Assembly (NCBI RefSeq): GCF_900109175.1
Contig: NZ_FNZE01000023.1
Coordinates: 1 to 56,031, forward strand
DNA: 56,031 nt
From: Pseudomonas linyingensis
Lineage (GTDB): Bacteria; Pseudomonadota; Gammaproteobacteria; Pseudomonadales; Pseudomonadaceae
Direction of reading: 5' to 3'
Shown: in pieces, positions 1 through 56,031 of the stretch
Layout of the letters: every line of letters begins with the position of its first letter
Position numbering within the stretch: the stretch's first letter is position 1
The notes under the pieces: generated by a model
The model's input: only the letters and a program-made list of their open reading frames with translations
Databases searched by the model: none
Told to the model about the DNA's origin: nothing
Program-made: the position numbers and the translations under genes

Positions 1-1
1 C

Positions 2-64
2 GGGTTTGCTTCATCGGGGTTGCTTGTCTTGCCATGGTTCACCTCGTTGCAGTTTATCGCTTAA
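2..64 (+). other. 3' end of an unidentified reading frame at the window edge
   Basis: A reading frame is open from base 2 and stops with TAA at 62-64, so it could be the C-terminus of a gene truncated by the window. I do not recognise the roughly 20 residues visible. The sequence just after it (about 65-100) has the look of an insertion-sequence end, but I cannot match it to a family, so I make no call. Confidence 0.15.
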
Positions 65-123
65 CGGGGTGTCCACTGGAACTGGGCAAGATCAACCCAG
101 CAACCGATTCACGGACGAATCCC

Positions 124-657
124 ATGGGCCGCAGCCGCTACGTCATTACCGATCCCGCGCAACCGCACTTCCTCACCTGTACGGTGATGGAGTGGCTACC
201 ACTATTCAGCCGCCCGGCACTGGTCGACATCCTGCTCGATTGCTGGCGCTATCAGCAGGCACATCAGGGGCTCAGGCTGTACGGCTATGTGGTGATGGAA
301 AATCACCTGCACTACCTTGCCCAGGCGCCCGATCTGGCCCGATGCGTCAGCAGCTTCAAGTCCTACACCGCTCGCCGGATACTCGACGATCTGGAACAGC
401 GCGGCGCACAGTCGGCCTTGCAGCGGCTGAGTTTCAGCAAGCGTGCGCACAAACAGGACCGGGAATACCAGCTATGGCAGGAAGGCAGCCATGCCGAGCT
501 GGTCTACAGCGCCGAGGTCATGCGCCAGAAACTGGACTACATCCACCAGAATCCGCTGCGACGCGGCTATGTGGATCTGCCCGAGCACTGGCGCTACTCC
601 AGTGCTCGGGACTATCAGGGACAGCCTGGACTGATCGGCATCGACCGCTGGATCTGA
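124..657 (+). CDS. REP-associated tyrosine transposase (RAYT, Y1/IS200-like)
   Basis: This 177-residue protein belongs to the Y1 (HUH) transposase superfamily, in the stand-alone RAYT branch thought to mobilise REP palindromes. The metal-binding HxH pair is H61/H63 in ENHLHY, and the candidate catalytic tyrosine lies in SFKSYTARRI (about 77-86). The C-terminal block QNPLRRGYV...WRYSSA (about 149-170) is typical of RAYTs. I chose the ATG at 124 because the MGRSRY start is family-like; the in-frame ATG at 34 would add an unconserved leader. Hairpin repeats follow directly at 661-769, as expected for a RAYT in a REP neighbourhood. The gene looks intact. Family knowledge says such proteins are usually single-copy and domesticated, and whether this one is active cannot be judged here. 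Confidence 0.85.
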   Translation: MGRSRYVITDPAQPHFLTCTVMEWLPLFSRPALVDILLDCWRYQQAHQGLRLYGYVVMENHLHYLAQAPDLARCVSSFKSYTARRILDDLEQRGAQSALQRLSFSKRAHKQDREYQLWQEGSHAELVYSAEVMRQKLDYIHQNPLRRGYVDLPEHWRYSSARDYQGQPGLIGIDRWI

Positions 658-660
658 GTC

Positions 661-706
661 GACGCGGAGCGTCGAGGGCGGCGTTCCCACGCAGGAGCGT
701 GGGAAC
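661..706. repeat. REP-like hairpin pair downstream of the RAYT gene
   Basis: Two palindromes follow the transposase stop. GACGC-gga-GCGTC lies at 661-673 and GTTCCCACGC-agga-GCGTGGGAAC at 683-706. The second, a 10-bp perfect stem with a 4-base loop, has the form of common Pseudomonas REP/BIME units. They are the probable substrates or partners of the adjacent RAYT, and may also end its transcript although no T-run follows. Confidence 0.7.
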
Positions 707-739
707 GATCGAGAGTAAGGCGGGAGTCGGCGTGGTCGT

Positions 740-769
740 GGTGGAAAATCGCTGCGCGAGTTTTCCACC
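740..769. repeat. Palindromic repeat, copy 1 (GGTGGAAAA type)
   Basis: An inverted repeat with stem GGTGGAAAA / TTTTCCACC around a TCGCTGCGCGA centre. A second copy with compensating stem changes sits at 1680-1709, so the two copies bracket the methyltransferase gene. The paired changes that keep the stem suggest that structure is maintained. Confidence 0.7.
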
Positions 770-812
770 CTACGCCGGGTGACGCTGCGGGCGGCGGCTG
801 GAAGCGCTCGCC

Positions 813-1556
813 TCAGCGCTTCACGCAGGCAAACAGCGCATTCCCGGAGGTTCCGTTCCAGGGAATGAGCTTCTCGTAATCGTGCTCGAGCACATGCACC
901 TCGAAGTACGGTTGCAGCAGCGCCTGCAACTCGTCGAAGTTCACCGCGACCATCGGGTGTTCGTCGTGCCACACCTGGGTTTCGCCCGCCACGCTGCGTT
1001 CGATACGCAGCCTGAGCGACTGCCGCTCGCCCTCGCCGGAGTAGTTCCAGCCGGAGCTGAAGCTGAACAGGCCGTCCGCGTGCCGTGCGCTGTGGGTCAC
1101 CCAGGAGGCGTTGTCGATCCGGCGCTTGTCGACCGCGTTGAAGCAGAACAGCCCATCGCTGGCCAGTGCGCGGTGCGCGGTGGCGATGCAGGCCTGCAGC
1201 CGATCGAGTCCGCCGCTGTAATGGATCGAGTAGAGGAAGCAGGTGATCAGATCCTGCGGCTCGTCCGCCGTGAAGGCGCACATGTCCTGGCGGGAGAAGT
1301 GCGCCTCCGGGCAGCGCAGGGCGGCGCGGTCGAGCATCGGCTGGTTGATGTCGAGACCGCTGCTCGCATAGCCGGCGTCGATGAAGTGGCGGACATGCGG
1401 CCCGGTTCCACAGGCCAGATCGAGATGCCGGCGCCCGCCATTGCCGAACAACTGCTGCAGCCGGTGGGCGCAGTGGCTTTGCGCCGGGTAGTCGATGTCG
1501 GCGCACATCAGGTCGTAATAGCCGGACAAGTCGTTGTAGAGGGTGTTGCCGGGCAT
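813..1556 (-). CDS. Class I SAM-dependent methyltransferase
   Basis: This is a 247-residue soluble protein with a Rossmann methyltransferase core. Motif I is DLACGTGPHV (from about residue 46), and the acidic ribose-binding residue is D69 in GLDINQPM. The N-terminal MPGNTLYNDLSGYYDLMC region is typical of small stand-alone methyltransferases, so I set the start at 1556. An upstream in-frame ATG at 1631 would add 25 unconserved residues, and neither start has a strong Shine-Dalgarno sequence. The substrate cannot be inferred. The gene stands alone on the minus strand between two copies of a palindromic repeat, converging with the RAYT gene. Confidence 0.8.
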   Translation of the reverse strand: MPGNTLYNDLSGYYDLMCADIDYPAQSHCAHRLQQLFGNGGRRHLDLACGTGPHVRHFIDAGYASSGLDINQPMLDRAALRCPEAHFSRQDMCAFTADEPQDLITCFLYSIHYSGGLDRLQACIATAHRALASDGLFCFNAVDKRRIDNASWVTHSARHADGLFSFSSGWNYSGEGERQSLRLRIERSVAGETQVWHDEHPMVAVNFDELQALLQPYFEVHVLEHDYEKLIPWNGTSGNALFACVKR

Positions 1557-1679
1557 GAGGGTCTGATGTTCCAAGCTGCGCGCGGGGGCGCGCATCATAG
1601 CCCAACCCGGGCATGGGGGCATTGAAAGCACGCCCGACGGCCAGAGAGCGGCGAGGCAGGCGGAGCCCTGAAGACCCTC

Positions 1680-1709
1680 GGTGGAAGATCGCTGCGCGAA
1701 TCTTCCACC
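1680..1709. repeat. Palindromic repeat, copy 2 (GGTGGAAGAT type)
   Basis: Stem GGTGGAAGAT / ATCTTCCACC around the same GCTGCGCG core as the copy at 740-769. It lies between the start of the methyltransferase and the end of the FmdB-like gene. Confidence 0.7.
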
Positions 1710-1745
1710 CTTACGGGATAGGCCTGACGAGCGACGGCGACCTGT

Positions 1746-1994
1746 TCAGACGCAGTTGCCGGCGCAGCCGCCGCGGGCGCAGGCCGGAGCTTCGGGGTTC
1801 TTCAAGGCGCGGCTGTTGACCACGGCGGAGGTGCCGAGCAGCTTGGTCACCGGGGCGTCGTCGGGGATCGCCGGATCTTCGGCCAGGGTGCAGGCGGCGC
1901 GCAGTTCGCCCCAGGTCTTCGGACTCAGGGCCATCGGGTGGTGGACTTCGTACACCTGGCCGTTGGCTTCGCAGCGGTAGTCGTAGGTCGGCAT
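1746..1994 (-). CDS. FmdB-like small zinc-ribbon-type protein, degenerate
   Basis: This 82-residue protein starts MPTYDYRCEANGQ, the typical FmdB/CxxC regulatory-protein opening, but the second cysteine of the first CxxC is replaced (C8-E-A-N). Other cysteines occur at C35 in AACTL and in the C-terminal CARGGCAGNC tail. The middle segment (PKTWGEL, VTKLL, SLKNPEAP-like) resembles a Pseudomonas/Halomonas subfamily I know only as hypothetical zinc-ribbon proteins. Whether it still binds a single metal ion is doubtful. It reads away from the ecotin gene across a 229-bp gap in which I see no other gene. Confidence 0.7.
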   Translation of the reverse strand: MPTYDYRCEANGQVYEVHHPMALSPKTWGELRAACTLAEDPAIPDDAPVTKLLGTSAVVNSRALKNPEAPACARGGCAGNCV

Positions 1995-2223
1995 GGCGGT
2001 TCCTCTCGCGGTGGTTGCGGGTGTCGATACTCTACGGCTTTCTGCGGCGACGAAAAGGGGGGAGCATCAGGTTCAGGGCGCGGCTGGCTCGGCGGGATGC
2101 TGGGCGGTGGCGCAGTTCGCGCGCGGCTTCGCCATGGAACCCCGGCACGCCGGGCCGGTCAGTCTGTTACCGTGACGCGGACTCCCCCGCTCACCCGCAG
2201 CCCCTTGCACAAGGAAATGGCCC

Positions 2224-2700
2224 ATGACTGTTCGTCTCCCCGCCCTGTTTGCCCTCGCCGCCGCTCTACCGCTGGCCGCCTGCGCCGCCACGCCCGAGGC
2301 ACTCAAGCCCTTCCCTGCCGCCGCCGAGGGCTACCAGCGCCATGTGATCGACCTGCCGGCGCAGCCGAACGAGGCCGACCACAAGGTGGAGCTGATCGCC
2401 GGCAAGACCCTGGAGGTGGACTGCAACCGCCAGCGTCTGGGCGGCCAGTGGCAGGAGAAGACCGTGGAAGGCTGGGGCTACGGCTACTACGAACTGGAGA
2501 AGGTCGGCCCGGCGGTCAGCACGCTGATGGCCTGCCCCGACGGCAGCCGCAAGCAGGCCTTCGTGCCGGTGGGCGGCGAGCCCATGCTGGTGCGCTACAA
2601 CAGCAAGCTGCCGCTGGTGATCTACGCTCCCGCCGACGTGGAGGTGCGCTACCGCATCTGGTCGGCCGCGCAAGACAGCAACCCCGCCCCGCAGCAGTAA
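2224..2700 (+). CDS. eco: Ecotin, serine protease inhibitor, with lipobox
   Basis: This 158-residue protein matches ecotin, a periplasmic dimeric inhibitor of trypsin-fold serine proteases such as neutrophil elastase. Family blocks visible are LKPFPAA, KVELIAGKTLEVDCN, GGQW, GWGYGYYELEKV, MACPDG and YNSKLPLVIYAP. The P1 residue is Met102, as in E. coli ecotin, and the disulfide pair is C67/C104. The signal region ends LPLAAC (C20), which fits a signal-peptidase II lipobox rather than the usual soluble signal peptide. If so, this ecotin is tethered to the outer membrane (Ala at +2). AAGGAAATG lies before the ATG. It is a single gene facing a repeat region. Confidence 0.9.
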   Translation: MTVRLPALFALAAALPLAACAATPEALKPFPAAAEGYQRHVIDLPAQPNEADHKVELIAGKTLEVDCNRQRLGGQWQEKTVEGWGYGYYELEKVGPAVSTLMACPDGSRKQAFVPVGGEPMLVRYNSKLPLVIYAPADVEVRYRIWSAAQDSNPAPQQ

Positions 2701-2775
2701 GTGCCTGTTGCAGGCCGGCCTGGTTCTTCACGGGGAGGTTGGGCGACGGGTGTGGTGGTCTGCTGGCAAAAAGCG

Positions 2776-2811
2776 AATCCCCCCTAACCCCCCTTTTGCA
2801 AAGGGGGGGAT
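2776..2811. repeat. C-run/G-run palindromic repeat, copy 1
   Basis: The unit is AATCCCCCCTAA followed by the palindrome CCCCCCTTTTGCAAAGGGGGG. It is the same element as the one at 2867-2903 but in opposite orientation, so the two copies form a larger inverted repeat with about 55 bp between them. In translation such units give the (N/S)PPFAKGG-like peptides seen scattered in many genomes. Confidence 0.75.
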
Positions 2812-2851
2812 GGTTCTGTGGTGCTTGGTAGTGTGGTGTCTACACCTGGAT

Positions 2852-3256
2852 TCAGGAACCGCACCGCCCCCCCCCCTTTGCAAAAGGGGGGCCGGGGGGG
2901 ATTGAGACTCCCACCGCATCCCCAATCACCTCCAACACCCCCGCCAGCTCCCGCAGCACCTGCCGGTTGTCGAAGCGGATCACCCGCAGCCCCAGCGCCT
3001 CCAGTTCCCGGGTGCGCTGGCGGTCGTATTCGATGGCTTCCGACGCATGGTGCTGGGAGCCGTCCAGCTCGATGACCAGCCGGGCGGCAGCGCAGTAGAA
3101 ATCGACGATGTAGCCGGCCAGCGGTTTCTGGCGGTAGAACTGCAGGCCGCCCAGCTGCTTGCGCCGCAGGCAGGCCCACAGGCGCTGCTCGGCGTCGGTC
3201 ATGTCGTTGCGCAACTGGCGCGAAAGCGGTTTGAGACGACGATTGTAGGGCAGCAT
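2852..3256 (-). CDS. DUF559 (Vsr-like endonuclease fold) protein
   Basis: This 134-residue protein belongs to the DUF559 family, which shares the PD-(D/E)XK/Vsr-like nuclease fold. Family blocks are MTDAEQRLWACLRRKQLGG (19-37), FYRQKPLAGYIVDFYC (40-55, candidate catalytic D52), LVIELDGSQH (60-69, E64) and LRVIRFDNRQVL (90-101). The start is the ATG at 3256 with AAGGAGGCG upstream; an in-frame upstream ATG would add seven residues. The last 16 residues (119-134) are encoded by the palindromic repeat at 2867-2903 and do not look like a natural protein end, so the original stop was probably lost or captured. Activity has not been shown for most members. Confidence 0.85.
   Translation of the reverse strand: MLPYNRRLKPLSRQLRNDMTDAEQRLWACLRRKQLGGLQFYRQKPLAGYIVDFYCAAARLVIELDGSQHHASEAIEYDRQRTRELEALGLRVIRFDNRQVLRELAGVLEVIGDAVGVSIPPGPPFAKGGGRCGS
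2867..2903. repeat. C-run/G-run palindromic repeat, copy 2, inside the DUF559 gene
   Basis: This is the inverted copy of the 2776-2811 element: CCCTTTGCAAAAGGGGGG with flanking G-run and ATT. It lies inside the 3' end of the minus-strand DUF559 gene and encodes its last residues (IPPGPPFAKGGG). Confidence 0.75.
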
Positions 3257-3317
3257 GGGACGCCTCCTTGCGTACATGCCTGAGGTGCTTAGCGCCTTGT
3301 CATGGCAGCCAGCGCCG

Positions 3318-3446
3318 TCACGCCTGCTTCAGCGCCACCAGCACGAAGCCACAGACGATGCCCGCCAGGGCGATAAGCCAGCCGATCCGGTAGCCACGAT
3401 TCTTGTTCGCCTGCCGAACGGGGTCCACGGGTTTCTTCTTTCTCAC
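3318..3446 (-). CDS. Small single-span membrane protein (42 aa)
   Basis: This is a 42-residue protein starting with GTG at 3446, with AGGTGG six bases upstream. Its basic N-terminus (VRKKKPVDPVRQANKNRG) precedes one hydrophobic helix, IGWLIALAGIVCGFVLVAL, and a KQA end. The charge pattern predicts N-terminus in the cytoplasm and one transmembrane span. I do not recognise a family. It lies between the DUF559 gene and the divergent EVE-domain gene. A longer in-frame frame runs upstream but would encode unconserved sequence. Confidence 0.6.
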   Translation of the reverse strand: MRKKKPVDPVRQANKNRGYRIGWLIALAGIVCGFVLVALKQA

Positions 3447-3609
3447 AAGTCCACCTGCCTCTCGCTGAAAACAAGGCGCATGAGCCGGCAGCCGGCCTGC
3501 GCGAGGCCGTCTTTGTAGGGGGGATGGGCCTGCTTGTCCAGCCCGGCGAGGCGCATATCCGCCCGGCTGCATTATGATTGCCCGCCTCCCTCCGCACAGG
3601 ACCGCCCCC

Positions 3610-4068
3610 ATGGCCAAATGGCTGGTGAAAACCGAACCCTCCGAATGCGGCATCGACGACTTCGCCAGGGCCCCGCAAACGCCGATCCGCTGGGACGGGG
3701 TGCGCAACTACCAGGCGCGCAACTTCCTCAAGGCCATGGCCGAGGGCGACGAGGTGCTGGTCTACCATGCGAGCTGCAAGGACATCGGCATCGCCGGCGT
3801 GGTGCGCGTGGCGCGCACCGCCTATACCGACCCGACCCAGTTCGATCAGGAATCGCCCTACTTCGACGCCAAGAGCCCCCCAGACAATCCGCGCTGGCAG
3901 GCGGTGGACATGCTGTTCGAGCGCAAGCTGGCGCGGCTGATTTCCCTGGACCGGCTCAAGACGCTGCCCGGCCTGGAAAACCTGCCCCTGGTGCAGCGCG
4001 GCAGTCGGCTGTCGGTGATGCCGGTCGGCGAGGAGGAATGGCGGATCATTCTGGGCGAGCGGCAGTAG
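3610..4068 (+). CDS. EVE-domain protein (THYN1-like)
   Basis: This 152-residue protein is a single EVE domain, a PUA-like fold thought to bind modified nucleobases. Family signatures are MAKWLVKTEPSECGIDDF (1-18), WDGVRNYQARNFLKAM, GDEVLVYHASCKDIGIAGVVRV and PRWQAVDMLFERKL. The start is the ATG at 3610, where similarity to the family begins; an in-frame ATG at 3574 would add 12 residues without support. In other Pseudomonas, as I remember it, this gene sits near the zapA region; here zapA is about 6 kb away. The crcZ-like RNA terminator begins 59 bp after the stop on the opposite strand. Confidence 0.88.
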   Translation: MAKWLVKTEPSECGIDDFARAPQTPIRWDGVRNYQARNFLKAMAEGDEVLVYHASCKDIGIAGVVRVARTAYTDPTQFDQESPYFDAKSPPDNPRWQAVDMLFERKLARLISLDRLKTLPGLENLPLVQRGSRLSVMPVGEEEWRIILGERQ

Positions 4069-4126
4069 GCGGGATGGCCCCGCATCCCGGCAGGAACGCG
4101 GGCATGATCGGAAAGCCAGAAAGCAC

Positions 4127-4151
4127 AAGGGGGAGCCATTGGCTCCCCCTT
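4127..4151 (-). terminator. Terminator hairpin of the CrcZ-like RNA
   Basis: On the minus strand the stem AAGGGGGAGCC / GGCTCCCCCTT closes on a 3-base loop and is followed by GTGCTTT. The stem is strong and the T-tract weak. It marks the likely 3' end of the small RNA. Confidence 0.75.
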
Positions 4152-4490
4152 CGAATAGGTCATGCTTTGTTTTTGTTGTTCTGACGGGCTTGTTGTTGTT
4201 TTTGGCAGCCCGCCCGGACCAGGGTCCGGTAGTAGTCCCAAGACGGGACCTCAACAACAAACGTATTCCTTTGGATGCTGATATTGCCACTACCCTCGCG
4301 GGTTCAACCGGTGCTGGAGCTGCCTCAGGGCAGTTTTGTTGTTCTCGGTCCGGTCGAGGGAGAACCCCATCGGGCAACTCCTCTCCAAAAGAATCTGTTT
4401 GCTACGCCCCCACCCTGTTGTTTTTGTTGTGTTGGAGTCGTTACGTCTTGTTTTTGTTGTGTTGGTTCAGCGTTCTTGTTTTTGTTGTGC
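4127..4490 (-). ncRNA. CrcZ/CrcY-type Hfq/Crc-sequestering small RNA
   Basis: No protein gene fits here, but the minus strand carries all the hallmarks of the Pseudomonas carbon-catabolite-repression decoy RNAs CrcZ/CrcY/CrcX. Six A-rich CA-type motifs are present: ACAACAAAAACAAG at 4475-4488 and 4447-4460, ACAACAAAAACAACAG at 4415-4430, AGAACAACAAAA at 4334-4345, CCAAAAACAACAACAAG at 4189-4205, and AGAACAACAAAAACAAAG ending near 4165. A near-perfect sigma-54 promoter at 4500-4515 predicts a start at 4488-4490, in GCACAACA. The 3' end is an 11-bp GC-rich hairpin at 4127-4151. The length of about 364 nt matches the family. Such RNAs titrate Hfq/Crc from catabolic mRNAs when poor carbon sources activate CbrAB. 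Its neighbours (EVE gene, CAP gene) are not cbrB/pcnB, so I do not choose between the Z, Y and X names. Confidence 0.85.
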
Positions 4491-4499
4491 AATAGATAA

Positions 4500-4515
4500 T
4501 GCAGACGCCGTGCCA
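4500..4515 (-). promoter_or_regulatory. Sigma-54 (RpoN) -24/-12 promoter of the CrcZ-like RNA
   Basis: Read on the minus strand, TGGCACGGCGTCTGCA matches the RpoN consensus TGGCACG-N4-TTGCW at every fixed position but one (CTGCA for TTGCA), with correct spacing. The start predicted 12 bases beyond the -12 element falls at about 4489, one base before the first CA motif. Confidence 0.85.
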
Positions 4516-4591
4516 ACTTTTTAAAACCATTTATAATCAACAACTTAGCTGTTTAGTCGGTAGCGAGGACGGCCCAAAAACCTGGGCATCC

Positions 4592-4637
4592 GTTACCCGT
4601 GACCCCAGATGGCGTTACGCCGGAGCGGGGCGGTAAC
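4592..4637. promoter_or_regulatory. Candidate CbrB-type enhancer sites (GTTAC inverted repeats)
   Basis: An inverted pair GTTAC-N14-GTAAC lies at 4614-4637, and a further GTTAC/GTGAC cluster at 4592-4603. They sit about 100-150 bp upstream of the predicted RNA start, the usual place for an RpoN-dependent activator. The crcZ/crcY promoters are known to need the response regulator CbrB; assigning these sites to CbrB is inference. Confidence 0.55.
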
Positions 4638-4697
4638 ACCTCGCACCGCCTAGTCGCCCCGGCCCGCCACGAGGGCGGGGGTTGCCACGAGCCGGTT

Positions 4698-5549
4698 TCA
4701 GGGCGCCCCGAACAGCGCCGTCCAGTAGATCCCCGCATCGCTCTTCGGATCGGTCGCGTAGGCCGCGCCCAGCTCGCGGAACTGCGGGTTCATTAGGTTG
4801 GCGCAGTGACCGGGGCTGGCCAGCCAGCCTTCGACCACCCGGGTCGGATTGTCCTGCCCGGCGGCGATGTTCTCGCCGATCCGCCCGCCGCTGTAGCCGG
4901 CCAGTTCCGCCCGGTCGCCCGGAGTGCGGCCGTCGCGGTCCTTGTGGTCGAAGAAGTTGCCGTTAGCCATGGCCCGGCTGTGGGTTTCCGCCGCTGCTCC
5001 CAGCGCGGAGTTCCAGGCCAGCGGCGACGCCGCGGCGAAGGACTGGCCGCCGCACTGGCGCGCCTGCGCGCGGGCGGCATTGATCCCCTCGAGCAGCTTC
5101 TGCCCTTCCGCCTGCCAGTCGCCCATGCGCCCGGTCAGCAGCGGCCGCGCCAGCACGATGCGCCAGTCGCGCCCCGCGCGGCTGACACCGATATCGACGA
5201 ACTGCGGATCCAGCAGTACCTGGCAGTAGTTCGCCTGCAATGCGGTCATGGCCGCCGGCGCGTCGCGCGGCCCGGACAGGCTGATCGCCTGGGCAGAGAC
5301 CATCTGGTAGGTCGTGCCGGTCAGCGCCTGCTGCAAGTCTCCGCTAACGCCGGCCGGCAGGATCAGCCGCGGATCGGCCGCCAGCGGCGGCAGCTCCGCG
5401 GACGCCTGGCCGGCACAGCGCTGCACCTGACTGCGGTAGCCGTTGATCGACTCCAGCAACTGCGCCTCCTCGCTCGCCTCGGCAGTCGCGACAAATAGCC
5501 AACCCAGCGACAACGCGGCAAGCCGCACAACGGATGAAGCAATGCGCAT
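4698..5549 (-). CDS. Secreted CAP/SCP-domain protein with duplicated domain
   Basis: This 283-residue protein has a signal peptide (MRIASSVVRLAALSLGWLFVATAEA). The C-terminal half is a canonical bacterial CAP (CAP/SCP/PR-1) domain: LLEGINAARAQARQC, AETHSRAMANGNFFDHKDRDG, RIGENIAAGQ and VVEGWLASPGHCANLMNPQFRELGAAYA, containing the usual His/Glu/His cavity residues. The N-terminal half looks like a degenerate copy. It opens LLESINGYRSQVQRCAGQ and closes YCQVLLDPQFVDIGVSRAGRDWRIVLA, parallel to the C-terminal copy but without the His/Glu residues. The start is the ATG at 5549 with AAGGAGG nine bases upstream. The gene is divergent from rlhA. The biochemical role of bacterial CAP proteins is largely unknown. 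Confidence 0.85.
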   Translation of the reverse strand: MRIASSVVRLAALSLGWLFVATAEASEEAQLLESINGYRSQVQRCAGQASAELPPLAADPRLILPAGVSGDLQQALTGTTYQMVSAQAISLSGPRDAPAAMTALQANYCQVLLDPQFVDIGVSRAGRDWRIVLARPLLTGRMGDWQAEGQKLLEGINAARAQARQCGGQSFAAASPLAWNSALGAAAETHSRAMANGNFFDHKDRDGRTPGDRAELAGYSGGRIGENIAAGQDNPTRVVEGWLASPGHCANLMNPQFRELGAAYATDPKSDAGIYWTALFGAP

Positions 5550-5686
5550 GGAAACCTCCTTGATCTGACTGCTTACATGATGGGCGATTGCGGGCCTTTT
5601 GTTCACGCCCAGGCACGCGGATGCTCCAAAACCGTCGCGGGCCGCTAAAATGCACGGTTCGTTTCGTACCGGTCGCGAGTCCGCCC

Positions 5687-7681
5687 ATGTCATTACCCAA
5701 GCACCACCTGGAACTGCTGAGCCCCGCGCGGGATGTGTCCATCGCCAAGGAGGCCATCCTGCATGGCGCCGATGCCGTGTATATCGGCGGCCCCAGCTTC
5801 GGTGCGCGGCACAATGCCGGCAACAGCGTGGCGGAGATTGCCGGCCTGGTGGAGTTTGCCCACCTGTTCCACGCCAAGGTGTTCGTCACCATCAACACTA
5901 TCCTGCATGACGACGAGCTGGAGCCGGCCCGGCAGCTGATCTGGCAGCTCCACGACGCCGGCGTCGATGCGCTGATCGTGCAGGACATGGGCATCCTCGA
6001 GATGGACATTCCGCCGATCGAGCTGCATGCCAGTACGCAGACCGACATCCGCACCCTGGAAAAGGCCAAGTTTCTCTCCGACGCGGGCTTCTCCCAGCTG
6101 GTGCTGGCGCGCGAGCTCAACCTGCAGGAGATCCGCGCGATCAGCGAGCAGGTCGACGCGGCCATCGAGTTCTTCATCCATGGCGCGCTGTGCGTGGCGT
6201 TTTCCGGGCAGTGCAACATCTCTCATGCGCAGACCGGGCGCAGCGCCAACCGTGGCGACTGCTCGCAGGCCTGCCGCCTGCCGTACACCCTGAAGGACGA
6301 TCAGGGCCGCGTGGTCGCCTACGACAAGCACCTGCTGTCGATGAAGGACAACAACCAGACCGACAACCTGCGCGCACTGGTGGATGCCGGCGCGCGCTCG
6401 TTCAAGATCGAAGGCCGCTACAAGGACGTGAGCTACGTGAAGAACATCACCGCTCACTACCGCCAGGAGCTGGATCGGATCCTCACCGAGCGCCCGGAGT
6501 TGGCCCGCGCCTCCAGCGGCTTCACCGAGCACTTCTTCGTGCCCAACACGGAAAAGACCTTCCACCGCGGCAGCACGGATTACTTCGTCAGCGAGCGCAA
6601 GATCGATATCGGCGCCTTCGAGTCGCCGAAGTTCATCGGCCTGCCGGTGGGCGAGATCGTCAAGGTCGGCAAACACGACTTCACCGCCAACACCAGCGAA
6701 CCGCTGAGCAACGGCGATGGCCTGAACGTGCTGGTCAAGCGCGAAGTGGTGGGTTTCCGCGCCAACACGGTCGAAGCGCTCGGCCAGTTCGAGGAAGACG
6801 GCCAGCCCCGCTGGCAGTACCGCATCGTCCCCAACGAGATGCCGGCGGAACTCAAGCAGCTGCGTCCGCAGCACGTGCTCAACCGCAACCTCGACCACAA
6901 CTGGCAGCAGGCGCTGCTGAAGACGTCCGCCGAGCGCCGCGTGGCGGTCAGCTGGCAGGCCCGACTGAGCGAGGAACAGCTCGTCCTCAGCGTGACCAGC
7001 GAGGAAGGCATCAGCGCCTCGGCCAGCCTGGCCGGGCCGTTCGGGCCGGCGAAGAACCCGGAACAGGCACATGAGCAACTGCGCGACACCCTGAGCAAGC
7101 TGGGCACCACCATCTACCATGCGCAAGACGTGCAGATCGACGCGCCGCAGGCGCTGTTCGTGCCCAACTCGCAGCTCAAGGCCCTGCGTCGCGAAGCCAT
7201 CGAGGCGCTGACCGCCGCGCGCATCGCCGCCCACCCGCGTAGCGCTCGCAAGCCGGTCAGCGTGCCGCCACCGGTGTATCCCGAGTCGCACCTGACCTTC
7301 CTGGCCAACGTATACAACGAGAAGGCCCGCGCCTTCTATCACCGCTTCGGCGTGCAGCTGATCGACGCGGCCTACGAGGCCCACGAGGAAAGCGGCGAAG
7401 TGCCGGTGATGATCACCAAGCACTGCCTGCGCTTCTCCTTCAACCTGTGCCCCAAGCAGGCCAAGGGCGTCACCGGCGTGCGAACCAAGGTCGCGCCGAT
7501 GCAGCTGGTACATCAGGACGAGGTGCTGACCCTGACCTTCGACTGCAAGCCGTGCGAGATGCACATCATCGGCAAGATGAAGGGCCACATCCTCAACCTG
7601 CCGCAGCCCGGCAGCGCCGAGAGCATCGTCGGTCACATCAGCCCCGAAGACCTGCTCAAGACCATCAGACACAAGCACTGA
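5687..7681 (+). CDS. rlhA: 23S rRNA 5-hydroxycytidine C2501 synthase, peptidase U32 family
   Basis: This 664-residue protein belongs to the U32 family. The length and the presence of a C-terminal domain fit RlhA (YdcP) rather than the shorter tRNA enzyme TrhP. The N-terminal core has LELLSPARDVSIAKEAILHGADAVYIGG and GARHNAGNS. The central cysteine set HGALCVAFSGQC, NRGDCSQACR is expected for the iron-sulfur cluster, and FKIEGRYKD follows. The C-terminal part has KHCLRFSFNLCPKQ and FDCKPCEMHI, another cysteine cluster. RlhA hydroxylates C2501 of 23S rRNA, using prephenate-derived chemistry in E. coli. The start at 5687 (MSLPKHHLELLSPA) matches the family. A bidirectional terminator follows at 7754-7785. 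Confidence 0.88.
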   Translation: MSLPKHHLELLSPARDVSIAKEAILHGADAVYIGGPSFGARHNAGNSVAEIAGLVEFAHLFHAKVFVTINTILHDDELEPARQLIWQLHDAGVDALIVQDMGILEMDIPPIELHASTQTDIRTLEKAKFLSDAGFSQLVLARELNLQEIRAISEQVDAAIEFFIHGALCVAFSGQCNISHAQTGRSANRGDCSQACRLPYTLKDDQGRVVAYDKHLLSMKDNNQTDNLRALVDAGARSFKIEGRYKDVSYVKNITAHYRQELDRILTERPELARASSGFTEHFFVPNTEKTFHRGSTDYFVSERKIDIGAFESPKFIGLPVGEIVKVGKHDFTANTSEPLSNGDGLNVLVKREVVGFRANTVEALGQFEEDGQPRWQYRIVPNEMPAELKQLRPQHVLNRNLDHNWQQALLKTSAERRVAVSWQARLSEEQLVLSVTSEEGISASASLAGPFGPAKNPEQAHEQLRDTLSKLGTTIYHAQDVQIDAPQALFVPNSQLKALRREAIEALTAARIAAHPRSARKPVSVPPPVYPESHLTFLANVYNEKARAFYHRFGVQLIDAAYEAHEESGEVPVMITKHCLRFSFNLCPKQAKGVTGVRTKVAPMQLVHQDEVLTLTFDCKPCEMHIIGKMKGHILNLPQPGSAESIVGHISPEDLLKTIRHKH

Positions 7682-7688
7682 GGCCGCC

Positions 7689-7721
7689 GCGCAGCCCTTC
7701 CTTGCCGAGGGAGGGCTGCGC
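7689..7721. repeat. GC-rich hairpin after rlhA
   Basis: The stem GCGCAGCCCTTCC / GGGAGGGCTGCGC (with one imperfect position) surrounds TTGCCGA. It begins eight bases after the rlhA stop and has no T-run. It could be an RNA-stabilising 3' hairpin or a REP-type element ahead of the true terminator. Confidence 0.5.
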
Positions 7722-7753
7722 AATCCACCGCGAGTTGAGTGAATCGCGCGCAC

Positions 7754-7785
7754 AAAAAAAGGCCACTCGTTTGAGTGGCCTTTTT
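7754..7785. terminator. Bidirectional terminator between rlhA and the tRNA
   Basis: The stem AAGGCCACTC / GAGTGGCCTT has a GTTT loop, with A-runs on its left and T-runs on its right. It works as a rho-independent terminator for rlhA on the plus strand and for the initiator tRNA on the minus strand. Confidence 0.9.
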
Positions 7786-7792
7786 CGAAAAC

Positions 7793-7869
<77 letters not shown>

Positions 7870-7875
7870 CCGACA

Positions 7876-7903
7876 ATCTTACTAGAAAAAACATTCCAGT
7901 CAA
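7876..7903 (-). promoter_or_regulatory. Sigma-70 promoter of the initiator tRNA
   Basis: On the minus strand TTGACT (7898-7903) and TAAGAT (7876-7881) are separated by 16 bp, with a very AT-rich stretch upstream (to about 7945) that could act as an UP element. A G/C-rich discriminator (TGTCGGCG) follows, as in stringently controlled stable-RNA promoters. The -10 ends only six bases before the mature tRNA 5' end. Confidence 0.75.
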
Positions 7904-8062
7904 TCAATTTGTTTAAATTAATAAAATTATTTTATTAATGAATACATGGCGCGTACCACCCGATACTTCCTTCGCCCCGTTGAGGCCATCCATTGATCGC
8001 TCCCACGCTCCCGTACCCACGCAGAGGGTTCAAGGAGTAACCCGCATAATCGAGGCCAGGTC
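7904..8062. other. Intergenic stretch without a recognisable gene
   Basis: The first part (to about 7945) is strongly AT-rich and belongs to the tRNA promoter. The rest is GC-rich, with short open frames that have no protein-like character. I see no RNA gene or repeat in it. Confidence 0.5.
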
Positions 8063-8743
8063 TCAGCCACCCAGGGCGATGGTGGCGGATACCAGGGCAA
8101 CCCCCAGCACGGTAAACACCAGCGCGGTGATCCAGGGACGGCGGGCGCCGGCAAAGCGGCCGTAGCCCAGGCCGATGATGAACAGCATGCTCAGGGCAAT
8201 CGCGTTGGAGGCGCGCAGGGCATGCAGGGGCTCGCTGAGCAGCACGAACGGCAACACCACCGGCAGGGTGGAGAGAAACACCAGCAGGAAAACCGCCACG
8301 GCCGCACGCAGGTCGTGCCAGCCGACCAGCATGCGCGTCCACGGCGCGGGATGCTCCAGCAGACGCTGGTGCAAGGCCTGCACCTCTTCGGCTTTCATAA
8401 CCCTGGTGACCAGATACGGCATGGCCTCGGCGAGCAGCCCGGTGGCCTGGGCGGAGCCAAGCGGCGCTTTCTGCAGGTGTTGCCACAGCTGCCAGTTATG
8501 ACCTAGCTCGACAAGACGGTTGAGCAGCAGCATGCAACCGTCCACCAGGCCCCAGGCCAGGTTGCAGCCCACGCTGGCGATCAGCAGCTCGCGCACCGTG
8601 CCTTCGCCGGCACTGGCCACGCTGAAGGTACCGGTGAAGGTCAGCACCATGAGCAGGCCGAACAGAATTTCCGACATGCGCGACACCGGATCGAGCACCT
8701 CCTGCTCCGGCGATTCACTACTGCCCTGCTCGTTGCTCGTCAT
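8063..8743 (-). CDS. VIT1/CCC1-like integral membrane protein
   Basis: This 226-residue protein opens with an acidic, polar N-terminus followed by VLDPVSRMSEILFGLLMVLTFTGTFSVASAG and LLIASVGCNLAWGLVDGCMLLL, which resemble the first membrane helices of the VIT1/CCC1 iron/manganese transporter superfamily. A soluble middle part has amphipathic helices (ALHQRLLEHPAPW). Three C-terminal helices follow: AVAVFLLVFLSTLPVVLPFVLL, AIALSMLFIIGLGYGRF and ITALVFTVLGVALVSATIAL. That gives about five membrane segments. Substrate and direction are unknown. ATG 8743 and ATG 8779 are both possible starts and neither has a good ribosome site. The gene reads toward the tRNA with no partner. Confidence 0.7.
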   Translation of the reverse strand: MTSNEQGSSESPEQEVLDPVSRMSEILFGLLMVLTFTGTFSVASAGEGTVRELLIASVGCNLAWGLVDGCMLLLNRLVELGHNWQLWQHLQKAPLGSAQATGLLAEAMPYLVTRVMKAEEVQALHQRLLEHPAPWTRMLVGWHDLRAAVAVFLLVFLSTLPVVLPFVLLSEPLHALRASNAIALSMLFIIGLGYGRFAGARRPWITALVFTVLGVALVSATIALGG

Positions 8744-8946
8744 AGCCGCCCTGCCCTGCCGGATTTCGGTGACCTTCATCAGCAGTATGCGAAGGAAACC
8801 ACCTGCCGCCAGCGACTCACGGCAAATTTCCTGGCGGCCGAGCCCCGTCGCGCCGGCGACCGCCCTGAGCGTGCTGCTACGGGCATAGAGTGCATAAAAA
8901 CAGCCACTAGACTAAAATATTAATAATTCAACCCAGAAAAGATGCC

Positions 8947-9327
8947 ATGCCCTCCGAAGAAATCGCTCACGACCCCAAGAACGCACTCAAGCACCAAGTG
9001 AGCGATGGCTGCGCCTGCGCCATGTGCGGCGCCACTGACCGCCCCCTCGCCTTTCATGTTCTCGAACGCGACTATCCCAAGGACGACGTCGCAGCCCAAG
9101 GCTTCCTGGTCCTGTCCATGACGGTCGACGCCCTGCGCGGGTCGTTTCCGCTGTGCGACCGTTGCGCCCCAGCCTGCCCGAAGTGCGGGCTGCCGGTCGA
9201 AACCGAGCAGGTCCTGGCATTCCAGAACTCCGTCGGCGCCAAGCTCGGCAAGGGCGTATGCCCTCAGCACGAAGGCCTCGGCCAGCGCCTCAAGACCGTC
9301 TTCAAGCGCACCTTCAACATCGGCTGA
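8947..9327 (+). CDS. Cysteine-rich, probably zinc-binding protein of unknown function
   Basis: This 126-residue soluble protein is not one I recognise. It has three cysteine groups: CACAMCG near residue 23, CDRCAPACPKCG near residues 70-81, and CPQHEG near 105. They suggest one or two structural zinc sites, in the manner of HNH or treble-clef proteins. The stretch around RPLAFHVLERDYPKDDV and the basic end (GQRLKTVFKRTFNIG) have no motif I know. The reading frame is compact, lies between a divergent membrane-protein gene and ppiC, and has the codon use of its neighbours. Confidence 0.65.
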   Translation: MPSEEIAHDPKNALKHQVSDGCACAMCGATDRPLAFHVLERDYPKDDVAAQGFLVLSMTVDALRGSFPLCDRCAPACPKCGLPVETEQVLAFQNSVGAKLGKGVCPQHEGLGQRLKTVFKRTFNIG

Positions 9328-9389
9328 TCCTGCCGCCTTGCCGCGCTCGCTCGCGTGCGGCAGCGCGAAGCGCCGACAACGTCTGGCGC

Positions 9390-9417
9390 TTGAATAGCCC
9401 GATGATTCCGGTAGGCT
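9390..9417 (+). promoter_or_regulatory. Possible promoter of the parvulin gene
   Basis: TTGAAT (9390-9395) and TAGGCT (9412-9417) are spaced by 16 bp, 28 bases before the ppiC start. The -10 match is weak. GAGAGGAGT forms the ribosome-binding site at about 9430. Confidence 0.35.
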
Positions 9418-9445
9418 CAACAGCTTCTTTGAGAGGAGTATCCCC

Positions 9446-9730
9446 ATGGCCAAAAAAGCCACTGCCCGTCACATCCTGGTTGCCAGCGAAGCCAAGTGCC
9501 TGGAGCTGAAAGCCGCCATCGAAGCCGGTGCCGACTTCGCCCAGGTTGCCAAGGAAAACTCGACCTGCCCGTCCAGCCGCCAGGGTGGCGACCTCGGCTC
9601 GTTCGGCCCGGGCCAGATGGTCAAGGAGTTCGACACCGTGGTGTTCAGCGCGCCGATCAATGTCGTGCAAGGCCCGGTGAAGACCCAGTTCGGCTACCAC
9701 CTGCTGGAAGTCACCAGCCGCCAGGACTGA
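9446..9730 (+). CDS. ppiC: Parvulin-type peptidyl-prolyl isomerase
   Basis: This 94-residue protein is a single parvulin domain of the small cytoplasmic Par10/PpiC type, which catalyses cis-trans isomerisation of prolyl bonds. Family blocks are KATARHILV (4-12), CPSSRQGGDLGSFGPGQMVKEFDTVVF and GPVKTQFGYHLLEV, with the active-site histidines H9 and H87 in place. There is no signal peptide. AGAGGAGTATCCCC lies before the ATG. A perfect-palindrome terminator follows 31 bp after the stop. Confidence 0.93.
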   Translation: MAKKATARHILVASEAKCLELKAAIEAGADFAQVAKENSTCPSSRQGGDLGSFGPGQMVKEFDTVVFSAPINVVQGPVKTQFGYHLLEVTSRQD

Positions 9731-9760
9731 CAGTGCGCGCCCCACGGCGCCGCCTGCACA

Positions 9761-9796
9761 AAAAAGAGGGGCTGCCATATGGCAGCCCCTCTTTTT
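9761..9796. terminator. Bidirectional terminator between ppiC and zapA
   Basis: This is a perfect 36-bp palindrome whose arms read AAAAAGAGGGGCTGCCAT. The A/T ends give a T-run in both directions, so it terminates ppiC on the plus strand and zapA on the minus strand. Confidence 0.93.
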
Positions 9797-9825
9797 GTTT
9801 GACCCGCAAGGCCAGGCTGGGCCGG

Positions 9826-10107
9826 CTAGTCCTGCAACTGCCGAGTGATCAGCGCCACGCTGGCGGCAAGGCGCTCCTGCACGGCACGCAGTTGCTCACC
9901 CTGCTCCAACAGCGGAACACACAGGTTCAGCGCCGTCAGCACCAGCAACTCCTGACTACCCGCAGCCGGAAAGCGCAGCTGGTTCTCGTTGACGCGCTCC
10001 TGCAGCAAGGCCGCAGCCTGCTGCAGGACCGCTTCTTCGCTGGCGGATGCCCGGACCGAGTAGTCGCGCCCGAGAATCTTCAGGACACGGACGCCAGTCT
10101 CCTTCAT
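9826..10107 (-). CDS. zapA: Cell division protein ZapA
   Basis: This 93-residue protein is ZapA, which binds FtsZ and bundles protofilaments at the division septum. Signatures are VRVLKILGRDYSVRASASEEAVLQQAA (7-33), LLQERVNENQLRFP and ELLVLTALNLCVPLLE, ending in a coiled coil. Its ATG overlaps the stop of the upstream gene by ATGA (10104-10107), so the two are translationally coupled. In other Pseudomonas zapA is followed by the 6S RNA gene and a 5-formyl-THF cyclo-ligase gene. Here it runs into a terminator and ppiC instead, so the local order differs. Confidence 0.93.
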   Translation of the reverse strand: MKETGVRVLKILGRDYSVRASASEEAVLQQAAALLQERVNENQLRFPAAGSQELLVLTALNLCVPLLEQGEQLRAVQERLAASVALITRQLQD

Positions 10108-10331
10108 GCGGCGCTACTGACACCGGCACGCTGCACCAGTGCCTGCAGGCGGGCCAGGGTGGCGCTTTGCTGTTCTTCCTGCTCGAGAGCGGCCATCTGC
10201 AGGCTGTCGTTCTCTTCCCGGGCCTGACGCAGCTGCTGCTCGAGTTGTGCGCAGTTGGCGGTCAGGGTCTGGTTCTGTTTCAGCAGCTCGGCTACCAGGC
10301 CTTCCAGTTGCGCGAGGGTTGTTTCAAGCAT
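10104..10331 (-). CDS. TIGR02449-family coiled-coil protein, ZapB-like
   Basis: This 75-residue protein is almost entirely a heptad coiled coil (LETTLAQLEGLVAELLKQNQTL, LEQQLRQAREENDSLQMAALEQ) and matches the small family encoded directly before zapA in pseudomonads. It is probably an FtsZ-ring accessory factor acting with ZapA, analogous to ZapB; that role is inference from position and shape. I set the start at 10331, because the reading frame upstream of it is not coil-forming. Overlap with zapA shows co-expression. Confidence 0.85.
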   Translation of the reverse strand: MLETTLAQLEGLVAELLKQNQTLTANCAQLEQQLRQAREENDSLQMAALEQEEQQSATLARLQALVQRAGVSSAA

Positions 10332-10486
10332 GGAAATTGTCCGAAGTTCGTGAAAGATGACTGAAGGATAAAGAAAAGCAGCCGCCCCTACAACCGCGCC
10401 TCCACACTGTTGCAACGGACTCCACTCGCAGAACAGCCCGCGATGGCCCCCACGCGGCCGCGCGGAAGCCACCAGGACTGGCGTGA

Positions 10487-10915
10487 CTACTTGACCAGCG
10501 TCACTGGCACCGCCACCTCATGCACGACCTGGGTGGCCACCGAGCCCAGCACCAGGTTCTTGAGGCTGCCCATGCCGCGCGTCCCCATGACCACGGCGCT
10601 GCAACCGTAGTCCGTGACCGCACGACCGATCTCTGCCGCCACAATGCCGGTCGCCACATGGGTTTCATGGGCGATATTGGCGGCACCGAGCATGGCCGCC
10701 GCCTCGGCATTGACCTCGGCGGCGTGTTGCAGCGCACCGGCATGCAACTGATCGAGCAAATCCGGGGTGACGTATTCGCCATAGATGACCGGCTCGGTCT
10801 GCACATTCAGCACATGCACCTTGAGCTGCGTAAAGTCCTTGGAAAAGTCGATCAGATACTGAATGGCACGTTTGGCACTTGCCGAACCGTCGAAGGGAAC
10901 CAATACCGTGTGCAT
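10487..10915 (-). CDS. Universal stress protein (UspA family, ATP-binding type)
   Basis: This 142-residue protein is a single Usp domain. The N-terminal VLVPFDGSASAKRAIQYL and the C-terminal nucleotide loop GTRGMGSLKNLVLGSVATQVV (G-2x-G-9x-G-S/T) mark the ATP-binding class. AAGGAG lies eight bases before the ATG. Usp proteins are induced by starvation or oxygen limitation; no regulatory site is clear in the upstream 200 bp. It is monocistronic, divergent from the yebC-like gene. Confidence 0.9.
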   Translation of the reverse strand: MHTVLVPFDGSASAKRAIQYLIDFSKDFTQLKVHVLNVQTEPVIYGEYVTPDLLDQLHAGALQHAAEVNAEAAAMLGAANIAHETHVATGIVAAEIGRAVTDYGCSAVVMGTRGMGSLKNLVLGSVATQVVHEVAVPVTLVK

Positions 10916-11031
10916 GACGACTCCTTAACCGCGCAAAGGGTGAGTCATTAACTTTAACCAGTCTGGGCGCAGCTGCCAGCCATTTCAGGCATTCACCCTG
11001 CGCCACCACCGCCCCGGCGCAAAAATTTTGC

Positions 11032-11062
11032 TTGTCCGACCACACCCGCGAGCCGCTAGAAT
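11032..11062 (+). promoter_or_regulatory. Possible promoter of the YebC-like gene
   Basis: CGCTAGAATCG carries a good -10 (TAGAAT, 11057-11062). The only -35 candidate is TTGTCC at 11032-11037, with a long 19-bp spacer. This is a weak call. Confidence 0.3.
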
Positions 11063-11117
11063 CGCCCTCCCGTTCCCGGGCCGGCCCGGGACTCAACCGT
11101 CACAGCGGAGAACCGAC

Positions 11118-11816
11118 ATGGGCGCCCAGTGGAAAGCCAAACCTAAAGAAGCCGCCGCCAACGCCAGGGGCAAGATCTTCGGCAAGCTGGTGAAGGAAAT
11201 CATGATTGCCGCGCGCAACGGCGCCGACCCGGACATGAACCCCAAGCTGCGCCTGGCGGTGCATCAGGCCAAAAAGGCATCGATGCCCAAGGAGACCCTG
11301 GAGCGCGCGATCAAGAAGGGCGCAGGGCTGTCCGGTGAGGTGGTCCACTACGAGCGCACCCTGTATGAGGGCTTCGCCCCGCACCAGGTGCCGGTGATCG
11401 TCGAGTGCCTGACCGACAACGTGAACCGCACCGTGGCGGAAATCCGCGTGCTGTTCCGCAAGGGCCAGATGGGCACCTCCGGTTCGGTGAGCTGGGACTT
11501 CGAGCACCTGGGCATGATCGAGGCGACCCCGGAAGGCGACGCCGACCCGGAACTGGCCGCCATCGAGGCCGGCGCCCAGGACTTCGAGCCGGCCGAGGAA
11601 GGCGCCACCCTGTTCTACACCGATCCGACCGACCTGGACGCCGTATGCAAGGCGCTGCCGGAGTTCGGCTTCACCGTACAGTCCGCCCAGCTCGGCTACA
11701 AGGCCAAGAATCCGGTCAGCCTGTCCGGCACCGACCTCGAGGAAGTCGAAGCCTTCCTCGAAGCCCTCGACGGCCACGACGACGTGCAGAACGTCTACGT
11801 CGGCCTCGCCGGCTGA
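11118..11816 (+). CDS. YebC/PmpR-family protein (YeeN-like paralogue)
   Basis: This 232-residue protein has the three-domain YebC fold. Blocks are [45 protein letters not shown] in order from residue 1, then [45 protein letters not shown] and [16 protein letters not shown]. The start lacks the MAGHSKW opening of canonical YebC/PmpR and resembles the paralogous branch (YeeN-like) found beside it in Pseudomonas. YebC-family proteins have been described both as DNA-binding regulators and as factors relieving ribosome stalling at proline stretches. The second role seems more general. The start is the ATG at 11118, preceded by CGGAGAACC. Confidence 0.88.
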
Positions 11817-11951
11817 GTTCGCTGCAGCAGGTCGGCATCACGCCGCGCAATGCCGCCGGCGTGGTGTCGACCCGGACCGCTGGACAGGCTTGCCTGTCGC
11901 GATCACCGGCATGACCACACGCGCATCCGGCTCGCGGACAGGCCGCCGCGC

Positions 11952-12272
11952 CTAGGCCTGTTCGAGCACATCGTCCGCCCAGCTCAGGGCCGCCGCCACG
12001 GCGGGAAAGCCGATGGTGCTGGTCAGGGCGAGCAAGGCATGTTGGATCTGCTCCGCACTGGCGCCGGCTTCAAGCGCCCGTCGCGTGTGGCTGTGCACCG
12101 CCCCCTCGGAGTGGCTGGCGGCCGCGGCGCCGAGCTGGACCAGTTGGACGGTCCGCTCGTCCAGCGACCCCAGGTTATGCACCGCGGTGCCCAGCGCCTC
12201 CACGGCGGCGAAGTAGTCAGGGTACTGCTGCTGGATGCGCCGATAGGTGCCCAGCTCTCGCTTTCTGTGCAT
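11952..12272 (-). CDS. Carboxymuconolactone decarboxylase (AhpD-like) family protein
   Basis: This 106-residue all-helical protein carries the CMD fold: YRRIQQQYPDYFAAVEALG, LVQLGAAAASHSEGAVHSHTRRALEAGAS and IQHALLALTSTIGFPAVAAAL. The redox CxxC of AhpD is absent (SHSEGAVHSH in its place), so it is not a peroxidase-type member. It probably acts as an uncharacterised small oxidoreductase or decarboxylase homologue. A strong ribosome site (GGGGAGGAG) precedes the ATG. Confidence 0.82.
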   Translation of the reverse strand: MHRKRELGTYRRIQQQYPDYFAAVEALGTAVHNLGSLDERTVQLVQLGAAAASHSEGAVHSHTRRALEAGASAEQIQHALLALTSTIGFPAVAAALSWADDVLEQA

Positions 12273-12414
12273 GTTCGACTCCTCCCCTGCGCGATAAGAG
12301 GGACGACTTCATTGTCTGTCCAATGCCACCACCTGACCAGCGATTAGCGGCCCGCCGACGCACAGCGCCGTGCCCGGAAACCGCCGAAACATCGAAGTGT
12401 CGCAAAGCGGACAG

Positions 12415-12445
12415 GACGGCCCCCGTGCCAGGCACGGGAGCCGTC
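12415..12445 (-). terminator. Hairpin after the DUF2076 gene
   Basis: The arms GACGGC and GCCGTC enclose a second arm pair CCCGTGCC/GGCACGGG. The hairpin begins 22 bases past the DUF2076 stop on the minus strand and lacks a T-run. It could be a terminator or a stabilising 3' hairpin. Confidence 0.45.
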
Positions 12446-12467
12446 ATTCGCTCATCGGGGGCAACGA

Positions 12468-13187
12468 TCAGACGAAGTCTTCGTCGTCGCCGCCGAAGAA
12501 ACCGCCCTCATCACCGCCACCGAAGAAGCCGCTGTCGGCATAGTTCTCTTCCGGTGCGACCGGCTCTTCCATCGCTGCAGGCTGCTCTGCCGGCTCGGCG
12601 GGCGCCTGCTCGGCGACCTTCTCGGCCTCATCGCCCTGGAACATGTCCATCAGCATGTTGCCCAACACCATACCGCCAGCCACGCCGGCAGCGGTCTGCA
12701 GCGCGCCGGAGAGGAAGCCGCCGCCCTGCTGAGGCTGGCCGCCGCGCTGGCCGAAACCGGCTTGCTGACCGAAGCCGGACTGCTGACCGAAACTGTTGCG
12801 ATTGCCTGCGACCGGCTCATGCCAGCCCGATTTTGCCGGCTGCGCGGCCACCGGAGCACTCGCGGGCTGCTGCGCCTGCGGCTGGCTGCGACCACCGCCG
12901 AACAGCCCGGACAGGAAGCCGCCGCTGCTCTGTTGCGGTGCACTGCTCTGGCTGCGCTTGAGCGTTTCGATCTGCGCCTCCAGCTCCTTGACGCGATCAT
13001 CCAGCTGCTGGATGGCATTTTCCTGCACGACGATGGCCTGGGCCATGTAATAGGGCGCCGCCGGCTGGCGGCTGAGGTGCTCGTTGATCAGCGCTTCGGC
13101 CTCGGCTTCGCGCGGCGCGGCCTGGCTTTCGGCGGCGCGCAGGCGGGAAAACAGGCCATCGATCAAACTCTTCTCTTCAGCGTGCAT
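12468..13187 (-). CDS. DUF2076 domain protein
   Basis: This 239-residue protein begins MHAEEKSLIDGLFSRLRAAE, the DUF2076 opening. A coiled coil follows (IQQLDDRVKELEAQIETLKR, about 60-79), then a Gln/Gly/Phe-rich low-complexity stretch (repeated FGQQSGFGQQ), then a glycine-rich hydrophobic segment (ALQTAAGVAGGMVLGNMLMDMF) and an acidic tail with two copies of GGFFGG/FFGGGDE. The pattern suggests a membrane- or envelope-associated protein; the function is unknown. It is monocistronic. Confidence 0.85.
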   Translation of the reverse strand: MHAEEKSLIDGLFSRLRAAESQAAPREAEAEALINEHLSRQPAAPYYMAQAIVVQENAIQQLDDRVKELEAQIETLKRSQSSAPQQSSGGFLSGLFGGGRSQPQAQQPASAPVAAQPAKSGWHEPVAGNRNSFGQQSGFGQQAGFGQRGGQPQQGGGFLSGALQTAAGVAGGMVLGNMLMDMFQGDEAEKVAEQAPAEPAEQPAAMEEPVAPEENYADSGFFGGGDEGGFFGGDDEDFV

Positions 13188-13345
13188 GCTTGTCTCTATT
13201 CCGTGGGTTACCGCAAGGAGCGCCCATCTTCGGAACCCGCCTGGGCAATGTCAAAATCCAGCTATTGCAAGAGTTGTCCTCCAGCGCCGGGCGACCGGCC
13301 CGCCCTGCTCAGGCCCAGCGTCCGGGTCTTGATGCGCAATCGCCA

Positions 13346-13362
13346 CATGACCAAAGGTCATG
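13346..13362. promoter_or_regulatory. Operator-like inverted repeat upstream of yjdM
   Basis: CATGACCAAAGGTCATG is a perfect 7-3-7 inverted repeat, 75 bp before the candidate -35. It is a plausible regulator site, but no regulator can be named. Confidence 0.35.
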
Positions 13363-13436
13363 CGCCAGAGCGCCTGCCAGACTACCGAGCCGTCCGCCGC
13401 CAGGGCAGGATTGCGCGCTTTTTCTGCTACACGGTG

Positions 13437-13466
13437 TTAGTCGAGCGCGACAAAACCTCATATAAT
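13437..13466 (+). promoter_or_regulatory. Promoter of the yjdM gene
   Basis: The -10 TATAAT (13461-13466) is a consensus match. The -35 candidate TTAGTC (13437-13442) is weak, with an 18-bp spacer. The distance to the start codon is 38 bases, and ATGAGGATC provides the ribosome site. The rest of the 316-bp gap to the DUF2076 gene holds only the inverted repeat noted separately. Confidence 0.5.
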
Positions 13467-13503
13467 CTGCGGCCTTCTTCCTGCCATAACATGAGGATCA
13501 TTC

Positions 13504-13848
13504 ATGAGCACTCTGCCGCCCTGCCCCAAATGCGGTTCCGAATACACCTACGAAGACGGCCCATCGCTGATCTGCCCGGAGTGCGCCCATGAGTGGTCCG
13601 CCCTCGCCTCCGCCGAAACGCCGGCCGAAGGCGACAAGGTGATCCGCGACTCGGTCGGCAACGTCCTGCAGGATGGCGACACCGTTTCCGTGATCAAGGA
13701 CCTCAAGGTCAAGGGTTCGTCGCTGGTGGTCAAGGTCGGCACCAAGGTCAAGGGCATCCGCCTGTGCGACGGCGACCATGACATCGACTGCAAGATCGAC
13801 GGCATCGGCGCGATGAAGCTGAAGTCCGAGTTCGTCAAGAAGGTCTGA
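13504..13848 (+). CDS. yjdM: YjdM/PhnA-type zinc ribbon protein
   Basis: This 114-residue protein starts [19 protein letters not shown], followed by ICPECAHEW, so it has two CxxC knuckles forming an N-terminal zinc ribbon. The C-terminal beta domain ([60 protein letters not shown]) is the conserved PhnA part. Despite the historical name it is not a phosphonate enzyme, and its true role is unclear. Confidence 0.92.
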
Positions 13849-13973
13849 GCCCGAGCGCTCCCGGCACTGCGGCGGGAGCGCGATGCAAAAACCGGCGCCA
13901 CTGACATATGCATGACACTGGAATGGGTTTTGCTCGGCAAACTCCACTCCCGCTCCAACCGCAGGGTCACGCC

Positions 13974-14987
13974 ATGTTCTTTCGCGCGCGCAAGTCCCGG
14001 CCCATCAACCTCGCCCTGCAGGGCGGCGGTGCGCATGGTGCCTTTACCTGGGGCGTGCTGGATGCCCTGCTCGAGGACGGCCGCGTCGACTTCGAGGGCA
14101 TCAGCGGCACCAGCGCCGGGGCGATGAATGCCGTGGTGCTCGCCCATGGCCTGTTGCAGGGCGGCCGCGAAGGTGCACGCCAGGCTCTGGCGCGCTTCTG
14201 GGAGGCGGTGGCGCACAGCGCGCCGCTGATCAGCGCGGGCGCCGATGTCGAGAGCGGCGGCCTGTCGCCCAGCGCCAGAGTGATGCTGTACTGGATCCAG
14301 CAACTGTCGCCGCAACAGTTCAATCCGCTCGACATCAATCCGCTGCGCGACATCGTCAGCACGCAGATCGATTTCGAGCGCCTGCGCGCCAGCCCGCTGC
14401 AGCTGTTCATCGCCGCCACCAATGCCAACAGCGGCCAGCTCCGTCTGTTCCGCACCGCCGAACTGAGCGTGGCGAGCGTACTGGCCTCGGCCTGCCTGCC
14501 CACCCTGCACCATGCCATCGAGATCGACGGCGAGCCCTACTGGGATGGGGCCTTTGCCGCCAACCCGGCGGTTTTCCCGCTGCTCTACGACTGCAGCAGC
14601 GCGGACATCCTGCTGGTGCTGCTCAGCCCGCCGGTGCAGGGCACCACGCCGCACAGCCCCGAGGAGATCCGCCGCCGCTCGCAGGATCTGGCGTTCCAGT
14701 CCACCTTCCTGCGCGAGATGCGCAGCATCGCCCGCGCCCACGAGTTCGCCGAACGCTCGCTGCTGCCGCTCGGCCGCCTGGAGCGACGCCTGATGCGGGC
14801 GAATCTCCACCTGATCGCCATGGGCGAACTGACCCAGCGACTGGCGACCGAATCCAAACTGACCACCAGCCTGCCCTTCCTGGAGATGCTGCGCGACCAG
14901 GGCCGGGCATGCACCCATGACTGGCTCGCCGCCCACCATCAGGATATCGGCCGACGCTCGACGGTGAATATCGGCGAGCTGTTCTGA
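13974..14987 (+). CDS. Patatin-like phospholipase
   Basis: This 337-residue protein is a patatin-type lipid acyl hydrolase. The oxyanion block is LALQGGGAHGAFTWGVL (13-29), the nucleophile elbow GTSAG holds Ser47, and the catalytic dyad aspartate is D191 in the DGA motif (WDGAFAANP). The protein has no signal peptide. The ATG at 13974 fits the family; the in-frame ATG at 13908 would add an unconserved leader, and neither has a strong ribosome site. It could be a membrane-lipid remodelling enzyme or an effector-like phospholipase. No secretion genes adjoin it. Confidence 0.85.
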   Translation: MFFRARKSRPINLALQGGGAHGAFTWGVLDALLEDGRVDFEGISGTSAGAMNAVVLAHGLLQGGREGARQALARFWEAVAHSAPLISAGADVESGGLSPSARVMLYWIQQLSPQQFNPLDINPLRDIVSTQIDFERLRASPLQLFIAATNANSGQLRLFRTAELSVASVLASACLPTLHHAIEIDGEPYWDGAFAANPAVFPLLYDCSSADILLVLLSPPVQGTTPHSPEEIRRRSQDLAFQSTFLREMRSIARAHEFAERSLLPLGRLERRLMRANLHLIAMGELTQRLATESKLTTSLPFLEMLRDQGRACTHDWLAAHHQDIGRRSTVNIGELF

Positions 14988-15077
14988 TTTTCGTCGTTCC
15001 ACTCGGTTCATTGTGCGGCAGCTTTGCCCGGACGCGGCTATGCTGCCTTGCGCCACTCACTCGGTAGAGGAATTCCC

Positions 15078-15470
15078 ATGGGACTGTTCAGCACGATCCT
15101 GGCCAAACTCGGCTTTGGCGAAGAAGCGCAGGCTGCGCCAGTGGAACCATCAGCTCCGCCCGCCTCGACACCCGCCACCAGTGCGCCGGCAGCCACAGCG
15201 GGCATGGCCCTGGTCGACGTGGTCGCCAAGCTCGAAGCGCTGGCGGCCGCCACCCCGGAAAAGCTCAACTGGAAAACCTCGATCGTCGACCTGCTCAAGC
15301 TGCTCGGCATGGACAGCAGCCTGACGGCCCGCAAGGCGCTCGCCAGCGAATTGGGCTGCCCGCCGGAGAAGATGGCCGACTCGGCGCAGATGAACATGTG
15401 GCTGCACAAGAGCGTGCTGCAGAAACTGGCGGACAACGGCGGCAACGTACCGGCCGAGCTGCTCGACTGA
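15078..15470 (+). CDS. DUF3597 domain protein
   Basis: This 130-residue protein has a short amphipathic start (MGLFSTILAKLGFGEEAQ), a Pro/Ala-rich linker (about 20-45) and the DUF3597 helical domain with LNWKTSIVDLLKLLGMDSSLTARKALASELG and NMWLHKSVLQKLADNGGNVPAELL. The domain resembles LysM-peptidoglycan-associated or phage-like small proteins, but no activity is known. AGAGGAATT precedes the ATG. Confidence 0.83.
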   Translation: MGLFSTILAKLGFGEEAQAAPVEPSAPPASTPATSAPAATAGMALVDVVAKLEALAAATPEKLNWKTSIVDLLKLLGMDSSLTARKALASELGCPPEKMADSAQMNMWLHKSVLQKLADNGGNVPAELLD

Positions 15471-15497
15471 ATCACGGCGCCAGGCGCGATCACCCGC

Positions 15498-15935
15498 ATG
15501 CACGAAACACGCGATATCCACTGCGAGCTGCTCGCGCCGCTGCAGCAACCCCTGCTGACCAAGTTCTACCGTGCCCAGCGCTCGCCGATGCGCGCCCCCA
15601 ACGGGGCGCAGACCTGGGTGGCGCGGCGCCAGGAAATCCTCGCTGCGCTGAACTTGACTCCGGTGGACCACGGCCACTGGCTGACCGGTCTGCTGGTCGC
15701 GCCCACCGAGCGCCGTCAGGGGCTGGCCAGCCGCCTGATCGAACATGCCCTGGCGCGGACAGCGGGACCGGTGTGGCTGTTCTGTCACCCGGACCTGCTC
15801 GGCTTCTATCAGCGCCAGGACTTCGAGCCCGCCGCACAGCTGCCGCCAGCGCTGGCCGAGCGCCTGGCGCGCTACCAGCGCAGCAAGGCGTTGCTGGCCC
15901 TGGCACGCAAATCGGTCACCTACGGCGAGGCGTGA
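15498..15935 (+). CDS. GNAT-family acetyltransferase
   Basis: This 145-residue protein has the GNAT acetyl-CoA loop in GLLVAPTERRQGLASRLIEHAL (motif A, R/Q-x-x-G-x-A/G), followed by VWLFCHPDLLGFYQRQDFEP, the usual beta5/YxxxGF region. The family ending ALLALARKS is standard. The substrate is unknown. It begins 27 bases after DUF3597 on the same strand, so the two may be co-transcribed. Confidence 0.82.
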   Translation: MHETRDIHCELLAPLQQPLLTKFYRAQRSPMRAPNGAQTWVARRQEILAALNLTPVDHGHWLTGLLVAPTERRQGLASRLIEHALARTAGPVWLFCHPDLLGFYQRQDFEPAAQLPPALAERLARYQRSKALLALARKSVTYGEA

Positions 15936-15966
15936 CGCACCGAGTCGGGCAACAGGTCGGAGGGCG

Positions 15967-16326
15967 TCAGACTTCCAGGGCGTCTCCGACATCCACCAGC
16001 TTGCGGCGGGCCAGGGCGAGGTTGGCCTTGGACTTGTCCAGCACGTAGTAGGCGAACAGGTCGCTGGACTTGGCCAGCGGGCGGATCAGGTGATACTGCT
16101 TGCCGAGGGTGATCAGGATGTCCTCGATGGCGTCGTCCAAACCGAGCATCTGCATGGTCTTCACCTTGCTGCGCATCACCTCTGTGTTGCCGCCGGCGGC
16201 CAGCTCCAGGTCGATGCCGCCGCCAGCCGCACCCAGCAGCATGCCGCTGCTGTAGTCGACCACCGCGCAGGCCAGGGCGCCGTCGACGCTCATGAGTTGA
16301 TCCAGGCTGTCTTTGATAGCTGTCAT
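15967..16326 (-). CDS. Roadblock/LC7-like protein 1
   Basis: This 119-residue protein has a roadblock-type fold: MTAIKDSLDQLMSVDGALACAVVDYSSGMLLG, then LAAGGNTEVMRSKVKTMQMLG, IEDILITLGKQYHLIRPL and a C-terminal NLALARRKLVDVGDAL. Such proteins act as GTPase partners (MglB-like) or scaffolds. The start at 16326 lies nine bases beyond the stop of the upstream roadblock gene. A GTG at 16338 overlaps that stop (GTGA) and would add four residues. It is last in a four-gene coupled cassette. Confidence 0.75.
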   Translation of the reverse strand: MTAIKDSLDQLMSVDGALACAVVDYSSGMLLGAAGGGIDLELAAGGNTEVMRSKVKTMQMLGLDDAIEDILITLGKQYHLIRPLAKSSDLFAYYVLDKSKANLALARRKLVDVGDALEV

Positions 16327-16334
16327 TGCTTTAC

Positions 16335-16778
16335 TCACAGGTTGCTTGCCGGGCGGTCGCCCAGCGCGTTCAGGGATTCGCTCAGCCGCTTGGCGGCATG
16401 CTTGACGGCCCACTGGGCGTAGCCGTAGTTGGCTTCCTCGCCAGTCACCACCAGCAGGACCATCGGGGTGATGCCGTTGGGGATCTGCCGGCACAGCACC
16501 AGCCCCTGCGCGGACTCGATCACCGTGCCTTCCAGCCCCGACAGGGCCAGCTCCTGGACGATGCGCAGGCTGAGCGCACTGAGCGCTGCGCCCATGGCGG
16601 TGATGCGCCGGCTTTCCTGCGCCTCCAGGTTGAGGCTGGCCAGCGGGAAACCGTCGCTCGAGGCGACGATGGCCACGCGCACGCCCTCGGTGGTGGCCGC
16701 CAGCTCGGCCAGCTGCTGCTGGCAGAGGGCCTTCAGTTGGGGCTGCTTGGCTTCGGGTGCGTCAACGGGGATGCTCAT
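16335..16778 (-). CDS. Roadblock/LC7-like protein 2
   Basis: This 147-residue protein has a roadblock core: LCQQQLAELAATTEGVRVAIVASSDGFPLASLNLEAQESRRITAMGAALSALSLRIVQELAL read in blocks, then TVIESAQGLVLCRQIP and MVLLVVTGEEANYGYAQWAVKHAAKRL. The glycine/aspartate turn SSDGFPLA is the typical roadblock beta-hairpin. It starts two bases after the stop of the GTPase gene (TGA-AT-ATG), so the two are translated together. It is a probable direct partner of that GTPase. Confidence 0.8.
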   Translation of the reverse strand: MSIPVDAPEAKQPQLKALCQQQLAELAATTEGVRVAIVASSDGFPLASLNLEAQESRRITAMGAALSALSLRIVQELALSGLEGTVIESAQGLVLCRQIPNGITPMVLLVVTGEEANYGYAQWAVKHAAKRLSESLNALGDRPASNL

Positions 16779-16780
16779 AT

Positions 16781-17311
16781 TCAGGTCCACGCATTCATTT
16801 CGGCATTGGCAATCAGGGTTTCGATCAGCAGCAGCACATCGGTCTTGCGCCGCACGTCGGCGGCGAACACCGGCAGCGCCATCTGCCGCGCGCCGAGGGC
16901 TTCGCGGTACGGCTGCAGGGCCTGGCCCGGCGTCGCACCGGCACGGCCGACCGCCACCACCAGCGCGCCGCGCTCGCTCAGTTCGGGGAAGGCATCCAGG
17001 TAGTCGAGCAGGTCCTGCCGCGCCTGCGGCCGCTCGTGATTGAGCAGCAGCACGGCACCCAGCGCGCCCTCGGCGAGGATCGACCACATGAAGTCGAAAC
17101 GCTCCTGGCCGGGAATGCCGTAGAGGACGACCATGTCGTCCTCCAGCTGGATCTCGCCGTAGTCCATGGCCACCGTGGTGGTCGGCTTGTCGCACTGGGT
17201 TCTGTCGGTGTTGAGCACATCGGTGGCGATCGGCGCCACATCGCTGACCGCCGCAATGGCGGTCGTCTTGCCGGCCCCCATGGGACCGATGAAAAGGATC
17301 TTTGCCGGCAT
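16781..17311 (-). CDS. Small GTPase-like protein (COG2229/MglA-related)
   Basis: This 176-residue protein is a Ras-like P-loop NTPase. Walker A is GPMGAGKTT (9-17) and the switch region is KPTTTVAMDYGEI. The G3 motif reads YGIPGQERFDFMW (D replaced by G, as is common in the COG2229 family). The guanine-specificity motif G4 (NKxD) is not recognisable: ALVVAVGRAGATPG occupies its place. The start is ATG 17311 with AAGGAAC upstream, overlapping the stop of the upstream gene (TAATG). With two roadblock genes immediately downstream it forms a G-protein/roadblock module, by analogy with MglA/MglB polarity switches. That analogy is inference. Confidence 0.85.
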   Translation of the reverse strand: MPAKILFIGPMGAGKTTAIAAVSDVAPIATDVLNTDRTQCDKPTTTVAMDYGEIQLEDDMVVLYGIPGQERFDFMWSILAEGALGAVLLLNHERPQARQDLLDYLDAFPELSERGALVVAVGRAGATPGQALQPYREALGARQMALPVFAADVRRKTDVLLLIETLIANAEMNAWT

Positions 17312-18210
17312 TAGCGGTTCCTTGCAAAACTGAGTCCCAGACGCTCGCGCAGACGCTGCAGCAACCCGCCGGCAGGCGGTGCGGCAGTCTCTGGCCGGGG
17401 CGCAGGCGTCTCGTGGTAATTCATGCTCACCCCGACCTGGCAGAGTTCGCAGGCCAGCAGAAAACCCCTGACCGCCGCCTCGTCCAGCCCTGCCAACTGA
17501 CAGCCACTGGCGATGCTGACCGGCTTGCGCGTGTACAGCGCAGCGAGGCGCAGCAACGGCGGTGCGACCTCCCACTCACCGAAGTGCGGCCAGGCCGACA
17601 GACTGAACAGCAGGCTGTCCGGGTTCCAGTTGCGCGCGCACTGCGCGCCGCTGCGCAGGGCCAGCGCCCAGATCACGCTGCGCAGCGAGGCCTGGAACGG
17701 CAGCTCAGCGCCGTCGTCCGGCGGCAGGTCGAGATGCAGCGCGGCCATCAGGTCGAGTTGCGGGCGCTGGAGCAGGTCGAGCAGCTCGTCGAGGCTGCCG
17801 ACCGCCGCCTCCAGGCGATCCCGGCGCGGCTGCAGGAGAATGCACCGGCCGTCGAGCTGCAGCCAGCCATCCTGCTTCAAGCCGGCCAGCTGCTCGGCGG
17901 CACAGGGGTGCGTGCTGCTGACCGCCCGCAGACGCTTTTCCGCCTCCAGCAGCAGCTCGAGCAGCGCGAACATGCGCAGCGGCCACTCAAGCTGCAGGTC
18001 GCCTGCCCGGCTCGGCGGGATACCGGCATGCGCCAGCAAACCCCGACCGGCGGTCGGCGCCTGCTCGGCGTCGCGCACGATCAGAAGGTCGGCTTCCTGC
18101 GCTTCGCCCATGTACAGCCAAGTGGCCGCGGTACGGCCAGCCAGGACCTTCAGCTGCTGGGAGAGCAAGCCCTGCTCATAGTCATTCAGACCGATTGATG
18201 CGACTCGCAT
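17311..18210 (-). CDS. Unknown protein heading the GTPase/roadblock cassette
   Basis: I do not recognise this 299-residue protein. Its first 50 residues (MRVASIGLNDYEQGLLSQQL, TAATWLYMGEAQEADLLIV) look like an alpha/beta receiver-like fold without phospho-acceptor signatures. A leucine-rich helical middle (LLELLLEAEKRLRAV, SLDELLDLLQRPQLDLMAAL) follows. The end (LRLAALYTRKPVSIASGC, LDEAAVRGFLLACELCQVGV) resembles a winged-helix of the kind found in output domains. It has no membrane segment. Its stop overlaps the GTPase start, so it belongs to the same operon and is a likely effector or localisation factor. It starts at ATG 18210, downstream of an AT-rich promoter region. Confidence 0.7.
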   Translation of the reverse strand: MRVASIGLNDYEQGLLSQQLKVLAGRTAATWLYMGEAQEADLLIVRDAEQAPTAGRGLLAHAGIPPSRAGDLQLEWPLRMFALLELLLEAEKRLRAVSSTHPCAAEQLAGLKQDGWLQLDGRCILLQPRRDRLEAAVGSLDELLDLLQRPQLDLMAALHLDLPPDDGAELPFQASLRSVIWALALRSGAQCARNWNPDSLLFSLSAWPHFGEWEVAPPLLRLAALYTRKPVSIASGCQLAGLDEAAVRGFLLACELCQVGVSMNYHETPAPRPETAAPPAGGLLQRLRERLGLSFARNR

Positions 18211-18254
18211 GCCGACGGTTGCCTCGGTGTGATTGGGCCAAGATTCCGACGAAT

Positions 18255-18330
18255 GCTAACCTCATCACGCAAAATATTGTACAAAAAAATAAACAAATAA
18301 AATTCTTGTATAACTTTTTCGCTCAAATCT
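18255..18330. other. AT-rich promoter region of the GTPase/roadblock cassette
   Basis: A stretch rich in A/T (including TTGTACAAT-like and TATAAAATT-like words on the two strands) stands out from the GC-rich surroundings. It probably carries the cassette promoter on the minus strand, but I cannot pick a unique -35/-10 pair. Two GTATAC words at 18379-18384 and 18395-18400 lie on the other side, before the small gene at 18446. Confidence 0.35.
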
Positions 18331-18445
18331 TCCTGCTGCCGATCCCAAGATCACCGATCTGCATCCTCAGGCAGCCGGGTATACTGCTCAGTCTGTATAC
18401 AGGCACTACGCCGCATCCCTACGCACGACAACACCCGGATCCGCC

Positions 18446-18667
18446 ATGACGTCGAAACCCAACACCCCCGAAGCCACCATCCCCAACCAGGACGAGCAGG
18501 CTCCTGCCGCCGAGGCGCCGGCCTTCCGCTTCCCCTTCTCGCCGGACGCCTACGCGCCGAAGAAGAACGACGAGCAGCCGTGGCACCAGCGCGGCAACAA
18601 GAGCAACCACGACAAGCGCCCAGGCATGGCCCCGAAGGGCACCCGGCGTTCGATGGGCAAGCGCTGA
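18446..18667 (+). CDS. Conserved small hydrophilic protein (73 aa)
   Basis: This 73-residue protein begins MTSKPNTPEATIPNQDEQ, passes through an APAFRFPFSPDAYAPKKND segment and ends strongly basic (QPWHQRGNKSNHDKRPGMAP, RRSMGKR). It is probably largely disordered. I believe closely similar proteins occur across Pseudomonas as hypotheticals; the acidic-to-basic layout could suit a nucleic-acid or ribosome-associated factor, but that is speculation. No further plus-strand gene follows before the convergent hydrolase gene. Confidence 0.65.
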   Translation: MTSKPNTPEATIPNQDEQAPAAEAPAFRFPFSPDAYAPKKNDEQPWHQRGNKSNHDKRPGMAPKGTRRSMGKR

Positions 18668-18831
18668 GACATCGACACGACTGGTGGGCTCATGGCCACG
18701 AGGGACGCTTGAACTGCCGCCGCGCTCGCCTGGCGTTGCGCGGCTCATTCCTGCGGGCACGGGGAATCCACTCGGCTTAACGCTAGGGGCAAAGCATCAA
18801 CTCGTGCAGTGAAATCAGCAGCGAGCCCCCC

Positions 18832-19977
18832 CTACAAATACTCCCCTACCACCCGCGCCAGCCGTTGCGCGCGCGGGTCCATCAGCACGAACGGGCCGAG
18901 GGTGTTGACGACGAAGCCGAAGGCGAGGTCGCGCTCGGGGTCGGCGAAGCCGATGGAGCCGCCGGCGCCGGGGTGGCCAAAGGCGTGGCGACCGAGGCCG
19001 TAGGTGGCGTTGGGCATGTCGGGCTGCTCGAGCATCAGGCCCAGACCCAGGCGGGTGCGGGTCAGCAGGGTGAGGTCGTCGCCCAGGCTGTGCTCGCGGG
19101 TCATTTCCGCCAGCAGGGCGCTGTCGAGCAGACTGCCGTCCAACAATCCCGCATAGAAGCCGGCCAGGCTGCGCGCATTGCCGTGGCCGTTGGCCGCCGG
19201 CTGCTGCATGCGTCGCCATTCCGGCTTGTTGGTGCTGGTCATGATCGACGGCGGGTTGGTGAAGGCGCGGGTGGTCATCGCCTGGGGTTCGCGCATCATC
19301 GCGTTGAGCACGCGCTGGGCGGCGGCGTCGCCGTGGCTGCCCTTGCCGCGGGTGATGTGCGCGACGCGGTGGAATTCGCTGTCGGCCAGGCCGATATGGA
19401 AGTCGAGACCCAGCGACCGGGCAGTGCGCTCGACGATCACCTCCCCCGGCGCGCGCTCGGTGGCACGGCGGATCAGTTCGCCAAGCAGCCAGCCGTAGGT
19501 GATCGGCGCGTAGCCGTGGGCCTCGCCGGGCGTCCACCAGGGCTGCTCGGCGGCCAGCGCGGCGGTCATGGTGTCCCAGTCGTAGAGGGCTTCGGGCGGC
19601 AGCGGCTGGCGGATCGCCGGCAGGCCGGCGCGGTGGCTGAGCAACTGGCGCAGGGTGATGTGTTGCTTGCCGGCGGCGCCGAATTCGGGCCATAGGCGGG
19701 TGACCGGCGCGTCCAGCTCCAGCTTGCCCTCGCCCACCAGCTGCAGCGCAGCCGCGGCGGTGAAGGCCTTGGTGCACGAATACAGGTTGAGGATGGTGTC
19801 GGTGTGCCAGGGCTCGAGGCCATCCTTGTCGGCCATGCCAGCCCACAGGTCGACCACGGTTTCGCCGCCGACCTGGATGCACAGCGCGGCACCGCGCTCC
19901 TGCGGGTCGTTGAACAGCTCGGCGAAGGCCTCCTTCACCGCCTCGAACTGCAGGTCGAAATAGCCGTGGATGTGCAT
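18832..19977 (-). CDS. Serine hydrolase of the beta-lactamase/EstB family
   Basis: This 381-residue protein has a class C beta-lactamase-like fold. The catalytic SxxK is SCTK (S67-K70) in LNLYSCTKAFTAAAALQLV. A Tyr-containing second motif lies in GYAPITYGWLLGELI, and the third block in FGHPGAGGSIGFADP (HxG-type, in place of KTG) is typical of EstB-like esterases. No export signal is visible, so it is probably a cytoplasmic esterase/peptidase relative rather than a resistance enzyme. The start is the ATG at 19977 with AGGAG eight bases upstream. It follows dinG on the same strand with a repeat between them. Confidence 0.87.
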   Translation of the reverse strand: MHIHGYFDLQFEAVKEAFAELFNDPQERGAALCIQVGGETVVDLWAGMADKDGLEPWHTDTILNLYSCTKAFTAAAALQLVGEGKLELDAPVTRLWPEFGAAGKQHITLRQLLSHRAGLPAIRQPLPPEALYDWDTMTAALAAEQPWWTPGEAHGYAPITYGWLLGELIRRATERAPGEVIVERTARSLGLDFHIGLADSEFHRVAHITRGKGSHGDAAAQRVLNAMMREPQAMTTRAFTNPPSIMTSTNKPEWRRMQQPAANGHGNARSLAGFYAGLLDGSLLDSALLAEMTREHSLGDDLTLLTRTRLGLGLMLEQPDMPNATYGLGRHAFGHPGAGGSIGFADPERDLAFGFVVNTLGPFVLMDPRAQRLARVVGEYL

Positions 19978-20053
19978 GGGAACTCCTGTCGGTGATGGCT
20001 GCACGAAGCATCCCCGCGCGGCTAGCGCGCGAGGAGCCCTGATAATCTATAGA

Positions 20054-20090
20054 GCTTCGCCCCGAGGACGGGCCTCCCACAAGAGCGGGA
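20054..20090. repeat. REP-type repeat after dinG
   Basis: The unit starts GCTTCGCCCCGAGG and continues CGGGCCTCCCACAAGAGC. The same unit, one base different within the first 35, occurs at 34278-34313, and a diverged relative at 35600-35635. It contains an inverted CCCGAGG/CCTCCC-type pairing. It lies in the dinG-to-hydrolase gap. Confidence 0.75.
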
Positions 20091-20102
20091 GTGCCCGTGG
20101 CT

Positions 20103-22247
20103 TCAGTCGATCTGCCGGCGGAACGGCGGCAGGGCGTTGAGGATGGCCTTGCCGTAGCGCTGGGTGACCACGCGGCGATCGAGCAGGGTCACCGTGCCGG
20201 TGTCCTGTTCGGTGCGCAGCAGGCGGCCGCAGGCCTGGATCAGGCGCAGCGAGGCATCGGGCACGGCAATCTCCATGAACGGGTTGCCGCCGCGCGCCTC
20301 GATCCACTCGGACAGCGCCGCCTCGACCGGATCGTCCGGCACGGCGAAGGGGATCTTGGCGATCAGCACGTGCTCGCAGTAGGCACCGGGCAGGTCGACG
20401 CCCTCGGCGAAGCTGGCCAGGCCGAACAGCACGCTGGTCTCGCCGTCGTCGACCCGCGCCTTGTGCTTGTTCAGCGTCTCCTGCTTGGACAGGTTGCCCT
20501 GGATCAGCACGCGCTTGCGCCAGTCGCGCTCGAGGCCATCGAAGACGTCCTGCATCTGCTTGCGCGAGGAGAACAGCACCAGGCTGCCGCGCGCGCCCTC
20601 GACCATGCCCGGCAGCTCGCGGATGATCGCCGCGGTGTGCGCGGCGGCATCGCGCGGGTCGGCCTTGAGGTCGGGCACGCGCAAGAGACCGGCCTCGGCG
20701 TAGCGGAACGGGCTGGGCACCACGGCGGTGACCGCGCCCTTGGGCAGGCCGGCGCGCATGCGGAAACGGTCGAAGGTGCCCAGCGCGGTGAGCGTGGCCG
20801 AGGTCACCAGAGCACCGTAGGCGGCGCTCCACAGGTTGCGCCGCAGGGTCTCGGCGGCGAGGATCGGGCTGGCGTTGACCTCGATGTCGTGATAGCTGCC
20901 GCTCTCGGCCAGGGTCATCCAGCGCGCCATCGGCGGGCTGTCCTCGGGGTCCTCGGCGGTGAAGGCGGTCCACAGTTCCCAGTTGCTCTGCGCGCGCGCC
21001 AGCAGGCTGCCGAACAGCGGATACCACTCCTCGGCCTGGTAGCTGCTGACCCCGGCGCTGCCCTCGCCGTCCATGGCTTCCTTGAGGATGTCGGCCAGGC
21101 GGGTGAACACCTCGGTCAGGCGGTTGAAGCCCTTCTTCAGTTCGATGCCCATCTCGCCCAGGTGCGGGGGCACCACGCCGCCGACGAAGCGGTGGCGCGG
21201 GCGGTCGCGGCCTTCCATGTCCTCGCCGGGGCGGAAGTCGCCGATTTCCTCGCAGGCGCTGTAGACGAATTGTTGCTGGGTGCGGATCTCGCGGGCCAGC
21301 TCCGGCACGCCCTCGATCAGCCGGCCGAATTCGCCGGGCAGCGGGTTCTGCGCCAGCAGGCGGGTGAGGTTCTTGGCGATCTGCTCCAACCACTCGGCGG
21401 TGGAGCGCAGGCGGGTGAAGTGGGCGAAGTGGCCGATGGCCTTGTCGGGCAGGTGGTGGCCCTCGTCGAACACGTAGAGGGTCTCGCTCGGCGCCGGCAG
21501 GATGGCGCCGCCGCCGAGGGCCAGGTCGGCCAGCACCAGGTCGTGGTTGGTGACGATCACGTCGACCTTGGTCATGCCCTCGCGCGCCTTGTAGAAGGCG
21601 CACTGCTGGAAGTTGGGGCAATGCCGGCCGGTGCACTGGGTGTGGTCGGTGGTCAGCCGCGACCACTGCACGTCCTCGATGGCCTCCGGCCAGGCGTCGC
21701 GGTCGCCGTCCCAGCGGTTGCCGGCCAGGCGCTCGATCATCTGGGTGAACAGCTTGTGGCTGTCCTCGTCGATCTCGAGGCGAAAGCCGTCCTCGGCGAA
21801 CAGCTGGGCGGTGGCGCCCTGGGCCTCGCCTTCCTGCAGCAGCATGTCCAGCTTGGACAGGCACAGGTAGCGGCCGCGGCCCTTGGCGAGTGCGAAGCTG
21901 AAGTTGAGGCCGCTGTTGCGCGCCAGGTCCGGCAGGTCCTTGAAGACGATCTGCTCCTGCAGGGCGACGGTGGCGGTGGCGATCACCAGGCGCTTGCCGG
22001 CGGCCTTGGCGGCGGGGATCGCCGCCAGGGCGTAGGCCACGGTCTTGCCGGTACCGGTGCCGGCTTCGACGGCCACCACGGCCGGATCGCCGAGGCGCTT
22101 GCCTTCGTCGTCGGTGGCGATGGCGCCGAGGCCCTTGGCCACTTCGGCGATCATCAGGCGCTGGCCGTAGCGCGGCTTGAGGCTCTTGGCCTCGAGGAAG
22201 CGGGTATAGGCGCCCTGGATCTGGGACTTGAGTTCGTTGCTGAGCAT
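20103..22247 (-). CDS. dinG: ATP-dependent 5'-3' DNA helicase DinG
   Basis: This 714-residue superfamily 2 helicase carries Walker A VEAGTGTGKTVAYA (60-73), the iron-sulfur cysteines in RYLCLSKLDM and CTGRHCPNFQQC, the DEAH-equivalent FDEGHHLPD, and the C-terminal LVLFSSRKQMQDVF, FAEGVDLPG and QACGRLLRTEQD motifs (V and VI). DinG resolves R-loops and replication/transcription conflicts. In E. coli it is LexA-regulated; I see no CTG-N10-CAG box in the upstream 100 bp here. It is followed by a REP repeat and the serine hydrolase gene. The order dinG, DUF1145, OmpA-like, YchJ resembles the P. aeruginosa PA1039-PA1047 region as I remember it. Confidence 0.95.
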   Translation of the reverse strand: MLSNELKSQIQGAYTRFLEAKSLKPRYGQRLMIAEVAKGLGAIATDDEGKRLGDPAVVAVEAGTGTGKTVAYALAAIPAAKAAGKRLVIATATVALQEQIVFKDLPDLARNSGLNFSFALAKGRGRYLCLSKLDMLLQEGEAQGATAQLFAEDGFRLEIDEDSHKLFTQMIERLAGNRWDGDRDAWPEAIEDVQWSRLTTDHTQCTGRHCPNFQQCAFYKAREGMTKVDVIVTNHDLVLADLALGGGAILPAPSETLYVFDEGHHLPDKAIGHFAHFTRLRSTAEWLEQIAKNLTRLLAQNPLPGEFGRLIEGVPELAREIRTQQQFVYSACEEIGDFRPGEDMEGRDRPRHRFVGGVVPPHLGEMGIELKKGFNRLTEVFTRLADILKEAMDGEGSAGVSSYQAEEWYPLFGSLLARAQSNWELWTAFTAEDPEDSPPMARWMTLAESGSYHDIEVNASPILAAETLRRNLWSAAYGALVTSATLTALGTFDRFRMRAGLPKGAVTAVVPSPFRYAEAGLLRVPDLKADPRDAAAHTAAIIRELPGMVEGARGSLVLFSSRKQMQDVFDGLERDWRKRVLIQGNLSKQETLNKHKARVDDGETSVLFGLASFAEGVDLPGAYCEHVLIAKIPFAVPDDPVEAALSEWIEARGGNPFMEIAVPDASLRLIQACGRLLRTEQDTGTVTLLDRRVVTQRYGKAILNALPPFRRQID

Positions 22248-22348
22248 GGCGGGCGCGCTGGATAAACGTTCAGTGACCGGGACGGGCAGCCATGATAGCG
22301 CGCCGGCCCCGGCGCTGCAGAACGGATCGCCCGAAAGGTAGACCCGGC

Positions 22349-22711
22349 TCAGGCGGCGTCGCGCTCGGCAACCGGCGTGTGCACTGCGGCGAGTGGCATC
22401 TCGGCCAGCGTGACGTCCGCCTCGCGGGTCGCCTGGAGCAGTTCAGCGACCACGGTCTCGGCCGACGGCAGGGCATCCAGGAAGAAAGCCCCGAACACCA
22501 GCAGCAGCAGGCGGTCGCGGGTCGGTCGGGTGCTGGCCTTGAGCCGATCACGGCACAGGCCGAGCTGCAGCACATGCAGCAGCAGCATGCCGGCACCGGC
22601 CAGGTTGAGCAGCAACGCGAAGGGCGCGGCGAAAGGCGCGATCAGGTTGCCCAGCACCGCCAGCCAGAACAGTACGGCCAGCAGCCGGCCCAGGGTCGTC
22701 AGCAATTTCAT
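22349..22711 (-). CDS. DUF1145 small membrane protein
   Basis: This 120-residue protein has two or three hydrophobic segments: LAVLFWLAVLGNLIAPFAAPFALLLNLAGAGMLLLHVLQLGLC (about 11-53, read in blocks) and LLLLVFGAFFLDALP. A short polar C-terminus follows. It is the DUF1145 family, of unknown function. It precedes dinG on the same strand, 102 bp apart. Confidence 0.82.
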   Translation of the reverse strand: MKLLTTLGRLLAVLFWLAVLGNLIAPFAAPFALLLNLAGAGMLLLHVLQLGLCRDRLKASTRPTRDRLLLLVFGAFFLDALPSAETVVAELLQATREADVTLAEMPLAAVHTPVAERDAA

Positions 22712-22839
22712 CGAGGTACCCGCGAGGAATCAGCGCGCACCTTAACGGCAAGCGGACATCGCTGCCAAGCGCTGGCCGATGTACTGAAACAACGAGGGGC
22801 CGAATGGCCCCCGCGGACATGCCTTGCAGTGGGCTGTCA

Positions 22840-23565
22840 TCAGCGATCGACGTGGATTTCCACCCGACGGTTCTGCGCCCGCCCGGCGTCGGTGCCGTTG
22901 TCCTCGATCGGCTTGCTTTCGCCGAAGCCTTGCGAACTCAGCTTCTCCGCCGCCACGCCCTGACCGATCAGGTAGTCCACCACGCTGGCCGCGCGGCGTT
23001 CCGAAAGACCCTGGTTGTAGGCATCACTGCCGACACTGTCGGTGTGGCCGTCCACCCTGATGGCCAGCACATCGGCGCCGCGGAGCTTCTCCACCACGGT
23101 ATCCAGGGTGGCTTCGGCGGCCGGGGTCAGCGTGGCGGAGTCGAAGGCGAACAACACCTCGCCCAGGTCGCTGAGGACGATGACCTCGTCCTGGGGCGGT
23201 TGGGGCGCGGGGGCGGCCTCGGGATACTGCGGCAGCGGGCAGCCGTTGTGGCGTACCTCGGTGCCCTTCGGGGTGTCCGCGCAGCGGTCGCGGCGATCAT
23301 GCACGCCATCCTCATCCTGATCGCCATCCTGCGCGTAGCACAACAGGCCGCCGAGGACCGCGCCGGCCGCCGCACCGCCGCCGGCCCAGGCCGAGCTTTC
23401 GATGGCCCCCAGGCCACCGCCAGCCAGGCCGCCGATCAGGCTGCACCAGGGCCAGTTCCTCTGGTTGAGCGGGGCATCGCCAGTACTGGTGGTGGAGGCG
23501 CAACCCGCCAGAACACCACTGACCAAGACTAGAGGCAGTGCCGCTTTCAAATGCGATATTCCCAT
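22840..23565 (-). CDS. OmpA-family outer-membrane lipoprotein with thrombospondin-3-like motif
   Basis: This 241-residue protein has a lipobox (VLAGC, C22), then a glycine-rich segment (LIGGLAGGGLGAIESSAWAGGGAAAGAVLGG), which could insert in the membrane. An aspartate-rich calcium-binding-like repeat (DGDQDEDGVHDRRDRCADTPKG) follows, and then a C-terminal OmpA domain (FAFDSATLTPAAEATL, IRVDGHTDSVGSDAYNQGLSERRAASVVDYL, GFGESKPIEDN) that binds peptidoglycan. It tethers the outer membrane to the cell wall. The gene starts at ATG 23565, with AAGGAGAAC upstream on the minus strand. Confidence 0.92.
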   Translation of the reverse strand: MGISHLKAALPLVLVSGVLAGCASTTSTGDAPLNQRNWPWCSLIGGLAGGGLGAIESSAWAGGGAAAGAVLGGLLCYAQDGDQDEDGVHDRRDRCADTPKGTEVRHNGCPLPQYPEAAPAPQPPQDEVIVLSDLGEVLFAFDSATLTPAAEATLDTVVEKLRGADVLAIRVDGHTDSVGSDAYNQGLSERRAASVVDYLIGQGVAAEKLSSQGFGESKPIEDNGTDAGRAQNRRVEIHVDR

Positions 23566-23703
23566 GGTGCAGTTCTCCTTGGCATCGGTCCTTAATTGCC
23601 GATGCTAGAAGTAAAGACGGGGCGTCACCGATGTGCCAGCTGGTACAGGCCGTTGCGTTGCGGCTAGGCTAGCGCCTCTTTTTTGACTGCAGCGACTACC
23701 CCG

Positions 23704-24174
23704 ATGCCCACCTCTTCCTGCCCCTGCGGCAGCACCCTGCCCCTGGCCGACTGCTGCGGCCGCTACCATGCCGGCGCCCTGCCAGAGACCGCCGAGGCGC
23801 TGATGCGCTCGCGCTACAGCGCCTACGTGCTTGGCCTGATCGACTATCTGGTGGCCACCACCCTGCCGGTCCAGCAGGCGGCGCTGGAGCGCGAGGCCAT
23901 GGCCGCCTGGAGTGCGCAAAGCCGCTGGCTGGGCCTCACCGTGGAGGAGCATCAGCCACTCGGTGGCACGCCGGAGCGCGCCCGGGTGACCTTCACCGCG
24001 CGCTGGCAGGATGCGTCCGGCGAGCAGGCCCATCGCGAGCGTTCGGATTTCGTGCGGGTGGATGGCCGCTGGTACTTCGTCGACCCGACCGTGACGCTCA
24101 AGGCCGGGCGCAACGACCCCTGTCCATGCGGCAGCGGGCAGAAGTTCAAGAAGTGCTGCGCGGCCCTGCTCTGA
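23704..24174 (+). CDS. ychJ: YchJ-family (UPF0225) SEC-C-type protein
   Basis: This 156-residue protein carries an N-terminal zinc motif [19 protein letters not shown] and an ending [18 protein letters not shown], a SEC-C metal-binding motif. The central YchJ domain ([41 protein letters not shown]) is a nuclear-transport-factor-2-like fold. The role is unknown. The start is ATG 23704; a TTG seven codons upstream is possible. It faces away from the OmpA-like gene. Confidence 0.9.
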
Positions 24175-24199
24175 AGCAGCGCCGCGCGGGATAGCTCGT

Positions 24200-24778
24200 T
24201 CAGTCCACCAGCTGCAGATACGAGGTATCCGGCGGCGGAGCCGCCGGTGCCGCCTTGGCCTGGCCCATGTCGCTGCCCACCGGCGCCACGCTCAGTTGAC
24301 TGAGATCCAACACCGGCGCCACCGGCTCGGGGCGCTGGTCCTGCAGATCGGCCCCAACCGGCGCCAGGCCGAAGTCCGGCGCGGCCACATCGCGAAACGC
24401 CGCCATGTATTCGTCGCGCGGCGCCACCTTGAGGGCAGCGAACGCGCCGGGAGGCGTGCTCGTCACCGGCTCGGCTGGCGCGGCGACCGCTTGCTGAGGG
24501 GGCGCAACTACCGAAGCCACAGATGCCGGGGCAACCGCCTCGGTCTGGCCGACCGGACTGACCTCGACCCGCGCGCCGGCGCGCTCGAGGGTCAGGCGAT
24601 ACTTTTCCGCACTCTCGGCATCCAGATTGCTCTTGATGACGATCCGCCGCCCGGAGAACAGCGCGGCGATACGCTGCGGATCGGCCTGGAACAGCCGCCC
24701 CAGATTGGCCCGCACCTGCGCCGCATCGGCACCGGGAACCAGCTCGCCGGCGAAGGCCACTTCAAGAAGATTGCTCAA
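24200..24778 (-). CDS. Conserved hypothetical protein with N-terminal ANLG domain
   Basis: This 192-residue protein has a structured N-terminus (LLEVAFAGELVPGADAAQVRANLGRLFQADPQRIAALFSGRRIVIKSNLD, read in blocks) that I have seen as an N-terminal module in several Pseudomonas membrane or regulatory proteins. A disordered Pro/Ala-rich remainder follows. It has no membrane segment, and the ending SYLQLVD is not a known motif. The function is unknown. It lies between YchJ and the LEA-like operon, on the minus strand. Confidence 0.7.
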   Translation of the reverse strand: MSNLLEVAFAGELVPGADAAQVRANLGRLFQADPQRIAALFSGRRIVIKSNLDAESAEKYRLTLERAGARVEVSPVGQTEAVAPASVASVVAPPQQAVAAPAEPVTSTPPGAFAALKVAPRDEYMAAFRDVAAPDFGLAPVGADLQDQRPEPVAPVLDLSQLSVAPVGSDMGQAKAAPAAPPPDTSYLQLVD

Positions 24779-24800
24779 CCGTCACACTCCTGTCCTTTTT

Positions 24801-24827
24801 CCTGCGCAGTATGGCGCAGGTTTTTTT
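24801..24827 (+). terminator. Plus-strand rho-independent terminator without a matching gene
   Basis: CCTGCGC-agtatg-GCGCAGG is followed by seven T residues, a good intrinsic terminator on the plus strand. The nearest plus-strand gene upstream is ychJ, 627 bp away with an opposite-strand gene between, so its client is unclear: an antisense transcript or an attenuated leader. A second hairpin (CCTGCAAC / GTTGCAGG, 24828-24862) follows at once. Confidence 0.7.
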
Positions 24828-24855
24828 CCTGCAACATTCCCGCAACAACAATACG

Positions 24856-24883
24856 TTGCAGGGCGTTATGTGATTGTTACACT
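24856..24883 (+). promoter_or_regulatory. Promoter of the LEA-like lipoprotein operon
   Basis: TTGCAG (24856-24861) and TACACT (24878-24883) have a 16-bp spacer. TTACACTCGGG carries the -10, and the distance to the ATG at 24907 is 23 bases. TGGAG provides the ribosome site. Confidence 0.5.
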
Positions 24884-24906
24884 CGGGCATCGGATGGAGT
24901 CATGGC

Positions 24907-25404
24907 ATGTTTGTTCCGGCACCACTAATAAGAAATCTTGGCCTTCTGCTACTCATGCTCGGCAGCGCCAGCCTCGGCGGCTGCGCGACCTGGATGGGCG
25001 GCGGCTTCAAGGATCCCGATGTGCAACTGGTTCACGTCGAGGTGGTTCGCGCGCGCCTGCTGGAGCAGGAGTTCCGGCTGCGCTTTCGCGTCGACAACCC
25101 CAACGACGTGAGCCTGCCGATACGCGGACTCGTTTACACCGTTTTCCTCAACGAGGTGAAGCTGGCAAGCGGCGAATCCGCTACCTGGTTCACCGTTCCG
25201 GCCCACGGACGTGAGGAATTCGAGGTACCGGTGCACACCAACCTCTGGCGGCACATGAAATACATCGTCAAACTGTTGGAGAAGCCCGACAAACCGATCC
25301 GCTATCGCCTCGAGGGCGAAGTGAAGACCGGGCTGATGTTCGGCCGTCGCGTCCAACTGGCGCGCAACGGCGAGATTGTTCCCGGCGATTTCATTCCGGA
25401 GTAA
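24907..25404 (+). CDS. LEA type 2 (WHy-domain) lipoprotein
   Basis: This 165-residue protein has a lipobox LGGC (C26) followed by the LEA14/WHy beta-sandwich: VQLVHVEVVRARLLEQEFRLRFRVDNPNDVSLPIRGLVYTVFLNEVKLASGES, in blocks. The NPND turn is the family signature. It is anchored to a membrane facing the periplasm and is believed to have a stress-protection role, without firm evidence in bacteria. It is first in a compact three-gene operon. Confidence 0.88.
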   Translation: MFVPAPLIRNLGLLLLMLGSASLGGCATWMGGGFKDPDVQLVHVEVVRARLLEQEFRLRFRVDNPNDVSLPIRGLVYTVFLNEVKLASGESATWFTVPAHGREEFEVPVHTNLWRHMKYIVKLLEKPDKPIRYRLEGEVKTGLMFGRRVQLARNGEIVPGDFIPE

Positions 25405-25407
25405 GTG

Positions 25408-25608
25408 ATGAACCAGCAAGCCCACGTGCATGGCCCCGACTGCAACCACGACCATGACCATGCCCACCACCATGAGCCCCACGTCCACGGCCCGCACTGC
25501 AACCACAGCCATCAGGAGCCGGTGCGCAACCCGCTGAAGGAAGTCGGCCGCAACGATCCCTGCCCGTGCGGCAGCAACAAGAAGTTCAAAAAGTGCCACG
25601 GCGCCTGA
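25408..25608 (+). CDS. Small His-rich SEC-C metal-binding protein
   Basis: This 66-residue protein has a histidine-rich N-terminus, with [19 protein letters not shown] and then [11 protein letters not shown], likely binding zinc, nickel or another transition metal. It ends in a canonical SEC-C motif, [24 protein letters not shown] three bases upstream (25405) directly abuts the LEA gene stop, so the genes are coupled. The role is unknown, perhaps metal buffering or chaperoning. Confidence 0.85.
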
Positions 25609-25615
25609 TCCGACC

Positions 25616-26083
25616 ATGAATGCACTATCGATCGCTGTACTGCTGGTCGGTCTGCTCGCGGTGCTGGTGCTGGGCGGCTACGCCCTGCACCTGTGGCGCC
25701 GGGTGTGGGCCCAGCAGCGCGCCTTTGCCGCCGCCGAGAGCGAGCGCCAGCAGCGTCTGGGCGCCGACCTGCGCATCCTCGCCGGCAGCCTGCTCGACGA
25801 GCAGTTGCCGCTGATCGAGGGCGCCATCCGCATCAAGGTGCTGCTCGACAACTACGACATCCAGCTCAGCAGTCACGCGTATTGCCAGGTGTTCCACACC
25901 CTGTTCGACGCCACCTCGGGCATCCCCACCCATGCGGGCTGGAAGGCACTGACGGCGGTGGAAAAGCGCCAGCACGAGAAACACTTCAGCGAGCTCGAAC
26001 TGCAGCACAAGGCTGCAGCCCGCAAGGCCGCCCGCTGGCTGCTCGACGAAGGCCTCCAGCAGCCGCTCGCCCACGCCTGCTAG
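25616..26083 (+). CDS. DUF2489 family protein
   Basis: This 155-residue protein has an N-terminal membrane helix (ALSIAVLLVGLLAVLVLGGYAL) and a soluble domain of DUF2489 type (LRILAGSLLDEQLPLIEGAIRIKVLLDNYD, FHTLFDATSGIPTHAGWKAL). It lies seven bases after the SEC-C gene and completes the operon. The function is unknown. Confidence 0.85.
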   Translation: MNALSIAVLLVGLLAVLVLGGYALHLWRRVWAQQRAFAAAESERQQRLGADLRILAGSLLDEQLPLIEGAIRIKVLLDNYDIQLSSHAYCQVFHTLFDATSGIPTHAGWKALTAVEKRQHEKHFSELELQHKAAARKAARWLLDEGLQQPLAHAC

Positions 26084-26315
26084 CCACCCCGCCCGCTTGT
26101 CCCGCGGCTCGCCAGCAGGCGGGCTTCCGGCACAGCCCCCGGCACTCCGGCCGATGGCCCCCGGATATCCGCGCCACCTCCTACCCGCAGCGACCCGTCC
26201 TCTCCGGACGGCTCTTGTCAGACGCCTGCGCGCCCCCTAACGTAACGCCCTTTTCCGGCACGGCCCTTGGCCCTGTGCTGAACTGATCCTGCCTGCCCGC
26301 TCCAGGAGCCTCTTC
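26084..26315. other. Intergenic gap before quiP
   Basis: I find no further gene, hairpin or clear promoter in these 232 bases. GGAGCC lies before the quiP ATG. Confidence 0.5.
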
Positions 26316-28856
26316 ATGTCGCTGCGCTCGTTTCGTCCTCTTGCCCCGCTGGCGGGCGCTGCCGTGCTGACCACGCTGGTCAGCCTGAGCGGCTGCCAGA
26401 CCTGGCTGGACAACCGCTACCAGGCCAGCCTGCCACCCAGCTCCGGTGTGCAGCCGCTCAAGGGTCTGGCCGACACGGTGTCGGTGCGGCGCAACGCGCT
26501 GGGCATGCCGCTGATCGAGAGTCGCAGCTTCCACGATGCCCTGTTCGCCCTCGGCTACGTGCACGCCAGCGACCGCATCAGCCAGATGGTCGGCATGCGC
26601 CTGATGGCCCAGGGCCGCCTGGCCGAGATGGCCGGGCCTGGCGTGCTGGAGATCGACCGCTTCATGCGCGCGGTGAACCTGCGCCAGAGTGCCGACATCC
26701 TCTACAAGAACGCCTCGCCGCGTCTGCACAAGTTCTTCGAAACCTACGCCCGCGGCGTCAACGCCTGGCTGTTCCGTCACCGCGACAAGCTGCCGATGGA
26801 CCTGGCCGCCTCCGGCTACCGCCCGGAATACTGGAAGCCGGAAGACTCGGCGCTGATCTTCTGTCTGCTCAACTTTGGCCTGTCGGTCAACCTGCAGGAG
26901 GAGATCGCCGGCCTGGCGCTGGCGCAGAAGGTCGGCGCCGACAAGCTGGCCTGGCTGCTGCCGACCTACCCGGACGAGCCGTTGCCGCAGGATGAGGCGG
27001 ACAAGCTCAAGGGGCTCAAGCTGGCCGGGCAGATCCCCGGTCTGGCCGCGCTGGATGGCGCCGCCAGCCAACTGGCGACGCTGAACATGCTCGGCGTGGC
27101 CGCCTCCAACAACTGGGCCATCGCTCCGCAGCGCAGCCGCAGCGGCAAGAGCCTGTTGGCCAACGACCCGCACCTGCCGCTGACCCAGCCCTCGCTGTGG
27201 AGCTTCGTGCATATCCGCGCGCCGAAATACCAGGCGGCCGGCGTGTCGGTGGCCGGCATCCCGGCGGTGGTCGCCGGCTTCAACGGCAAGCTGGCCTGGG
27301 GCATGACCATGGTCATGGGCGACACCCAGGACCTGTTCCTCGAGCAGGTGCGCCGCCAGGGCGGCCGTCTCGAATACCTCGCCGACGGCCAGTGGCAGCT
27401 GGCGCGCGAGCGCCAGGAAACCTTCTTCATCAAGGGCCAGCACCCGCTGCGCGAGACCATCGTTGAAACGCGCAACGGCCCGCTGCTCAACAGCGTGCTC
27501 GGCGAGCGCAAGGACCCGCTGCAGCCGATCGCCCTGACCAGCGGCTACGGCATCGCCCTGAAGACCGCCCTGTTCGAGGCCGACCAGACCCTCGACGCCT
27601 TCTTCGACCTGTCGCGCGCCCAGTCGGTGGACGCCGCCCACGAGCCGGTGCGCAACATCCGCGCCCTCGGTCTCAACATGATCTATGCCGACGCCCAGCA
27701 CATCGCCTGGCAGGTCACCGGCCGCTACCCCAACCGCAAGGGCGGTCGCGGCCTGCTGCCCTCGCCCGGCTGGGACAGCCAGTACGGCTGGGACGGCTAC
27801 GCCGACACCATGCTGCATCCCTACGACCAGGACCCGCCGCAGGGCTGGCTGGGCACTGCCAACCAGCGCACCGTGCCAGGCGGCTACGGCGTGCAGCTGT
27901 CCAACTCGTGGTTCTATCCCGAGCGCGCCGAGCGCATCGCCGAACTGGCCGGCGCCAACTCGCGCCACGACGCGCGCAGCATGATCGCCATGCAGTACGA
28001 CCAGCAGACGCCGTTCGCCGCCAAGCTCAAGGCGGTGTTCGCCGACCCGGGCATGGCCCAGCCGCTGGCGCAGGCCATCGCCGCCCTGCCGAGTGGCGAG
28101 CGCGAGCGCGCCCAGGAAGCCCTCAAGCGCCTGCAGTCCTTCGACGGCCGGCTGGGCGCGCAGTCGGCCGATGCCGCGCTGTACGCCATGTTCCTGCAGG
28201 AAAGCGCGCGGCAGACCTTCCTCGACGAGCTGGGCCCGGAGGACAGTCCGGCCTGGCAGGGCCTGGTGGAGATCGCCAAGCTCAGCTACTCGGCGCAGGC
28301 CGACCACCTGCTCGGCCGCGTCGACAGCCCGTTCTGGGACGACGTGCGCACGGCGCACAAGGAAGACAAGCCGGCGATCCTCGCCCGCAGCCTGGCCAGC
28401 GCCGTGGCCCGCCTGGAAAGCAGTCTGGGCAGCAACCGCAGCGCCTGGCAGTGGGGCAAGCTGCACACCTACCAGTGGGACAGCGACGCCACCCGCATGG
28501 CGCCGTACATGAGTGCCGGCCAGCGCGCCAGCCTGGCGACCATCAAGGACTACCTGGACCGCGGCCCCTACCCGGCCGGCGGCGACCACAGCACCCTCAA
28601 CGTCTCCGCCTGGCTGTGGGGCAAGGACTTCGACACCTGGCTGGTGCCGGCCATGCGCATGGTGGTCGACTTCGGCCAAGACGAGCCGCTGCAGGCGGTC
28701 AATAGCTCCGGTCAGTCGGGCAACCCGGCTAGCCAGCACTACGCCGACGGCATCGACGCCTGGCTCAAGGGTCGCTACCAGACCTTCCCGTTCCAGGCGC
28801 ACAACCTCGAGCGCGCCTACGGCAGCCAGCGCCTGCTGCTGACGCCGGGGAGGTGA
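26316..28856 (+). CDS. quiP: Acyl-homoserine lactone acylase, QuiP-type penicillin acylase family
   Basis: This 846-residue lipoprotein or exported precursor (SLSGC near residue 27) belongs to the N-terminal-nucleophile acylase family. Its length and sequence blocks match P. aeruginosa QuiP, which degrades long-chain acyl-homoserine lactones. The nucleophile is Ser264 in [15 protein letters not shown], where self-cleavage would separate an alpha subunit (before) from a beta subunit (after). Other family blocks are [64 protein letters not shown] and SGQSGNPAS near the C-terminus. It is monocistronic, starting at ATG 26316 with GGAGCC upstream. A palindromic repeat follows. Confidence 0.93.
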
Positions 28857-28884
28857 GAGCGCCGAGCGCTCCAGGCTACGGTAG

Positions 28885-28914
28885 ATATAGGGGCGAATTC
28901 ATTCGCCCCTATAT
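28885..28914. repeat. Perfect palindrome (AGGGGCGAAT type) after quiP
   Basis: ATATAGGGGCGAAT and its exact complement meet at a two-base centre, giving a 14-bp stem. The core GGGGCGAAT/ATTCGCCCC is a repeat I have seen scattered in gammaproteobacterial genomes. It may act as a terminator for quiP, although no T-run follows. Confidence 0.65.
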
Positions 28915-29015
28915 CCCAAGCACACCCGCGTGGGGGCGCATCCAGGAGCACGCAGAGTCCTTCTCCCCATCCGGGCTAATCTTCTGGGATGTTCCCGCAA
29001 CGCGGATGCAGCCCC

Positions 29016-30152
29016 ATGCCCAGCAAGCGCAAGACCCAGCTAGAGCGCTACCGTCGCAACCTGCAGGGCGAGATCGACAGCGCCGCGCTGTACCGCGCCC
29101 TCGCCCAGTGCGAGAGCCGGCCTGAACTGGGCGAGCTGTACCGCCGCCTGGCCGACATCGAGGAGCGCCATGCCAACTTCTGGCGGGCACAGTTCCAGCA
29201 GGCCGGCGCCACGCCACCCGCGCTGAGACCCGGCTGGCGTACCCGCCTGCTGATCCGCATCGCCCGCCTGCTCGGCCCGGCCTGGGTGATCGGTGCCGCC
29301 GCGTCGCTGGAGCAGATCGACCGCTGTCAGTACGACGAGCAGCCTGAATCCTGCGATACCGGCATGCCCGGCCAGGAACGCTCCCACGCCCGCCTGCTCA
29401 GCGAACTGGCCCGCGGCCGGCGCAGCACCTGGAACGGTCGCCTGTTCGCCAGCCTGGAAGGCCGCCACAGCGCCGGCGGCGGCAACGCCCTGCGTGCCGC
29501 CGTGCTCGGCGCCAACGACGGCCTGGTGTCGAACTTCAGCCTGGTGATGGGCGTGGCCGGCGCCGCGTTTTCCGCCGACGCCCTGCTGCTCACCGGCCTG
29601 GCCGGTCTGCTCGCCGGCGCCTGCTCGATGGCGCTGGGCGAATGGCTGTCGGTGCAGAACGCCCGCGAACTGTACCAGCAGCAGATCGCCACCGAGCGCG
29701 ACGAACTCGAAGCCGTACCCGACGAGGAAGCCGAGGAACTGGTACTGATCTACCGCGCCAAGGGGCTCGAGGAGGGCAAGGCGCGGGCCATGGCCGAGGG
29801 CATCATGGCCGACCCGAGCCGCGCGCTGGACACCCTGGTGCGCGAGGAACTGGGCATCGATCCCGACGATCTCGGCGGCTCGGCCTGGCTGGCGGCTGCC
29901 ACCTCCTTCGTGGTTTTCTGCCTCGGCGCCCTGATTCCGGTACTACCGTTCCTGTTCCTCGACGGCCAGGCCGCCGTCGTCACCTGCGCGCTGTTCAGCA
30001 GCCTCGGCCTGTTCCTGATCGGCGCCCTGGTCACCCTGTTCACCGGCCGCAACCTGCTCTACTCGGGCCTGCGCCAGGTGGCCTTCGGCCTCGGGGCGGC
30101 GGCGGTCACTTATGGGTTGGGGCACTGGCTGGGGGTAACGGTAGGCGGGTGA
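29016..30152 (+). CDS. Ferritin-like/VIT1 fusion, MbfA-type iron transporter
   Basis: This 378-residue protein has an N-terminal rubrerythrin/erythrin domain (QGEIDSAALYRALAQCESRPELGELYRRLADIEERHANFW, in blocks, with the di-iron Glu/His pattern) and a C-terminal VIT1/CCC1 membrane domain (AVLGANDGLVSNFSLVMGVAGAA, LLTGLAGLLAGACSMALGEWLS, WLAAATSFVVFCLGALIPVLPFLFL, FSSLGLFLIGALVTLF, SGLRQVAFGLGAAAVTYGLGHWLG). MbfA-type proteins export iron and limit iron/peroxide toxicity. The start is ATG 29016; an ATG at 28989 is less likely. It reads toward the GlxA-type regulator. Confidence 0.88.
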   Translation: MPSKRKTQLERYRRNLQGEIDSAALYRALAQCESRPELGELYRRLADIEERHANFWRAQFQQAGATPPALRPGWRTRLLIRIARLLGPAWVIGAAASLEQIDRCQYDEQPESCDTGMPGQERSHARLLSELARGRRSTWNGRLFASLEGRHSAGGGNALRAAVLGANDGLVSNFSLVMGVAGAAFSADALLLTGLAGLLAGACSMALGEWLSVQNARELYQQQIATERDELEAVPDEEAEELVLIYRAKGLEEGKARAMAEGIMADPSRALDTLVREELGIDPDDLGGSAWLAAATSFVVFCLGALIPVLPFLFLDGQAAVVTCALFSSLGLFLIGALVTLFTGRNLLYSGLRQVAFGLGAAAVTYGLGHWLGVTVGG

Positions 30153-30159
30153 GTGCCCA

Positions 30160-31179
30160 TCACCCCAGCCGTCCCACCGGCTGGAACATGCGCCGATACT
30201 GACTGGGCGAGACTCCGGTGCGGCGTTTGAACAGACGGCGGAAGAACGAGGCGTCCTCGTAGCCGACCTCCAAGCTGATCGCCTCCACCGCCTGCTCGCT
30301 CTCCTCCAGCAGGCGCTTGGCACGCTCGACGCGGATGTCCTGCAGCCGCTCAATCAGCGACGCACCGGTGGCAGCCTTGAAGCGTCGCTTGAGGCTGCGC
30401 TCGGGAATCCCCGTGTGCGCCACCGCCTGCTGCAGCGCGTCGTGCGCATCGAAATGCTCGGCCAGCCACTCCTCGCAGGCACGTACACGGGCGTCGGCAT
30501 GGGGGCTGCGACGCACCAGCGCGGCGAAGGGCAGTTGCTCCTCGGCATGCCACTTGAGCAGGTAGACCTTGGCGATACGCAGGGCCTCGGCCGGGCCGAC
30601 ATGGCGGGCGATGATGTGCAGGGCCAGGTCGTGCCAGGAGGTGCTACCGCCGGCGGTGACCACCCGCCCCGCAGGGTCGGCGAAAGCCAGGTTCGGCGCG
30701 GCCTGGAAGTGCACCTGCGGGTAGTGGCGTCGGAACAGCTCCTGGTAGCCCCAGTGCGAGGTGGCTTCGCAGCCGTCGAGCAGGCCACTCTCGGCCAGCA
30801 GGATCGACCCCGAGCAGGCCGAATAGAGGCTAGCGCCAGCGCGGAAGCGCTCGCGCAGCCAGATCATCAGCTCGGGGTGGCGGCCAGCGACGGAGTCGTC
30901 CGGCCCCAGCCAGATCTCCGGCACGATCACGATGTCCGCCGCGGGATTCTCGGCCAGCGCGGCAGCCGGGCACACCGGGATGCCGTTGCCGCAGGTGAAG
31001 GGTTCGCGGGTCAGCCCCAGGATGCGCACGCGAAATGCCGCCTTGCCCACCGCCTCGCGGGTCAGCTCCTGCCACAGGGTGCCGGCGGCCGAGAGCACGT
31101 CAACCATGCCGTAGAGCGCCGAGCCGGCCGTTTCCGGCAGGGCGACGATCAACACCTCGAGTGGCTGGACCAGCGACAC
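30160..31179 (-). CDS. GlxA-type AraC-family transcriptional regulator
   Basis: This 339-residue protein has an N-terminal DJ-1/PfpI class-I glutaminase-like domain (VLIVALPETAGSALYGMVDVL, SLYSACSGSILLAESGLLDGCEATSHW) whose nucleophile position holds Cys in YSACSG. A C-terminal AraC DNA-binding domain (LQQAVAHTGIPERSLKRRFKAATGASLIERLQDIRVERAKRLL, EVGYEDASFFRRLFKRRTGVSPSQYR) follows. It is divergent from the OsmC gene, sharing a 133-bp promoter region, and so is a likely regulator of it and of itself. Confidence 0.92.
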   Translation of the reverse strand: MSLVQPLEVLIVALPETAGSALYGMVDVLSAAGTLWQELTREAVGKAAFRVRILGLTREPFTCGNGIPVCPAAALAENPAADIVIVPEIWLGPDDSVAGRHPELMIWLRERFRAGASLYSACSGSILLAESGLLDGCEATSHWGYQELFRRHYPQVHFQAAPNLAFADPAGRVVTAGGSTSWHDLALHIIARHVGPAEALRIAKVYLLKWHAEEQLPFAALVRRSPHADARVRACEEWLAEHFDAHDALQQAVAHTGIPERSLKRRFKAATGASLIERLQDIRVERAKRLLEESEQAVEAISLEVGYEDASFFRRLFKRRTGVSPSQYRRMFQPVGRLG

Positions 31180-31312
31180 GGACTCGACCTCGCGATAGTG
31201 GCACGAATGAACCGTTTACGACCTGAATCCCGCTTATTCGCTCCCCGCTCAAGGCCTACCTTGGACTGCAGAGCGACGACAACCCGTCGCCGCCTGAACA
31301 AGGTAGACGGTT

Positions 31313-31897
31313 ATGAACAGCCAAACCACCGCCAAGCAGCAAGCCCGGCCAGTCAACGGCGTCGATGTCGGCGCCCTGTTCGATACCATCGCTGCAGTCA
31401 AGCAGGACCCCGGCCTGGCCGAGTTTCAGTTCCGCGCCAGCAACCGCTGGATCGACGGCGGCTACAACCGCTCGAACATCCTGGCTTTCCACGGCTGCCG
31501 CGAGGAGGACAGCACCCGTACCCAGCCCTTCGTGCTGGACGCCGACGAGCCACCGGTACTCCTCGGCCAGGACCGCGGCGCCAACCCGGTCGAATACGTG
31601 CTGCATGCCCTGGCCGCCTGTCTGACCACCACCATGGTCTATCACGCCGCCGCGCGCGGCATCGAGATCCGCGGCGTCGAATCGAAACTGCAAGGCGACC
31701 TGGACCTGCGCGGTTTCCTCGGTCTCGACCCGAACGTGCGCAAGGGATACCGCAGCGTGCGGGTCGAGATGCTGGTGGACTCGGACGCCTCGCCCGCCGT
31801 GTTGCGCGAACTGGCGCAGTTTTCGCCGGTGTACGACATCGTGTCCCACTCGCTGCCGGTAGAGGTGGTGGTCAAGACCCGCAGCAGCGCCGCCTGA
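31313..31897 (+). CDS. OsmC-family protein
   Basis: This 194-residue protein has the OsmC/Ohr fold. ILAFHGCREED and NPVEYVLHALAACLTTTMVYHAAARG carry the first conserved cysteine (AAC). The second cysteine of peroxide-reducing Ohr/OsmC is missing, as YDIVSHSLPVEV takes its place, so classical dithiol peroxidase activity is doubtful. The N-terminal extension (MNSQTTAKQQARPVNGVDVGALFDTI) is typical of a subfamily next to GlxA-type regulators. Its upstream neighbour is the divergent regulator gene. Confidence 0.88.
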   Translation: MNSQTTAKQQARPVNGVDVGALFDTIAAVKQDPGLAEFQFRASNRWIDGGYNRSNILAFHGCREEDSTRTQPFVLDADEPPVLLGQDRGANPVEYVLHALAACLTTTMVYHAAARGIEIRGVESKLQGDLDLRGFLGLDPNVRKGYRSVRVEMLVDSDASPAVLRELAQFSPVYDIVSHSLPVEVVVKTRSSAA

Positions 31898-32033
31898 CCA
31901 CGACCAGCCCGCTCGACCGGCAGGCGCGCCAGGCGCCTGACGGTCGGCGCGAAGGCTGCAGCTCGCCAGCGGTCCAACAGCGTCTAGGCTTTCCCTGATG
32001 CGTCAGCGATCCGCCTGCGTATCGGGAGGCCGC

Positions 32034-33359
32034 ATGAAAGAGCATTCCAACCCAGCCGCCGGCAACGAGCGCATCGCCCTGCTGCGCCGCCACGCCCAAC
32101 CGCTGCCGTCGCTGGACAGCGGCGCGTTCGGCGCGCTGTTCGACCGCTACGCCGACGCCCGCGTGGTGCTGATCGGCGAGGCCAGCCACGGCACCTCCGA
32201 GTTCTACCGGACCCGCGCGGCGATCACCCGCCGGCTGATCGAAAAACACGGATTCAACATCGTCGCCGTCGAGGCGGACTGGCCGGACGCGGCGCAGATC
32301 GACCATCAGGTGCGCCGGCAACAGCCGCCGACCTGGCACCAGCACGCCTTCCAGCGCTTCCCCACCTGGATGTGGCGCAACCGCGAGGTCGCCGGCTTCT
32401 GCGAGTGGCTGACCGGCTACAACCGCAGCCTGCCCGCCGAGCGCCGCGTCGAGTTCCGCGGCCTCGACGTCTACAGCCTCGGTGCCTCGATCGGCGCGGT
32501 GCTGGCCTATCTGGACCGCACCGACCCGCCGGCCGCCCAGGCCGCGCGCCAGCGCTACGATTGCCTGGAGCCCTGGCAGGACGCCCCCACCCTGTATGGG
32601 CGCAACGTCCTGCACGGCCAGCAGTCCTGCGAGGACGCCGTGGTCGAGCAGTTGCGCGCCCTGCTCGAACGCCGCCTGGAGCGCCTCGGCCGCGACGGCG
32701 AAGCCCTCTTCGACGCCACCCAGAACGCCCGCGTGGTGCAGGCCGCCGAGCAGTACTACCGGACCATGTACCACGGCTCGACGGCCTCGTGGAACCTGCG
32801 AGACCAGCACATGTTCGACACCCTGGAGCGCCTGCTGGAGCATCGCGGCCCGCAGGCCCGGGCGGTGGTTTGGGCGCACAACTCGCACATCGGCAATGCC
32901 GCCGCCACCGCCATGGGCTGGGCCGGCGAGTTCAACATCGGCGAGCTGTGCCGCAGCGCCTGGGGGCGCGAGGCGGTGCTGATCGGCATGGGCACCGACC
33001 GCGGCGAGGTGGCGGCGGCCAGCAACTGGGACGAACCGGCGCAGATCAAGCGGGTACGCCCCTCGCGCAGCGACAGCTGGGAGCAGGTGTTCCTCCAGGT
33101 CGGGTTGCCCGCCTCCTTCACCGACTGGCGCGGCGACGAGAGCGGGGAGCTACGCGAAGCGCTGTCCGCGACCCTGCTGGAGCGCGCCATCGGGGTGATC
33201 TACCGCCCGGAGACCGAGCGGCAAAGCCACTACTTCGAGGCCGTGCTGGCCGAGCAGTTCGACGCCTGGATCTGGCTGGAGGAAACCCACGCCGTCACCG
33301 CGCTGGGCAGGCAGGAGCCCCATCTCGGCGAGGACGAAACCTGGCCGTTCGGCGAGTGA
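32034..33359 (+). CDS. Erythromycin-esterase-like family protein
   Basis: This 441-residue protein matches the erythromycin esterase/EreA-like superfamily: RVVLIGEASHGTSEFYRTRAAITRRLIEKHGFNIVAVEADWPDA, GLDVYSLGASI, VVWAHNSHIGNA and RQSHYFEAVLAEQFDAWIWLEETHAV, in blocks. The catalytic His is H in EASHGTSEF, with Glu in EADWPD. Many chromosomal homologues of unknown substrate exist, so macrolide resistance should not be assumed. The start is ATG 32034 with GGGAGG six bases upstream. Confidence 0.87.
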   Translation: MKEHSNPAAGNERIALLRRHAQPLPSLDSGAFGALFDRYADARVVLIGEASHGTSEFYRTRAAITRRLIEKHGFNIVAVEADWPDAAQIDHQVRRQQPPTWHQHAFQRFPTWMWRNREVAGFCEWLTGYNRSLPAERRVEFRGLDVYSLGASIGAVLAYLDRTDPPAAQAARQRYDCLEPWQDAPTLYGRNVLHGQQSCEDAVVEQLRALLERRLERLGRDGEALFDATQNARVVQAAEQYYRTMYHGSTASWNLRDQHMFDTLERLLEHRGPQARAVVWAHNSHIGNAAATAMGWAGEFNIGELCRSAWGREAVLIGMGTDRGEVAAASNWDEPAQIKRVRPSRSDSWEQVFLQVGLPASFTDWRGDESGELREALSATLLERAIGVIYRPETERQSHYFEAVLAEQFDAWIWLEETHAVTALGRQEPHLGEDETWPFGE

Positions 33360-33374
33360 GGCACCCGCAGACGT

Positions 33375-33406
33375 GAAAAAGCCGGACGCTAAGGTCCGGC
33401 TTTTTC
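33375..33406 (+). terminator. Terminator of the erythromycin-esterase-like gene
   Basis: GAAAAAGCCGGAC / GTCCGGCTTTTTC is a strong intrinsic terminator 15 bases past the stop, with A and T runs on the two sides. It could also act for dcd on the minus strand. Confidence 0.9.
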
Positions 33407-33424
33407 ATGTGCACGCAGCGGATC

Positions 33425-33566
33425 AGAACCTGTTCACGATCTCGCGAGCTAGAGCCAGGCAAGGCGAAATCGGTTGAGGAAGCGGAATTTGCTGGCAGTA
33501 AATGAGCATTCCGAAACCGATTTCAACGCAGCATGGCCGACGCGCAGCAGATCGTGAGCAGGTTCT
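33425..33566. mobile_element. 142-bp MITE-like element with terminal inverted repeats
   Basis: The left end AGAACCTGTTCACGATCT (33425-33442) and right end AGATCGTGAGCAGGTTCT (33549-33566) are inverted repeats matching at 17 of 18 positions. Nested inside are GAAATCGGTT/AACCGATTTC (33466-33475, 33515-33524) and GGAAT/ATTCC, so the whole element can fold into one long hairpin. There is no coding frame. I recall elements of this type in other Pseudomonas. It abuts the last base of the dcd stop codon. Mobilisation in trans is inference. Confidence 0.75.
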
Positions 33567-34132
33567 CAGGCCTTGGGCAGGGTCACGCCAACTTGCCCCT
33601 GGTACTTGCCGCCGCGGTCCTTGTAGGACACCTCGCAGGCTTCATCCGACTGCAGGAACAGCATCTGCGCCACGCCCTCGTTGGCGTAGATCTTCGCTGG
33701 CAGGGTGGTGGTGTTGGAGAACTCCAGGGTCACGTGGCCTTCCCACTCGGGCTCGAGCGGGGTGACGTTGACGATGATGCCGCAGCGCGCGTAGGTGCTC
33801 TTGCCCAGGCAGATGGTCAGCACGTCGCGGGGGATGCGGAAGTACTCGACGGTACGCGCCAGGGCAAAGGAGTTCGGCGGGATGATGCAGACGTCGCCCT
33901 TGACGTCGACGAAGCTCTTCTCGTCGAAGTTCTTCGGGTCGACGGTGGCCGAGTGGATGTTGGTGAACACCTTGAATTCGTCGGCGCAGCGCACGTCGTA
34001 GCCGTAGCTGGACACCCCGTAGGAGATCACCCGGTCGGAATCCGCACCGCGCACCTGACGCTCGACAAAGGGCTCGATCATGCCGTGCTCGAGGGCCATG
34101 CGGCGAATCCACTTGTCCGATTTGATGCTCAT
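33566..34132 (-). CDS. dcd: dCTP deaminase
   Basis: This 188-residue protein is dCTP deaminase, producing dUTP for dTMP synthesis. Blocks are [72 protein letters not shown] (with the catalytic Ser/Arg/Glu set) and the C-terminal [19 protein letters not shown]. The start at ATG 34132 and the length agree with the family. It lies downstream of mrp on the same strand, with a repeat-bearing gap of 245 bp, and the MITE-like element abuts its stop. Confidence 0.96.
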
Positions 34133-34277
34133 GCGACTGTCCTGCCTGGGTGGGTAAACACGGGGATATGGCGAAAAACGAGCGCGTATCTTACCGGCTG
34201 GCCTGCAGCGGGCAAAGGGCCGGGCGACCGGAGACGTCGGCCCCGGCGCTGGAACTGTGCCACCAGATAGATCAACT

Positions 34278-34373
34278 GCTTCGCCCCGAGGTCGGGCCTC
34301 CCACAAGAGCAGGAGCGGCGCCGGACCTGTAGGAGGCGCGACCTCGCGGCGATGCGGGCCAGCGGCCCGCCAG
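34278..34373. repeat. REP-type repeat pair downstream of mrp
   Basis: First comes the unit GCTTCGCCCCGAGG...CACAAGAGC (34278-34313), near-identical to the one at 20054. Then comes a unit GTAGGAGGCGCGA ... GATGCGGGCC ... GGCCCGCCAG (34329-34373), which recurs at 35557-35590 upstream of mrp. The mrp gene is thus bracketed by related repeats. Confidence 0.7.
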
Positions 34374-34377
34374 AACA

Positions 34378-35472
34378 TCAATCCTCGCTGATGCTGATGC
34401 TCGGCATCGCCGTGGCGCTGGCGGCCTGGCGCGCCAGACGCGCGCCGACCTTGCGCGCCAGCTGCTGGTAGAGCATGGCGATCGGACCGTCCGGCTCGGC
34501 GACCACGGTGGGCTTGCCGTTGTCGGCCTGCTCGCGGATAGCCATCGCCAGCGGCAAGGATGCCAGCACCTCGACACCGTACTGCTCGGCCAGCTTGGCG
34601 CCGCCGCCCTCGCCGAACAGGTGCTCGGCGTGCCCGCAGTTGGAGCAGATGTGCACGGCCATGTTCTCCACCACGCCGAGCACCGGGATGTTGACCTTGG
34701 CGAACATCTCCACCCCCTTCTTGGCGTCCAGCAGGGCCAGGTCCTGCGGGGTGGTGACGATCACCGCGCCGGCCACCGGCACCTTCTGCGCCAGAGTCAG
34801 CTGGATGTCGCCGGTGCCCGGCGGCATGTCCACCACCAGGTAGTCGAGATTGTCCCAGGCGCTCTGGGTGATCAGCTGCAGCAGCGCGCCGGAGGCCATC
34901 GGCCCGCGCCAGACCATCGGCGTGCGCTCGTCGGCGAGGAAGGCCATCGACATCACCTGCACGCCGTGGGCCTGCAGCGGCACGAACCACTGCTGGTCCT
35001 TGATCTGCGGGCGGGTGCCGTCCGCAATGCCGAGCATCAGGCCTTGACTGGGGCCGTAGACGTCGGCGTCGAGGATGCCGACCCGCGCGCCCTCGCGGGC
35101 CAGCGCCAGCGCCAGGTTGGCGGCGGTGGTCGACTTGCCGACGCCGCCCTTGCCCGAGGCCACGGCGATGACGTTCTTCACCCCGGCCAGCGCCGGGGTC
35201 TGCGCCGGCACCTGGTGGGCCGGGATCACACAGTCGACCTGCACCGAGGCCTCGCTCACGCCGGCGAGGTTTTCCAGGCCGGACTTGAGCAGCTCGGCCC
35301 AGCCATTCTTGAACAGCCCGGCGGCATAGCCCAGTTCCAGGCGCACGCGTACGCGGCCACCGTCGATGCTGACGTCACGCAGACAGCCGGCGCTGACCGG
35401 GTCCTGATCGAGATGCGGATCGATGTACTGACGCAGGACCGCCTCGACGGCGGCGCGGGTGACTGCACTCAT
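34378..35472 (-). CDS. apbC: Iron-sulfur cluster carrier protein Mrp/ApbC
   Basis: This 364-residue P-loop ATPase is a scaffold or carrier for [4Fe-4S] clusters. It has an N-terminal MIP18-like domain ([22 protein letters not shown]), a deviant Walker [20 protein letters not shown], the switch [11 protein letters not shown] and the cluster-binding CSNCG (C-x-x-C). The start at ATG 35472 has GGGAGTC upstream. In Pseudomonas it commonly neighbours metG, in divergent orientation, as here. Confidence 0.95.
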
Positions 35473-35556
35473 GGGTGACTCCCGGGCAAATGGTTGAGCG
35501 AAACAGGCGGCTATCCTAACCGACCATCGACGCGATGGAGAAACGCTCTGGCTCCA

Positions 35557-35635
35557 GTAGGAGGCGCGATGCGGGCCGCAGGCCCGCCAGTTGGGCAAGA
35601 GCATCGTCCCGAGGTCGGGCCTCCTCTACAGGGAT
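35557..35635. repeat. REP-type repeat pair upstream of mrp and metG
   Basis: GTAGGAGGCGCGATGCGGGCC ... GGCCCGCCAG (35557-35590) is the counterpart of 34329-34373, and CCCGAGGTCGGGCCTCC (about 35607-35625) is a diverged copy of the 20054/34278 unit. Both lie between divergent mrp and metG, in the promoter region of metG. Confidence 0.65.
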
Positions 35636-35738
35636 GGGCTGAGCGGGCCGCGCACCGTCGCCGCCCCACGGATGAAAAAAACCGCCCGGGGCTATATAGT
35701 TGCCGACTTCCCTCGTTTTGCCAGTGCAGCCGATCATC

Positions 35739-37784
35739 ATGTCCGAAGCCCGCCAGATTCTCGTCACCAGCGCCCTGCCCTACGCCAACGGCTCGATCCA
35801 CCTGGGTCACATGCTCGAGTACATCCAGACCGACATGTGGGTGCGCTTCCAGAAGCTGCGCGGCAACCAGTGCATCTACGTGTGCGCCGACGACGCCCAC
35901 GGCTCGGCGATCATGCTGCGCGCCGAGAAGGAAGGCATCACCCCGGAACAGCTGATCGCTGGCGTGCAGGCCGAGCACAGCGGCGACTTCGCCGACTTCC
36001 TGGTCGACTTCGACAACTTCCACTCGACCCACGCAGAAGAGAACCGCGAGCTGGCCACCGCCATCTACCTGAAGCTGCGCGATGCCGGGCATATCGCCAC
36101 CCGCTCGGTGACCCAGTACTTCGACCCGGACAAGGGCATGTTCCTCGCCGACCGCTTCATCAAGGGCACCTGCCCGAAGTGCGGCGCCGAGGACCAGTAC
36201 GGCGACAACTGCGAGAAGTGCGGCGCCACCTACGAGCCGACCGAGCTGAAGGACCCGCGCTCGGCGATTTCCGGCGCCACCCCGGTGCTGCGCGACTCCA
36301 AGCACTTCTTCTTCAAGCTGCCGGACTTCGAGGCCATGCTCAAGCAGTGGACCCGCAGCGGCAGCCTGCAGGACGCGGTGGCCAACAAGATCGCCGAGTG
36401 GCTGGACGGCGGCCTGCAGGAGTGGGACATCTCCCGCGACGCGCCCTACTTCGGCTTCGAGATCCCCGACGAGCCGGGCAAGTACTTCTACGTCTGGCTG
36501 GACGCACCGATCGGCTACATGGCCAGCTTCAAGAACCTCTGCAAGCGCCGCCCGGAGCTGGACTTCGACGCCTTCTGGAACAAGGATTCCAGCGCCGAGC
36601 TGTACCACTTCATCGGCAAGGACATCGTCAACTTCCACACCCTGTTCTGGCCGGCGATGCTCGAAGGCGCGGGCTACCGCAAGCCGACCCAGGTTTGCGT
36701 GCACGGCTACCTGACCGTCAACGGCCAGAAGATGTCCAAGTCGCGTGGCACCTTCATCAAGGCGCGCACCTACCTGGACCACCTGAATCCCGAGTACCTG
36801 CGCTACTACTACGCCAGCAAGCTGTCGCGCGGCGTGGACGACCTCGACCTCAACCTCGAGGACTTCGTGCAGAAGGTCAACTCCGACCTGGTCGGCAAGG
36901 TGGTCAACATCGCTAGCCGCTGCGCCGGCTTCGTCCACAAGGGCAACGCCGGCGTGATGGTCGACGCCAACCCCGAGCCGGCCCTGTGGGAGGCCTTCCA
37001 GGCCGCCGCGCCGAGCATCGCCGAGGCCTACGAGCACCGCGACTTCGGCCGTGCCATGCGCGAGATCATGCACCTGGCCGACCGCGCCAACGCCTGGATC
37101 GCCGACAAGGCGCCCTGGGCGCTGAACAAGGTCGACGGCAAGCAGGCCGAGGTCCAGGAAATCTGCGCCTTCGGCGTCAACCTGTTCCGCCAGCTGGTGA
37201 TCTTCCTCAAGCCGGTGCTGCCGAACCTCTCCACCGCCGCCGAGGCCTTCCTCAACGTCGCCCCGCTGAGCTGGCAGGACCACGCGCTGCGTCTGGCCGA
37301 CCATCAGCTCAACCCGTTCACCCCACTGATGACCCGCATCGAACCCGCGAAGATTGACGCCATGATCGAAGCCTCCAAGGAAGACCTCGCCGCCCAGTCC
37401 ACCGAAGCCGCCGCCCCGACCGGCAACGGCGAGCTGACCAAGGAGCCGCTGGCCGCGGAAATCAACTTCGACGCCTTCGCCGCGGTGGACCTGCGCATCG
37501 CACTGATCGAGAAGTGCGAGTTCGTCGAGGGCGCCGACAAGCTGCTGCGCCTGACCCTGGACATCGGCGACGCCAAGCGCAACGTGTTCTCCGGCATCAA
37601 GAGCGCCTACCCGGACCCGAGCCAGCTGGAGGGCCGCCTGACCCTGTATGTCGCCAACCTGGCGCCGCGCAAGATGAAGTTCGGCCTGTCCGAGGGCATG
37701 GTGCTGGCCGCCGGCCCGGGCGGCGAGGAGATCTTCCTGCTCAGCCCGGACAACGGCGCCAAGCCAGGCCAACGCGTGCACTGA
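35739..37784 (+). CDS. metG: Methionyl-tRNA synthetase
   Basis: This 681-residue class I synthetase charges tRNA-Met. The HIGH motif is HLGH (21-24), the zinc knuckle is C145-x2-C148-x9-C158-x2-C161, and the KMSKS loop is at 331-335. The C-terminal third contains an anticodon-binding helical domain and, from about residue 574 ([20 protein letters not shown]), an EMAP-II-like tRNA-binding domain for dimerisation. The start is ATG 35739 ([18 protein letters not shown]). A terminator follows 14 bp after the stop. Confidence 0.97.
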
Positions 37785-37798
37785 TAAGCGCACCGTGA

Positions 37799-37826
37799 AC
37801 AAGACCCCGCCGCGGCGGGGTCTTGT
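37799..37826 (+). terminator. Terminator of metG
   Basis: ACAAGACCCCGCC / GGCGGGGTCTTGT is a perfect 13-bp stem, followed by GTTTGC. It is a rho-independent type with a short T-run. Confidence 0.85.
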
Positions 37827-37966
37827 GTTTGCGCCCTGGCGTACAGCCCGCGCCAGCGCTCGCGACAATGGGCCGCAGCGGACGCTGCCCACGCTGCAAG
37901 CCGCACAAATAGCCGGATCCGCAGTCTTTATTCCCAAAAGGAATTACAAGCTCGGACGCGCTCGAC

Positions 37967-37995
37967 TTGTACGCTATAACCCGCTCCACGATAAT
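37967..37995 (+). promoter_or_regulatory. Promoter of the rsx operon
   Basis: TTGTAC (37967-37972), a 17-bp spacer and GATAAT (37990-37995) lie 41 bases before the rsxA ATG. The spacing is optimal and both hexamers are near consensus. No regulator site is evident. Confidence 0.6.
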
Positions 37996-38036
37996 AGACC
38001 CCCTCATTCATCGACGGCGCGAGCCCGCTTCTGCCC

Positions 38037-38621
38037 ATGACCGAATTCGCCCTCATCCTGGTCAGCGCCATTCTGGTCAACAACTTCGTGTTGGTGCAGT
38101 TCCTTGGCCTTTGCCCGTTCATGGGGGTTTCGAAGAAGATCGAAACCGCCATCGGCCTGTCGCTGGCCACCACCTTCGTGTTGACCCTGGCCGCCATGTG
38201 CAGCTACCTGATCCACCAGTACGTGCTCAAGCCGCTGGATCTTGAGTTCCTCAGGACCATCAGCTTCATCCTGGTGATCGCCGTGGTGGTGCAGTTCACC
38301 GAGATGGTGGTGAACAAGACCAGTCCGATCCTCTATCGGGTGCTCGGCATCTTCCTGCCGCTGATCACCACCAACTGCATCGTCCTCGGCGTCGCCCTGG
38401 TCAACGCCAACAAGGCCGAGTTCACCTTCCTCACCGCCACCGCCAACGGCTTCGCCGCGGGCCTGGGCTTCTCCCTGGTGCTGGTGCTGTTCGCCGCCCT
38501 GCGCGAGCGCATCGCCATCGCCGACGTGCCGCTGCCGTTTCGCGGCGCCGCCATCGGCATGATCACCGCCGGGCTGATGTCGCTGGCGTTCATGGGCTTC
38601 ACCGGATTGATCAAGCTATGA
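38037..38621 (+). CDS. rsxA: Ion-translocating oxidoreductase complex subunit A
   Basis: This 194-residue protein has six membrane helices and is the RnfA/RsxA subunit of the ferredoxin:NAD+ oxidoreductase/ion pump. The family opening [34 protein letters not shown] includes the conserved membrane cysteine (LGLCPF) paired with one in RsxE (homologous subunit) that binds a [2Fe-2S] cluster between them. A second cysteine (TTNC) lies mid-protein. The ATG at 38037 has a poor ribosome site. It overlaps rsxB by ATGA. Confidence 0.96.
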
Positions 38622-39193
38622 GTCTGGTCCTCATTGCCGTCGTTGCCCTGGCGGCGATCTGCCTGGTCGCCGGCGCCATCCTCGGCTACGCCGCGGTGCG
38701 CTTCCGGGTCGAAGGCGACCCCATCGTCGAACAGATCAACGGCCTGCTGCCGCAGACCCAGTGCGGCCAGTGCGGCTACCCGGGCTGCAAGCCCTACGCC
38801 GAGGCCATCGCCAACGGCGACAAGATCAACAAGTGCCCGCCCGGCGGCCAGGCCACCGTGCAGGCGCTGGCCGACCTGCTCGACGTCGAGGTCGAGCCGC
38901 TGGACGCCGCCGGCGGCGAGAAGCCGCGCATGGTCGCCTTCATCCGCGAGGCCGAGTGCATCGGCTGCACCAAGTGCATCCAGGCCTGCCCGGTGGACGC
39001 CATCGTCGGCGCCGCGCGGCAGATGCACACCGTAATCGTCGACGAGTGCACCGGCTGCGACCTGTGCGTCGAACCCTGCCCGGTGGATTGCATCGACATG
39101 ATCGAGATCGGCAGCAATGTGCAGAGCTGGAAGTGGGAGCTGCCGCTCCCGCCCGGCCAGTTGATCGCCACCGACCGGGAGCAGGCCGCATGA
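38618..39193 (+). CDS. rsxB: Ion-translocating oxidoreductase complex subunit B
   Basis: This 191-residue protein has an N-terminal membrane helix ([21 protein letters not shown]), a four-cysteine iron-sulfur motif [12 protein letters not shown] for one cluster, and two ferredoxin-type motifs ([14 protein letters not shown] and [14 protein letters not shown]). It feeds electrons to the pump. Overlap of four bases with rsxA and with rsxC shows translational coupling. Confidence 0.96.
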
Positions 39194-41682
39194 CTGCCGC
39201 AGTGAAGACCTGGGACATCCCCGGCGGCATCCATCCGCCGGAGCGCAAGACGCTCTCCAACCGCACGCCGATCCAGGTCGCGCCGCTGCCCAAGCGGCTG
39301 ATCCTGCCGCTCGCCCAGCATATCGGCGCCCCCGCCGAACCCTGTGTGGCGGTCGGCGAGCGCGTGCTTAAGGGCCAGAAGATCGCCGACGCCGCCGGCT
39401 TCGTCAGCGTCGCCGTGCACGCGCCGACCTCCGGCACCGTGACCTTCATCGGCCCGCAGCCCTACCCGCACGCCTCCGGCATGCTCGCTCCGGCCATCGT
39501 CATCGAGGCCGATGGCCTGGACCAGTGGTGCGCGCTGGAACCCTGCGCCGACTTCCGCAGCCTGGCGCCGCAAGCGCTGCTGGCGAAGATCCGCGACGCC
39601 GGCATCAACGGCCTCGGCGGCGCCGGCTTCCCTACCGCGGTCAAGCTCACCGCGCGGCCGCTGCAGAAGATCCACACCCTGATCCTCAACGGCACCGAGT
39701 GTGAGCCGTACATCACCGCCGACGATATGCTGATGCGCGAGAGGGCCAGCGAACTGGTCAGCGGCATCGACATCCTCGCCCAGCTGATCCAGCCGGACGA
39801 GGTGCTGATCGGCATCGAGGACAACAAGCCCGAGGCCATCGCCGCACTCAGGGCCGCCCTGAGCGAACGCGCCTATCAGCTGCGGGTGTTCCCCACCAAG
39901 TACCCGTCCGGCGGCGAGAAGCAGCTGATCCAGATCCTTACCGGCCGCGAAGTACCGGCCGGTGGCCTGCCGGCGGACATCGGCATCCTCTGCCAGAACG
40001 TCGGCACCGCGGTGGCCATCCACGATGCCGTGGTGCTCGGCAAGCCGTTGATCGCGCGGATCACCACCCTCACCGGCGAGGCGCTGGCGCGGCCTATGAA
40101 CGTCGAGGCGCTGATCGGCACCCCGGTGCAGGACCTGCTAGCCTTCGCCGGCCTCGACGAGCAGAAGCTCGATCGCCTGATCATGGGCGGGCCGATGATG
40201 GGCGTCACCCTGCCCGCGCTCGACGTGCCGCTGATCAAGACCAGCAACTGCCTGCTGGCACCGACCCGCAGCGAGTTGCCGCCACCGCAGCCGGCGCTGC
40301 CGTGCATCCGCTGCGGCGACTGCGCCCTGGCCTGCCCGGCCAGCCTGCTGCCGCAGCAATTGCACTTCTTTGCCTTGGGCCAGGAACACGAGCAGCTCAA
40401 GGCGCACAACCTGTTCGACTGCATCGAGTGCGGCGCCTGCGCCTATGTCTGTCCGTCGAGCATTCCGCTGGTGCAGTACTACCGTGCCGCCAAGGCGGAA
40501 ATCCGCGAGCTGGAGCAGAAGCAGCAGAAGGCCGAACACTCCAAGCAGCGCTTCGAGCTGCGCCAGGAACGCCTGCGCCGCGAAGAGGAACGCAAGGAAG
40601 CGGAACGCAAGGCCCGCGCCGAGAAGGCCGCCCGCGCCAAGGCCGCCCAGGCCGAAGCCGCCGCGGCAGCCCCCGTCGCCAGCGCAGCGCCAGCCGTCAA
40701 CGAGGACCTCAAGCGCCTGAAGATTGAGGCCAGCATGGCCCAGGTGGCGCTGAAGAAGGCCGAGAAGCAACTGGCCCAGCACGACACGCCGGAGCTGCAG
40801 GCCCAGGTCGGCGAACTGCGCACCACGCTGGAAACCGCACAGAAGGCGCTGGCCGATGCCCAGGCTGCCGCCCCGGTCAGCGCCCCCGCCCCCGCTGCCA
40901 AGCCGGCCGGCGACGAGGCGCTGAAGAAGGCCAAGATCGAAGCCGCCATGCTCAAGGCGAAGATCCGAAAGCTGGAGAAGGTCGAGACGCCGGACGACGC
41001 CCAGCAGGCCGAACTGGCCAAGCTGCGCGAGCAGCAGGCTAAGGCGGAAAAAGCCCTGGCCGCTGCCGAGAGCAGCGCGCCGGCTGCCGCCGCAGCCACC
41101 ACAAAGCCGGCCGGCGACGAGGCCTTGAAGAAGGCCAAAATCGAAGCCGCCATGCTCAAGGCGCAGATCCGCAAGCTGGAGAAGCTCGAGACGCCGGACG
41201 ACGCCCAACAGGCCGAACTGGCCAAGCTGCGCGAGCAACTGACCGCCGCCGAGCAGGCCCTGGCCACGCTGGAGCAGCAGTCCGCCGTCCCGGTGCCGGC
41301 CGACGAGCCGGTCAAGGCCGAGATCGATCCGCTGAAGAAGGCCAAGGTCGAACTGGCGATGAAGCGCGCCGAACTGAAGAAGGCCGAGAAGGCCGGTGCC
41401 GACGAGGGCGAGCTGAGCAGGCTGCGCGACGCGCTGGCCGCCGCCGAGCAGACCCTGCACGGCGCCGAGGAGGCCTCGAACAAACCGGCGCCGGAGCTGG
41501 TGCGCACCGACAAGCGCCCGGTCGACGAAGCCACCCGCGCACTGAAGACCGAAGTGGCCTTCGCCCGTGCCGACCTGCGCAAGCTGGAGCGCGACGAATC
41601 CGCCGCTGCCGAAGCCCTGGAGGCCGCCCGCACACGGCTGGCCGAGGCCGAGCTCAAGCTCGCGGAGCAGCAGAGCAGCTGA
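39190..41682 (+). CDS. rsxC: Ion-translocating oxidoreductase complex subunit C with long repeat tail
   Basis: This 830-residue peripheral subunit carries a glycine-rich NADH/flavin region ([16 protein letters not shown] and [10 protein letters not shown]) and two 4Fe-4S motifs: [12 protein letters not shown] from C372 and [12 protein letters not shown] from C411. After about residue 430 it becomes a charged Ala/Lys/Glu-rich tail of about 400 residues. This tail has units such as [16 protein letters not shown] ... [20 protein letters not shown] that recur at 68-residue (204-bp) spacing from codon 574. Gammaproteobacterial RsxC tails vary in length. The start ATG 39190 overlaps rsxB by ATGA. 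Confidence 0.95.
40909..41241 (+). repeat. Tandem 204-bp repeats in the rsxC tail
   Basis: The codons from 40909 and from 41113 start near-identical units ([17 protein letters not shown], then [21 protein letters not shown]), with further diverged units before (about 40705) and after (about 41329). The units predict long helices with heptads. The region is a likely site of copy-number change between strains. Confidence 0.75.
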
Positions 41683-41691
41683 CCGATCCCC

Positions 41692-41717
41692 ACCCTCTCC
41701 CGCCAGCGGGAGAGGGT
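41692..41717. repeat. Intra-operon hairpin between rsxC and rsxD
   Basis: ACCCTCTCCCGC-ca-GCGGGAGAGGGT is a perfect 12-bp stem with a two-base loop, in the only sizeable gap (97 bp) of the rsx operon. It has no T-run. The CCCTCTCCC/GGGAGAGGG type is a repeat seen widely in proteobacteria. It could stabilise the rsxABC part of the mRNA or partially terminate it. Confidence 0.75.
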
Positions 41718-41779
41718 GCACAGAATTCCGGAGCCAGGGAGCCTATCCCTCTCCAGCCAAGACACACAACGGAGCACCA

Positions 41780-42835
41780 ATGGCCCTGCCCCGCATCACC
41801 TCGCCCCACGCCACGGGCCGCAACCGTACCCAGCAGGTCATGCAGCTGGTGCTGCTGGCCACCTTGCCCGGCGTGCTGGTGCTGACCTGGCTGTACGGTT
41901 TCGGCACCCTGATCAACCTGTGCTGGGCAATCGCCGTCGCCCTCGGCTGCGAAGCCGCCGTGCTGCGCCTGCGCCAGCGTCCGATCGGCTTCTTCCTGCG
42001 CGACTACAGCGCGGTGCTCACCGCCGTGCTGCTGGCCCTGGCGCTGCCGCCCTACTCGCCCTGGTGGCTGACCCTGACGGCCACCGGCTTCGCCATCGTG
42101 TTCGGCAAGCAGCTGTTCGGCGGCCTCGGCCAGAACCCGTTCAACCCGGCGATGCTCGGCTACGTGGTGGCGCTGATCTCCTTCCCGGTGGAAATGACCA
42201 GCTGGCCGGCGCCGCGCGGCTTCGAGGCGGCCAACCCGACCCTCGGCCTGCTCGACGGCCTGCAGCGCATCCTCGGCCTGACCGACAACCTGCCGGATGC
42301 CTGGACCCAGGCCACCGCGCTGGACGCGCTCAAGGTCAACAAGAGCCTGACCATCGCCGAACTGTGGGAAAGCAACCCCTCGTTCGGCAGCGTGGGCGGC
42401 TATGGCAGCGAGGCGGTCAACCTGGCCTTCCTCGCCGGCGGCCTGTTCCTGCTCTACAAGCGCGTGTTCACCTGGCACGCGCCGGCGGGCATGCTCGCCG
42501 CCCTGGCGCTGATGAGCCTGCTGTTCTGGAACGGTGCCGGCTCCGACTCCAACGGCTCGCCGTTGTTCCACCTGCTCACCGGCGCGACCATGCTCGGCGC
42601 CTTCTTCATCGTCACCGATCCGGTGTCCGGCGCCACCAGCGTGCTCGGTCGCCTGCTGTTCGGCGCTGGCGTCGGCGTGCTGGCCTACGTGATCCGTGCC
42701 TGGGGCGGCTACCCCGACGGCGTGGCCTTCGCCGTGCTGCTGATGAACCTGGCCGCGCCGACCATCGACTATTACACCCGCCCGCGCACCTATGGCCACC
42801 GCAAGCCGGAACGCGGCTTCAAGCTGGGAGAGTAA
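41780..42835 (+). CDS. rsxD: Ion-translocating oxidoreductase complex subunit D
   Basis: This 351-residue integral membrane subunit has about eight to ten helices. The covalent FMN site is the (S/T)GAT motif, here TGAT at 267-270 in [19 protein letters not shown], with flavin on T270. The family block [20 protein letters not shown] and the ending [35 protein letters not shown] are clear. The start is ATG 41780, preceded by GGAGCACC. It is followed by rsxG four bases after its stop. Confidence 0.96.
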
Positions 42836-42839
42836 GGAC

Positions 42840-43502
42840 ATGCTGCCGGAAATCCCCCGCTCGATGCTGAAGAACAGCCTGCTCCTCGGCCTGTTCGCCA
42901 TCGCCACCGTCGGCGTGGTCGCCGTCACCCAGCAGGGCACCGCCGAGCGCATCCAGGTCGCCGAGCGCGAAGCCCAGGTGCGCGCGCTGGCCGAGATCCT
43001 GCCCGCGGACAGCTACGACAACCACCTGCTGGACAACAGCCTGCAGCTCAGCGACCCGCTGCTCGGCAGCGCCCGTCCGCTGCCGGCCTATCTGGCCCTC
43101 AAGGGTGGCCAGCCCAGCGCCATCATCCTCCAGGCCATCGCTCCGGACGGCTACAGCGGCAGCATCCGCCTGCTGGTCGGCATCCATGCCGACGGTCGCC
43201 TGGCCGGCGTGCGCGTGCTCGCCCACAAGGAAACCCCGGGCCTCGGTGACAAGATCGATCTGGCCAAGAGTCCCTGGGTGCTGGCGTTCACCGGCAAGTC
43301 GCTGACCGATCCGGACCAGGCCGGCTGGGCCGTGAAGAAGGATCAGGGCGCGTTCGACCAGTTCGCCGGCGCCACCATCACCCCGCGCGCGGTGGTCAAG
43401 GCCGTACACCACGCCCTGCAATACTTCGATGCCCACCGCGCCGAGCTGCTCGGTCAGCCCGCCGCCGCCCAGGCGGCCGCAGAACAGGAGCCCGAGCAAT
43501 GA
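42840..43502 (+). CDS. rsxG: Ion-translocating oxidoreductase complex subunit G
   Basis: This 220-residue protein has one N-terminal membrane helix ([22 protein letters not shown]) and a periplasmic FMN-binding domain. The covalent FMN threonine is T179 in the AGAT motif ([15 protein letters not shown]), and [36 protein letters not shown] is the typical block. It overlaps rsxE by ATGA (43499-43502). Confidence 0.96.
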
Positions 43503-44215
43503 GCCAGAGCTACCGCGAGATCGCCATCAATGGCCTGTGGAAGAACAACCCCGGCCTGGTCCAGCTGCTCGGCCTGTGCCCTCTGCTCGGCACCAGCAAC
43601 TCGACGGTCAACGCCCTCGGCCTGGCACTGGCCACCATGCTGGTGCTGGTCTGCTCCAACGCCGCGGTGTCGCTGATCCGCGGGGTTACCCAGACCGCCG
43701 TGCGCCTGCCGGCCTTCGTGATGATCATCGCTGCGCTGACTACCTGCATCGAGCTGCTGATGCAGGCGTTCACCTACGAGCTGTACCAGATCCTCGGCAT
43801 CTTCATCCCGCTGATCACCACCAACTGCGTGATCCTCGGCCGCGCCGACGGCTTCGCGGCGAAGAACGGCATCGCCCGCTCGGCGTTCGACGGCCTGATG
43901 ATGGGCATCGGCTTCGGCCTGGTGCTGGTGGTGCTCGGCGCCGCACGCGAGCTGCTCGGCACCGGCGTACTGTTCGCCAACATGCAGCTGCTGTTCGGCC
44001 CGCTGGCCGAGAACTGGCAGCTCAGCCTGCTGGGCAGCGACTACAAGGGTTTCCTGCTGGCCATCCTGCCGCCGGGCGCCTTCCTCGTCCTCGGCCTGAT
44101 GATCGCCGGCAAGAACATCGTCGACCAGCGTGCCGAAGCCCGCGCCAAGGCACGCCAGCCGGCGCCGGAGCCCGTGCCCAGCCGCCGCGTGCGCGTCACC
44201 GGCGTGGTGGAGTAA
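43499..44215 (+). CDS. rsxE: Ion-translocating oxidoreductase complex subunit E
   Basis: This 238-residue integral membrane protein is homologous to Rsx[65 protein letters not shown]-like blocks, and [24 protein letters not shown]. The LGLCPL cysteine is the partner of that in RsxA. The charged C-terminus ([20 protein letters not shown]) is cytoplasmic. It is last of the pump genes; nth begins four bases after its stop. Confidence 0.96.
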
Positions 44216-44219
44216 GCCC

Positions 44220-44858
44220 ATGAATGCCGCCAAGCGTGCGGAGATCTTCCGCCGCCTGAAGGAGGACAACCCCGAGCCGAGCACCGAGCTGGAGTACCAG
44301 AGCGTCTTCGAGCTGCTGGTGGCAGTGATCCTCTCCGCCCAGGCCACCGATGTCGGCGTCAACAAGGCCACCGCCAAGCTGTTCCCGGCGGCCAACACTC
44401 CGGAAGCGATCCACGCCCTGGGCGTCGCGGGGCTCGAGGAGTACATCAAGACCATCGGCCTGTACCGCAGCAAGGCGAAGAACGTCATCGAGGCCTGCCG
44501 CCTGCTGATCGAAAGGCACGACAGCGTGGTACCGAGCACGCGCGAGGAGCTGGAGGCGCTGCCCGGCGTCGGCCGCAAGACCGCCAACGTGGTGCTCAAT
44601 ACCGCCTTCCGCCAGCCGGCCATGGCGGTGGACACCCACATTTTCCGGGTCAGCAACCGCACAGGCATCGCGCCGGGCAAGACCGTGCTCGAGGTGGAAA
44701 AGAAGCTGGTCAAGTTCGTGCCCAAGGAATATCTGCTCGACGCCCACCACTGGTTGATCCTGCATGGCCGCTACGTGTGCAAGGCGCGCAAGCCGCAGTG
44801 CGGCAGCTGCCGAATCGAGGATCTGTGCGAGTACAAGCACAAGACTTCCGACGATTGA
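44220..44858 (+). CDS. nth: Endonuclease III (DNA glycosylase/AP lyase)
   Basis: This 212-residue enzyme excises oxidised pyrimidines. The helix-hairpin-helix LPGVGRKTANVV carries catalytic Lys120, and Asp138 lies in AVDTHIFR, both at the E. coli numbering. The C-terminal [4Fe-4S] cluster ligands are C187-x6-C194-x2-C197-x5-C203, exactly the family spacing. It is the last gene of the rsxABCDGE-nth operon, an arrangement conserved in gammaproteobacteria. Confidence 0.97.
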   Translation: MNAAKRAEIFRRLKEDNPEPSTELEYQSVFELLVAVILSAQATDVGVNKATAKLFPAANTPEAIHALGVAGLEEYIKTIGLYRSKAKNVIEACRLLIERHDSVVPSTREELEALPGVGRKTANVVLNTAFRQPAMAVDTHIFRVSNRTGIAPGKTVLEVEKKLVKFVPKEYLLDAHHWLILHGRYVCKARKPQCGSCRIEDLCEYKHKTSDD

Positions 44859-44875
44859 GCAGATAAAAATAATTC

Positions 44876-44889
44876 CTATCGAACGATAG
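44876..44889. promoter_or_regulatory. Palindrome upstream of the PA3496-type gene
   Basis: CTATCGAACGATAG is a 6-2-6 perfect palindrome, 12 bp upstream of the candidate -35 of the next gene and 18 bp after the nth stop. It could be an operator or a weak terminator for nth, but lacks a T-run. Confidence 0.35.
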
Positions 44890-44900
44890 AAAAATTCTCT

Positions 44901-44929
44901 TTTACCCGCTTCTGCTTTGCCGCTATAAG
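44901..44929 (+). promoter_or_regulatory. Promoter of the PA3496-type gene
   Basis: TTTACC (44901-44906), a 17-bp spacer and TATAAG (44924-44929), 41 bases ahead of the ATG. Confidence 0.5.
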
Positions 44930-44969
44930 GTGCGCGAAACGCCCTCTATCTGTAGTGGAGCAGCAAGAC

Positions 44970-45155
44970 ATGGCACAAGCCAAGACCGACCTCGACCTGG
45001 AAGAAGACTTCGTCGTCGATGCCGAACCGGAAGACGCCGAAGCCAAGGATGCGCCGACCAGCAAGACCAACCTGGCCAAGCGCCGGGTGATCGACAACCT
45101 GCTGGAAGAAAAGCGCCTGAAGAAGCAGCTCGCCGAGTACGACTTCGACCTGTAA
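44970..45155 (+). CDS. PA3496-family small protein
   Basis: This 61-residue protein has an acidic N-terminal half (DLDLEEDFVVDAEPEDAEAKD) and a basic C-terminal half (LAKRRVIDNLLEEKRLKKQLAEYDFDL). It matches in position and sequence the small protein that follows nth in Pseudomonas, named after P. aeruginosa PA3496, for which a role in envelope integrity has been proposed. Its exact action is unknown. The start is ATG 44970 with GGAG upstream. It has its own promoter and terminator. Confidence 0.88.
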   Translation: MAQAKTDLDLEEDFVVDAEPEDAEAKDAPTSKTNLAKRRVIDNLLEEKRLKKQLAEYDFDL

Positions 45156-45174
45156 TCCTCCTCCGCAATGCATA

Positions 45175-45200
45175 AGCCCCGCATCACTCGGCGGGGCTTG
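45175..45200 (+). terminator. Terminator of the PA3496-type gene
   Basis: AAGCCCCGC-atcactcg-GCGGGGCTT is a hairpin of 9 bp, 19 bases after the stop and followed by GCTGTCTTG. On the other strand it may also end the SDR-gene transcript. Confidence 0.8.
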
Positions 45201-45263
45201 CTGTCTTGAGCCCCTCCCTCTCTTGCCCCGCAGCCCGGCCAGGCGCGCAAGGCGGCCGGACGC

Positions 45264-45959
45264 CTACCAGGGCAGACGCTCGCCGCTCCACGAATGGAAC
45301 TGCCCGCTGGCCTGCGGATCCAGGCCGTCGATCACCGCCAGCATCTGCCGTGCCGCCAGCGCCGGCGCGCGACCGATCTCGGCGCCGCGAAACGGCTGCG
45401 ACAGCCGCGAGTTCACCGTTCCTGGATGCAGGGCCAGCAGCACCGCGCCGGGATTGTTGCGCCGCACCTCGATCGCTGCGGTCTTCAGCAGCATGTTGAG
45501 CGCCGCCTTCGAGGCCCGGTAGCTGTACCAGCCACCCAGCCGGTTGTCTTCGATGCTGCCGACCTTGGCCGAGAGCACGGCCAGCACGCCGCGCCGGCGA
45601 TCGAGCAGACGGCTGAAATGGCGCAGCACCAGCGCCGGGCCGAAGGTGTTGATCTGGAAGGTCGCCAGCAACTGGGCGTAGTTGAGGTCGGCGAGCTTCT
45701 TCTCCGGCATGAACGCCTCGCCATGCAGGATGCCGGCGGCATTGATGATCAGGTGGAACGGCCCCTGCTCTGCCAGCACCTCGGCCGCGGCCTCGATGCT
45801 CTGCTCGTCGGCAAAGTCGATGGCCGGCTGCGAATGCCGCGACAGGCCGAGCGCCAGGGCGCAACGCGGATCGCTGCACAGCGCGTCGAGCAGCGCCCCG
45901 CCGATGGCCCCGGAGCAACCGATCACCAGAGCCCGATAGCCGTCGGGAAAGGAGTCCAT
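45264..45959 (-). CDS. Short-chain dehydrogenase/reductase
   Basis: This 231-residue protein is a classical SDR: nucleotide-binding GCSGAIGGALLDAL, NAAGIL (the NAG-type motif), and active-site Y-x-x-x-K in WYSYRASKAALNM with an upstream Ser in VLSAKVGSI. The start ATG at 45959 overlaps the upstream stop (TGATG); a GTG at 45962 is the alternative. The substrate is unknown. It is the last gene of a three-gene operon with a lipoprotein and a chalcone-isomerase-like protein. Confidence 0.87.
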   Translation of the reverse strand: MDSFPDGYRALVIGCSGAIGGALLDALCSDPRCALALGLSRHSQPAIDFADEQSIEAAAEVLAEQGPFHLIINAAGILHGEAFMPEKKLADLNYAQLLATFQINTFGPALVLRHFSRLLDRRRGVLAVLSAKVGSIEDNRLGGWYSYRASKAALNMLLKTAAIEVRRNNPGAVLLALHPGTVNSRLSQPFRGAEIGRAPALAARQMLAVIDGLDPQASGQFHSWSGERLPW

Positions 45960-46486
45960 CACTCGGACTGCTTGCGAAAGAACAGGGTCACCTGGCCCAG
46001 CTCGAAGCCGAACTTAGTCATGAACGAGCGGTTGGCCATGGTGCGTTCGTCGAGCAGGTACATCCAGTCGTCGAAGTCGACCTGATAGACCTTGCCGTCC
46101 ACCGGCAGGCTCAGCACGTAACGCCAGCGCAGCGCGTTGCCGGCCACCTCGCCACGCGCTTCGCCGACCACGTCGTCGGCGGTGCCGCGCCAGCGACCGG
46201 GGCCGTCGGGATGCAGGGTCCACACCCGCTTCTGCTTACTGCCGTCGCTGTAGGTGAAGTCCTCGTCGAGGATCAGCTTGTCGCCCTGCGGATAACCGTT
46301 GATCACCACATGGAAGCGCTTGATCACCTCCCCCGAGCGTTTCTGGAACATGCCCCAGGCATCCACCCGGCCGTTGAAGTATTGGCGCAGGTCGAGCTGC
46401 GGCTGCTGGTCGCGATAGTGCTCCACCTCGATCTGCCCGCAACTGGCGAGCAGCAGGCACAGCGGCAGCAGGAGTTGCTTCAGCAT
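45959..46486 (-). CDS. DUF3833 lipoprotein
   Basis: This 175-residue protein has a signal and lipobox LLLASC (C16). It is the DUF3833 beta-rich, lipocalin-like domain (FNGRVDAWGMFQKRSGEVIKRFHVVINGYPQGDKLILDEDFTYSDGSKQKRVWTL in blocks, WMYLLDERTMANRSFMTKFGFELGQVTLFFRK). It is probably outer-membrane anchored and lipid- or ligand-binding. GAGGTAA lies eight bases before the ATG. It overlaps the SDR gene by TGATG and follows the chalcone-isomerase-like gene by 10 bases. Confidence 0.86.
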   Translation of the reverse strand: MLKQLLLPLCLLLASCGQIEVEHYRDQQPQLDLRQYFNGRVDAWGMFQKRSGEVIKRFHVVINGYPQGDKLILDEDFTYSDGSKQKRVWTLHPDGPGRWRGTADDVVGEARGEVAGNALRWRYVLSLPVDGKVYQVDFDDWMYLLDERTMANRSFMTKFGFELGQVTLFFRKQSE

Positions 46487-46496
46487 GGCGATTACC

Positions 46497-47039
46497 TCAG
46501 CGGGCGTCGGCGCCCAGCAGTTGCGCGCGCAGCTCCGGATTGCGGGTGCGCGGGTCGAGCCAGATGGCGAAGAAGGCACGGGCGAAGTCCTGGTCGCGCA
46601 CCTCGTGCTTGAGCTCGCGACCGACATAGAAGCGCGCGCCCTGCCCCGGCAGGTACACGCCGGTGATTCGCGAGCCGGGCTCGACGTCGACGAACGCCTG
46701 CAGCATCTGCCCCCGCCAGCCGGCCAGCTGCACCGCGCTCACGGCATCGCCGTACAGGCGGCGGATCTCCCTGACGCTGGCGTCGACCAGCTGCTCGCGG
46801 CTGATCGCACGGTGGTAGGTCAGTTCCAGGGCGATGGGGCTATCGACGCCCAGGGGCTGCGCGGGGCTCCACAGCCGTGCGCTGTAGATGCGTAGGCCGA
46901 ACAGCCGCAGCTCGCCGGCACCGACCACCCGGGCCTCGGGCAGGCTCTCCTGCCAGTTGGCCAGGGCGCCGGAGCTGAGCAGGCAGAGCAGAACCAGCCA
47001 GGCTTTGCTGGTCCCCTGGCGGTACGTGGAATCATTCAT
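46497..47039 (-). CDS. Chalcone-isomerase-like family protein
   Basis: This 180-residue exported protein has a signal peptide (SKAWLVLLCLLSSGALA) and the bacterial chalcone-isomerase-like fold: ARVVGAGELRLFGLRIYSARLWSP, PIALELTYHRAISREQLVDASVREIRRL, and ITGVYLPGQGARFYVGRELKHEVRDQDFARAFFAIWLDPRTRNPELRAQLLG in blocks. It is common in Pseudomonas as the partner of a DUF3833 lipoprotein and SDR. It is first in the operon. The promoter is not clear: the upstream 85 bases end in the truncated sensor kinase. Confidence 0.88.
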   Translation of the reverse strand: MNDSTYRQGTSKAWLVLLCLLSSGALANWQESLPEARVVGAGELRLFGLRIYSARLWSPAQPLGVDSPIALELTYHRAISREQLVDASVREIRRLYGDAVSAVQLAGWRGQMLQAFVDVEPGSRITGVYLPGQGARFYVGRELKHEVRDQDFARAFFAIWLDPRTRNPELRAQLLGADAR

Positions 47040-47124
47040 CGCAGGCTCCTCGTCGCCTTGCCACAGGCAGGGCGAGCCGTAAGGTCACCTCAAAAACCTA
47101 TACGATAAATAAATATTTGTACAA

Positions 47125-47331
47125 TTACCGTTTACGATGCGAGCGTTCGGCGAGCGGAAAAACCAGAATAAAGCGGGTGCCCTGCTCGCCGCTTTCGACC
47201 CGCACGCTGCCCCCATGCAGCTGCATGATCGAACGCACGATGGCCAGGCCGAGACCGCCGGTATCGCCAGGCAGGGCGCGCGAGGGATCGCAGCGGTAGA
47301 AGCGCTCGAACAGGTGCGGCAGGTGCTCGGC
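47125..47331 (-). pseudogene. C-terminal fragment of a sensor histidine kinase
   Basis: Only the last 69 residues of a histidine kinase remain: AEHLPHLFERFYRCDPSRAL, GGLGLAIVRSIMQLHGGSVRVESG and TRFILVFPLAE, i.e. the F and G2 boxes of the ATPase domain and the C-terminus. The sensor, dimerisation/H-box, N-box and G1 motifs are absent, and the reading frame running upstream (to 47382) is unrelated sequence. No response-regulator gene is present. The fragment marks the break between the conserved operon on its left and the secretion cassette on its right. Confidence 0.85.
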
Positions 47332-47642
47332 GACTGCAAACTGCTCGCCACGACCTCTACTCCACCGCGCTAAAACGTCCACTTTTTAACTCGTGTCAAT
47401 CCACACAATGGCACCGAAAAATCGCAAGTCATTCCAGGTGACATGAAGCACATTTCTTGGCAGAATTTCGCCAAATATTTGGCATGCATCAATTTGCCAG
47501 CACTGGAAGCAACCGCTCGTCTGCGGGGCTGCGTCATTTTTTTGAACACAACACTGGCCACCTTTCCCCCGAACAATCCACTCACCCGCTCATTTTGCCG
47601 CTCCCCTGTACAGGATCGTCGCAGCAGCCAAGGACTACAGCC
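47332..47642. other. AT-richer leader between the kinase remnant and the TolC-like gene
   Basis: This stretch is poorer in GC than its surroundings and holds no gene I can support. It includes a perfect palindrome GCCAAATATTTGGC at 47470-47483. No clear -35/-10 pair is evident. It is the presumed regulatory region of the secretion cassette and the probable insertion or deletion junction. Confidence 0.5.
47470..47483. promoter_or_regulatory. Palindrome in the leader of the secretion cassette
   Basis: GCCAAATATTTGGC is a perfect 14-bp palindrome, 160 bases before the TolC-like start, in an AT-rich context. It could be an operator, but no regulator can be named. Confidence 0.35.
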
Positions 47643-49157
47643 ATGCCCGGCACCCCCCATAAGAAAAACAGTCTTGCCATCCTGGTCGCGCTCGCGCTCT
47701 CCGCATGCACAACCATCAGTCCCCAGCAGCTCTCCGAGCAAGCACTGGCCAAACAGGGGAATGCCGACCGGGGCGCAGCGCTCGCCGAAGCCGAGCCGAT
47801 CAGCGGGATGCTGACCATCGAGCAGGCCATCGCCCGCGCGCTGAAATACAACCTCGAGCGCCGCACGCGCCTGATGGAAGAGGCGATGGCCTTCCGCCAG
47901 CTGGAGGTCAGCCACTACGACATGCTGCCCAAGCTGCTGGCCCAGAGCGGCTACAGCTGGCGCGACAACGACAAGATCAGCCAGAGCCGCAACGACGAAA
48001 CCGGCGAACTGTCGCCATCGCAGTTCATTTCCCAAGAACGCACGCACACCCTGAGCAGCCTGGGGGTCAGCTGGAACCTCATCGATCTCGGTGTCGGCTA
48101 CTACAACACCCGGCAGCAGGCCGACCGCGTACTGATCGCCGTCGAGAAGCGCCGCAAGGCCATGCACGTGCTGATGCAGGACGTGCGCACCGCCTTCTGG
48201 CGTGCCGCCAGCGCCCAGAAACTGCGTGTCGAGGTGCAGAACACCCTCGTCCTGGCCGAACAGGCCCTGGCCGACTCGCGCACGGCGGAAACCGAGCGCC
48301 TGCGCAACCCTCTCGATGCCCTGCGCTACCAACGTCAGGTACTGGAAAACCTGCGCCTGCTCGAGGCGATCGACCAGGAACTGTCGACCGCCCAGATCGA
48401 ACTGGCCGCCCTGATCAACGCTCCCATCGGCCAGCGACTGCAGCTCGCCGAGCCGGAGTTCAAGGTCAGCCGCCAGACCCTGGACATCCCGGTCGCACGC
48501 TTGGAAGAAACGGCGATGGCCGCCAACGCCGACATCCGCGAGCAGCACTACAACGCCCGGATTGCGCGGGAGGAAACCCGCAAGACCTTGGTCCGCCTGT
48601 TCCCCAATCTCAGCTTCAACTACAGCATCAACTACGACACCGACAAGTATCTGGTGAACAGCAACTGGAACGAGGCCGGCCTGCAACTGTCCTTCAACCT
48701 GTTCAACCTGTTCACCGGTCCCGGCCAACTGAAGCTGGCCGAGGCCGGTGTCAAGCTGGCCGATCAGCGCCGCGTTGCCGTACAGATGGCAACCCTGGCG
48801 CAAACCCACCTGGCCCGCCAGCACCTCGCCAACGCGCTGAACCAGTTCGAGCGAGCCGATGCCATCTGGAGCACCGACCAGCGCATCAATGGGCACATGC
48901 AGAATCGCCAGAACAGCCACATGCAGAGCAAGCTGGACACCGTCGCCAATCAGACCACCGCCATCCTCAGCCTGCTGCGCCGCTACCAGGCACTGGCCCA
49001 GGTCCAGGCGGCCGAAGCGCGCCTGCAATCGACACTCGGTGTAGAGCCGCAGATCGCCAGTGTGGATGACCTGTCGCTGGCGCAGCTGACCCAGGACATC
49101 ATCCGTAGCCAGCACACCTGGAGTGATTTCGGCCAGCCGACTGTCGACGGAGAGTGA
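47643..49157 (+). CDS. TolC-family outer-membrane efflux lipoprotein
   Basis: This 504-residue protein has a lipobox LSAC (C22). The two TolC-type repeats of coiled coil and beta segments are visible: IEQAIARALKYNLERRTRLMEEAMA, LPKLLAQSGYSWRDN and LSSLGVSWNLIDLGVGYYNTRQQAD in the first half, PNLSFNYSINYDTDK, NEAGLQLSFNLFNLFTGPGQLKLAEAG and LALAQVQAAEARLQSTLG-like blocks in the second. It is the outer-membrane channel of a type I-like export path. It overlaps or abuts the adaptor gene. The start is ATG 47643 with AAGGAC eight bases upstream. Confidence 0.88.
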   Translation: MPGTPHKKNSLAILVALALSACTTISPQQLSEQALAKQGNADRGAALAEAEPISGMLTIEQAIARALKYNLERRTRLMEEAMAFRQLEVSHYDMLPKLLAQSGYSWRDNDKISQSRNDETGELSPSQFISQERTHTLSSLGVSWNLIDLGVGYYNTRQQADRVLIAVEKRRKAMHVLMQDVRTAFWRAASAQKLRVEVQNTLVLAEQALADSRTAETERLRNPLDALRYQRQVLENLRLLEAIDQELSTAQIELAALINAPIGQRLQLAEPEFKVSRQTLDIPVARLEETAMAANADIREQHYNARIAREETRKTLVRLFPNLSFNYSINYDTDKYLVNSNWNEAGLQLSFNLFNLFTGPGQLKLAEAGVKLADQRRVAVQMATLAQTHLARQHLANALNQFERADAIWSTDQRINGHMQNRQNSHMQSKLDTVANQTTAILSLLRRYQALAQVQAAEARLQSTLGVEPQIASVDDLSLAQLTQDIIRSQHTWSDFGQPTVDGE

Positions 49158-49159
49158 CC

Positions 49160-49939
49160 GTGAGCACACGCTCTAACCGTATGCTGTCGCTGCTGCCGCT
49201 TCTGCTGGCACTCTCCAATGCGAGCGCCGGCGAGGATGCTGCCCTCTCGCCGGCGCGGGCGGGCATCGAGCGCCAGGAAATCCGCGCCCAGCTCATGCCC
49301 CGTCAGTTCACCACCATAGCCGCCGAGATAGGCGCCAAAATCAGCCAACTACCGTTGCGCGAAGGCGAGCCCTTCAAGGCCGGGCAGCTGCTGGTGCGCT
49401 TCGACTGTTCAATGCAGCAAGCCATGCTGCAGAAGGCGCGCGCCGAGCTGAACGGCGCAGAACACACCCACAAAGCCAACCGTCGGCTGGCCGAATTGGA
49501 CTCGATTGGCCAGCTCGAACTCAACCTGTCGCAATCTGCCGTGGAAAAGGCCGCAGCAGAAGTCGGTGCCCAGCAGGCCGTACTGGCCAAGTGCAGCATC
49601 CCGGCCCCATTCACCGGCCGCATTGCCGAGCAAAAGGTGCGCAACCAGCAATACGTGCAGCCTGGCCAAGCCCTGCTGGAGATCATCGACGACAGCGTGC
49701 TGGAGCTGGAGTTTCTGGCCCCTTCCGCGTGGCTGGGCTGGCTGAAGCCCGGCCTGGGCTTCGAGATCGAAATCGACGAAACCGGCAAGCTCTACCCGGC
49801 CCGCTTCACCCGCCTGGGCGCACGCATCGACCCGGTCAGCCAGTCAGTCAAGGTCGCTGCCGCCATCGACGGCAGCTTTCCGGAGCTGCTCACCGGCATG
49901 AGCGGACGGGTACGCATTCTCCCGCCAAGCCAGCTCTGA
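49160..49939 (+). CDS. Periplasmic adaptor (membrane fusion) protein
   Basis: This 259-residue protein has a signal peptide (MLSLLPLLLALSNASAG) and the MFP/HlyD fold: barrel-sandwich halves ISQLPLREGEPFKAGQLLVRFD and CSIPAPFTGRIAEQKVRNQQYVQPGQALLEIID flanking a coiled coil (QAMLQKARAELNGAEHTHKANRRLAELDSI), then a beta-barrel domain. It is short for an RND adaptor. The preferred start is GTG 49160 with GGAG seven bases upstream; GTG 49154 overlaps the TolC stop as GTGA. It bridges to an inner-membrane pump; the ABC/RND component is not in this window and may lie beyond the giant gene. Confidence 0.82.
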   Translation: MSTRSNRMLSLLPLLLALSNASAGEDAALSPARAGIERQEIRAQLMPRQFTTIAAEIGAKISQLPLREGEPFKAGQLLVRFDCSMQQAMLQKARAELNGAEHTHKANRRLAELDSIGQLELNLSQSAVEKAAAEVGAQQAVLAKCSIPAPFTGRIAEQKVRNQQYVQPGQALLEIIDDSVLELEFLAPSAWLGWLKPGLGFEIEIDETGKLYPARFTRLGARIDPVSQSVKVAAAIDGSFPELLTGMSGRVRILPPSQL

Positions 49940-50033
49940 AACACATTCAAGATCCGCCAGGCCCTCCGCCTGGCATCAGACAGATCTCAGGCAGCCACAG
50001 GCTGTAGTAGCACACACGGAAGAGGACTCAGAC

Positions 50034-53000
50034 ATGGGCGACAACAAGACTCCAATCACCGCCTCCAGCTCGGAACCTTCGGCTCCCACCCCGGGCAATC
50101 GCCTGGTTCGTCGCAGCCCCACGCCGATGGCTCTGGAGCAGCGCTTCGTGTTCGATGGTGCCGCAGCAGCCGATGTGGTCGATACCGCGACCGCCGTTGC
50201 CGAGCCGGCCCCGCAGGCGGCCGAGCCCCTGTCTGAAAACCTGCTATTGGCGGCCTACGGACCTGCGGCAGAACCGCAGTCGATTTCCGTCGAAAGCAAC
50301 GCGCCCGTAGCGGCGACCTCCGAATTGCCGGCAGATGACGGCAACCTGTTCCATCAGGGTGAGGACAACGCGGCCCTGAGCGAGGCTGCAACCACGGCAA
50401 CGCAGCTGATCCAGAACTATCTGGCCGAAGCGAGCGACGAGCAACTGTTCGCCCTGTTCCGCGGCGAGCAAAGCAGTCCCGACGCCCAATGGAGCGCCAA
50501 CCTCGCGCAACTGCGCGATGCCGTTGCCAGCGGCACACTCGACATCAGCCTGACGCTGCTCGACAACGCGCAATTGAACGGTGCGTTGGCTGCCTACACC
50601 CCGGAAGGGCCGCAAGGTGCAGCGACCATTTTCATCAACAGTGACTGGCTGAATGTGCTGGATGTACAGAAGGTATCGAGCCTTCTGATCGAGGAGTACG
50701 GTCACCACATCGACCACGTATTGAACCAAGGGGTGGACACCGCAGGAGACGAAGGCCAACGCTTTGCTGCCGTAGTCACCGGAGCCGACACCAGCGCAGC
50801 GGGTTTTGCGACCGACAATGACCACACCACGCTGCAGATCGAAGGCGAGTCGATCGAGGTCGAGCTGGCGAATCTCAGCTTCAGCAACGCCTACGCTATC
50901 AATGCCGCCACCACTCCGGCCGGCAAGGAGTCGAACAGCCACGACTTCATTGCCACGGGCCTGGGCATCGCCAGCATCAGCGACGACACCAACAGCAACC
51001 TGTTCAGCGGCAACGATGTCGCCGCCATCGGCATCAGCATCGGCGGTGAGGAGTATTTCGGCTGGATCAGCCGGCCAATCAAGAGCAACGGGGTGGTCCG
51101 CGGTTTCTACTTCTGGACCGACACCGATTTTGTCGACCTCGCCACCGCGCAAGCCGACGGCAATGCGGACGGCGACCGCAACGTGGCCGACAACCTCGGC
51201 TTCCTGCTGGTGGTGGACCAGGCCTGGTTCGACAACATCGGTTGGAAAGACCAAGCCGCCAACCTGAAGAACGTCGGCTCGTCCTCCGACCGCGTCGATA
51301 GCGCGCTCAACGCACTGATCCCCGGCCCGGTAGCCCCCGTCGCGGTCGCCGACGTGGCCATCGCCGTCGAGGCCGGAGGCCCGGACAATGCCACCCCGGG
51401 CAGCGATGCCACCGGCAACGTGCTGAACAACGACAGCGATGCCAACGGCGACACCCTGTCGGTCACCGCCGTCACCAGCAACGCCACCGCCAGTTCCAGC
51501 ACCATCGCCAGCGGCAGCAGCGCCGTGGTGAGCGGCCAGTATGGCCAACTGACCCTCGGCGCCAACGGCGCCTACACCTATGTAGTCGATAATGCCAATG
51601 CCGCCGTGCAGGCCCTGCTCAGCAGCGCCAACACCCTGAGCGACACCTTCACCTACCGGATTACGGATGGCAGCGGCGGCAGCGCGACCACCACCCTGAC
51701 CGTGACCATCCAGGGCGCCAACGACAACCCGACGGCCAGCGACGACTACAACGTGGCCAAGGAGTCACTGCTCACGACCGGTGCCTACGGCGTCAGCGAT
51801 CCGCTGGGCAGCCAGGCCACCGGCAATGTGCTGAGCAACGATACGGACCCGGATCGCTACGGAGAGAGCCAGGCGGTCACTGGCGTGGGGATCGAGGGTG
51901 CGGCCACGGGCACGACCACCGCGACCCAGACCATTCTTTCCTTCACCACGCTGCCCAGCAACGTCAGCGTCGGCTACTACGTGTTCCTAGACGGCGACAG
52001 CCTCGACAACGACAAGAACGCAGGCACCGCGCTGCTGGATGCCAACGGTAATCAGATCACCATCGCCTCGATCGACACCACGGCCAAGACCTTCACTCTG
52101 AGCGGCACGGTGGCCAACGTCACCCTGTCGCAGAACGGCAGCCAACTGCTCGGCTTCGCCAACAACAGCGGCGGTAGCGCTGCATACAAGGACGCGTACA
52201 TCCAGTCCAGCACCAATGCGGCCGGCACCCAGATCAGCATCAGTGCCCCACAGGGCACCATCGCCGTCGGCATGAGCGTTGGCGGCACCGGCCTGGGCAC
52301 GGCGCCGACGGTAACCGCGGTCAACTACGATGGCAGCGGCAATGTCAGCTCCGTCACCCTGAGCAGCGCGGTCGCCCTCAGCGACCAGGCGCTGACCTTC
52401 AGCGCCGGGGCCGACGCCGGCGCCACGCTTATCGGCCAGTACGGCACCCTGCTGCTGAATGCCGACGGCAGCTACACCTACACGCCGACAGCCAACAATC
52501 CGGCCCTCGCCGCCGGCCAGTCGGGGCTCGAGCGCTTCGACTACACGATGCACGATGGCGCGGGCGCGACCAGCTCCGCCAGCCTGTTCATCACCGTGCT
52601 GGGTTCGGGCGCCAACGACCCCAATGCCGTGGCCGACAGCATCACCGCCAGCGAGCAGGGCGGCGTGGCCAACGCCACTCCCGGGGTCGATCCCAGCGGC
52701 AACCTGCTCAGCAACGACACGACGCCCAGCGGCAGCAACACCATCGTCGGCGCACGCAGCACCAGCGCCGCCAGCAGCACCACCATCGGTGCCGGCGACT
52801 CGCAGATCGCCGGCCTCTACGGCACCCTGACCCTGCGTGCCGACGGAACCTACAGCTATACCGTCAACAACGACAGTGCCACCGTCCAGGCACTGAACAG
52901 CACGGATAGCCTGACCGACACCTTCGTCTACACCATCGAGAACGGCCTATCGGCCAACGGCACTCCGCTGCGCGACTCGGCCACCCTGACCGTGACCATC

Positions 53001-56000
53001 CAGGGGGCCAACGACACCCCGCTCGCCACCGACGACAGCGCCACCGCCATCGAAGCCGGCGGCACCGGCAACGCCATCGCCGGCTACGATCCCGTCGGCA
53101 ATGTGCTGGGCAACGACAACGACATCGACGACGCAGCCAGCGATCTGCGGGTGACGGCGGTCAGGACCGGCAATATCGAGGGTGCCGGCAGCTCCGGAAC
53201 GATCGGCAGCGCCATCACCGGCAGCTACGGTTCGCTGACCCTCGAGGCCGACGGCAGTTGGAGCTATGTGGTCGACCAGAGCAACAGCGCGGTCAACGCC
53301 CTGGCGCCCGGCCAGACCCTGACCGAAGACTTCAACTACACGGTGACCGACCGCTCCGGCAGCGGCCTGTCAGACACCGCGGTACTGACCATCACCATCC
53401 AGGGGGGCAGCGACACCGTCGCGGTCAACGACGTCTTCGTCAACGAAGGCTCGCCCTACGCGATATTCACCGTGACCGGCGGCGCAGGCGTCCGGATCGA
53501 ACTCGCCCTGGACGACGCAGGACTGCCGGCCACCGACGTCCGCGCCACCCTCGGCACAGATGTCGGCACCCAGATCGAATACTTCGACGGCAGCGTTTGG
53601 GCCGCCTACGACTCCGGCAATCCGCCGAGCATTCCGGGCAGCGGCCAGTTGCTGGTACGGGTCGCCGTGCATCAGGACGACGTTCACGAGGGCAACGAAT
53701 CCTTCCGCCTGATAGCCACCACCAGCGACGGCAGCCAGAGCGCCGGCATCGGCACCATCAACGACGAAGGCGAAGGCGACATTTACCTGGCCGGCAACAC
53801 CAGCGGCACACCGGATAGCACGGCACTGGATGACGACCGTCCGACCCTCAGCGTGTCCAGCCCGACGCTGATGGAGGGCGGCTACGCCCAGTTCACCGTC
53901 GCCATCGACAAGCTCTCGACCAGCGACATCGGCTTCACGCCCAGTCTGAGCGGCGGCAGCGCCACCCTCGGCACCGACACTGCGCCGGCCGGCACCCTGG
54001 AAGTCTCCAGCAACGGCGGCAGCAGCTGGAGCACCGTGACCGGCCCGGTCACCATCGCCGCAGGCCAGAGTTCGGTCCTGCTGCGCATCGCCACCGTCGA
54101 CGACAGCGACATCGAGTCTGCCGAAACCTTCAGCCTGTCCACCGGCTACATCTCCGGCACCGTGACCAATGCCGACGGCGCCTCCGGTACGGCAACCCTC
54201 GGTGACAACGATGCCACCAACACTCCTCCGATGCTGGCCTACACCAGCCTGAGCCTGACCGTGAGCGAGGATGCGGGCGCTCCCGTTGGCGCCGTCGGCT
54301 CCCTGCTCGGCGACTTCACCGGCGGCATCAGCGACGCCGACAGCGGCGCGCTCAAGGGCATCGCCATAACCGCCACCGACTCCAGCAAGGGCACTTGGTA
54401 TTACAGCCTGAATGGCGGCAACACCTGGCAGGCGGTGGACAGCGTCAGCGTCAGCAGCGCCCTGCTGCTGGCCGACAACGGCAGTACTCGGCTGTACTTC
54501 AAGCCGAACGCCAACTTCAATGGCTCCATTGCCTCGGCGCTGACCTTCAAGGCCTGGGACCAGTCCAGCGAAACGGCTGGCACCAAGGTCAACACCGTCC
54601 CCAAAGCCTTCGTGATTCCGGACTCGGGCGCGGTAATGCCCTACCCCTCGACGCTGACGGTTTCCGGAGTGTCAGGCACGCTGACGGACGTCAACCTGAC
54701 GTTGAGCTCACTGACCCATACCTATCCAGCGGACCTCGACATCCTGCTGGTCGGCCCCCAGGGCCAGAAGGTGCTGCTGATGTCCGACGTCGGAGGTAAC
54801 GGCGATGTCAACAATATCAACCTGACCTTTGACGACGAGGCTGCAACCGGCCTTCCTAGCTCCCAGCTCAGCAGCGGCAGCTACAAACCAACGAACAGTG
54901 GCAGCTCCGATACATTCAGCGGGATCGCGGAAACCACTTTCAGCAGCCTGCTTTCCGCCTTCGACGGCACCAGTCCCAACGGCAGCTGGAGCCTCTATGT
55001 CGTCGATGATGCCGGATCCGACTCCGGCACTATCGGCAGCTGGACGCTGACCCTGACGACCGCCAGCGGCAGTACCAACTTCGCAGTCAACCCCGTTGCC
55101 AGCAGCCCCTTCAGTACCGCCACCGACACGCTGAGCGTTACCGTCAGCCCGATCAACGACGCGCCTGTGGCTTCCGGCAGTACGACGCTGCCTTCTGTCT
55201 CCGAAGACACGACCAACCCGCCGGGAGCCACGGTAGCCAGCCTGTTCTCCTCACGTTTCAGCGACACTGCCGATCAGGTCAGTGGCGGCAGCTCGGCCAA
55301 TACCCTAGCCGGCATCGCCGTCACCGCCTACACCGCCGACGCCACCAAGGGCGACTGGCAGTACAGCACCGACAGCGGCGCCAACTGGACCACGCTCTCG
55401 AACATCGCCGGCGACAGCAGCGCGCTCACCCTGCAATCCACCGCCCTACTGCGTTTCCTGCCCGCCACCGACTACAACGGCGCCGCCCCCGACCTGACCG
55501 TGCGGCTGATCGACAGCAGCACCAGCGTGACCGATGGCGCCACCCTGGATGCCAGCAACAACGGCGGCAGCACGGCCATTTCTGCCAGTACCGTGCTTCT
55601 GAGCACCAACGTCACGGCTGTCGACGACGCCAGCGTGCTCGCCGCCGACACCCAGACCGTCGACGAGGACACCCCGGCCACCGGCAACGTCCTGAGCAAC
55701 GACAGCGACGTCGACGACACCCTGCAGGTCGCCAGCTTCGTCGTCGCCGGCGATGCCACCGTCTACACCGCCGGCCAGACCGCCACCCTCGCCGGTGTCG
55801 GCAGCCTGGTGATCGCCGCCGACGGCGACTACACCTTCACTCCGGCCACCAACTGGAACGGCGCGGTGCCGCAGGTGACCTACACCACCGACACCGGCTC
55901 CAGCACCACCCTCGACATCACCGTCGACCCGGTCGACGACGCCAGCGTGCTCGCCGCCGACACCCAGACCGTCGACGAGGACAACGCCGCCAGCGGCAAC

Positions 56001-56031
56001 GTTCTCGGCAACGACAGCGATGTCGACAACA
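50034..56031 (+). CDS. Giant repetitive secreted protein (LEPR-XLL/VCBS/cadherin-like), 5' part
   Basis: A reading frame from ATG 50034 (AGAGGA upstream) stays open to the window end, giving at least 1999 residues. Order: a basic N-terminus with LEQRFVFDGA (34-43), a LEPR-XLL-like mark of giant exported proteins; EEYGHHIDH (220-228) followed by DTAGDEG (235-241), like a degenerate metalloprotease-type domain; VCBS-type modules starting at about 432, 564, 860 and 992 (each with GNVL.ND.D or similar); Calx-beta-like modules (about 1131, 1268); a cadherin-like repeat (about 1395); a P domain (about 1521-1685); further cadherin-like modules; then 104-residue tandem repeats from 1863. The type I secretion signal and calcium-binding end must lie beyond the edge. 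A surface adhesin is likely; the exact role is inference. Confidence 0.88.
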   Translation, partial: MGDNKTPITASSSEPSAPTPGNRLVRRSPTPMALEQRFVFDGAAAADVVDTATAVAEPAPQAAEPLSENLLLAAYGPAAEPQSISVESNAPVAATSELPADDGNLFHQGEDNAALSEAATTATQLIQNYLAEASDEQLFALFRGEQSSPDAQWSANLAQLRDAVASGTLDISLTLLDNAQLNGALAAYTPEGPQGAATIFINSDWLNVLDVQKVSSLLIEEYGHHIDHVLNQGVDTAGDEGQRFAAVVTGADTSAAGFATDNDHTTLQIEGESIEVELANLSFSNAYAINAATTPAGKESNSHDFIATGLGIASISDDTNSNLFSGNDVAAIGISIGGEEYFGWISRPIKSNGVVRGFYFWTDTDFVDLATAQADGNADGDRNVADNLGFLLVVDQAWFDNIGWKDQAANLKNVGSSSDRVDSALNALIPGPVAPVAVADVAIAVEAGGPDNATPGSDATGNVLNNDSDANGDTLSVTAVTSNATASSSTIASGSSAVVSGQYGQLTLGANGAYTYVVDNANAAVQALLSSANTLSDTFTYRITDGSGGSATTTLTVTIQGANDNPTASDDYNVAKESLLTTGAYGVSDPLGSQATGNVLSNDTDPDRYGESQAVTGVGIEGAATGTTTATQTILSFTTLPSNVSVGYYVFLDGDSLDNDKNAGTALLDANGNQITIASIDTTAKTFTLSGTVANVTLSQNGSQLLGFANNSGGSAAYKDAYIQSSTNAAGTQISISAPQGTIAVGMSVGGTGLGTAPTVTAVNYDGSGNVSSVTLSSAVALSDQALTFSAGADAGATLIGQYGTLLLNADGSYTYTPTANNPALAAGQSGLERFDYTMHDGAGATSSASLFITVLGSGANDPNAVADSITASEQGGVANATPGVDPSGNLLSNDTTPSGSNTIVGARSTSAASSTTIGAGDSQIAGLYGTLTLRADGTYSYTVNNDSATVQALNSTDSLTDTFVYTIENGLSANGTPLRDSATLTVTIQGANDTPLATDDSATAIEAGGTGNAIAGYDPVGNVLGNDNDIDDAASDLRVTAVRTGNIEGAGSSGTIGSAITGSYGSLTLEADGSWSYVVDQSNSAVNALAPGQTLTEDFNYTVTDRSGSGLSDTAVLTITIQGGSDTVAVNDVFVNEGSPYAIFTVTGGAGVRIELALDDAGLPATDVRATLGTDVGTQIEYFDGSVWAAYDSGNPPSIPGSGQLLVRVAVHQDDVHEGNESFRLIATTSDGSQSAGIGTINDEGEGDIYLAGNTSGTPDSTALDDDRPTLSVSSPTLMEGGYAQFTVAIDKLSTSDIGFTPSLSGGSATLGTDTAPAGTLEVSSNGGSSWSTVTGPVTIAAGQSSVLLRIATVDDSDIESAETFSLSTGYISGTVTNADGASGTATLGDNDATNTPPMLAYTSLSLTVSEDAGAPVGAVGSLLGDFTGGISDADSGALKGIAITATDSSKGTWYYSLNGGNTWQAVDSVSVSSALLLADNGSTRLYFKPNANFNGSIASALTFKAWDQSSETAGTKVNTVPKAFVIPDSGAVMPYPSTLTVSGVSGTLTDVNLTLSSLTHTYPADLDILLVGPQGQKVLLMSDVGGNGDVNNINLTFDDEAATGLPSSQLSSGSYKPTNSGSSDTFSGIAETTFSSLLSAFDGTSPNGSWSLYVVDDAGSDSGTIGSWTLTLTTASGSTNFAVNPVASSPFSTATDTLSVTVSPINDAPVASGSTTLPSVSEDTTNPPGATVASLFSSRFSDTADQVSGGSSANTLAGIAVTAYTADATKGDWQYSTDSGANWTTLSNIAGDSSALTLQSTALLRFLPATDYNGAAPDLTVRLIDSSTSVTDGATLDASNNGGSTAISASTVLLSTNVTAVDDASVLAADTQTVDEDTPATGNVLSNDSDVDDTLQVASFVVAGDATVYTAGQTATLAGVGSLVIAADGDYTFTPATNWNGAVPQVTYTTDTGSSTTLDITVDPVDDASVLAADTQTVDEDNAASGNVLGNDSDVDN
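54597..55080 (+). other. P domain embedded in the giant protein
   Basis: Residues about 1521-1685 read as a proprotein-convertase-type P domain: STLTVSGVSGTLTDVNLTLS, HTYPADLDILLVGPQGQKVLLMSDVGG, INLTFDDEA, LSAFDGTSPNGSWSLYVVDD and GTIGSWTLTLTTA. It interrupts a cadherin-like unit (YFKPNANFNG on its left, DTLSVTVSPINDAPV on its right). Confidence 0.8.
55620..56031 (+). repeat. Start of a 312-bp tandem repeat array in the giant gene
   Basis: GTCGACGACGCCAGCGTGCT begins a unit at 55620 that recurs at 55932, giving a 312-bp (104-residue) period. The first 50 bases of the two copies are identical and the next 50 nearly so. The second copy runs off the window, so the number of units is unknown. 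High identity suggests recent amplification. Confidence 0.85.

Follow-up and report, generated by a model that had tools for sequence, protein, structure and literature searches.

A candidate leader-guided and TolC-dependent export cassette for a giant adhesin in Pseudomonas linyingensis, read as independent of an ABC transporter

How does a giant surface-type protein leave the cell when its neighbouring genes supply an outer-membrane channel and a periplasmic adaptor, and no ABC transporter lies among them? This question is raised by a 56,031-base stretch of Pseudomonas linyingensis DNA (the window), which is one whole contig of the genome (G000:C12). Three genes stand head to tail on the plus strand at its right end and encode a TolC-family lipoprotein, a short RND-type periplasmic adaptor (MFP1) and a giant frame (Table 1); Pfam and family-model matches, together with the ORF coordinates, agree with the original prediction on this arrangement. 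The TolC-like protein has a lipoprotein-like N-terminus (MPGTPHKKNSLAILVALALSAC), the GTG start of MFP1 overlaps the stop of the TolC gene, and the intergenic ORFs in the window ORF list leave no room for an ABC gene between the three, as had also been noted. The giant frame is cut because the contig ends inside the giant gene. We propose, at a probability of about 0.58, that the window holds the first three of five genes of a leader-guided, ABC-independent and TolC-dependent system for the export of a giant adhesin.

Table 1. Positions of the genes, domains and motifs in the window
Feature	Position	Strand	Basis or remark
TolC-family outer-membrane factor, predicted lipoprotein, 504 aa	47643..49157	+	Pfam OEP 7.1e-29; LALSAC lipobox-like start
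MFP1, short RND-type periplasmic adaptor, 261 aa	49154..49939	+	RND_mfp 1.9e-32, over cut-off; HlyD_3 7.2e-19
Giant cadherin/Ig-repeat protein, first 1,999 aa	50034..56031	+	Frame open at right edge
LEQRFVFDGA leader mark, giant residues 34-43	50133..50162	+	Position read; family of marks in related giants
Conserved N-terminal domain, giant residues about 101-430	50334..51323	+	Alignment, 58-76% identity to 4 relatives
EEYGHHIDH, giant residues from 220 (histidines 224, 225, 228)	50691..50717	+	GDEG at residues 238-241
Proprotein-convertase P domain, giant residues 1559-1674	54708..55055	+	Pfam P_proprotein 4.3e-11

In the proposed system, the hub would be an inner-membrane protein that is encoded after the giant and combines an RRE/PqqD-like domain, an intramembrane metalloprotease of the M50 (site-2 protease) type and a periplasmic HlyD arm. 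By analogy with RiPP enzymes, which bind their leaders in this way, the RRE-like domain would bind the leader of the giant, and the M50 protease would probably clip it. The hub, a GAF-type HlyD protein and the short adaptor would then pass the giant chain to the TolC channel, driven by a motor other than a type I ABC transporter. This motor may be a SecA-like ATPase in a sister clade, where such a gene lies beside the hub, and the clade of the window, which is without it, may borrow the housekeeping SecA. By the features tested, the cassette is predicted from its sequence to be a tripartite exporter with leader recognition that falls outside type I secretion.

The part of the locus beyond the contig end was read in a complete genome of the same genus (G002), where the giant is 5,777 aa long. 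Behind it lie P0001, an HlyD protein extended at its N-terminus, which is the GAF-type protein (HlyD2), and then a 699-aa fusion of an M50 peptidase and an HlyD protein with an N-terminal domain of its own (P0002), which is the hub. The window genome has homologues of this pair on contig C23 (L057), where they occupy the right end and follow a giant of which 422 C-terminal residues are present. Joining the two ends of the giant in the window genome was rejected, as the compared contig ends share no 15-mer. In both cases the giant ends with He_PIG and with a basic tail that contains LSEQLR. RTX was without a match at E 0.1 in G002 and at E 5 in the C23 piece, and no ABC exporter is found in the complete G002 locus or at the C23 end. 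The original prediction had looked past the right edge for a C-terminal RTX/type I signal and an ABC/HlyD pair, and both loci show other parts in their place. By the refuting condition named in the original prediction, a C-terminus that lacks such a signal, its type I version falls, and the complete G002 locus rules out a type I ABC downstream of the giant. What stands is a self-contained, dedicated export locus with its missing parts downstream: among the 56 genomes searched, the giant N-terminus was matched in 9 and the M50-HlyD protein in 24, and close versions of the two (57-100% and 72-100% identity, respectively) occur in the identical seven genomes.

The cassette extends well beyond this genus. 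Scanning contigs with the M50-HlyD alignment gave at least 588 stretches and at least 234 confirmed loci, and in the best 80 of these loci HlyD2 was present in 75, MFP1 in 65 and TolC in 53; M50 occurred with both HlyD2 and MFP1 in 63 and all four were present in 48, with many loci cut by contig ends. In the neighbour clustering, the families of the machine are the only frequent ones outside loci L077-L103, and the cluster that comes next there, a generic ABC ATPase, covers 5 loci. In 61 of the 80 loci there is a giant-like ORF or an N-terminal mark. In 16 of the 19 loci with neither, at least one flank is shorter than 9 kb, and the remaining three (L108, L136 and L152) have flanks of about 10 kb on either side; L136 is the clearest exception, with room on both sides and neither of the two features. 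The cassette was found in Pseudomonas, Azospirillum, Nitrospira and Pelagibacteraceae and also on E. coli and Citrobacter plasmids. The set is also found on annotated plasmids of Azospirillum, Magnetospirillum, E. coli and Kosakonia, and an annotated plasmid of Eleftheria terrae has the gene order of the window.

The window giant starts with a basic stretch followed by LExRxxFDGA, so that the LEPR-like start recognized earlier on this surface-type protein is indeed present. The N-terminal mark LE.R..[FLY]D[GAS] occurs in the first 200 residues of 33 of 36 distinct giants whose N-terminus is in view versus 4 of 969 other ORFs, and a C-terminal mark, [LFM]..Q[LVIFM], in the last 60 residues of 30 of 37 giants versus 90 of 978 other ORFs; both marks were read off the same loci on which they were counted, and the p-values therefore express enrichment and not an independent test. 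Selection of the giants used cut-offs on length and composition, and duplicates were removed on the basis of shared 4-mers (45 of 48 and 36 of 43 before this removal). The earliest N-terminal mark is at residue 9, in a Pelagibacteraceae giant, and the C-termini of three Nitrospira giants (L120, L134 and L149) differ from the C-terminal mark. Since a C-terminal mark exists, the giant might conceivably carry a non-RTX, uncleaved C-terminal secretion signal. The LEPR-XLL model (NF012209) gave no match at E 10 to the first 80 residues of the window giant, and DUF4347 (PF14252) gave none in the window genome or in giant residues 1-430; among the aligned relatives, the LEPR model matches 16 of 22 and DUF4347 all 22. 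To our knowledge, no role has been assigned to the LEPR start.

The behaviour of the leader across genomes suggests such a role. Among the 140 genomes of the class that were drawn, the hub occurs in 18 and DUF4347 in 16, with both in 12 (p 3.9e-10). An LExR leader precedes DUF4347 in 11 of the 12 hub-positive genomes versus none of the 4 hub-negative ones (p 0.003); of the latter, G082, G154 and G187 have a hydrophobic start and G149 is cut by a contig end, and one misfit, G115, has both the hub and a hydrophobic start. These N-termini were read at 14 of 18 places, those of G021 and G100 coming from earlier loci and the second places of G061 and G186 being left out. Maximal hydropathy, the measure by which a Sec-like start was judged throughout, is at most 1.42 in nine N-termini with LExR and 1.54 to 2.52 in the four uncut ones without it, so that the leader and the hydrophobic start are mutually exclusive before DUF4347 in these 13 uncut N-termini. 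The form of the leader also tracks the exporter, being [FL]D[GA] in four genomes of clade A (G021, G100, G144 and G146) and LSAD, YSAD or LSGG in seven of eight genomes of clade B. As far as these patterns can tell, the N-terminal mark behaves like an export signal.

The best surviving alternative, which we consider unlikely, is an ordinary Sec route without leader recognition, with the M50-HlyD protein only trimming or releasing the giant in the periplasm or acting, like other site-2 proteases, as a regulator of the locus. Regulatory roles are known for M50 proteases, a housekeeping SecA is present, and the sister clade has its SecA-like ATPase adjoining the hub. Against this, residues 1-100 of the window giant are by hydropathy without a hydrophobic core of the Sec type, and both the exclusion of leader and hydrophobic start and the predicted RRE-like fold of the hub also count against it.

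For the leader-guided reading, the SecA-like gene of the sister clade offers a candidate motor. A Pseudosulfitobacter plasmid carries a distantly related cassette in which the hub gene is immediately followed by one for a SecA-like ATPase of 660 aa, and a gene of this kind follows the M50 gene at plasmid loci L163, L166, L167 and L168 and in 10 of 24 further genome stretches. Among the clade-B loci that have room for it, 14 of 16 include it and L165 and L177 do not; three others are cut. The 14 proteins all contain DE[AV]D and GRG[TV]D, with TGEGKT in 11. Clade B stands apart from the clade of the window in a midpoint-rooted FastTree tree of 56 tips (18 of 18 tips, support 0.997), which included 18 of the 19 B-labelled loci, the labels A and B having been set before the tree from HlyD2 length and the SecA-like neighbour. 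In the clade of the window, the 100 loci searched gave no match to a SecA-like ATPase; G000 and G002 each have a single copy of the housekeeping SecA. Our guess is that the branch of the window uses this housekeeping protein.

A type I route that relies on a shared ABC transporter is the next alternative and is improbable. On this account, the local TolC and adaptors would borrow one of the LssB- or PrtD-type exporters of the genome, and the M50-HlyD protein would be only an accessory. TolC and HlyD-type adaptors are common to type I systems, two LssB-type and one PrtD-type ABC are over the cut-off on other contigs of the window genome, and the portion consulted of a report on a Vibrio LEPR-XLL giant describes RTX domains at its end (PMC10868602). 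The giant discussed here has its He_PIG end without RTX, which weighs against this route. In addition, the LssB, HlyB and PrtD cut-offs were applied to ten hub-positive genomes, in some of which only part of the candidates was scored, and three of them (G048, G098 and G136) have no ABC over any cut-off; the other seven, including that of the window, have at least one. ABC-like ORFs occur in 15 of the 80 loci, separated from the M50 gene by 1.4 to 9.7 kb, and no exporter-type ABC recurs in the cassette across these 80 loci. An ABC gene 81 bases behind the M50 gene in G141 was rejected as Uup-like and not an exporter. With three of the ten hub-positive genomes lacking one over the cut-offs, the system does not generally need a shared type I ABC. 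The earlier idea of an energising ABC that is either downstream or shared accordingly fails for the first option in G002 and on C23 and for the second as a general need, and it retains the observation that the window genome does have such transporters elsewhere.

The M50 part of the hub matches Peptidase_M50 at 2.3e-10, over the cut-off, and the site 2 protease MJ0392 matches it at 1.3e-4. The HExGH and RxDGY sites are invariant in 15 and 36 sequences; HExxH falls within a membrane helix, and a distal aspartate is in place, in line with the ligand role of this aspartate in site-2 proteases. A fold search with the whole hub was filled by HlyD matches at 427-681, and the M50 assignment therefore rests on Pfam, the invariant motifs and the MJ0392 match. 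The N-terminal domain has a predicted winged-helix RRE fold and a match to PqqD, and searches by sequence returned no PDB relative of it up to E 10; MccB, TigE, LynD and others are RRE-bearing enzymes. The closest kin of the M50 part are daptide and epipeptide proteases; it matches the daptide model at 1.6e-50 and misses the cut-off of the daptide equivalog NF041824 (172.4 of 300 bits). This kinship, together with the RRE-like N-terminal domain, would fit a hub that is mainly a RiPP-like maturation enzyme for a small peptide, beside a giant that is exported otherwise; we regard this as very unlikely, given that marked giants are the recurring neighbours and that DUF4347 giants co-occur with the hub.

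The giant is of a surface type and would act in adhesion: Pfam matches include Cadherin_4, Big_9 and P_proprotein, and VCBS repeats were also matched. Its N-terminal domain sits where DUF4347 stands in other giants, and no Pfam model is over the cut-off in residues 1-430. The domain alignment (A3) comprises five of the seven close N-termini, and relatives outside this close family are found at loci L157 and L159. These outside relatives keep only EE, GH and D of EEYGHHIDH, reading EETGHAIDA and EEYGHSFDR. Giants of Azospirillum and Eleftheria keep EExGHxxD and GDEG but neither H225 nor H228, and H228 is variable already inside the family alignment, so that the zinc triad H224/H225/H228 suggested earlier does not hold. 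The reading of this domain as an active zinc metalloprotease for release or processing of the giant would fit the far-reaching EExGHxxD and GDEG and a partial relative in G054 that reads EExxHHxD with GDEG, and yet it deserves hardly any credence, since the copies seen have a glutamate where HExxH needs histidine, two of the three histidines vary, and the sole PDB match of the domain by sequence is at E 0.96. DUF4347 itself was set aside as a caspase-like protease, only a nearly invariant His133 and Cys176 being observed.

The leader-guided reading has consequences beyond this locus. LEPR-type giants are encoded by very large bacterial genes, and the proposal gives the LEPR start a testable role as an export leader for an RRE domain. 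If it is true, RiPP leader recognition would be joined with TolC-coupled export and a SecA-family motor would be added to the TolC route, and surface or biofilm traits of bacteria that bear the cassette may depend on it. We also suggest, tentatively and with less confidence than for the five-gene system itself, that this is a distinct secretion class, defined by an RRE-read leader, an S2P-HlyD hub, a SecA-family motor (in the sister clade a short paralogue of its own, in the clade of the window the housekeeping protein) and a TolC exit without an ABC. In the open-access literature, the scope of our search with most subscription papers and bioRxiv preprints outside it, we found no description of this system, and a machine that exports a giant via a short N-terminal tag is apparently undescribed.

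Compared with known systems, the cassette resembles LapA/LapBCE type I adhesin secretion in bringing together a TolC-type channel, HlyD-type adaptors and a giant repeat adhesin, whereas it has no ABC exporter, its giant has a He_PIG end without RTX and an N-terminal leader, and its hub is an M50-HlyD fusion. PsmE of Pseudomonas was rejected as the same system, being, in the parts of the reports consulted, an RTX protein with type I genes of its own (PMC7716237, PMC10850567). The window giant shares the N-terminal LExR mark and the adjoining cassette with LEPR-XLL/DUF4347 giants but reads LEQRFVFDGA, without a LEPR match, and has another domain in the place of DUF4347. As in accessory SecA systems, a second, short SecA-like ATPase lies beside exporter genes in the sister clade; unlike in those systems, its partners are HlyD/TolC genes and an M50 hub, and the clade of the window is without it. 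The hub is like RiPP maturation enzymes in its RRE/PqqD-like predicted fold and in an M50 part akin to daptide (MpaP-type) or YydH/LiaK proteases; it is below their curated cut-offs (172 of 300 bits and 39 of 225), is fused to an HlyD arm and has as its apparent substrate a giant protein and not a small peptide. Finally, leader recognition and a peptidase inside a TolC-coupled exporter are also combined in PCAT, with its C39 leader peptidase, according to the portion consulted of one report (PMC8277102), but the protease of the hub is an M50 enzyme embedded in the membrane, without a nucleotide-binding domain, and its cargo would be a giant.

The EExxHHxD/GDEG region in the N-terminal domain of the window giant is shared with a repeat-free frame of 597 aa (locus L014, contig C47 of genome G054), and the two match at 35% over 105 aa.

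In the sister clade of M50-HlyD hubs, the SecA-like ATPases are encoded by ORFs of 571-726 aa. The gene at L163 (see table) has counterparts that likewise directly follow the M50-HlyD gene at L166, L167, L168, L170, L172, L174, L175, L176, L179, L180, L185, L189 and L191; their PGAP labels are inconsistent (translocase, SecA, prepilin peptidase or hypothetical). A DUF3467 gene lies close to the giant at L163, L165, L166 and L168.

Selected features of cassette loci
Feature	Locus	Coordinates	Source or position
Complete cassette	L161	280-20073	E. coli plasmid pKL53-L
Phage-tail-collar-type genes (three), adjoining cassette	L162	18128-20235	Kosakonia plasmid
Short SecA-like ATPase gene	L163	8889-10868	Immediately 3' of M50-HlyD gene, sister clade
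M50 gene split into two ORFs	L117	9989-11930	Symbiopectobacterium
Giant split into three ORFs	L157	4413-12597	Azospirillum thermophilum

The giant on pKL53-L comprises 4,473 aa and carries the start mark LESRQLFDGA; the M50-HlyD gene was also observed on Citrobacter, Hafnia and Kosakonia plasmids. The first of the Kosakonia collar-type genes matches Pfam Collar (7.2e-21), and neighbour clustering of the best 80 of 234 M50-HlyD relatives placed a similar-looking cluster in 19 loci, 17 of which fall within L077-L103. The split M50 and giant genes are apparently broken copies.

In the Nitrospira giants of L120, L134 and L149, the usual C-terminal mark is replaced by a hydrophobic stretch and a basic tail, with DPLPVL in two of the three; these ends are perhaps membrane anchors. 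In DUF4347, the domain behind the leader of other giants, His133 (SHG) and Cys176 (YGC) are nearly invariant (alignment A4), a pair that, as judged from sequence, may recall caspase-like proteases.
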